Source: Pseudomonadota bacterium (GTDB lineage: Bacteria > Desulfobacterota > Syntrophorhabdia > Syntrophorhabdales > Syntrophorhabdaceae). From it: DNA of 32,211 nt. How positions within the stretch are numbered: position 1 is the stretch's first letter; each line of letters opens with the position of its first letter. This document shows, piece by piece, positions 1 to 32,211 of this stretch. Where the stretch lies: positions 1 through 32,211 of the forward strand of contig JAPLKB010000001.1 of the NCBI GenBank assembly GCA_026388275.1, written 5' to 3'. Position numbers and translations under genes: made by a program. The notes beneath the pieces are model-generated. The model made no database searches. It saw only the letters and a list, made by a program, of their open reading frames with translations, and had not been told where the DNA came from.

Positions 1-193
1 CCCCCCCCTAAAGAAGGGGGAGGGGAAGCGGGAGACCAAAAGTGGAGGCTCATTCAGCTACCTGATGAAACGTCAAAAACCATAAAAAATGATTGTAAAG
101 ATGGAAAAACCGGGAAGCCGGGATTATGCAAAGGTCTTATTAATCAATAGTATGGCACGAGCAGGGACATATCCCCATTACCCTTTTGTGCCA

Positions 194-1171
194 TTAGGTA
201 AAACTTTTAATTGTTTTCTGTAAACAGGAAGATAATTTCTGTGGATCATGCCTGACAATTCCGCCTGATTCATCCAGAAAATCTTCTTCCAAAATCAATT
301 TGTCGGTTTTTTGATATTCCTGCAGAAATGGGTCAACAGGATATGCTTTTTGCGCCGCATAACTTTGCAGTATGTTTTCAGACGGTTGTTTTTGATTGAT
401 AAGCACTATATCGATAGCTCTGCCAAGATAATGTTCTGTATGTAGGATAAAATCACCAGCTGAAAAAGAATCAGTTTCACCATATTTTGTCATAATATTA
501 ATTATATAAATGATTTTTGCGTGAGTTTTCTGTATAGATTCTCTGACGCCTGAAACCAAAAGATTTGGAATTATACTTGTATATAGATCTCCCGGTCCTA
601 TTATCAGATAGTCCGCTGTCTCGATTGTCTGTATTACCGGAGGATAAACTTCGATGCTGTCACTGTGGTGGGGAACCAGAAAAACATTTTTTATTTTCTC
701 ACGTTGTTGCCCGCGGGGCATATCAATCGCGGATTCTCCGAATAACTTCATTCCATCAGTAAGTTCGGCAACTAAAGTAGCTTTTTTGACAGTAACCGGA
801 TACACCGTGCCTCTGGTTTCCAGCACTTCGCACAATGCTTCTACTCCTGCCGGAAAACTCCCCGCATACTGTGAAAGTATGGTCAGGAGCATATTCCCAG
901 CGTTATGCCCCTTGAGCCTTTCATGAGTCTGAAATCGGGATTGGAATATCTGCCTCGCCGTATCGCGATGGGGTGATAATGCTAATACGCATTTAAGTAT
1001 ATCGCCTGGAGGCAAAACACCATATTCATCGCGAAGTCTCCCAGTGCTTCCCCCGCTGTCCACCATGGAAACCACAGCCTTAATATCAAAATCATCAAGA
1101 TCCCTTAAACCGGAAAGCAATATATATTGACCACTGCCGCCACCGATTGTAACAATTTTATGATTTTTCAT
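194..1171 (-). CDS. yvcK: YvcK/CofD-family protein (putative gluconeogenesis factor)
   Basis: This 325-residue protein is a cytoplasmic YvcK-type member of the CofD-like fold. The family binds UDP-sugars and in Bacillus affects growth on gluconeogenic carbon sources and cell shape; the exact reaction is not established. The N-terminus has the glycine-rich nucleotide loop IGGGSGQ (about residues 8-14), followed by SMVDSGGSTGRLR and YGVLPPGDILK, then HNAGNMLLT and, near residue 195, GPGDLYTSI. All are family hallmarks, and the length is typical. The ATG is preceded by GGGAG with a 5-nt gap, which supports this start. The usual Gram-positive partners (rapZ, whiA) are not visible here. A TTGACA-N16-TAACAT pair on the minus strand at 1378-1351 is a possible but weak promoter. 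Confidence 0.9.
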   Translation of the reverse strand: MKNHKIVTIGGGSGQYILLSGLRDLDDFDIKAVVSMVDSGGSTGRLRDEYGVLPPGDILKCVLALSPHRDTARQIFQSRFQTHERLKGHNAGNMLLTILSQYAGSFPAGVEALCEVLETRGTVYPVTVKKATLVAELTDGMKLFGESAIDMPRGQQREKIKNVFLVPHHSDSIEVYPPVIQTIETADYLIIGPGDLYTSIIPNLLVSGVRESIQKTHAKIIYIINIMTKYGETDSFSAGDFILHTEHYLGRAIDIVLINQKQPSENILQSYAAQKAYPVDPFLQEYQKTDKLILEEDFLDESGGIVRHDPQKLSSCLQKTIKSFT

Positions 1172-1566
1172 TCAATCTCCCATACTGTCGGCCAAAATAC
1201 TTATCGGAAGTTTCAATATGATGCTGATGCCGACATAAAAACCAATACATTTTGAACAAAATATCTATACTATGACAATGCTTTGCTATTTATGCATCAA
1301 TATTCTCTCAGTATAACTAATCGCATTTTTGCAAAAAATCTATAATCGAAATGTTATTATAGTTGATTTTATTGTCAACATTACAGAAAAAATGTCTTTT
1401 TAACTTAAATTTCTTCATTGTAAGTTATTTCTCTCTGTTATCATTGAATGACGAAATTCTTCAACGTGCAACTTTGCAGGAACTGGGGTGAACAAGCTTT
1501 TCTCATTATGTACGGCTTCTGCTTATAATGATATAATAAAAAGTCAATTACTTCTCGGGAGCGTAT
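1172..1566. promoter_or_regulatory. AT-rich divergent intergenic region
   Basis: This gap separates the divergently transcribed yvcK and the PNPOx-like gene. It is AT-rich and has no open frame worth calling. Two overlapping TATAAT hexamers (1524-1529 and 1532-1537) lie just upstream of the rightward gene, but I see no matching -35. On the minus strand a TTGACA (1378-1373) with TAACAT 16 nt downstream could serve yvcK. Both assignments are tentative. Confidence 0.3.
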
Positions 1567-2181
1567 ATGATCTTCAGGAAAAAGGAAAACATCTCAACAC
1601 TGGACGATGTTCTCGAATTAAGCTGGAAATTTCTCCATGACGGCGTTCGAAACTTCAAGAGTCCGTTTCACTACTCAACCCTTACCACCATAGATGACAA
1701 TGAACCTCAGGCGCGGATCGTTATCCTGAGGGAGTTTTCAGAAAAAGACCGGACATTGGTATGTCACTGCGATGCCCGAGGTTCCAAGGTTTTACAGATC
1801 CAAAATAATCCAAATGTAAGCTGGCTGTTCTATAATCCTAAAAAGTGGCTGCAGCTGCGCCTTTCCGGAACCGCTTCGGTTCATACCGACGATAACACTG
1901 CTGAATCACAATGGGAAAAGGTACGCCTGCCCCATAGAATCAACTACTGCGCCGAAATCTCGCCGGGTTCACCTACGGGAAAACCCACTTCGGGTCTCCC
2001 GGATTTTCTCCGGGATAAAGCGCCTAAATTGCTTGACAGTTCAATGGCCCGTAAAAACTTTGCTGCCATTGTCTGCCGATTCGATGAAATGGACTGGCTG
2101 CTGTTGAAATTGACAGGGCACATCCGGGCTAAATTTCATTGGAAAGATAATCGAATGGACGCATCCTGGGTCATCCCTTAA
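1567..2181 (+). CDS. Pyridoxamine 5'-phosphate oxidase-like FMN-binding protein
   Basis: This 204-residue protein looks like a split-barrel flavin-binding protein related to pyridoxamine phosphate oxidase. Residues about 45-105 carry the typical pattern: an ARIVILR strand, then CHCDARGSKVLQI, then NPNVSWLFYNPKKWLQLRLSG, matching the FMN-phosphate and isoalloxazine-contacting strands of PNPOx. It is close to PNPOx length, but I cannot see a convincing C-terminal substrate-binding signature, so the substrate is open. It may be a general FMN reductase or oxidase. The ATG has GGGAG 5 nt upstream. It stands alone, with no operon partner on its strand, and a repeat element follows it. Confidence 0.75.
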   Translation: MIFRKKENISTLDDVLELSWKFLHDGVRNFKSPFHYSTLTTIDDNEPQARIVILREFSEKDRTLVCHCDARGSKVLQIQNNPNVSWLFYNPKKWLQLRLSGTASVHTDDNTAESQWEKVRLPHRINYCAEISPGSPTGKPTSGLPDFLRDKAPKLLDSSMARKNFAAIVCRFDEMDWLLLKLTGHIRAKFHWKDNRMDASWVIP

Positions 2182-2238
2182 TTTGAATGCCGACCAGCAA
2201 TATTTGTTCGTTTCCAATGGCTGGCCTTTATGTTTTTT

Positions 2239-2458
2239 TGTTTTGTTTCTTGAGTATTTTTAGTTCTTTTCTCCTGGACGGTCAGTGGCATGTTCGGGGA
2301 TATTGATCTGCGGCGGTCTGCTTCGCCTTGCGATCCTCCGACGTACATTGAGTACGTCTGCGGCCTGCAAATCTCACAGCCCATCCACATCTGCAAAATC
2401 CCCGACATGCCGCTGCCCACTCAACCCGGATTCACATATGCGCTTATGTGAATCCGGG
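2239..2458 (-). repeat. Dispersed palindromic intergenic repeat, copy 1
   Basis: The space between the PNPOx-like gene and purL is filled by a repeat. On the minus strand, 2343-2239 matches 28180-28299 over about 105-120 nt. Shared blocks include CGTCGGAGGATCGCAAGG, GAAGCAGA, CAATATCCC, and a 3' block with CCAGGAGAAAA and TACTCAAGAAACAAAACA. Next to it is a perfect 7-bp hairpin, GACGTAC-ATTGA-GTACGTC (2340-2358). Beyond that lies a perfect 14-bp hairpin (2425-2438 with 2445-2458, loop TGCGCT), which may act as a bidirectional transcription stop. The remainder of the gap up to 2636 is AT-rich with nothing recognisable. Confidence 0.7.
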
Positions 2459-2636
2459 ATAAACAAGGGGGCAAATTTTATCATTTTCATTTCTTTTTTT
2501 CTCTCCCCTGTTTTCTCTTTGTAAAAGCTTGTATATATTCATTCTGTGAACCATTGCGCCTGTATCTTCTCACTCCATGCCATTGTCCGTCCACGAGAAC
2601 GAAAAAAATAATCAGAATATGAAAAGTGTCACAGGA

Positions 2637-5621
2637 TCAGTTGTCAAACTGCTCTTTAAACGGCGACTGCCAGGCGTTCCTTAAAAGGTTGATGTTTGTA
2701 TCTATTATTGTATTGTGGTTTATCCCGCGTATCAGGAACTTTTCGTCGCTTCTGACCTTTCCGATAACGCCGAATGGTATTGACCGTAACAGTACTTCAA
2801 GTTTCTCAAGGTCACCTTCGCTGATTGACAGAATAAATCTGCTTTGAGACTCTGAGAAAAGCAAAAAATCGTCCCTGAATATTCCGGTTGCAGGTACAAA
2901 AGAAAGATCGACTTCAACACCAAGCCCGCCTGCAAAGGCGCTTTCTGCAAGGGCACACCCGATCCCGCCGTCGGAGATATCATGGCAGGATTTTATAATG
3001 CCGGTTTGTATCGACTTTTCCAGGCCTTTGAATAGCTTCTTTGCATCCTGTCCGCGCACTTTGGGCGGGATATTGCCGTGACGTCCGCAAAGAGAGAAAT
3101 ATTCCGAGCCGCCCATTTCAGCATAAGTTTTCCCAACCGCAACGATCAGATCGCCGTCTTCCTTGAAGTCCATTGAAACAGACTTTCTCATATCATTAAT
3201 CACTGAAATGGCAGATATGAGAACTGTCTGAGGAATGGAAATCTTTATGTCATTGAACATGTAATCATTCTTCATGCTGTCTTTCCCTGATATACAGGGA
3301 GTGCCGAAGAGTGTTGTATAATCGTAGAGCGCTCTGTTTGCCCTGACGAGCTGGGCAAGCTTATATGAGCCTTCAGGATTTCTATCAGATTTAACCGGGT
3401 CTGACCAGCAGAAATTATCGAGGAGAGCCATTCTGTTCAGAGAGCCTCCTGTTGCAATATTGTTCCGAATTGCTTCGTCAATTGCGCAGGCAACCATGTG
3501 ATAGGTATCAAATTTGCTGTATTTAGGGCATATCCCGTGGCTTACTACGATTCCTTCCATACTCTCAAGGTCAGGCCTCACTACCCCTGCATCGCTGGGG
3601 CCGTTATTGTATTTCCCGGTAAGAGGCTTGATTACGCTTCCCCCCTGTACTTCGTGGTCATATTGCCGTACAACATATTCTTTGCTGCATATGTTCCAAC
3701 GTTTAAGCATTGACAGTAAGATGTTGCCGTAGTTCTCAGGTTCATCCAAAGGTTCCTCATCGTTGATTTTCCTTTCCCACTTTGCCGGGAGAATCATCTT
3801 CGGGAGACCTTTATGGAGGAACTCCATGCCAATATAAGCAACTGTTTTTCCATTGTAGAGTATATGGAATTTACCTGAATCGGTGAATTCACCGAGTATG
3901 GTCGATTCTACATTCATCTTTTCGGAAAGTTCCATAAATGTGGCAAGCTTCTCAGGATTTACCGCAACGGTCATTCTCTCCTGCGCTTCCGAAAGAAGTA
4001 TCTCCCATGGGGAAAGCCCATGGTACTTGAGGGGCGCCTTGTCGATATGTACTATGCATCCGTTGGTGTCTTCTGCCATTTCGCCAATAGAAGAGGAAAG
4101 TCCGCCTGCACCGTTATCGGTAATGGAAGTATATAAGTCCATATCTCGTGCAATGAGAAGAAAATCGGTCATTCTCTTCTGGGTGATGGGGTCGCCGATT
4201 TGAACTGCGCTTGTGGGTGATGCTTCGGATAGTTCTTCAGATGAGAATGTGGCACCGTGAATCCCGTCCTTACCTATCCTCCCGCCTACCATGATGATGG
4301 CGTCGCCCTTTACTGCTTTTTTGATATAACTCGGTTCTCCATTTATTGTTCGAGGCATGATTCCGCATGTGCCGCAATAAACAAGAGGCTTGCCGAGATA
4401 TCCCTCATCAAAGACAAGGGAGCCGTTTACTGTAGGTATACCGCTTTTATTTCCACCATGTTCAACACCCTCGCGTACGCCCTCAAGGACTCTCTTCGGG
4501 TGCAGGAGCCTTGGCGGTATCGTGCCTTTATAATCAGGATAAGCAAAACAAAATATATCCGTATTGAATATGAGCTTTGCTCCTTTCCCTGTGCCGAAGG
4601 GGTCTCTGTTAACGCCTACTATCCCGGTCAGCGCCCCTCCGTAAGGGTCAAGAGCTGAGGGAGTATTGTGTGTTTCCACTTTATAGGCAAGGTTATACTT
4701 CCTGTTGAAACGTATAACCCCGGCATTGTCCTTAAATACGGATAGACAAAAATCTTTTTTACCCTTCTTTTGTCGTATCATTTCAGTAGAGCCCATAATA
4801 TAGGTTTTAAAAAGGCTGTCGATTGTCTCAACATTGCCGTCTTCTTCATATTCTATCTGCGCATTAAATATCTTGTGCTTGCAGTGTTCAGACCATGTCT
4901 GGGCAATAGCTTCCATTTCTACATCGGTAGGTGCAGTGAGTCCTATTGCTTTTCGCTCTTCAATGACTTTTTTCTGGAGGAAATATCTTTGTATAATGGC
5001 AAGTTCATCAGGAGAAAGCGCCCATGTCCTCGCTCTGTTTATTTTCATCATCTCTTCGATGCCTGCGGACAGGTCGAAAGTCTCAACGGCAGGTTCATGC
5101 TCAACCCTGACCTTCGGGATATATATGCCCATGCCCTTATCGCTCTGGTATTGGGCGGAGTTTTTGTATGCATACCTGTTTATGACTGTGTTGGCAAGCA
5201 TTCCTTCGGCAATGGTTACAACATGCTTTTCATCGAGCTCGCCCTTGAGTGAATATAGGCGCGAGGTAAAGACGCCCTCGTTTTCTTTGAATTTATGCCC
5301 CGAAAGAGCCTCAATAACCTCTTTTGCAGTCCTGCCCACATTGTCGGTAACCCCGGGTTTGAAGCCTACTTCGATAATCCAGTCGCCGGAAACAGGTGCA
5401 GGCTCATCAATGTACCCCTTCTGGATAACAGGGTCCACAAAGACATCGGTCTTCAGTGTTTCTATAATGCCGGCATCCAGATCAGCGTCAATTGTGTATA
5501 TATCCACCACGCCTGCATCAATAACGTCAATTCCGAGGTCTGTTTTTATCCTTTTCTTTAACTTCTCGCCCGGAACATCCCTAACGCCCTCCCGGTATGT
5601 CACTTCTATTCTATGTGCCAT
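2637..5621 (-). CDS. purL: Phosphoribosylformylglycinamidine synthase, large form without glutaminase domain
   Basis: This enzyme converts FGAR to FGAM in purine synthesis, using ATP and ammonia delivered by a glutaminase. At 994 residues it is longer than the small PurL (about 720-750) but shorter than the roughly 1,300-residue form that includes its own glutaminase. Residues 1-160 look like two tandem PurS-like halves, each beginning with an IEV.Y/F..GV.D pattern. The synthetase core follows, with SEHCKHK (about 245), ETHNTPSALDPYGGALTG (about 317), GGRIGKDGIHGATFSSEE and SCHDISDGGIG. The C-terminus lacks the GATase Cys-His-Glu domain, so a separate PurQ must exist elsewhere. Its ATG begins 2 nt after the stop codon of the upstream TIM-barrel gene. 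The AAGGAG lies about 14 nt away, so translation is probably coupled. Confidence 0.93.
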   Translation of the reverse strand: MAHRIEVTYREGVRDVPGEKLKKRIKTDLGIDVIDAGVVDIYTIDADLDAGIIETLKTDVFVDPVIQKGYIDEPAPVSGDWIIEVGFKPGVTDNVGRTAKEVIEALSGHKFKENEGVFTSRLYSLKGELDEKHVVTIAEGMLANTVINRYAYKNSAQYQSDKGMGIYIPKVRVEHEPAVETFDLSAGIEEMMKINRARTWALSPDELAIIQRYFLQKKVIEERKAIGLTAPTDVEMEAIAQTWSEHCKHKIFNAQIEYEEDGNVETIDSLFKTYIMGSTEMIRQKKGKKDFCLSVFKDNAGVIRFNRKYNLAYKVETHNTPSALDPYGGALTGIVGVNRDPFGTGKGAKLIFNTDIFCFAYPDYKGTIPPRLLHPKRVLEGVREGVEHGGNKSGIPTVNGSLVFDEGYLGKPLVYCGTCGIMPRTINGEPSYIKKAVKGDAIIMVGGRIGKDGIHGATFSSEELSEASPTSAVQIGDPITQKRMTDFLLIARDMDLYTSITDNGAGGLSSSIGEMAEDTNGCIVHIDKAPLKYHGLSPWEILLSEAQERMTVAVNPEKLATFMELSEKMNVESTILGEFTDSGKFHILYNGKTVAYIGMEFLHKGLPKMILPAKWERKINDEEPLDEPENYGNILLSMLKRWNICSKEYVVRQYDHEVQGGSVIKPLTGKYNNGPSDAGVVRPDLESMEGIVVSHGICPKYSKFDTYHMVACAIDEAIRNNIATGGSLNRMALLDNFCWSDPVKSDRNPEGSYKLAQLVRANRALYDYTTLFGTPCISGKDSMKNDYMFNDIKISIPQTVLISAISVINDMRKSVSMDFKEDGDLIVAVGKTYAEMGGSEYFSLCGRHGNIPPKVRGQDAKKLFKGLEKSIQTGIIKSCHDISDGGIGCALAESAFAGGLGVEVDLSFVPATGIFRDDFLLFSESQSRFILSISEGDLEKLEVLLRSIPFGVIGKVRSDEKFLIRGINHNTIIDTNINLLRNAWQSPFKEQFDN

Positions 5622-5623
5622 AT

Positions 5624-6385
5624 TTAAGTTAAAAACTCCTTTGCATTTTTAATGCTTTCAGCAACATGCGATTCGCTGGCTATCTCAGCGGTATAGATGA
5701 TATTCCCGTTAGCCTGACTCAAAAAGGCTTTTAACTCACGGAAAGGAAATGTTCCCCTTCCTATAGGGAGGTGTTCGTCGGTGCTTCCATGATTGTCGTG
5801 CAGGTGCATCTCCCTGATGCGGTCTTTGAGTGGAGTCAGCCACCTCTCAAGGGACACTGTGGTGAAGAGGTTGAAATGGCCTGAATCAAAACAAAAGAAG
5901 AGATTCTTATCCTTGAAATGGTGAAAGAGGGCAATAAAGGTTGAAGGGGTTTCTTCGAAAATGTTTTCAAGGGCTACAATAAGCCCATCATCCGCTTCTT
6001 TCAATATCTCCGTCCATGTTTCAATGCTACTGTCGAACCACAGTTGTTCGTTGTCACCAAAACGCCATTTGTCATAGCCGGGGTGACAGACAATACATTT
6101 TGCATGGAGCGTGTTTGCCATTTCAACGGATTTTTTAATCTTATCCCTTGATATTGCCTTAATTGTTTTATCAAAACCGCCCGGGCTCAAATCCATGTAA
6201 GGGGCATGGACAGTACAGACAATGCCGCTATCCTGGAGGATCTTGCTCAGTTCCCGGACGCCCTCCATATCAAGGTCATCAACCACATCGTTGTTTGCGT
6301 ATATTTCAATGCCCATATTGAATTCAACAATCCTTTTGATGTTTGCTTCAACCATTTTATAAGGTACGTTTATGAATATCGGCAT
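5624..6385 (-). CDS. Sugar phosphate isomerase/epimerase-like TIM-barrel protein
   Basis: This 253-residue protein belongs to the AP-endonuclease-2/xylose-isomerase-like TIM-barrel superfamily. The metal-site elements appear in order: VHAPYMDL (about residue 59), CIVCHPG (about 98), ALENIFEETP (about 138), FDSGHFNLF (about 166), and MHLHDNHGSTDEHLPIGRG (about 194). The His and Glu/Asp residues in these motifs normally bind two or three divalent metals. The substrate cannot be told from sequence. The ATG is preceded by GAGGAG with an 8-nt gap. It is the first gene of a tight pair with purL. This is not a known purine enzyme, so the pairing may reflect only shared transcription. Confidence 0.8.
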   Translation of the reverse strand: MPIFINVPYKMVEANIKRIVEFNMGIEIYANNDVVDDLDMEGVRELSKILQDSGIVCTVHAPYMDLSPGGFDKTIKAISRDKIKKSVEMANTLHAKCIVCHPGYDKWRFGDNEQLWFDSSIETWTEILKEADDGLIVALENIFEETPSTFIALFHHFKDKNLFFCFDSGHFNLFTTVSLERWLTPLKDRIREMHLHDNHGSTDEHLPIGRGTFPFRELKAFLSQANGNIIYTAEIASESHVAESIKNAKEFLT

Positions 6386-6428
6386 CCGAAGGTCTCCTCA
6401 ATGAATTCTAATTTATAGGTTGAAGAAG

Positions 6429-6457
6429 AATAAATCAAGAAAAACGATTGATTTATT
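6429..6457 (-). terminator. AT-rich hairpin between cfa and the TIM-barrel gene
   Basis: A perfect 10-bp inverted repeat (AATAAATCAA with TTGATTTATT, 9-nt loop) lies just downstream of cfa. On the plus strand it is followed by a run of T. On the minus strand the tail is only TTCTTCTTC, so as a cfa terminator it would be moderate. Confidence 0.45.
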
Positions 6458-6505
6458 TTTACTTTTGAGTAATGTCCTGAAAACTATTACCCAATCTCAT
6501 ACTTG

Positions 6506-7696
6506 TTAATGGTAGAGATGTTCCCTCGTCATAGGCAGCTCATTATTAAGGCCGTTGGTAAAAAGTATCTGATATAACCTTATACAACCCCAGCGGAACG
6601 CAGCAGAACTGCCGTACAGAAACATACGCCACATACGGACAAGCTGTTGGTCAAACATTTTTTCGATTTCTTTTGCATTTGCTTCAAACCTTTTTGCCCA
6701 TGTGTCGAGAGTTATTGCGTAGTGCAGGCGGAGGTTTTCTATATCAACATGAACCAGACCTTTTTTTCCCATGATTCTGATTACATGATATAGTATCGGA
6801 ATATAGCCCCCGGGGAAGATATATTTCAATGTCCATGGGTCTTCGGCAGTATCATTTTCTTTACCTATAGTATGAAGAAGACCAATGCCGCCAGGTTTCA
6901 ACAGCGCTCTTGCTTTATCAATAAACGTGGGGATAAAACTTTTTCCGACATGCTCAAACATACCGATTGAAACAAACTTATCAAATTGACCTTCAATATT
7001 CCGATAGTCTTCACGGAGAATTGAAATATGTTTTTCCAATCCTTCCTGGGCTATCTTTGCTTTTGCATATTCAGTCTGATGGACGGAAAGAGTACATCCC
7101 AGGCCATTTACACCATAGTGACGGGCTGCGTAAATAAGCATGCCGCCCCATCCGCATCCGATATCGATAAGGCTCTCTCCTTCCTTAAGCTGAAGCTTTC
7201 TGCAGATATGCTCGTATTTTTGTTCTTGTGCCTGTTCGAGGGTGTCTTTTTCAGTCCTGAAATAGGCACAGGAATATGTCATGCTTTCATCAAGGTATTG
7301 CTGATAGAAGTTGTTTCCCATGTCATAATGATGGGCGATATTTTTAGATGACCTTTTGACGGTATTAAGGGACTTCAGATGCTGGAGCAAGACGGCAGTT
7401 TTTGTTGCAGGCGATAGCTTTATATTCTGAAAATGCGGGTCTGTACCGATACGGATAAGCTGATAAAAATCGCCGTCAACGTCAATATTACCGGCCACAT
7501 ATTCTTCCCCAAAACCAAGTGTACCTTTGCTGAATATGTTCCTGACAGATTCTTTTCGGTTGAATATGAGCGTAAAGGCAGGTATTCCGTTTCCGAATGC
7601 TTCAGTTTTACCGTCCCAGTATCTGACGGCAAAAGAGATGTCAGACACGTTATTGCTTAACGTCCAAAGAAGCTTCTGAAGGGTCTTCTTCATCAT
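6506..7696 (-). CDS. cfa: Cyclopropane-fatty-acyl-phospholipid synthase family protein
   Basis: This is an S-adenosylmethionine-dependent methyltransferase that adds a methylene bridge to double bonds of membrane phospholipid acyl chains at the inner leaflet. About 396 residues are expected. The N-terminal region has the family's lipid-binding-type domain, followed by AHHYDMGNNFYQQYLDESMTYSCAYF (the start of the catalytic domain). The SAM-binding loop LIDIGCGWGGML comes next, then SIGMFEHVGK and the C-terminal LHYAITLDTWAKRF. I moved the start from the in-frame TTG at 7711 to the paired ATGATG at 7696/7693, because GGGAGAG sits just 2-5 nt upstream of it and inside the longer version. The ATG at 7693 has the better spacing. 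It runs divergently from the acyl-CoA synthetase unit. Confidence 0.9.
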   Translation of the reverse strand: MMKKTLQKLLWTLSNNVSDISFAVRYWDGKTEAFGNGIPAFTLIFNRKESVRNIFSKGTLGFGEEYVAGNIDVDGDFYQLIRIGTDPHFQNIKLSPATKTAVLLQHLKSLNTVKRSSKNIAHHYDMGNNFYQQYLDESMTYSCAYFRTEKDTLEQAQEQKYEHICRKLQLKEGESLIDIGCGWGGMLIYAARHYGVNGLGCTLSVHQTEYAKAKIAQEGLEKHISILREDYRNIEGQFDKFVSIGMFEHVGKSFIPTFIDKARALLKPGGIGLLHTIGKENDTAEDPWTLKYIFPGGYIPILYHVIRIMGKKGLVHVDIENLRLHYAITLDTWAKRFEANAKEIEKMFDQQLVRMWRMFLYGSSAAFRWGCIRLYQILFTNGLNNELPMTREHLYH

Positions 7697-7752
7697 AGCT
7701 CTCCCGGACAATCTCTTATGAATGTCCTTTTTGCAGAATAGATTGTGTAAAA

Positions 7753-7782
7753 AACATACTGCAGCTTTAATGAATTTGTCAA
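7753..7782 (-). promoter_or_regulatory. Candidate sigma70 promoter for cfa
   Basis: On the minus strand TTGACA (7782-7777) is followed after 18 nt by TATGTT (7758-7753). This would start transcription about 50 nt upstream of the cfa start codon. It is a pattern match only. Confidence 0.4.
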
Positions 7783-7827
7783 TTATTCATATCTTTCGCA
7801 CATTTTCATTTAAAAAAATAAATCTTC

Positions 7828-7856
7828 TTGACAAAAGAAATAGAATCTAATAAAAT
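7828..7856 (+). promoter_or_regulatory. Near-consensus sigma70 promoter for the attenuated acyl-CoA synthetase unit
   Basis: A perfect TTGACA (7828-7833) is followed after exactly 17 nt by TAAAAT (7851-7856). Transcription would start near 7863, about 24 nt before the first leader-peptide ATG. The strength of this promoter fits a unit whose output is set by downstream attenuation and not by initiation. Confidence 0.7.
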
Positions 7857-7886
7857 TAATGCATTATTAATTATACTGGATGGAAA

Positions 7887-7964
7887 ATGAAACATAATCA
7901 ATTATCGCAGGCTAATTTTTATTACTTTTATTATAACGAGGGGAGAAATCTGCCTGCATATTGA
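7887..7964 (+). CDS. Leader peptide 1 (Phe/Tyr-rich, attenuator)
   Basis: This is a 25-codon ORF starting ATG AAA CAT and ending TGA. Its middle reads N-F-Y-Y-F-Y-Y-N-E: six consecutive Phe/Tyr codons (7917-7934). The end is L-P-A-Y. It starts about 24 nt after the predicted transcription start and has a GGATGGA stretch upstream as a modest ribosome site. A rho-independent terminator begins 16 nt after its stop. The codons CTG-CCT-GC at 7950-7957 are perfectly complementary over 8 bp to GCAGGCAG (7989-7996), part of the terminator's 5' arm and loop. A ribosome stalled on the Phe/Tyr codons leaves 7950-7957 free; one at the stop codon covers it. This is the arrangement of the pheA- and trp-type attenuators. 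Confidence 0.85.
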   Translation: MKHNQLSQANFYYFYYNEGRNLPAY

Positions 7965-7980
7965 TCGGATATTTTACGAT

Positions 7981-8014
7981 AAAAAGCCGCAGGCAGTAAA
8001 GCCTGCGGCTTTTT
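7981..8014 (+). terminator. Attenuator terminator 1
   Basis: A perfect inverted repeat (AAAAAGCCGCAGGC, 7981-7994, with GCCTGCGGCTTTTT, 8001-8014, loop AGTAAA) runs into further T residues. It has a GC-rich core of 9 bp followed by a U tract, a classic intrinsic terminator. Its 5' arm is competed for by leader positions 7950-7957. Confidence 0.9.
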
Positions 8015-8071
8015 TTATGCTGTTTGAACAGAAAATAGGGATAGGGTAGAAGACATAATATGGAGTTTTTT

Positions 8072-8146
8072 ATGACATTAAAAGATAAGCACCCTGAAAC
8101 TGAAACTTATTGCTACTGCTATTGCTATTGTAAAGGTCCGCCATAG
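8072..8146 (+). CDS. Leader peptide 2 (alternating Tyr-Cys, attenuator)
   Basis: This is a 24-codon ORF with ATG at 8072 and TAG at 8144-8146, preceded by GGAG at 6-nt spacing. Residues 13-20 read Y-C-Y-C-Y-C-Y-C (codons 8108-8131), followed by K-G-P-P. A second rho-independent terminator starts 18 nt after the stop. Positions 8136-8146, which include the last codons and the stop, can pair with 8173-8182 in the terminator's 5' arm (10 bp with one bulged C and two G-U pairs). That gives an alternative antiterminator. The layout repeats that of leader 1, which argues against chance. The eight alternating codons would sense charged tRNA-Tyr and tRNA-Cys. Confidence 0.82.
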   Translation: MTLKDKHPETETYCYCYCYCKGPP

Positions 8147-8164
8147 CCTGTAGCACTGTATTTT

Positions 8165-8206
8165 AAAAGGCCCTGTGCGGATGTTTAACCGTACAGGGCC
8201 TTTTTT
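8165..8206 (+). terminator. Attenuator terminator 2
   Basis: A 16-bp stem (AAAAGGCCCTGTGCGG, 8165-8180, with CCGTACAGGGCCTTTT, 8189-8204; one G-U pair; loop ATGTTTAA) ends in TTTTTT. It is a strong intrinsic terminator placed about 106 nt before the acyl-CoA synthetase start codon. Confidence 0.9.
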
Positions 8207-8240
8207 GTTGTTGCGAAAAGACATATGGAGAGAGGTTATC

Positions 8241-8318
8241 TTGATAAACAATGAGGATATCAAAATGTATATAAAGGCAATAAAATCAGAAAAACAAAAG
8301 GAGAGAAAATCATGTTAG
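8241..8318 (+). CDS. Possible 25-codon coupling ORF overlapping the acyl-CoA synthetase start
   Basis: A TTG codon preceded by GAGAGAGG at 5-nt spacing opens a 25-codon frame that ends at TAG 8316-8318, 7 nt inside the next gene. The product would be short, charged and lysine-rich (ending KSEKQKERKSC). It could couple translation to the synthetase, but the synthetase also has its own strong AGGAGAG site inside this frame. Chance is possible. Confidence 0.3.
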   Translation: MINNEDIKMYIKAIKSEKQKERKSC

Positions 8319-10390
8319 ATGCATTGTTCAGACCAAATTCAGTAGCTGTTGTAGGTGCTTCGGGAAAGGAACTTAACCTAGGCAACAGAATCATTAAAAA
8401 TCTTTTGGATTTTGGTTTTAAAGGGCAAATTTATCCGATAAATCCGAAATTAGATGAAATCTGGGGTGTTAAGGCATACAAATCAATTCTTGATGTTCCG
8501 ACTGAGGTTGATGTTGTACATATGGCAATAGCAGCTCCGGCTGTACCGCAGGCCATTGATGATTGCGGCAGCAAAGGTGTAAAATTTGTCATACTAAACA
8601 GTGGAGGTTTTACAGAGATCGGCCCTGTAGGGGCGGCCATTGAGGAAGACTGTATTGAAAGGGCGAGAAAAAACGGAATAAGGATATTCGGACCTAACTG
8701 CCAGGGGATAATCAATACAGACCCTGAAGCAAGAGCCTACTGTAACTTTACATTTACAAAACCGGATGTAGGAGCAATCTCGATTGTGGCTTTAAGCGGA
8801 GGTGTTGCGGAGCTGATTCACCAGACTTTTGCCGAAATGGGTGTAGGAACAAGAATGTACGCATCCAACGGAAATGCCTGTGATGTTTCTATCCCTGAGA
8901 TCATCAGATACTATGGTAATGATGTTGGAACACGGGTAATTGTGCTTTACTTTGAGGGCCTCCGTGAACCGAAGGCGTTTTTAGAAGTTGCACAGGAGGT
9001 TGCGGCAAAGAAACCTATCCTTGCCATGAAAGCTGGGCGTACGGAAGAAGGTGCAAAAGCGGCTGCTTCTCATACCGGCGGTCTTGCAAAGCGTGATGTC
9101 ACAACGGATCTCATTTTTGAAAAAACAGGAATTCTTAGTTTTCGTGATGAAACAGAGCTCTGCGAAGCGGCCTTTGTATTTGCAACACAGCCTGTACCAA
9201 AAGGTGGACGGGTAGGGCTTCTTACAAATACAGGCGGACCTGCAGTAATTGCTACAGATGTCCTTGCAGGCGGCGGCCTCACAATACCGGCGCTTTCTGA
9301 TAAAACCTTAGCATTCCTGAAAGAAAGGTTGTTACCGGAATCGTCAATCCGTAATCCGATTGATGTTCTTGCCACTGCCAATGGAGGGCATTTCAGGGCT
9401 GCGTTGGATGCGCTTATGGATGACAGCGGGATAGATAGTGTATATATAAATTTTGTCACACCTTTCTTTGTTGATAACGAAAGCATTGCAAGAGAAATTG
9501 TTGAGGTCAACAAGATGCAAAAGAAACCTATTGTTTGCAACCTCATGACAGACAAGAAACAGTGGAAGGAAACCGTCAGGATTTTGAAAGATGGAGGTAT
9601 TCCATGCTACAGTTCTCCAGGAGGCGCTGCCAGAGCGCTTATTGCATTAACAAAGTATGGTCAGATTTCTAAACGGGAAAAAGATGCAGTAAAATTATTT
9701 GATGATGTAAAACGTTCTAAAGCAGAGGAAATACTGAAAAGAGCAAAATATTCGGGACGCAAAGTGCTGCCGGCATCGGATGTTTACGAGATTCTCGGTG
9801 TATACGGCATACCTGTTGCCGACTGGAGAATGGCTGATAACGCTATGGAGGCGGAAAAAGCAGCTATTGAAATCGGATTTCCGGTTGTGGTTAAAGCTGA
9901 TTCGGAGTCCATCATCAGAAAAAGCGATGAAGGCGGCGTAGCCGTGAACCTGGAAAATGCCAATGCTGTTTCAACGGTAGTAGAACAAATGCGAAAGAAG
10001 TTTAAAGCCGAAGATTTGAAATTTTTTGTACAGAAATATATTCCTGGTGGCAAGGAGTTCATTATAGGGGCAAAGGCAGAGGACGGCATCGGACATCTGG
10101 TTATGTTCGGTATCGGCGGCATTTATGTTGAGATATTCAAAGATGTGGCCTTTAAATTATCTCCTGTCACAACTGCAGGAGCCAAAGAGATGCTTTCCTC
10201 GCTCAACGCAGCCCCGCTGCTCAAAGGTGTAAGAGGAGAAAAAGGAGTGGATGAGAAAAAAATTATTGAGATTATTCAGCGCATATCTCAGATGGTCAGC
10301 GAATTGCCTGCTATTCAGGAAATAGATCTCAATCCTTTAATGGCATTTGAGGATCGTGTTTTTGCTGTAGATGCAAGAATGGTTTTGTAG
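8312..10390 (+). CDS. Acetate/acyl-CoA ligase (ADP-forming), fused alpha-beta type
   Basis: This 692-residue enzyme interconverts acyl-CoA + ADP + phosphate with acid + CoA + ATP in the cytoplasm. It contains both subunits in one chain. The CoA-binding Rossmann domain comes first (VAVVGASGKELNLGNRI, residues 11-27). The succinyl-CoA-synthetase-like domains follow (IFGPNCQGIIN near 125; LSGGVAELIHQ near 161), with the phosphohistidine loop AASHTGGLAKRD (His254). The C-terminal ATP-grasp domain starts near residue 490 (IGFPVVVKADSE, FVQKYIPGGKEFIIGA, EIDLNPLMAF). The ATG has AGGAGAG at good spacing. The acyl substrate cannot be told from sequence: family members act on acetate, branched or aryl acids. 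The Phe/Tyr and Tyr/Cys attenuators upstream hint at aryl acids linked to aromatic amino acids, which is inference. Confidence 0.92.
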   Translation: MLDALFRPNSVAVVGASGKELNLGNRIIKNLLDFGFKGQIYPINPKLDEIWGVKAYKSILDVPTEVDVVHMAIAAPAVPQAIDDCGSKGVKFVILNSGGFTEIGPVGAAIEEDCIERARKNGIRIFGPNCQGIINTDPEARAYCNFTFTKPDVGAISIVALSGGVAELIHQTFAEMGVGTRMYASNGNACDVSIPEIIRYYGNDVGTRVIVLYFEGLREPKAFLEVAQEVAAKKPILAMKAGRTEEGAKAAASHTGGLAKRDVTTDLIFEKTGILSFRDETELCEAAFVFATQPVPKGGRVGLLTNTGGPAVIATDVLAGGGLTIPALSDKTLAFLKERLLPESSIRNPIDVLATANGGHFRAALDALMDDSGIDSVYINFVTPFFVDNESIAREIVEVNKMQKKPIVCNLMTDKKQWKETVRILKDGGIPCYSSPGGAARALIALTKYGQISKREKDAVKLFDDVKRSKAEEILKRAKYSGRKVLPASDVYEILGVYGIPVADWRMADNAMEAEKAAIEIGFPVVVKADSESIIRKSDEGGVAVNLENANAVSTVVEQMRKKFKAEDLKFFVQKYIPGGKEFIIGAKAEDGIGHLVMFGIGGIYVEIFKDVAFKLSPVTTAGAKEMLSSLNAAPLLKGVRGEKGVDEKKIIEIIQRISQMVSELPAIQEIDLNPLMAFEDRVFAVDARMVL

Positions 10391-10411
10391 GAGATACCTA
10401 TCAAAAGAATA

Positions 10412-10568
10412 ATTCCATTTCTAAATCAAGGCGCTATCATCGTTGGCTTCGTCATCGTCTCCTCGACGTACCATTGCTGTACGCCTACGTTGCCTCTTCC
10501 TTGCCGCCTTGATTGCCCCGCAAGCTGAAGCGGGGTAAGTCATTGCATCCTTGATTTAGAAATGGAAT
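10412..10568. repeat. Palindromic intergenic element with 20-bp inverted ends
   Basis: The ends are a perfect 20-bp inverted repeat (10412-10431 with 10549-10568, starting ATTCCATTTCTAAATC). An internal copy of CGCCTTGATT (10505-10514) can pair with the same left arm (10424-10433). The interior holds GTAC-rich sequence around CGACGTACCATTGCTGTACG, which resembles the centre of the repeat near 2340. It also holds a small hairpin, CCCCGC...GCGGGG. It is about 157 nt with no coding frame, so it is MITE- or REP-like, not an IS. Confidence 0.7.
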
Positions 10569-10594
10569 AAGGGGTCAAACATCCGACCCCTTAT
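10567..10594. terminator. Bidirectional terminator between the convergent synthetase and secreted-protein genes
   Basis: ATAAGGGGTC (10567-10576) pairs perfectly with GACCCCTTAT (10585-10594) around an 8-nt loop. It is followed on the plus strand by CCTTTCTTTT. It sits between two convergent genes, so it can serve both. Confidence 0.7.
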
Positions 10595-10618
10595 CCTTTC
10601 TTTTGACTTTTTGATGAA

Positions 10619-11041
10619 TTAATAATTGACCATAATTTCTTCGTCCTGCTGTAAATCTCCGGAACGTGACTTTTTGTAAGATATAAGCACAGAATATGAC
10701 CTCATATTTTTAATATTATTTAAGAAAGCATCGTATGAAGGCGATTTTTTGGATACACGGACATATTTCTCAGGTTTATCGTTTGCTTCCCTGATTTTTT
10801 TATTGAGCATTTCTCTGAGGTGGTCTCTGTCTCCATCATGAAAAGATTTCCATACTTTGTCAAGAACGAGAAAACTCATCTTCGGATCAGGAGTTGAAGG
10901 GTTTGTGACGACAAATCTACATTCCTTTTCTTTCAGGCATTTTCTTATTTTCGGAGTTATGCGTTCAGAGGCAGTTGCGTGCGCAATGAAAATTAGAGAT
11001 ACAATTAAAACAAGTACCATGAAATGATATAAGTTTCTCAT
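10619..11041 (-). CDS. Small exported protein of unknown function
   Basis: I start this at the ATG at 11041, because AGGAGGGG lies 4 nt upstream, and not at the longer in-frame start. The product is 140 residues. Residues 1-24 form a clear Sec signal peptide (MRNLYHF then a run of V/L/I, ending AHATASE). The mature part is basic and soluble, with two cysteines (about 35 and 41, KCLKEKECRF) that could form a disulfide. I recognise no domain. It is convergent with the acyl-CoA synthetase and divergent from recQ. Confidence 0.7.
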   Translation of the reverse strand: MRNLYHFMVLVLIVSLIFIAHATASERITPKIRKCLKEKECRFVVTNPSTPDPKMSFLVLDKVWKSFHDGDRDHLREMLNKKIREANDKPEKYVRVSKKSPSYDAFLNNIKNMRSYSVLISYKKSRSGDLQQDEEIMVNY

Positions 11042-11296
11042 AAATCCCCTCCTTTGTGTTTCATCAGATACTTCCTGAACATTGTGTTTTTTAAATTTAC
11101 TGTTTTGTATTTTTAAAAATGATATCAAAAAGACTTTCCTAATGTCAAACGTAATGGATATCCAGAGTTTCCTGATATTTTTGACAGCATTAATTTGTTG
11201 GTTCGGCAGTTACTACTTTATTGACATTTGCCACCCGTTTCAGGCTATATTAACTTTGCTTTATTGCTCACACATTTTTGTGGAAAATATCTGTCC

Positions 11297-13174
11297 ATGA
11301 CTGAACCAGTGAAACCATTATTCAACAAGTTATCACCGAAAGAAGTATTGCGCACCTGCTTCGGATACGATACGTTCCGTGAACATCAGGAAGAGGCTAT
11401 ACAATGTCTTGTATCCGGCGAAGACGCCTTTGTTCTTATGCCCACCGGGAGCGGGAAATCAATCTGCTATCAAATACCCGGCATGATACGCCAAGGAATA
11501 TGCATCGTCATTTCGCCTCTCATCTCATTAATGCAGGACCAGGTAGACAGCATCCTTCAGCTTGGAGTCAGAGCAGGTTTTCTCAATTCCACACAAAATT
11601 ATCATGAAGCATCATTGATTGCAGGGAAAATGCTTTCAGGTGAACTTGATCTCCTTTACGTTGCTCCGGAGAGGCTTGTTACTGAAAGCTTTATGCAGCT
11701 CCTCGGCCAGGTGGATATTGCACTCTTTGCCATAGACGAGGCTCATTGTGTTTCTCAATGGGGACACGATTTTAGACCGGAGTATCTCAAACTCAGCATC
11801 CTTCCCGAACAGTTTCCCCGTGTTCCGCGCATAGCCCTTACCGCTACGGCAGACGAGATTACCAGAAAAGAGATAGTCGAAAAGTTGTGTCTTGAAAATG
11901 CCCGACATTTCATATCGAGCTTTGACCGTCCTAATGTCCATTACAGAGTTGAAGCAAAGCAAAAAGAGAAGCCCCAACTTCTTGAATTCCTTAAAGACGA
12001 GCATCCCGGCCACTCGGGCATTGTTTATTGCATGACTAGAAAGAAAGTGGAGGAGATTGCTAAATTCCTTTCCGATAAAGGACTGACCGCTCTTCCCTAC
12101 CATGCGGGCCTTGACCGGGAGACCCGGTTGAAAAACCAGCGGCAGTTTTTTCGGGATGACGGGTTAATCATGGTTGCAACCATAGCCTTCGGCATGGGCA
12201 TTGATAAGCCTGATATCCGTTTTGTGGCCCACCTCAATTTGCCGAAAACTTTGGAGAGCTATTACCAGGAAACGGGTCGCGCGGGCCGGGACGGCGAAGC
12301 TGCCGATGCGTGGATGATCTACAGTCTGGCAGATGTAATTGTTCTCAGACAGATGCTCGAAGCCTCCGAGGGAGATGAACAGTTCAAACTGATTCAGCGG
12401 ACCAAGATGGAGGCCATGTTGGGTTACTGTGAGACAACAAAATGCCGCAGACAGGTACTATTGAATTATTTCGGGGAAGAGCGTTCCGAAACGTGCGGGA
12501 ACTGCGACGTATGCGAAGGAAGGGTCGAAACATGGGACGGAACGCTGGTTGCCCAGAAAGCGTTGTCCTGCGTCTACAGGACGGGACAGATGTTCGGAAC
12601 TGTTTACCTTATCGATGTACTGCTCGGCAAGGACAGTGAGAGGATTCGCCATTTCGGCCATGACACGGTCTCCACATTCGGCATAGGCAAAGAACTCACT
12701 GAAACCGAATGGAAATCCGTCTTCCGTCAACTCGTTGCTGCCGGAATGCTGAAAGTTGATATCGGTGGAAAAGGCGGTTTCAAATTATCTCCTACGTGCA
12801 GGCCGGTGCTGAGAGGCGAAAAGACATTCGAATTACGCAGAGACCCGGTTCCCTTAAAGAACAAAGCAAAATTAGCCATAGAAAAAGGCAGGATAGTCAT
12901 TAAGAAAGAAAAGGATTCCATGCTCCCGGAAATATATCAGAACAAACTTTGGGAAGAACTTCGCATGTTGCGCCTGGAAATAGCCAGATCACAATCTGTC
13001 CCGCCCTACGTCATATTCCACGATAAAACCATGAAAGAACTTGTGGCAATCCTCCCTGATTCATTGGAAGAAATGAGAAACGTATCCGGAATAGGCCAGC
13101 GCAAGATTGAGATGTATGGAGAACAGTTCCTGAAGGTTATTCATGAGTACAAGAGACATTTGGAACATTCTTAA
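11297..13174 (+). CDS. recQ: ATP-dependent DNA helicase RecQ
   Basis: This is a superfamily 2 3'-5' DNA helicase acting in recombination and replication repair. From the ATG at 11297 it is 625 residues, a normal RecQ length; a longer in-frame start at 11228 would add unrelated residues. Motifs in order: FREHQEEAI (motif 0), MPTGSGKS (Walker A), DEAH within AIDEAHCVSQWGHDF, ALTATAD, and QETGRAGRDG (motif VI). The zinc-binding CGNCDVC then starts the RecQ-Ct region, followed by a winged-helix (RQC) segment. A C-terminal HRDC-like segment begins near FHDKTMKELVAILP. The ribosome site is weak. It appears to be transcribed alone. Confidence 0.92.
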   Translation: MTEPVKPLFNKLSPKEVLRTCFGYDTFREHQEEAIQCLVSGEDAFVLMPTGSGKSICYQIPGMIRQGICIVISPLISLMQDQVDSILQLGVRAGFLNSTQNYHEASLIAGKMLSGELDLLYVAPERLVTESFMQLLGQVDIALFAIDEAHCVSQWGHDFRPEYLKLSILPEQFPRVPRIALTATADEITRKEIVEKLCLENARHFISSFDRPNVHYRVEAKQKEKPQLLEFLKDEHPGHSGIVYCMTRKKVEEIAKFLSDKGLTALPYHAGLDRETRLKNQRQFFRDDGLIMVATIAFGMGIDKPDIRFVAHLNLPKTLESYYQETGRAGRDGEAADAWMIYSLADVIVLRQMLEASEGDEQFKLIQRTKMEAMLGYCETTKCRRQVLLNYFGEERSETCGNCDVCEGRVETWDGTLVAQKALSCVYRTGQMFGTVYLIDVLLGKDSERIRHFGHDTVSTFGIGKELTETEWKSVFRQLVAAGMLKVDIGGKGGFKLSPTCRPVLRGEKTFELRRDPVPLKNKAKLAIEKGRIVIKKEKDSMLPEIYQNKLWEELRMLRLEIARSQSVPPYVIFHDKTMKELVAILPDSLEEMRNVSGIGQRKIEMYGEQFLKVIHEYKRHLEHS

Positions 13175-13338
13175 GGGGCTATTATTCTTATAAAGATTTA
13201 AACCTAATTTATAGAACTTGAGAGATGTCCATTCTCCGGATTACGAAATTCCCAATAAACATAATCGGGATTGCTTGAAAATCCGTTGATTACATTCCTC
13301 TTGTATGTTACAAATAAATAAAAAAAGGTTTTGAATTC

Positions 13339-14727
13339 ATGAACAGTCTTTTAAGAAGCATACCTAAAGTTGACGAAATCCTTAAACATGATGAATGGAA
13401 AAGGCTTGTAAAAATATATCCGGAAAGCGTTGCGAAAGATGCGTTGCGTTTCTGCCTCGATGATCTGAGGGCTTCTATAAAAGAAGGAAAAAGTAATGTG
13501 ATTCCCTCGATAGATCAAATAATTGAGGTTACTGAAAAACAGGTAAAAATTTCAATAAGTCCGAGGTTGAAAAGGGTTATAAACGGCACGGGTGTTATTA
13601 TCCATACCAATCTCGGCAGGTCATTACTCCCGAAATCTGCCATAGAAGCTGTCATAAATGCGGCGTCTCATTACACAAACCTTGAATTCGATCTCCGGAC
13701 AGGTTCCCGTGGTGACCGGTATGAACACTGTACATTTATCCTGCAAAAACTTACAGGCGCCGAAGGCGCCCTTGTTGTCAACAATAATGCAGGTGCGGTT
13801 TTTCTTATCCTTAATACATTTACAGAAGGGAAAGAGGTGGTTATTTCAAGAGGGGAACTTATTGAAATCGGCGGTTCCTTCAGGATACCTGATGTAATGA
13901 AGAAAAGCGGCGCCATCTTAAGAGAAGTAGGCTCGACAAACAGGACATTCATAAAAGATTACGAGTATGCAATAAGTGAGTCCACAGGTATGCTCATGAA
14001 AGCTCATACGAGTAATTACAAAATTAGAGGTTTTGTCCATGAGGCGACAGGTGAGGAATTAATATCGCTGAGCAAAAAACATAACCTGCCTGCATATTAT
14101 GATGCAGGGAGCGGAATGCTCTTTCCACTCAAAACGTTGGGAATGCATGATGAACCGTGCATAATCGAGGAACTTAAAAAAGGCTGGGATATAATATCTT
14201 TCAGCGGAGATAAACTGCTCGGTGCTCCACAGGCAGGAATTATACTCGGAGAAAAGTCTTACATAGATGCACTGAAGGCAAACCCGATCACAAGAATGCT
14301 GCGGCCCGATAAATTCACTCTTGCCGCCCTTGAAAGCACGCTCTTGCTATACCTCGATGAAGTTACGGCGCAGCATGAGATACCTACACTTAAAATGATA
14401 TTCGAAGATAAAGATGTTTTGAAAAGAAGGGTTCAACAACTTGTAAGGAAGATGAAAGGCTTGTCTGAAAAACTTTCTGTTGCATTAATAGATATATCCT
14501 CTGAAGTTGGGGGAGGAAGCCTTCCCGATGTATTTATACCCTCTTTTGGCATGGCAATAAAACCACTTACCATGAGTGTTGAAAAGTTTGAAGAAAGATT
14601 GAGAAACATTGACGTTCCCATTATCGGCAGAATCGAAAAGGACATGTTTCTTTTAAATATGAGAACAATTTTAAAAGAAGATGAACCACTTTTGCTTGAA
14701 GGCATTGAAAATGTCCTTCGGGTATAA
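13339..14727 (+). CDS. selA: L-seryl-tRNA(Sec) selenium transferase
   Basis: SelA is the PLP enzyme that converts seryl-tRNA(Sec) to selenocysteinyl-tRNA(Sec) using selenophosphate. The 462-residue protein has the normal length. An N-terminal helical tRNA-binding domain precedes RVINGTGVIIHTNLGRS (about 79-95), and the PLP lysine lies in SFSGDKLLGAPQAG (Lys292). The presence of this gene shows that the organism decodes UGA as selenocysteine. No selB, selD or selC tRNA is visible in this window. The start is an ATG with only a weak upstream AAGG. It is followed after 29 nt by an rluD-type gene, and the candidate selenocysteine cytochrome starts 1.2 kb downstream on the same strand. Confidence 0.95.
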   Translation: MNSLLRSIPKVDEILKHDEWKRLVKIYPESVAKDALRFCLDDLRASIKEGKSNVIPSIDQIIEVTEKQVKISISPRLKRVINGTGVIIHTNLGRSLLPKSAIEAVINAASHYTNLEFDLRTGSRGDRYEHCTFILQKLTGAEGALVVNNNAGAVFLILNTFTEGKEVVISRGELIEIGGSFRIPDVMKKSGAILREVGSTNRTFIKDYEYAISESTGMLMKAHTSNYKIRGFVHEATGEELISLSKKHNLPAYYDAGSGMLFPLKTLGMHDEPCIIEELKKGWDIISFSGDKLLGAPQAGIILGEKSYIDALKANPITRMLRPDKFTLAALESTLLLYLDEVTAQHEIPTLKMIFEDKDVLKRRVQQLVRKMKGLSEKLSVALIDISSEVGGGSLPDVFIPSFGMAIKPLTMSVEKFEERLRNIDVPIIGRIEKDMFLLNMRTILKEDEPLLLEGIENVLRV

Positions 14728-14756
14728 CCCGGTATCCTTAAATTCAGAGTTCTTAA

Positions 14757-15752
14757 TTGACTAAAAATCAATTCCATTTCGTCTGTAAAGAAGAAGGCAA
14801 GAGGCTTGATGTATTCCTTTCTGAAAAGCTTTCCCTTACAAGAACAAAAATTAAAGATATTATAGAAGGCGGTTATGTCCGTATTGCCGGAAAAACACCA
14901 AAGCCTTCGATAAAGATAAAAAACCTCATGGAAATTGACGGTGAAATCCCCGAAGAAGAACCGTTAACCCTTACCCCACAGGCAATTCCTCTTGAAATTT
15001 TATACGAAGATAAATACTTTCTCGCAGTAAATAAGCCAAAGGATATGGTTGTACACCCTTCATTCGGGCATAAAGAAGGTACTTTAGTTAATGCTGTACT
15101 GGCATATCTTGGACAGGGAGAGGAGAGAAATCTCGAATCTCGAATCTCGAATCTCGAATTTGAAGATCAAGAAATAATACATCAAAGTGCTCAGAATTCA
15201 ATATGTTACAATCTCCAATCAAAAATCCCCCGTCCAGGTATTGTCCATAGGCTTGACAAAGGAACGACGGGTGTAATTATTGTTGCAAAGGACTCAAAGA
15301 CCCAGGAAATGCTCTCTGCACTTTTTAAAAAAAGAACTGTACGAAAAACATACAGGGCAATTGTTGAAGGTGTAATGGACTGCAAAGAAGGTGCAATAGA
15401 GGGAAATATCGGCAGGCATCCTATTGACAGGAAGAAAATGGCGGTGCTCAAGGAAGGCGGAAGAGATGCGGCTACGTCTTTTAAAGTAATAAAACAACTT
15501 GATGGTTTTGCATATGTTGAAGCATATCCGAAAACCGGCAGAACTCATCAGATACGGGTTCATCTCTCTCATATCGGCCATCCTGTTGCAGGGGATGAAA
15601 TGTACGGAAAGAAGGCGAAGCATATTGCCGACAGGCCGCTTCTCCATGCATATAAAATAGAGTTCATACATCCTGTCATGGGTACACCTATTATTATTGA
15701 AGCACCGATGCCGGATGATATGATAGGGTTTATAGAGAAATGTGATTTGTAG
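14757..15752 (+). CDS. rluD: RluA/RluD-family pseudouridine synthase with an odd insertion
   Basis: This enzyme isomerises specific uridines in RNA, and RluD itself modifies 23S rRNA helix 69. The 331-residue protein has an N-terminal S4-like RNA-binding domain (RLDVFLSEKLSLTRTKIKDII). The catalytic domain holds AVNKPKDMVVHP and GIVHRLDKGTTG, with catalytic Asp167, then GRTHQIRVHLSHIGHPVAGD. Residues about 121-157, between these blocks, are an unusual low-complexity insert encoded in part by four tandem copies of a 7-nt unit (15129-15156). I start it at TTG 14757; no strong ribosome site is visible, so the start is uncertain. The exact RNA target cannot be assigned. Confidence 0.85.
   Translation: MTKNQFHFVCKEEGKRLDVFLSEKLSLTRTKIKDIIEGGYVRIAGKTPKPSIKIKNLMEIDGEIPEEEPLTLTPQAIPLEILYEDKYFLAVNKPKDMVVHPSFGHKEGTLVNAVLAYLGQGEERNLESRISNLEFEDQEIIHQSAQNSICYNLQSKIPRPGIVHRLDKGTTGVIIVAKDSKTQEMLSALFKKRTVRKTYRAIVEGVMDCKEGAIEGNIGRHPIDRKKMAVLKEGGRDAATSFKVIKQLDGFAYVEAYPKTGRTHQIRVHLSHIGHPVAGDEMYGKKAKHIADRPLLHAYKIEFIHPVMGTPIIIEAPMPDDMIGFIEKCDL
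15129..15156 (+). repeat. Heptanucleotide tandem repeat (AATCTCG x4) inside rluD
   Basis: Four perfect copies of AATCTCG, plus a further AAT, lie inside the coding sequence. The unit length is not a multiple of three, so gain or loss of one copy would shift the frame before the catalytic motif. Confidence 0.9.
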
Positions 15753-15891
15753 TCAAATATTCCAAGGCTATCTTCCCCGATGATACGGATTTTTTGTAAA
15801 CTCCCTGTTATATTTTTAAGAAATTTATGCCGGCATATACGGACTTTGATTTTTTTCTCCATAATCATATATTGGGTGATATAATGGTTTT

Positions 15892-17181
15892 ATGGAACAG
15901 AAGTCAGAAAATACCAACATACAAAAAAATAGGCTTTGTAAGAAAATGATAAGGGTTGCATGTTTCCTGTGTTTTTTTATTATATTTGCTGCTTTTAATG
16001 TCTCCGGGAATGAATCAAGTTGCGTGAGATGCCATACGGACGAAAAGATGCTGAAACCGCTTGTGGTTGTTCCGAAGATAAGCGAGGAAGCAGGAGGCGG
16101 GTGAGCAGGCGCTCCTCCGCCAGTTAGGCCGGAAACTTATTATAAGCGGTACTTGATAGATAAAACCATGTTGAGTAAGGACCCTCATTTTGGTGATGGC
16201 TGCAAGTCCTGTCATATGGGTAATGAAAATTCGAATGAAAAAGAAGGCGCACATAAAGATATAAGGAAAAAACCCTCTGCCAATCTCGAAGTGTGCGGAA
16301 AATGTCATACTGAAATTGCAGGTAACTATTCTAAATCACTTCACTATACTGTCCATGGATTTCAGCACAGCATATCCAGGAGATTTTCAAAGAAGGAGGA
16401 AACGGTTTTCAAAAACAAGGTTTTTGGTTCATCATGCAAAAGTTGCCATGCGTCATGCGGTGACTGTCATGTTCTCTCCCCATCTGTGGAAGGGATAAGC
16501 GCCGGTCTTATTGAAGGACACAAGTTTGTAAAAAAGGATGAGGCAAAGACCTGTGCCTTTTGTCATGGTGGAAGAGTTTATCCTGAATTTACCGGCGAAT
16601 ATGGCGGAGGTGTTGATGTTCATTACCAGAAGGGCATGACATGTATGGATTGCCATAAGAAAGAAGGACTGCATGGCGACGGAAATATGTATTTGACAAA
16701 GAATGAGACAAAAGCAAGGCCGAAGTGCAAAGATTGCCATAAAACAGGAGGTGAAGCAAAGGCAACTGTAAAACTGGCGCATTCAAAACATGAAGGTAAG
16801 GTGAGCTGCTACGGCTGTCATTCTCAGGGTGAATACAGAAATTGCTACAACTGCCATATGGGAAAAGGTTCAACTTCAAAACCAGGTTTTATGCTGGGCA
16901 AAGACCAGAGGCATGAGAAAACGCTTACAACCTTGAGATTAATACCTATTGTGAAAGATACTTTCTTGAAAGCGGGCATAAAGATGGAAGGTTTTGACAA
17001 TGTTGCCGATTATAAAGCAACACCTGTCCATAATATTAAGAAAAGGACAGAAAGAACACGATCCTGTGATGTATGTCATGTGGAAAAGAAGGATTTTCTT
17101 ACCAGAGAGATGCTTATAGAAAAAGGCTCAAAGGCAAACGAGAATTTGATATTTGATATGAAGGCTTTAAAAATTAAATAA
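15892..17181 (+). CDS. Multiheme c-type cytochrome, candidate selenoprotein (in-frame UGA at 16102-16104)
   Basis: The frame opens at 15892 and codes a signal peptide (hydrophobic about 20-38) and the first heme site, CVRCH (44-48). It then meets TGA at 16102-16104. The same frame continues without a stop to 17181 with ten more CXXCH sites (CKSCH, CGKCH, CKSCH, CGDCH, CAFCH, CMDCH, CKDCH, CYGCH, CYNCH, CDVCH). The downstream part alone has no signal peptide and no good ribosome site. The local sequence is EEAGGG-U-AGAPPPVRPE. Read with selenocysteine at residue 71, the product is 429 residues with 11 hemes, in the periplasm. A bulged hairpin 11 nt after the TGA and selA upstream support this. 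A TATAAT at 15880-15885 lies very close to the start, with no clear -35. The alternatives are a nonsense mutation or a sequencing error. Confidence 0.8.
16116..16133 (+). promoter_or_regulatory. Candidate bacterial SECIS hairpin
   Basis: Starting 11 nt after the UGA, TCCGCC (16116-16121) pairs with GGCCGGA (16127-16133) to form a 6-bp stem with one bulged C (16129) and the 5-nt loop AGTTA. Bacterial SECIS elements are short hairpins just downstream of UGA, and the minimal E. coli fdhF element is a 17-nt upper stem-loop about 11 nt away. The geometry fits, but no folding was run. Confidence 0.55.
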
Positions 17182-17192
17182 TGGAGGTACAG

Positions 17193-18059
17193 ATGAAGAA
17201 TGTATTAAAGAAGTGTTTCATGCTTGTTATTTTGATGTTGTTTTTTATCCCCCTTGCAGCTTTTTCTGCCAATGTGGAGCCTGTTGTCTCAACGGACTGG
17301 CTCGCGAATAATATTTCAAATCCTAAGGTGGTGATCATCGATATCAGGAAGGCTGAAGACTATAAGGAAAATCATATACAGAATTCGATAAACATAGTGG
17401 CCAAATCATGGATCACAAAGAAAAAAGACATATTGAATGAAATGATATCCGATGATGATCTCAAAGATCTTATCGGAGATGCCGGGATAAGGCAGGACTC
17501 GGTTGTTGTTATAGCTGGAACCGTTGCTGCGCCGATTGATTTGGTAAGCGCCGCAAGAGTTGCATGGACACTCATTTATGCCGGAGTCAAGGATGTTGCA
17601 ATTCTGAATGGTGGAGTTGAAAAATGGGAAAAAAAACCCAAGGCAAAACCATTTACACCAAAATTTGATAAGACTCTTCTTGTGAACAAAGATTATGTCA
17701 TGAAAAACCTTGACAAGGCTATTATTGTGGATGTGCGTCCCGCTGATTTTTACAGCGGTGATAAAAAGCAGACTTTTGTTGAAAGGGCAGGACACATAAA
17801 AAATGCAAAGAACCTTCCCTGGGGAACATTGCTGAATGAAGACAAGACTTACAAAAGCAAAGATGAGATTGAAAAGATAATGGCCCCCGTAATTGGGACG
17901 GATAAAACAAAAACAATTATTTTTTACTGTGATACTGGCATGTTTGCCACACCTGGCTGGTTTATGGCATACAGCCTCTCAGGATACGCCAATGCAAAGG
18001 TATACGACGGATCAGCTCAGGAATGGGCAGCAGACCCGAATGTGCCAATGGATAAATAA
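17193..18059 (+). CDS. Exported tandem-rhodanese protein, catalytic Cys in the C-terminal domain
   Basis: I start at ATG 17193, because GGAGG lies 5 nt upstream; an in-frame ATG at 17181 overlaps the previous stop codon. The product is 288 residues with a signal peptide (KNVLKKCFM then hydrophobic, ending AAFSA). Two rhodanese domains follow. The first has IIDIRKAEDYKENHI, but its active-site loop reads VVVIAGTVAAP with no cysteine. The second has IIVDVRPADFYSG and an intact loop, FYCDTGMFATPG (Cys246 in this numbering). Rhodaneses transfer sulfane sulfur, and some act on selenium compounds. Placement between the cytochrome and the membrane cytochrome b suggests a periplasmic role in that electron-transfer module. 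Confidence 0.85.
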   Translation: MKNVLKKCFMLVILMLFFIPLAAFSANVEPVVSTDWLANNISNPKVVIIDIRKAEDYKENHIQNSINIVAKSWITKKKDILNEMISDDDLKDLIGDAGIRQDSVVVIAGTVAAPIDLVSAARVAWTLIYAGVKDVAILNGGVEKWEKKPKAKPFTPKFDKTLLVNKDYVMKNLDKAIIVDVRPADFYSGDKKQTFVERAGHIKNAKNLPWGTLLNEDKTYKSKDEIEKIMAPVIGTDKTKTIIFYCDTGMFATPGWFMAYSLSGYANAKVYDGSAQEWAADPNVPMDK

Positions 18060-18065
18060 TCCTGT

Positions 18066-18095
18066 TCAGGCGCCTCTTGCAAAAGAGGCGCCTGA
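18066..18095 (+). other. Intra-operon hairpin between the two rhodanese genes
   Basis: A perfect 13-bp stem (TCAGGCGCCTCTT with AAGAGGCGCCTGA, loop GCAA) sits in the 59-nt gap and is not followed by a T tract. It is more likely an mRNA processing or stabilising structure than a terminator. Confidence 0.6.
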
Positions 18096-18118
18096 CTTTA
18101 AAATACCTAAGGTAGACC

Positions 18119-18850
18119 ATGACCTTCAAATGTTCGATACTTTTTGCGATCTCTATAATATTTATTTTTACATTTGTTGCCGTATCAGTAAAGGCCGATA
18201 ATCCAAGATACGCAGACCCTGAAGAAACCATGTCTTTAATTAAAAACAGCAAAGCCCTCACTGTCGATACGATGAGTTATATTGAGTGCATGGATCACAG
18301 AATACCCGGCTCAATTTGCATATCTCTTGAGGAGTTTGATAGGAATGCACCTTTGCTTTTGAAAAACAAAAAAAGGCCCATAGTTTTTTACTGTGAATCG
18401 AAAAATTGTGTAAGAGCAGGTGAGGTTTATAAAAAAGCCGTGACAATGGGTTATGAGGATATTTACATTCTCAAAGGCGGTTTGCCGGAGTGGAAAAGCG
18501 CAGGCTACGAGGTTGAAACAATGAACCGGGTCAGAAGAACGCCTGTAGTGTCCATAAAATTCAACCAGTTACAGAAGATGATGACAGAAAAAAAAGGCAT
18601 TCTGATACTTGATGTCCGTACGGAGTCTTTATTCAAAGAGGGACATATAGAGGGTGCATTAAATATACCTATGTATATGTTGCACAAGCAGTTCCATGCT
18701 ATCCCAGGAAACCGGCCGATTATTGTTGTTGATGAAAACGGGAAAAGATCCTTTATCGCCTCCTCTTTTCTGATTAGTAAAGGTTTTGGGAATGTACAAA
18801 GGCTTTTTAGCGGCATGGCTTACAAAGAAAAACAGGATAAAATCAGATGA
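18119..18850 (+). CDS. Exported tandem-rhodanese protein, catalytic Cys in the N-terminal domain
   Basis: This 243-residue protein begins with a signal peptide (MTFKCSILFA then hydrophobic, ending VKA about residue 26). The first rhodanese domain holds VDTMSYIECMDHRIPGS and the loop FYCESKNCVRAG, with Cys92 as the likely persulfide cysteine and Cys97 close by. The second domain has ILDVRTESLFKEGHIEGA, but its loop reads VVDENGKRSF, with Asp205 where the cysteine should be. It is therefore the mirror of the preceding gene. The stop overlaps the next ATG (ATGA), so translation is coupled to the membrane cytochrome. Confidence 0.85.
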   Translation: MTFKCSILFAISIIFIFTFVAVSVKADNPRYADPEETMSLIKNSKALTVDTMSYIECMDHRIPGSICISLEEFDRNAPLLLKNKKRPIVFYCESKNCVRAGEVYKKAVTMGYEDIYILKGGLPEWKSAGYEVETMNRVRRTPVVSIKFNQLQKMMTEKKGILILDVRTESLFKEGHIEGALNIPMYMLHKQFHAIPGNRPIIVVDENGKRSFIASSFLISKGFGNVQRLFSGMAYKEKQDKIR

Positions 18851-20712
18851 TCGTATTGACAGGAAAGGGTATTTTTTGGATTCTCCTTTCCTTTTTTTTA
18901 TTGCCGGGTTTCCTTAACGCACAATCATCCAATTTAAAAATGGACTGCACGGAATGCCATAACGACAGCAAATTCAATATTGGATTTAATAAATCAGTTC
19001 ATAATGAAAATGGATGCACAAGTTGCCACAGGCCTTTTCAAAGCATTGACAAGCATATTTCAAAAATTGAGAAACCTCTGCTTATTTCCTGTGGAAAGTG
19101 TCATAACGAGATTGAAAAAGAATACAGTAAAAATTTTCACTATCTCTACGAAGACTTCAAATGTCAGGATTGTCACTATGAAATTCATTCTCTGAAGAAG
19201 AAGCAGCAGAAAGATTCAAAGATTGCCATTGTAAAGAATTGCACCAAATGTCACGAAAATGAAGATTATGCCGCGTCAGACCACTCGGCAGCAGCCATGA
19301 AAGGTAATAAAGATTCGGCTGTGTGCAGCGATTGTCATGGACTTCATGATACAAGGGTTTATCATACATCTCTTGAAACAAATACTGCGGAAGCACGCGA
19401 GTTTTACAGTAGAAAATGCATTTCATGCCATTCGGACGCAGAGATGATGAAAAGAAATAAGCTGTCTCATAAGACAGTAGAATACTATGAGGAAACATAT
19501 CACGGCAAGGTACAGGACCTTGGCTACCCGACGCGTGTTGCCGGGTGCGCCGATTGCCATACCAATCATAACATACTGCCTCCTGATAACCCTGATTCGA
19601 CTATTAATCCTAAAAATCTTGTCAGAAACTGCGGAAAATGTCATAGCGGTTTTCATCAGAGATTTGCTGAGTTCAAAGCTCACCCTGACTACAAAAATAA
19701 AAACAGATATCCCTCGCTTTACTGGAGTTTTATATCCATGGTTTTTTTATTGCTTATTACCTTCAGTTTTTTCTGGATGCACACTCTCCTTTGGTGGAGG
19801 AAAGTATACTGGGAAAAATACAAGCTCGAAAAACTTGGCATAGTACCTGAATCACCGCTGCCTCATGAGGAGGCTGTTCAGGAGATAAAACGGTTTTCCG
19901 GAAAAGAAAGAATTATGCATATGCTGCTTATAATCTCATTTTTCGGTCTGGTTATTACCGGCTTCCCGCTGAAATATCACGGCACTCCCTGGGCAAAAGC
20001 ATTAATAAGTTTTATGGGAGGCGCGCATAAAGCAGGCTTATATCACAGGTTTGCTGCGGTTATCCTTATCGGACTCTTTTTATATACGATCTGGCGTGGT
20101 ATTAGCTTCATCTTTTCGAAGGGTTCCGGTAGGTCTGGATGGAGAGGCTGGATAGATAGACTTTTTGGACCAGATTCCCTTATGCCTAACAAAAATGATT
20201 GGCCTCAGTTCAAGGGCATGGTGAAATGGTTCTTTGGAAGAGGAGACATGCCGCAGTTCGGCAGGTGGACCTATTGGGAAAAATTCGACTTTCTTGCTGT
20301 TTTCTGGGGGATGTTTATTATAGGAGGTTCCGGTATAACCTTGTGGGCGCCGGAGGCGGCATCATATATTTATCCGGGCTGGGTATTAAATATAGCAAGT
20401 ATAGTCCATTCAGAAGAGGCTCTTCTTGCAGCTCTGTTTATTTTCACAGTCCACTTTTTCAATACACACCTCATTCCGACAAAATTCCCCATGGATCCTA
20501 TCATATTCACGGGCAGACAGAAACTTGAGGAATTAAGGAGATTCAGAAGCCTTGAATATGAAAGGCTGAAAAATGAAAACAGGCTCGATGAATTAAAGAT
20601 CGAACACCCTTGTATTTCAATGAAGATTTTCGCTTCCATGTTCGGGCTTGCAAGCCTGTGGCTGGGCATTATCTTTACCATTATTCTTCTGTGGACTTTC
20701 TTTTTCGCGTAA
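18847..20712 (+). CDS. CbcL-like fused nine-heme c / cytochrome b quinone oxidoreductase
   Basis: This 621-residue inner-membrane protein has a signal/anchor, then a periplasmic domain with nine CXXCH sites (CTECH at 34-38, CTSCH, CGKCH, CQDCH, CTKCH, CSDCH, CISCH, CADCH, CGKCH near 264). A membrane domain from about residue 295 has five to six helices. Candidate b-heme histidines lie in MHMLLIISFF, HKAGLYHRFAAV and HSEEALLAALFIFTVHFFNTH. Nine c-type hemes joined to a HydC/FdnI-type diheme b domain is the architecture of Geobacter CbcL, which oxidises menaquinol and passes electrons to periplasmic cytochromes. It is the last gene of the cytochrome-rhodanese operon and presumably its electron entry point. 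Confidence 0.9.
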   Translation: MIVLTGKGIFWILLSFFLLPGFLNAQSSNLKMDCTECHNDSKFNIGFNKSVHNENGCTSCHRPFQSIDKHISKIEKPLLISCGKCHNEIEKEYSKNFHYLYEDFKCQDCHYEIHSLKKKQQKDSKIAIVKNCTKCHENEDYAASDHSAAAMKGNKDSAVCSDCHGLHDTRVYHTSLETNTAEAREFYSRKCISCHSDAEMMKRNKLSHKTVEYYEETYHGKVQDLGYPTRVAGCADCHTNHNILPPDNPDSTINPKNLVRNCGKCHSGFHQRFAEFKAHPDYKNKNRYPSLYWSFISMVFLLLITFSFFWMHTLLWWRKVYWEKYKLEKLGIVPESPLPHEEAVQEIKRFSGKERIMHMLLIISFFGLVITGFPLKYHGTPWAKALISFMGGAHKAGLYHRFAAVILIGLFLYTIWRGISFIFSKGSGRSGWRGWIDRLFGPDSLMPNKNDWPQFKGMVKWFFGRGDMPQFGRWTYWEKFDFLAVFWGMFIIGGSGITLWAPEAASYIYPGWVLNIASIVHSEEALLAALFIFTVHFFNTHLIPTKFPMDPIIFTGRQKLEELRRFRSLEYERLKNENRLDELKIEHPCISMKIFASMFGLASLWLGIIFTIILLWTFFFA

Positions 20713-21066
20713 CTAAATCGGTAAGCCCCCGGCGCTGCCTGGGGACTCACAGATATTTACTTGTAACTATATGATATATAAGGAATAGAGATAATTATAC
20801 CACCTCAAAGAGCCATCCCCATAACAGGTAAATTCACCACCACCAGCTTCTCAGATTGATTCCTGGAAACCGATGACTGAGAGGTCACATGGTGCCTGTA
20901 GCCTACTCTACTCAATAATTCTATAGTGGAGTAACTAACCTTAAAGGTGTTACAATGAGTGCGGGCAGGTCAATAATGCTCAACCTTGTATTCAAGAATA
21001 ACCTGAATTCAAGTTTCATGAAGACTGATCTTCGAATTAGTAGAAACCTTAAAAAGGAGTAAAACC
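20713..21066 (+). promoter_or_regulatory. Structured intergenic region upstream of larA
   Basis: This 354-nt gap contains no credible gene. At 20726-20744 a hairpin (CCCC-GGC / GCC-GGGG, one mismatch, loop GCT) follows the cytochrome operon but lacks a T run. At 20904-20933 TACTCTAC pairs with GTGGAGTA (8 bp, one G-U). I could not match the region to a riboswitch class I know. Confidence 0.3.
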
Positions 21067-22329
21067 ATGAACGTAAAACTTGAATACGGAACAAAAGAGA
21101 TAGATGTAACAGTTTCTGATGAAAAGATCATGGGACTTCTGACCGGTCCTGAGATCCCGGCCATGAGTTTTGATGAGGTATCCGCTATTATACGTGAAGG
21201 TATAAAAAAACACGCGCCTGCAGGAATCGAAAACAAAAAAATAGTCATAATCAGCCCTGACAACACAAGACTCTGGGCAAGAGGTGATCTTTATGTTCCT
21301 GTGATACTCGATACGCTCAAATTGATGGGTGTCCCGGAGAAGAACATCAAAATTATCATCGCTCTGGGTACGCACTCAAGTCAGGGTTCTTTGCTCTACG
21401 CCAGCCTTGTGGGCGACGGCACAGCGGACCGTGTGGAGATTTTGAATTCCGCGAATAAAGACACCTCCCGGTTGACATATAAAGGAAAGACTGTTCACGG
21501 TACAGAACTCTATATCACGAAAGAAGCGGATGAGGCTGACCACGTGATCATTTTCGGAGGTATTCTCCACCATTTGATTGCAGGATTCGGTGGCGGCAGA
21601 AAATATATATCCGCCGGAATTGCAGGCTACGATTCGATCCAGCAGAACCACTCCCTTGCCATACTGTCTGACGGGCAACCTCACCCGAAGGTCTACCAGG
21701 CGAACCTTGAAGGTAATCCGGTTCATGAGGATATGGCAAGCGCGGCAGAAATTTTCCTGAAAAATAAAACTTCAACTCTTGTGGCTGTGGCGGCCAACGG
21801 AAACGGAGAAATATTCTGGACAGGAACCGGTGACTATAAAGATCAATTTCTTAAGGGATGCGCTCAGGTGAACAGGGCAGGGTGCGTATTGGTCAAGAAG
21901 TTGGGAGACTTCGCAATAATTTCGACAGGCGGGCACAGGAAGGACGGTCAACTATACCAGTCGACAAAAGCTCTGTTAAATACATATCCGGCGCTTAAAG
22001 AAGGCGCCGACATACTCTTCTTTGCGGAGTGCCGTGAGGGTGTGGGCAGCGAGATGTTTGAAAAGCTTCTCATACAATACAAGGGTAACGCCGGAGCACT
22101 CGGAGGCCAACTTGTGAAGCGCTTCAACATGGATACATATGTGGCGTATAGAGTAATAGACATTCTCGCAAGATACAGAGTTACACTGATATCGTCATTC
22201 AGTAAGGATGTGACAGAGAAGTTCGGATTCCATTATGCAGAAAGGATTGAAGATTATATAAAAAATCTTAAGGGCAGAGGATATATAATCCCCTCTGCTG
22301 AGAACATACTCCCCATAATAGAAAAATGA
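21067..22329 (+). CDS. larA: LarA-family nickel-pincer racemase/epimerase
   Basis: This 420-residue protein belongs to the lactate racemase LarA family (DUF2088), which uses the nickel pincer nucleotide cofactor to racemise or epimerise 2-hydroxyacids by hydride transfer. The key residues align by spacing with LarA of Lactiplantibacillus: His103 (in IALGTHS), His169 (in HHLIAGFGGGRK), Lys179 (the lysine that carries the cofactor) and His195 (the nickel ligand). The intervals of 66, 10 and 16 residues match the known 108/174/184/200 series. D65xTR68 is also present. The ATG is preceded by AAGGAG. No larB, larC or larE cofactor genes are in this window. The substrate is unknown: many family members do not act on lactate. 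Confidence 0.85.
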   Translation: MNVKLEYGTKEIDVTVSDEKIMGLLTGPEIPAMSFDEVSAIIREGIKKHAPAGIENKKIVIISPDNTRLWARGDLYVPVILDTLKLMGVPEKNIKIIIALGTHSSQGSLLYASLVGDGTADRVEILNSANKDTSRLTYKGKTVHGTELYITKEADEADHVIIFGGILHHLIAGFGGGRKYISAGIAGYDSIQQNHSLAILSDGQPHPKVYQANLEGNPVHEDMASAAEIFLKNKTSTLVAVAANGNGEIFWTGTGDYKDQFLKGCAQVNRAGCVLVKKLGDFAIISTGGHRKDGQLYQSTKALLNTYPALKEGADILFFAECREGVGSEMFEKLLIQYKGNAGALGGQLVKRFNMDTYVAYRVIDILARYRVTLISSFSKDVTEKFGFHYAERIEDYIKNLKGRGYIIPSAENILPIIEK

Positions 22330-22637
22330 ATTTAGGAAAGTGGTACATTTTTCAATTGTTCAATATTTCTCTGTAAGCCAGTGAAATACTGCCGTGCAGG
22401 AGCTTTACAAAAATAGAATCGCAACATGATGTACAAAATCTTTCTCAACCCCCGATAATCCTTTTTTTGAAATGATCATGGTTTTCTCCAACTGTAAAGA
22501 GGTTTTACTTTTACTTGCTGCCATAATATCTACATTATAAAATAGGGGATAAAAATCAAAAATAATATAGGACAGAAGATATATTTAAGTAAAGACCTGG
22601 CATGTTCGATAATGAAATTAAATTGTTAGGAGGTTTA
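22330..22637. other. Intergenic region with nothing recognisable
   Basis: This gap of about 308 nt is AT-rich. TTGCTG (22515-22520) and TATAAA (22536-22541) are spaced only 15 nt apart and make a poor promoter candidate. I see no RNA gene or terminator. Confidence 0.4.
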
Positions 22638-22874
22638 ATGGAGCATCCGCTCATGCTATCTGATATTCAGGTAAGAAATTGGGTAAACAACGGAGGAGGT
22701 TGGTGTCCTTTTTGTCAGAGAGAAGAAATTAAGTATATTGGCACACTTAGGGCAATAAACAGCATTACCACGGTACGATATTTCTGTCAGGTTTGTCAAA
22801 AAACTCACTATGCAATTTACCGCAATGATGAACTCGTTGATCTGACCCATGATGAAATCAGTTTTGTCACATAG
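22638..22874 (+). CDS. Small zinc-ribbon protein of unknown function
   Basis: I start at ATG 22638 because GGAGG sits 4 nt upstream; a longer in-frame start at 22602 lacks this. The 78-residue product has two CXXC knuckles, WCPFC and FCQVC, about 30 residues apart. This is typical of a zinc ribbon. It ends in a short acidic tail. It lies upstream of rpoD on the same strand. The role is unknown, and no broader family is recognised. Confidence 0.65.
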   Translation: MEHPLMLSDIQVRNWVNNGGGWCPFCQREEIKYIGTLRAINSITTVRYFCQVCQKTHYAIYRNDELVDLTHDEISFVT

Positions 22875-22907
22875 TTCAGAAAGGAAAGCTATACTGTTGG
22901 AGGTAAT

Positions 22908-23090
22908 TTGATATTTTCTGATTCTGGATCAGGTTGTGCAGATAGATACGTAATGGTTCTATACTTGACTGATACCGGCGAGGAATCTCTCTTGAGGATT
23001 TTGTCAATAGAGATCAATAACAGAAAATGTGTTCTGATGGCTTCCATTTCCAGCATCCGGGTACTTTTATTCTTTGGAGTTAATCAATGA
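22908..23090 (+). CDS. Doubtful 60-codon ORF overlapping the rpoD start
   Basis: A TTG codon follows GGAGG at about 5-nt spacing and opens a 60-residue frame whose TGA overlaps the rpoD ATG as ATGA. The overlap and the ribosome site suggest translational coupling. The predicted protein has no recognisable domain and ends in a hydrophobic stretch. It may be a chance frame. Confidence 0.3.
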
Positions 23091-24601
23091 TAATAGAGGA
23101 TTCCCCTGAGATCAGGCAATTGATAGACTTAGGAATGGGGAAGGGCTATCTCACATCCGACGAAATTAACGATTACTTCCGTCAAAACATCTTTTCTCCC
23201 GAAGACGTTGAAAGTATATTGGGCTTTCTTTCAGAATCTGATATCGAAGTAATTGAAACAACTCAAGAGAAGACTGAATCGGATGAAGAAGAAAGCCCGG
23301 AGTGGGAAGAAGCTAAAAATCTGCCTTCAGAAAGAACTGATAACATAATCTGGACCTATATAGAAGATATAAGCCGTGTACCGCTGCTTACACCAGATGA
23401 AGAAAACCAGATAGCAGAAGAGATTGAAGAAGGTGAAAGAAATTCAAGGAACATCTTGTTCGAATTGCCCCTGGCAGTTGGTGAACTCATGGATATAGGC
23501 CTCCGCCTGAAGGAAGAGACTGTAAATATATCAGATGTGATTAATAATATTGATGAAATTAATTATACAGAAGAAGAAGGCATAAAATATAGAAAGAAAA
23601 CCATATCTTATATTAAAAGCATAAAAAGCCTTCACGAGAAAAAAGAAGAAATAAAAAAACAACTGCTGATAACAAACGAACCAGACAAGAAGGATCTTAA
23701 GAAAGGCCTGAAGATGATTGAGAGCAAAACAGAAAAAATCCTGTGCGATCTCAGACTCAACAAAAAGATTATCTCAAAAATTATCAGAAAGATCGAGCGG
23801 CAGATGCAATTCATGGACGATGGCGAGGCAAAAACCGTAAAACAGAAATTAATGGAAGTCAGCCAAATTGACAACAACCTGAAGATTGTCAAAGAAAGAC
23901 TTGTTCAGGCAAATTTAAGGCTTGTCATCAATATTGCCAAGAAATATATAAACAGGGGTCTTTCTTTTCTTGACCTAATACAGGAGGGGAACATAGGTCT
24001 TATGAAGGCTGTTGACAAATTTGATTATCAGAAAGGCTTTAAATTCTCCACATATTCAACCTGGTGGATCAGACAGGCCATAACAAGGGCAATTGCAGAT
24101 TACGCACGAACCATAAGAGTACCGGTCCATATGCTTGAAACCACTAATAAAATCAATAAAGTGACTATACTCCTTTTCCAGGAACTCGGGAGAGCGCCGA
24201 ACCTTGAAGAAGTTTCACTTAAAGCCGGACTTCCCCTGGAGAAGGTCAGAAAAACCATGAAGACTTCCGGTGGAACCGTATCAATAGAAACCCCCATCGG
24301 AGACGATGAATCTAGGCTCAGTGATTTTATAGCTGATACAAAAACTTCCTCGCCTTTCATGGAGTTTGTAGATATATCTCTCAAGCAAGAGATAGACGAA
24401 GTTTTGTCAACCCTTAATCCAAGGGAAGAAAAGGTTGTCAGGATGAGACTCGGAATTGGCGAAAAGACTGACTACACTTTAGAAGAAGTGGGCGAGGTCT
24501 TTGGACTTACCCGTGAACGTATCCGCCAGATTGAGGCCAAGGCTCTAAGAAAGCTGAAACATCCGACAAAACGAAAGAGGTTGGAAGATTTCCAGGATTA
24601 A
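23087..24601 (+). CDS. rpoD: RNA polymerase primary sigma factor (sigma70)
   Basis: This 504-residue protein directs RNA polymerase to -10/-35 promoters. A short region 1.1-like N-terminus (residues 1-55) is followed by an acidic linker (about 56-80), then region 1.2 ([18 protein letters not shown]). A long charged non-conserved segment separates it from region 2 ([44 protein letters not shown]). Region 3 begins near [13 protein letters not shown]. Region 4 ends with [25 protein letters not shown], the -35-binding helix-turn-helix. GGAG lies 7 nt before the ATG. The usual upstream neighbour dnaG is absent. Confidence 0.95.
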
Positions 24602-24783
24602 AAACATTCGGCACATACAGCCTGACTCTATTCAGTTTTCATTGATTTCGTATCATTTCCGAATAATTAACGGTCGTACAATAAGAATTCTGTGAAATAC
24701 CCTTAAAGTGCTTTAAACATTAGATTTACAGGCAGTTATCAAAATCCTGTGGTAATTTTCCCTATTTGTTTAATTTTACCTGA

Positions 24784-25470
24784 TTATCGCGAAATCCAGT
24801 CGAGAGTCTTTTTGATAATCCTTTCATAGATATTTTTGTCTGTGTCCCCCATTGATTTAGGTACATGAAAGGAATGATCACCGCCTTCAATTATATGGAG
24901 GTCCCAGGGGGTCTCTATCTTTTTAAGTACTGTATTAAGGGTGTCCATGTTGCACAGGGGATCACGGGTCCCTGCAAAAAAAAGCATGGGTATCTGAACC
25001 CGATATAGATGGGAATCACGGAGCTTTTGAACGTTGTGTGCCGGGTGGAGGGGATATCCAAGAAAAATAAGCCTGTTAACAGGCAAAATATTGTCGGCGA
25101 CCATCTGGGATGCAATTCGTCCACCCATTGATTTTCCTGCACCGATAATGAAATTGATGTCGTGTCCCATAGTTTCTTTAAACAAACTGTAAGCTGAAAG
25201 CCAGGTCTTCACAAGTATTTCAGGCCTGTCGGGTGTCTTCTTACCATGTTCGCTGTAGAGAAAATTAAATCTCATTACAGGATAACCTGAATTGGCAAGA
25301 CCCTCAGAAAAAGCAGCAAGGAGAGGTGTGTTCATGTTGTTGCCTGCTCCATGTGCCACAATAAATGCTGTATTTGATTTTAACCCATCAGGTATACTGA
25401 TTATGCCGGATGTTTCTCCCCTGTCTTCAATTGTGATTGATACCTTTTTTGTTATAATTGAAAAGCACAT
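24784..25470 (-). CDS. Alpha/beta hydrolase of the dienelactone-hydrolase/TEX30 type
   Basis: This 228-residue cytoplasmic protein has a full alpha/beta hydrolase triad: Ser114 in GAGKSMGG, Asp170 in AGTRDPLC and His199 in GGDHSF. An oxyanion-hole strand, AFIVAHGAGNN, comes near residue 36. The substrate is unknown. It begins 12 nt after nifS with GAGGAT 8 nt before its ATG, so it is the third gene of the nifU-nifS unit. A functional tie to iron-sulfur assembly is not established. Confidence 0.8.
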   Translation of the reverse strand: MCFSIITKKVSITIEDRGETSGIISIPDGLKSNTAFIVAHGAGNNMNTPLLAAFSEGLANSGYPVMRFNFLYSEHGKKTPDRPEILVKTWLSAYSLFKETMGHDINFIIGAGKSMGGRIASQMVADNILPVNRLIFLGYPLHPAHNVQKLRDSHLYRVQIPMLFFAGTRDPLCNMDTLNTVLKKIETPWDLHIIEGGDHSFHVPKSMGDTDKNIYERIIKKTLDWISR

Positions 25471-25482
25471 TGGTTTTTATCC

Positions 25483-26661
25483 TCATGCGTTTTCGCAGGC
25501 TGTACCCTGGTTCCAGTATGGTGACATTGCCCTTAATCGTGCAATGATGGGCGGTAATTTCTCAATAACAAGGTCAATATCTTTATCAGTATTGTATATA
25601 CTCAAGCTGAATCTCACAGAACCGTGCGCCATTGTGTAGGGTACGCCCATGGCCCGTAATACATGTGAAGGCTGTAATGAGCCCGATGTACAGGCAGAGC
25701 CTGAAGATGCACAAATCCCGTATTCATCCATAAGCAGTAAAATGCTTTCTCCTTCAACAAACTCAAAACTGATATTTGTTGTATTTGGAAGGCGTGGCGC
25801 GCCTCCGCCGTTTACTTTGGAGTTAGGGATACGTTTCAGGATTTCATTTTCAAGCCTGTCTCTCAAACTGATGACTTTCGTGTTTTCATTTTGCAAATTT
25901 AATGCTGCAAGTTCGCATGCTTTCCCAAGGCCTATAATGCTGGGCGTGTTTTCTGTTCCTCCGCGGCGGCCCTTCTCCTGATGTCCTCCGATCATAAAGG
26001 GCAGAAATTTGGTCCCTCTCCGGAGATACAATATACCGATCCCTTTCTGCGCGTGTATTTTATGACCTGAGAAAGAAAGCATGGAGATGGCTGTTTCTTT
26101 AATATTTATCGGTATTTTTCCCACAGCCTGAACAGCGTCTGTGTGGAATAGAATATCTTTTTCATGAGCAAGGGCTGCTGCTTTTTCAACAGGAAAGATA
26201 ACACCAGTTTCGTTATTGGCCCACATAAGGCTTACCACGGCAGTATCAGTAGAGAGGCTCTTTTCATATTGTTCCATATCAAGGTTGCCTTTGCTGTCTA
26301 CATCAAGCATGGTAACACGGTAGCCCTTTTCCTGGAGGTGCTCGCATAGAGATTTTACAGCAGGGTGTTCTACACGGCTTGTGATAATATGACGCTTGTC
26401 AGGGTTAACGGCCAGAGCTGAGAGAATGGCTGTATTGTCGCTTTCAGTGCCGCAACTTGTAAATATAATCTCATCAGGGGAGGCGTTAATTAAATCTGCA
26501 ATCTTCTGCCGTGCATCATTGAGTTTCTTTGCTACCTGTCCGCCAAAACTGTGCATGCTGGAAGGATTTCCATAAAGATCGCTGAAATAGGGAAGCATCT
26601 CTTCCAGCACTTCAGGAGCGACGCGTGTTGTTGCGTTGTTGTCGAGATAAGTTGCTTTCAT
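25483..26661 (-). CDS. nifS: Cysteine desulfurase NifS
   Basis: This PLP enzyme removes sulfur from cysteine as a persulfide for Fe-S cluster assembly. The 392-residue protein has YLDNNATTR at the N-terminus, RVEHPAVKS, the PLP lysine in SFSGHKIHAQKG (Lys201), and the persulfide cysteine in CASSGSACTSGS (Cys324). The long loop with a CTSGS ending marks the group that includes NifS and IscS. Its ATG overlaps the nifU stop by 4 nt (ATGA). It could also feed selenium to selenophosphate synthesis, since these enzymes can act on selenocysteine, but the context does not decide this. Confidence 0.93.
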   Translation of the reverse strand: MKATYLDNNATTRVAPEVLEEMLPYFSDLYGNPSSMHSFGGQVAKKLNDARQKIADLINASPDEIIFTSCGTESDNTAILSALAVNPDKRHIITSRVEHPAVKSLCEHLQEKGYRVTMLDVDSKGNLDMEQYEKSLSTDTAVVSLMWANNETGVIFPVEKAAALAHEKDILFHTDAVQAVGKIPINIKETAISMLSFSGHKIHAQKGIGILYLRRGTKFLPFMIGGHQEKGRRGGTENTPSIIGLGKACELAALNLQNENTKVISLRDRLENEILKRIPNSKVNGGGAPRLPNTTNISFEFVEGESILLLMDEYGICASSGSACTSGSLQPSHVLRAMGVPYTMAHGSVRFSLSIYNTDKDIDLVIEKLPPIIARLRAMSPYWNQGTACENA

Positions 26662-27494
26662 TGTGGCACCTCCTCAACAACCAGTTCAGGGGAAATGAGT
26701 TCGCGCAATTTTGATTCCACAAAGCCTTTCAGGGTTTGCTGCGATGCAGGGCATACCGCACAGGCACCGCGGGTTGCAACAATTACCCTGTTGCCTATAA
26801 TATCGACAAGATCAATATCTCCTCCGTCATGTTTGAGGGAAGGCCGTATCTCCCGTTCTATTGTCTCTTCAATAAGTCTGATTTTTTGAATATTAGTTAA
26901 TTTTGGCCGTTCCTTTGGTTCCGGTTCGGTAGCAGGCTGGGAGTATATAGTATCAATAATCTTCTGAATCTTATCATGACACTTCTTGCACCCGCCGCCT
27001 GCTTTTGTGTAATTTGTGATTTCTTCAATGGTGGTGAGATGATTCTCTGTTACCGCCTTCTCAATTTCTTTATCGGTTATGCCGAAGCATTCACAGATAA
27101 CCTCACCTTCCTTGACTGTAGAAGGCACCCCTCTATAATATTCGATAGCTTTTTCGAGAGCTTCCTGACCCAGCACAGAACAGTGCATCTTCTCCGGAGG
27201 CAGTCCACCCAGACTGTCTGCTATGTCCTGGTTGGTAATTTTCATAGCTTCTTCAATGGTCATTCCCTTTATCAGCTCGGTCAATGCAGATGCCGACGCG
27301 ATGGCGCTTGCGCAACCGAAGGTTTTAAATTTGGCTTCTTTTATCCGTTTGTTTTCGTCGAGCTTGAAGGTCAGCTTCAGGGCGTCGCCACAGGCAATGG
27401 AACCGATTTCTGCCACGCCGTCGGGATTTTCTATCTCACCCACATTTTTCGGATTTAAAAAGTGTTCTTTTACTTTATCAGTGTATTCCCACAT
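26658..27494 (-). CDS. nifU: Fe-S cluster scaffold protein NifU
   Basis: I start at ATG 27494, since AGGAGGAA lies 7-8 nt upstream; a longer frame begins at 27518. The 278-residue product has three domains. An IscU-like N-terminal scaffold has cysteines in SIACGDALK, FGCASAIASA and MHCSVLGQ. A central BFD-type [2Fe-2S] domain has CECFG and GGGCKKCHDKI. The C-terminal Nfu domain has the CAVCPAS cluster site. This is the full NifU architecture. No nitrogenase genes are in the window, so the pair may serve general cluster assembly, as in several anaerobes that lack Isc. Confidence 0.92.
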   Translation of the reverse strand: MWEYTDKVKEHFLNPKNVGEIENPDGVAEIGSIACGDALKLTFKLDENKRIKEAKFKTFGCASAIASASALTELIKGMTIEEAMKITNQDIADSLGGLPPEKMHCSVLGQEALEKAIEYYRGVPSTVKEGEVICECFGITDKEIEKAVTENHLTTIEEITNYTKAGGGCKKCHDKIQKIIDTIYSQPATEPEPKERPKLTNIQKIRLIEETIEREIRPSLKHDGGDIDLVDIIGNRVIVATRGACAVCPASQQTLKGFVESKLRELISPELVVEEVPQ

Positions 27495-28179
27495 AAAAAA
27501 TTCCTCCTGTTTTTGCAATTAAAAAATCATACTTTATGCAACATCAATTCAATCCGAATGATTCCCCACAGCTTGCTGCGGGTTAACAACTTCCCCTCGC
27601 CCCAACGGGGGAGAGGGTGGGTGAGGGGGATAGGGTTCTCATCCCGCTGATACACCGCTGCTTGCGGCAAGGAGCTTCATTGTATCCCGGATATCCATAT
27701 TTTAATTATAAAAATGCTAAACCCTGCAACTCCGGCAAAGCCGGGGATTTACCTATTTGGTTAATATATGGTTCATATGCTAATAATTCAAGTGTTTTCA
27801 TGGATGGTAAAAAAAGATTGTCCAAAAATTTTCCTACCTCAATAAGGTTTACCAGCAGCAAAGAAATACATATTATAAATTCTAATTAACATCAGTTCAT
27901 TTCACTCTTATAGTGATGTTACAATTTGTTACAAACTTTTACTTTTAAGACAAACATTCTTAAAAGAAAAATGATATTTATTCTGTATTACAGGGATAAC
28001 GGTTGGTCGTATCGATACTTTACGGTATAGACCTTGTAACATCCTCCGTTGAAGGGATATGCAGAACACAGAACGATATTGTCAAAAGTTGAATGGAAAA
28101 TTGATAAGAAGGTTGAGTAAAGATATGCCTTACAAGTCATAATAAGGGGGAGGGGAAAAGGGAGAGGGGGCAATAATTG
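27495..28179. other. Repeat-rich intergenic region upstream of nifU
   Basis: No credible gene is present in this gap of about 685 nt. It holds a GC hairpin at 27573-27592 (CCCACAGC/GCTGCGGG, one mismatch) and a C-rich/G-rich block at 27591-27630. It also holds a CCGGC-AAA-GCCGG hairpin (27732-27744) and a perfect CTTTTAAG/CTTAAAAG inverted repeat (27942-27966). The purine-rich block at 28144-28170 resembles bases 10-34 of the window. These look like dispersed intergenic repeats common in bacteria. Confidence 0.5.
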
Positions 28180-28299
28180 CGTCGGAGGATCGCAAGGTGA
28201 AGCAGAGCGCGGGGCACCCACTTGTGGGTCATGAATATCCCAATCATGCCGCTGACCGACCAGGAGAAAAAGTTAATAAATACTCAAGAAACAAAACAA
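28180..28299 (+). repeat. Dispersed palindromic intergenic repeat, copy 2
   Basis: This matches the minus strand of 2239-2343 over most of its length, with an extra hairpin module inserted (28211-28233, ACCCAC-TT-GTGGGT). The same hairpin module recurs at 29146-29170 with compensatory changes. It ends about 50 nt before the Tat-exported flavodoxin gene. Confidence 0.7.
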
Positions 28300-28349
28300 T
28301 ATTATGAAAACTTTTGACAATACCTACAGAACGAAAAGGAGGTGCTCTG

Positions 28350-29030
28350 ATGGGAGTCAATGATAGCAATATCTGGAGAGTCAGCCGCCGGGATTTCCTG
28401 GGTCTGTCTGCCGGCCTTATTACTGCAATGACGCTCGGGGGTGCGTCAGGTGCGAGGATCAGCCATGCAGCAGACATAAAGTTCCCCGAAGGAAAATGTG
28501 GAGGTGAGAAGAATATGGAAAAGAGAGTATTGGTCGCCTACGCCAGCAAGTACGGTTCCACCGGAGGAGTTGCCGACGCCATCGGAAAGGAATTTTGCAA
28601 AAAGGAAATGGCCACTGACGTGGCTCTGATCAGGAATGCCGGTAATCTCTCTTCATACCAGGGAGTTGTCATAGGCAGTGCGATCTATATGGGCAAATGG
28701 TTGTCTGAGGCGGTGGATTTTGTGAAAGAGAACAGGGACATCCTGCGCCAGATGCCTGTCGCCTATTTTCTCGTGTGTATGACCTTGTCCCGTCCGACAG
28801 AAGAGAACCGGGCCAAAGTGCTGTCCTACATGGACCCAATCCTTAAATCTGTACCGGAAATAAGGCCTGTCGGCATTGGAACATTTGCCGGAGCGATGGA
28901 CTACAGCAACCTTTCCTGGATAAACAAGAAGATTCTGAAGTCCAAAGAAACCCCGGAAGGAGATTTCCGTGACTGGAATGTCATTCGCGCCTGGGCACGC
29001 GAACCGGTATATGCGAAGTTAGTTCGATAG
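28350..29030 (+). CDS. Tat-exported flavodoxin-domain protein
   Basis: I start at ATG 28350, preceded by AAGGAGG at 7-nt spacing, not at the in-frame TTG 36 nt upstream. The 226-residue protein has a twin-arginine signal (VSRRDFLGLSAG, then hydrophobic, with likely cleavage after SHAA near residue 41). The flavodoxin fold begins near residue 54 with RVLVAYASKYGSTGGVADAIG, the FMN-phosphate loop. It continues with VVIGSAIYMGKWL and VAYFLVCMTL. The domain resembles the HemG/flavodoxin_5 group. Tat export implies that the FMN is bound before secretion and the protein works in the periplasm. The partner and reaction are unknown. Confidence 0.82.
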   Translation: MGVNDSNIWRVSRRDFLGLSAGLITAMTLGGASGARISHAADIKFPEGKCGGEKNMEKRVLVAYASKYGSTGGVADAIGKEFCKKEMATDVALIRNAGNLSSYQGVVIGSAIYMGKWLSEAVDFVKENRDILRQMPVAYFLVCMTLSRPTEENRAKVLSYMDPILKSVPEIRPVGIGTFAGAMDYSNLSWINKKILKSKETPEGDFRDWNVIRAWAREPVYAKLVR

Positions 29031-29300
29031 GAATCCCGGAAGTAAGCAACGCGTCTTCGGTGTCATACATAGCGCCCAGAAGGTACCCGGGCGACGACGA
29101 GCCGACGCAGGTATTAGCTCACACGGTGAGCGAGAAAGGGAGGCCGGGGCACCCGCTTTAGCGGGTCGTGGCTTGGCCGGTGGAGGGGGCGACGTGAGCC
29201 AAGCGTAGATAGCGTCAAAGCGCTAAATAGCCCGTTCTCGGGCGAGTGGGGGAGGCTCCGACGGCTTGGCCGGTGGAGGGGGCGACGTGAGTCCCAGGAA
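29031..29300. repeat. Repeat cluster with two identical 29-nt direct repeats
   Basis: A 29-nt sequence beginning GGCTTGGCCGGTGGAGG occurs identically at 29170-29198 and 29263-29291, 93 nt apart. Upstream is the hairpin ACCCGC-TTTA-GCGGGT (29151-29166), whose flanks match those of the hairpin at 28211-28233. The block is GC-rich compared with its surroundings and has no coding frame of note. Confidence 0.75.
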
Positions 29301-29340
29301 ATGATTGAGCAGCTGTTGCGCAGATGGGGGACAATATATT

Positions 29341-30339
29341 ATGCTTACGGGTAAGATAGGGCAGCTAATGGTAAACACAACAGCGGAAACAGACCATATT
29401 CATCTCCTTGGCATATCGACCCCATTTCCTGTGGGCAAGGTTAATGTGTACCTTATTGAGGATGAAATTCCAACCCTTGTCGACACCCCTCCGAAGGGTG
29501 CCGTTTACATAAACGAACTTCAGGCAGCGCTGAATGGCAAAGGTTATTCTATCAAGGATATTAAGAGAATTATCATCACGCACCCCCATTTTGACCATTG
29601 TGGAGCGGCCGCCGAGATTGTCAGATTAAGCGGGGCGGAGGTATGGACTTCGAGGGGAGGGGCAAGGTATCTTGAGCATTTCAATGATGAGTTCTCCATG
29701 GAGCTTCAGTACTATATGGAGATATTTCGCCAGGCCGGTGTGCCGGGAAATCCTCGTACGTATCTCGAACATTTATACGACTGGGCACGTGCATACAGTT
29801 GTATTGTCACTGTCTCCCGCTTCCTGGAAGATGGAGATGAATTTATGCTCGGATCAGCCCCGTATAGTGTCAAAGCAGTGCCCGGACATAGCCCCTGGTG
29901 CATACTGCTATATTCACAAGATCGAACATCAGCTTTCTCAGGAGATTTCCTCCTCAAGGATATCAGCTCCAATGCTTTGATCCAGAGACCCGGGTCTGCA
30001 CAGCATGAGTATAAAAGCCTGAAATCATACCTTGCCTCTCTTCAGGAGGTAAAGAAGATGGCCATCCAAAAGGCACTGCCGGGCCACGGCGAGATCATCG
30101 AGGATGTTGCCGGCAGGATCGATGAGATCATCACCTTCATCAGGCAGCGACAAAAACTGGTGCGCGATATCCTCGATCGGGGTCCCTGCAGGGCATTCTC
30201 AATTGTACAGGCGCTCTTCCCCGATTTGCAGGGAGAGCAGCTTTTCCTCGGCATATCAGAAGTTATCGGCCATCTGGAGCTCCTGGAAAGCGATGGTATC
30301 GTCCTGCAAAGGGAAGACGGTTACTGGGTGGTCCCGTAA
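29341..30339 (+). CDS. MBL-fold metallo-hydrolase with C-terminal winged-helix-like domain
   Basis: From ATG 29341 (GGGGGA upstream) the protein has 332 residues; a second ATG at 29368 is also possible. The metallo-beta-lactamase motifs are present: THPHFDHCG (His81, His83, Asp85, His86), VPGHSPWC, FSGDFLL and LPGHGEII, so a two-metal site is likely. The last 70 residues (QKLVRDILDRGPCRAFSIVQALFPDL onward) resemble the winged-helix C-terminal domain found in LACTB2-type hydrolases. The substrate is unknown; thioesters or RNA are possible for the family. The frame opens upstream at TTG 29305, which is poorly supported. Confidence 0.83.
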   Translation: MLTGKIGQLMVNTTAETDHIHLLGISTPFPVGKVNVYLIEDEIPTLVDTPPKGAVYINELQAALNGKGYSIKDIKRIIITHPHFDHCGAAAEIVRLSGAEVWTSRGGARYLEHFNDEFSMELQYYMEIFRQAGVPGNPRTYLEHLYDWARAYSCIVTVSRFLEDGDEFMLGSAPYSVKAVPGHSPWCILLYSQDRTSAFSGDFLLKDISSNALIQRPGSAQHEYKSLKSYLASLQEVKKMAIQKALPGHGEIIEDVAGRIDEIITFIRQRQKLVRDILDRGPCRAFSIVQALFPDLQGEQLFLGISEVIGHLELLESDGIVLQREDGYWVVP

Positions 30340-30646
30340 GAGCATTCGGACATCCAGATCACAGGGTATCGAGTCAGGATCGTGAAAGAACACCTTTATT
30401 CTCTTCGGTTATAAGGTGCAGCATGGTGGTTTTACGGGTCTGTCTTTTGTCTTCAGAAACTTGCTCCGTAACTGCCAGGATGGGTTATTGTGTAAGTTGC
30501 TCCCTGAAAGACACGCTGTGCGGTTTTCGCCAGAAATGCACACTGCGTGGTTTTTTTGAGGTACAAACTCCTTCCCGAAACAAACATAAACATCTTTGTA
30601 CACACGATAAGAGATTACAAGCGGTAACATTTGAGAGATGAGGAAC
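30340..30646. other. Intergenic region between convergent genes
   Basis: This stretch separates the MBL-fold hydrolase and the PEP-CTERM gene. A plus-strand 72-codon frame crosses it (30423-30641), but it has no ribosome site and an odd Cys-rich composition, so I do not call it. I see no other element. Confidence 0.4.
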
Positions 30647-30678
30647 AAAAAAGGCAGTGTCGAATTGACCCTGCCTTT
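30647..30678 (-). terminator. Rho-independent terminator of the PEP-CTERM gene
   Basis: On the minus strand AAAGGCAG pairs with CTGCCTTT, with an inner GTC/GAC pair around a short loop, and runs into TTTTTT. It lies 24 nt past the stop codon. Confidence 0.85.
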
Positions 30679-30701
30679 CGTTGCAAACTATATAGTGAAG
30701 A

Positions 30702-31487
30702 TTATTTGCTGATCTTCCGCCGGAGACCAACAAGGCCAATCAGACCTGAACCGAGAAGCCAAACGGCGGTGGGTATGGGTACATTACTGGGCAGTTCATA
30801 GGGAATGCCGTCGCCTATCGCATAGAAGCGGACGTCATAATTTTCTGAGCCTTGATTAAGCTGGGTTGTACCACTCAGCGGTATAAAACCAGTCGGGTCT
30901 TGTGGAAAACCATCGGGGAGATTCAAAAGATAACCGGCGTTGACGTTACCTATATTATCCACAAAAAGCCCGAGGCCTATAGATGTAAATCCCTGTAAGG
31001 GTATGAGATTAAGAAACTGGCCGTTTGAGCCCTGATGGCTTTCATCACCGAAAAATAAGTATGATTGTCCATTACCAAGAGTAACCACTTCCAGATTGAC
31101 ACCGTCCTGTTGGTTGGGACTTCTGATTCTCATACCGTAACCGAAACTGGCATTAGGCAGCCCGTTCTGGAAATTTACGGCAAACCCGGCATTGCTGAGG
31201 CGGCCGGAAGTTTGATCTAACGGAAGCGAGACACGGGTATCAGATGATATGGAAAGGATACCTGTTCCCGTCAAAGTGGCAATGCCATTGTCATGTACAA
31301 GATACGATCCTCCGAGGGGGCCTGCTGAACCATCAAAATCATCGCGCCACCCAGGTTGCGCTCCCATGTTACTGAAAGCTACAGAACCAACATTGACTGT
31401 AGGGAGTGTATTGACTGCCCATGCCGGAAAAGCGGAACAAAGAAATAAAATGACCAGAACAAAACTAAATAAATATTTCTTTTTCAT
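30702..31487 (-). CDS. PEP-CTERM-type exported protein
   Basis: This 261-residue secreted protein has a Sec signal peptide (MKKKYLFSF then hydrophobic, ending FPAWA about residue 24). It has a C-terminal sorting signal, NVPIPTAVWLLGSGLIGLVGLRRK, formed by the short motif, a hydrophobic helix and a basic end. This is the VPxPxxxxLLGSG variant handled by an exosortase in exopolysaccharide-making Gram-negatives. The middle is rich in Gly/Asn and may be a beta-sandwich; no enzyme signature is seen. The ATG has GGAG(GAG) upstream. No exosortase or prsK/prsR gene is in the window, so these would be elsewhere. Confidence 0.85.
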   Translation of the reverse strand: MKKKYLFSFVLVILFLCSAFPAWAVNTLPTVNVGSVAFSNMGAQPGWRDDFDGSAGPLGGSYLVHDNGIATLTGTGILSISSDTRVSLPLDQTSGRLSNAGFAVNFQNGLPNASFGYGMRIRSPNQQDGVNLEVVTLGNGQSYLFFGDESHQGSNGQFLNLIPLQGFTSIGLGLFVDNIGNVNAGYLLNLPDGFPQDPTGFIPLSGTTQLNQGSENYDVRFYAIGDGIPYELPSNVPIPTAVWLLGSGLIGLVGLRRKISK

Positions 31488-31772
31488 TGATACTCCTCCA
31501 TTTATTCATCTGTTTACATTAAAAAAGTCTATTTTGCCGAATGATGGTTTAAATAAAAGAACTTACAAACGTTATCTATGTTTATAAATATTGCAACCCG
31601 GCTATCTGTCTTGAGACCTATAGTTTTTCGTCCCGCCGCCATTAGTAGTTTGTCTTTATCATAACTATTAAATAAACAATATATAACAACAAAATATTTT
31701 TGTATGTAGGATATGTAATACAATGTATGTAGGTTAAGTACGACAATTATTGTAATATTATAAGGATACGTT
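31488..31772. promoter_or_regulatory. AT-rich upstream region of the PEP-CTERM gene with spaced direct repeats
   Basis: Two perfect copies of TGTATGTAGG (31701-31710 and 31724-31733) are spaced 23 nt apart start to start, about two DNA turns. This suggests a regulator site. The region is otherwise AT-rich, and no consensus promoter is obvious. Confidence 0.35.
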
Positions 31773-31931
31773 ATGCCCTTTAGATTTTTATCTCTGACGA
31801 TTCTCGGAATCCATGAGTGTACTTGCTTTCAAAGCGTAATTACGATCAAACCTAAAAGGCCATATACTGGACTTGTAGATGAAAGAAAAATTATCCAGTT
31901 AAGGGCAGAAGGCGCACATTTCAATCCGTAG
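31773..31931 (+). CDS. Possible 52-residue small protein
   Basis: An ATG with AAGGA 6 nt upstream opens a 52-codon frame to TAG. The C-terminal half (KRPYTGLVDERKIIQLRAEG) resembles the linker before the HTH in some resolvase-like or transposase proteins, but the helix-turn-helix itself is missing. It may be a decayed fragment or a chance frame. Confidence 0.28.
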   Translation: MPFRFLSLTILGIHECTCFQSVITIKPKRPYTGLVDERKIIQLRAEGAHFNP

Positions 31932-32068
31932 TCTTTGCCTCTGGGAAACCGCGAAGCTCTCATTTTGTACGTGTTATAAAACCATACCGGCAATGATATA
32001 AGAGACACATTCCTGTTAATAATCCTTGCCTTTCAAGGAACAGCAAAGCCGCTTGCACATATTGATCC

Positions 32069-32211
32069 TCACACCTGCGGAACAGGCTTCTTATCTGTTT
32101 GTTTCACCGATACAATCTCCGGGGCTGTTTCAACCTGCTTTTCTATGAATGAGACTAAAACCCTCAGTTCATCAAGAAATGTCTGAATATCTGATTTCGC
32201 ATACATCCCGG
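32069..32211 (-). CDS. C-terminal part of an unknown gene cut by the window edge
   Basis: On the minus strand a frame runs from the window edge to TGA at 32069-32071. From an internal ATG (32206) it would code 45 residues, starting MYAKSDIQTFLDEL. The product is mildly helical and charged (FLDELRVLVSFIEKQVE), ending in a Lys/Pro tail. It may be the C-terminus of a larger protein or a small complete protein. Confidence 0.4.
   Translation of the reverse strand, partial: GMYAKSDIQTFLDELRVLVSFIEKQVETAPEIVSVKQTDKKPVPQV

Follow-up and report, generated by a model that had tools for sequence, protein, structure and literature searches.

The gene at positions 15892-17181 of the window, by which we mean the whole 32,211-nucleotide stretch of DNA that was analysed, almost certainly carries a selenocysteine (Sec) codon. 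Its predicted product is an exported, multiheme protein with Sec in a fixed motif, a rhodanese as partner and quinone-linked neighbours. When homologs are compared, the Sec would sit between hemes 1 and 2 in a loop of the form G-x-G-U, and the core that follows resembles the octaheme tetrathionate reductases. The best explanation overall, to which a probability of about 0.55 can be assigned, is that of a periplasmic selenocytochrome which, jointly with the rhodanese, would reduce (or oxidise) the sulfane sulfur of, for instance, thiosulfate or polysulfide. The gene represents a selenoprotein family that is widespread and belongs to the very small number of selenocytochromes. Since a periplasmic rhodanese accompanies it almost without exception, a molybdenum-free sulfur respiration is suggested for syntrophs and spirochetes, organisms whose electron acceptors are poorly known.

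Table 1. Features discussed in the text (positions are those of the window unless a locus is named)
Feature	Position	Strand	Remarks
selA, L-seryl-tRNA(Sec) selenium transferase	13339..14727	+	TIGR00474, 583 bits; adjacency not conserved
Predicted eleven-heme c-type selenocytochrome gene	15892..17181	+	read through TGA, 429 aa, TAA stop
Probable selenocysteine codon, in-frame TGA	16102..16104	+	residue 71, motif GGGUAGAPP; aligned TGA in 48/50 and 75/80 homologs
SECIS-like hairpin	16105..16133	+	stem 16116-16121 / 16128-16133; loop 16122-16127; invariant GU 16123-16124
Secreted tandem rhodanese, family F1, conserved partner gene	17181..18059	+	catalytic-type Cys250 kept in 46/47 relatives
Second secreted rhodanese, family F4	18119..18850	+
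Multiheme c-type cytochrome (9 CxxCH) fused to membrane domain, family F5	18847..20712	+	resembles formate dehydrogenase gamma / cytochrome b561
Octaheme tetrathionate reductase homologs with Sec/Cys at column 64	L149-L154; L154:1501-2868

A conserved in-frame UGA in a multiheme cytochrome gene

The window belongs to a 3.5 Mb genome that is 99.5% complete. The first-pass annotation had proposed that a single TGA divides a signal peptide and a first heme site from ten further heme sites in the same frame, and that the downstream part has no signal peptide of its own. Both proposals are borne out: the gene is one frame with a sole internal TGA, a hydrophobic export segment occupies residues ~19-38, one of the eleven CxxCH motifs (C44-H48) lies upstream of the TGA and ten lie downstream, and the open reading frame that follows the TGA, 342 aa long from a TTG start at 16153, lacks a signal peptide. 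When all TGA triplets of the window were checked, the one at 16102 was the only instance that joins two comparably long open segments. A standard gene caller would start after the UGA, so that signal peptide, heme 1 and selenocysteine would all be missing from its product.

Homologs were gathered in two sets. A search of 395 genomes of the phylum returned relatives at E < 1e-40 in ~45 genomes, nearly all of them with exactly one in-frame TGA. In 48 of the 50 homologs taken from sampled whole genomes this TGA falls into one and the same alignment column. Scanning 84,980 species genomes added 80 named loci, spanning Desulfobacterota, Spirochaetota and Armatimonadota, and 75 of these have the TGA at the aligned site, within the motif G-x-G-U-[AG]-[AG]. 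Homologs with the conserved TGA range from ~31% to 80% identity, the latter value being that of a genome of the same genus (G201), whose TGA stands at the same aligned position. Because the same single TGA recurs at the same place in both sets, it is not a chance occurrence.

It had been suggested that homologs with either Cys or UGA aligned at residue 71 would speak for Sec, and those with neither against it. UGA is indeed what is found, while a Cys form is present at none of the ~130 loci examined, so that selenium seems to be required rather than merely better. A few homologs with neither do exist, namely with Ala (L084 and L121, the latter identical to L011), Val (L053, L079), Tyr (L041) or a deletion (L115). 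On a tree from which the Sec-site columns were excluded, however, the named TGA-less loci are nested and represent two derived losses, one in the clade sister to the window protein and the other in L084, whose sister L060 retains the TGA. The genomes of L121 and L115 (UBA5329 and SKW285) also carry a copy with the TGA (L081 and L082). Judged from these alignments, the family is one with Sec or, in rare losses, with Ala, Val, Tyr or a deletion at this site.

A SECIS-like hairpin downstream of the UGA

The bSECIS model describes a hairpin shortly after the UGA with a G (and a U) in its apical loop, and such a structure is found in the window gene. It starts 12 nt past the TGA and consists of a six-pair stem and a six-base loop, the latter beginning 17 nt past the UGA. 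Across 71 sequences of the window's subgroup, pairing in the stem amounts to 93%, against at most 65% with one side slid, and the loop contains two bases that never vary, G22 and U23 (71/71). At pair 18-29, GC is replaced by AT in L082 and by TA in L054. Constraint is also visible at synonymous sites: of the gene's 62 conserved four-fold codon columns, the third base varies least in two that both lie in the stem (Ala+9, GCG in 66/66; Pro+4, CCT in 66/69), the median entropy of all 62 columns being 1.74 bits.

A related hairpin occurs at the same distance in the distant subgroup, with 13 cells showing double changes and a covariation score of 0.404 versus 0.144 when shuffled (0/500). In the window's own subgroup (22 sequences), 35 of 500 shuffles reach the covariation score, a weak signal that is due to the stem hardly varying. 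The minimum-energy fold of the window sequence alone favours a competing hairpin across the UGA (16096-16121), and the 76 nt have a z-score of only -0.67; single-sequence folding is therefore not counted as evidence. Rfam gave no match anywhere in the window.

Selenocysteine machinery and genetic code

The genes selA, selB, selC (tRNA-Sec) and selD are all present in the genome, with SelB at 365.6 bits (over the cut-off) and tRNA-Sec at 72.2 bits, and SelD carries an in-frame TGA itself. TGA serves as the stop codon of 5 of the 19 window genes, among them the gene for the second rhodanese in the cluster, and hence has not been reassigned. The presence of selA 1.2 kb upstream on the same strand, to which the first-pass annotation had drawn attention, is confirmed, but this neighbour is not conserved in relatives; as its adjacency recurs in just one of the 80 loci and alone proves nothing about Sec, it was dropped as evidence. 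Co-occurrence of the gene with SelB and tRNA-Sec across the phylum was likewise rejected, since both are near-universal there and thus uninformative: SelB exceeds the cut-off in 61 of 67 sampled genomes, including some without the selenocytochrome gene. Among the 17 genomes of the Spirochaetota, Armatimonadota and Desulfonema loci, 16 have SelB at E < 1e-60, five of them over the curated cut-off. In four Spirochaetota loci, L100, L116, L118 and L124 (12.5-19.8 kb), selB lies ~1.4-8 kb downstream of the cytochrome, accompanied in L116 by selA, an arrangement that might reflect joint transfer.

Taken together, a TGA shared by three phyla, a covarying hairpin at a fixed distance, near-fixed synonymous sites and a complete machinery support the Sec reading, and leave hardly any doubt that the UGA at residue 71 stands for selenocysteine. 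On this comparative evidence, the codon would be decoded by SelB and tRNA-Sec, directed by the hairpin just downstream.

Rhodanese and electron-transfer neighbours

The tandem rhodanese of family F1 is probably the partner of the selenocytochrome. In the window its gene comes immediately after that of the cytochrome, and a secreted rhodanese gene holds this downstream position in nearly all relatives. F1 lies no more than 400 bases from the cytochrome in 58 of the 72 Sec loci with sequence enough to judge, the other 14 having no F1 rhodanese within this distance, and is found in 0 of 5 Sec-less named loci. In the genome-search set it accompanies every Sec locus of the window's subgroup for which downstream sequence is available, and in the distant subgroup all ten of the downstream genes tested are rhodaneses. 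Furthermore, locus L041 (255-2405, reverse strand) encodes a natural fusion of 717 residues between the eleven-heme cytochrome and a tandem rhodanese, in which the Sec site is Tyr; thus, coupling to the rhodanese does not require Sec. In both of the named losses Sec and F1 disappeared together, although two events do not suffice for a test, and L041 lost its Sec though fused to the rhodanese. In L002, which comes from the same-genus genome G201, the F1 match is split over two open segments with scores of 278 and 128, because of a misassembly or because the gene is broken.

As for electron supply, the F5 protein is likely the quinone link, and it recurs in relatives together with the second rhodanese (F4). 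Other relatives, such as L108, have NrfD and TtrB/NrfC-like Fe-S genes directly upstream of the selenocytochrome. In these relatives (L096, L102, L104, L108, L114 and L128) a triheme c7 domain at the N-terminus appears to share the reading frame of the selenocytochrome, to which this triheme c7 ORF (F10), ending at the Sec codon, appears to be fused. Genes for cytochrome c assembly (ResB, CcsB) are often found nearby.

Elsewhere in the window, a nifS-type cysteine desulfurase gene stands beside NifU (25483-27518, reverse strand), both being ordinary genes of Fe-S or sulfur mobilisation, and a short tandem repeat, aatctcg, is located at 15130-15160 within an RluA-like pseudouridine synthase gene.

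Proposed function and alternatives

In the proposed mechanism, the rhodanese would accept, as a cysteine persulfide, the sulfane sulfur of a compound such as thiosulfate or polysulfide; Sec71 would then attack the persulfide, and the sulfane sulfur would be taken over or reduced. Electrons from the quinone pool would reach the heme chain via the cytochrome b or the NrfD/Fe-S partner, and sulfide would be released as the product. The net role would be that of a molybdenum-free sulfane-sulfur reductase, possibly reversed as a sulfide oxidase. A parallel is offered by Dethiobacter alkaliphilus, for which one report describes thiosulfate reduction without molybdo- or Dsr enzymes and the upregulation on thiosulfate of one rhodanese-clustered Otr/SirA-like multiheme cytochrome (PMC10376724). 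A search for dsrA in the window genome gave no match. The profile and structural matches of the core to octaheme tetrathionate reductase also favour a link to sulfur. On the other side, the Sec does not align with the Cys/Sec position conserved in that enzyme. Sulfane sulfur as the substrate class, together with the chemistry outlined above, is best kept as a tentative proposal with slightly less than even odds. Still less probable is the assignment to an undescribed respiratory enzyme class, a selenocysteine-heme thiosulfate/polysulfide reductase without molybdenum or siroheme, in which the secreted rhodanese would pass its persulfide on to a selenol attached to a wire of eleven hemes. Such a class would extend over Desulfobacterota, Spirochaetota and Armatimonadota, in places with selA/selB of its own close by.

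The compounds that multiheme cytochromes are able to reduce are numerous, with selenite, tellurite and Fe(III) among them. The main rival, drawn by analogy with the ext cluster of Geobacter, is a selenocytochrome for the reduction of selenite/tellurite or metals whose rhodanese would bind selenium instead of sulfur, and it is unlikely, though far from negligible. The same parts are at hand, i.e., a rhodanese, a multiheme cytochrome with Sec and a quinone-linked cytochrome b, and members of the family give weak matches to the ExtM, ExtN and ExtO profiles; yet there is no homology to ExtKL over the Sec site, and the core resembles tetrathionate reductase. An extI mutant is defective in selenite/tellurite reduction (PMC5877670), but no ExtI-like porin occurs among the annotated genes of the window or the annotated recurring neighbour families.

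A purely electron-transferring cytochrome, with Sec acting as a heme ligand or as a guard against oxidants or free sulfide and not in catalysis, is rather improbable. The many hemes and the Gly/Pro-rich Sec loop would suit such a protein, and the absence of a Cys replacement could fit a ligand role tuned to selenium, but a rhodanese that is conserved next door or even fused speaks against this reading, and where Sec has been lost, the loop motif has mostly decayed as well, with no swap to His, Met or Cys in most cases. Finally, there is next to no chance that the gene does not encode a selenoprotein, being instead a pseudogene, a sequencing error, a split gene or a case of TGA reassigned to another amino acid, since, although standard-code annotation would give two ORFs, the TGA and its flanks are conserved over three phyla down to ~31% identity, the hairpin is under constraint, TGA ends other genes of the window and the downstream half has no signal peptide.

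Relation to known families and systems

No NCBIfam model reaches its cut-off for the selenocytochrome, Pfam finds only short generic heme domains in it, and no NCBIfam or Pfam family matches the present family over its whole length. At the structural level, Foldseek returned no match below E 0.001, and the best structural match of the predicted model (mean pLDDT 79.7) is 1sp3, an octaheme tetrathionate reductase, with a middling Z of 7.9. Residues 126-316 align with hemes 1-7 of octaheme tetrathionate reductase TIGR04315 (hhalign prob 97.6, E 3.4e-12), and by this profile alignment the core of the predicted selenocytochrome is a distant relative of that enzyme. Membership in the octaheme family was rejected: the window protein has eleven hemes, not eight, falls short of the TIGR04315 cut-off of 375 bits and gives no match at 1e-3, and its own genome contains none at 1e-30.

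Many TIGR04315 homologs from Desulfobacterota carry a TGA in frame at the column of an invariant Cys (column 64), thus forming Sec/Cys pairs, and the octaheme family is listed among the GenBank-annotated selenoprotein families (PMC13188914). This Cys/Sec sits 10 residues before heme 2 of the octaheme family, and neither Cys nor Sec is present at the aligned place in the window protein. As the two Sec positions differ, the Sec of the window protein would belong to an extension at the N-terminus that holds two hemes and is not part of the octaheme-like core.

In the main texts of the literature searched, the only Sec cytochrome described with a rhodanese is ExtKL. An inventory from 2026, which covers 119 families and subfamilies of prokaryotic selenoproteins, includes in its main text ExtKL, the octaheme family and a barrel protein of the GSU2204 type, but no entry there fits the eleven-heme selenocytochrome (PMC13188914). 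Selenocytochromes as a kind (ExtKL, octahemes with Sec) are already known, and the comparison points to an undescribed eleven-heme family with an enzyme function that is possibly new.

ExtKL has been described as a rare selenoprotein without non-Sec homologs (PMC1914089), and the ext cluster of Geobacter contains the rhodanese ExtH and a cytochrome b alongside it (PMC5877670). Like the window protein, it is a multiheme c-type cytochrome with one Sec. However, ExtKL has 5 hemes versus 11, and its Sec is found in a C-terminal IPDGUPTPNR after heme 5, whereas that of the window protein is in GxGU between hemes 1 and 2. Membership in this family (NF040886, cut-off 250 bits) was rejected, the window locus being unmatched even at E 10; the ExtKL profile matched none of the members of set A1, and in a profile-profile comparison its match to the window family is confined to one 45-column heme segment.

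The Otr/SirA-like multihemes of Dethiobacter alkaliphilus adjoin rhodanese genes, as in the window, but they are octahemes for which the passages concerned note no Sec (PMC10376724), whereas the window protein combines eleven hemes with a predicted Sec. Lastly, the NrfD and TtrB/NrfC-like Fe-S genes upstream of the selenocytochrome in relatives such as L108 are comparable to the NrfD/Fe-S membrane modules of polysulfide reductase (PsrBC) and related systems. In contrast to polysulfide reductase, no molybdopterin catalytic subunit is seen beside the selenocytochrome, and the partner in the window is of the cytochrome b type.
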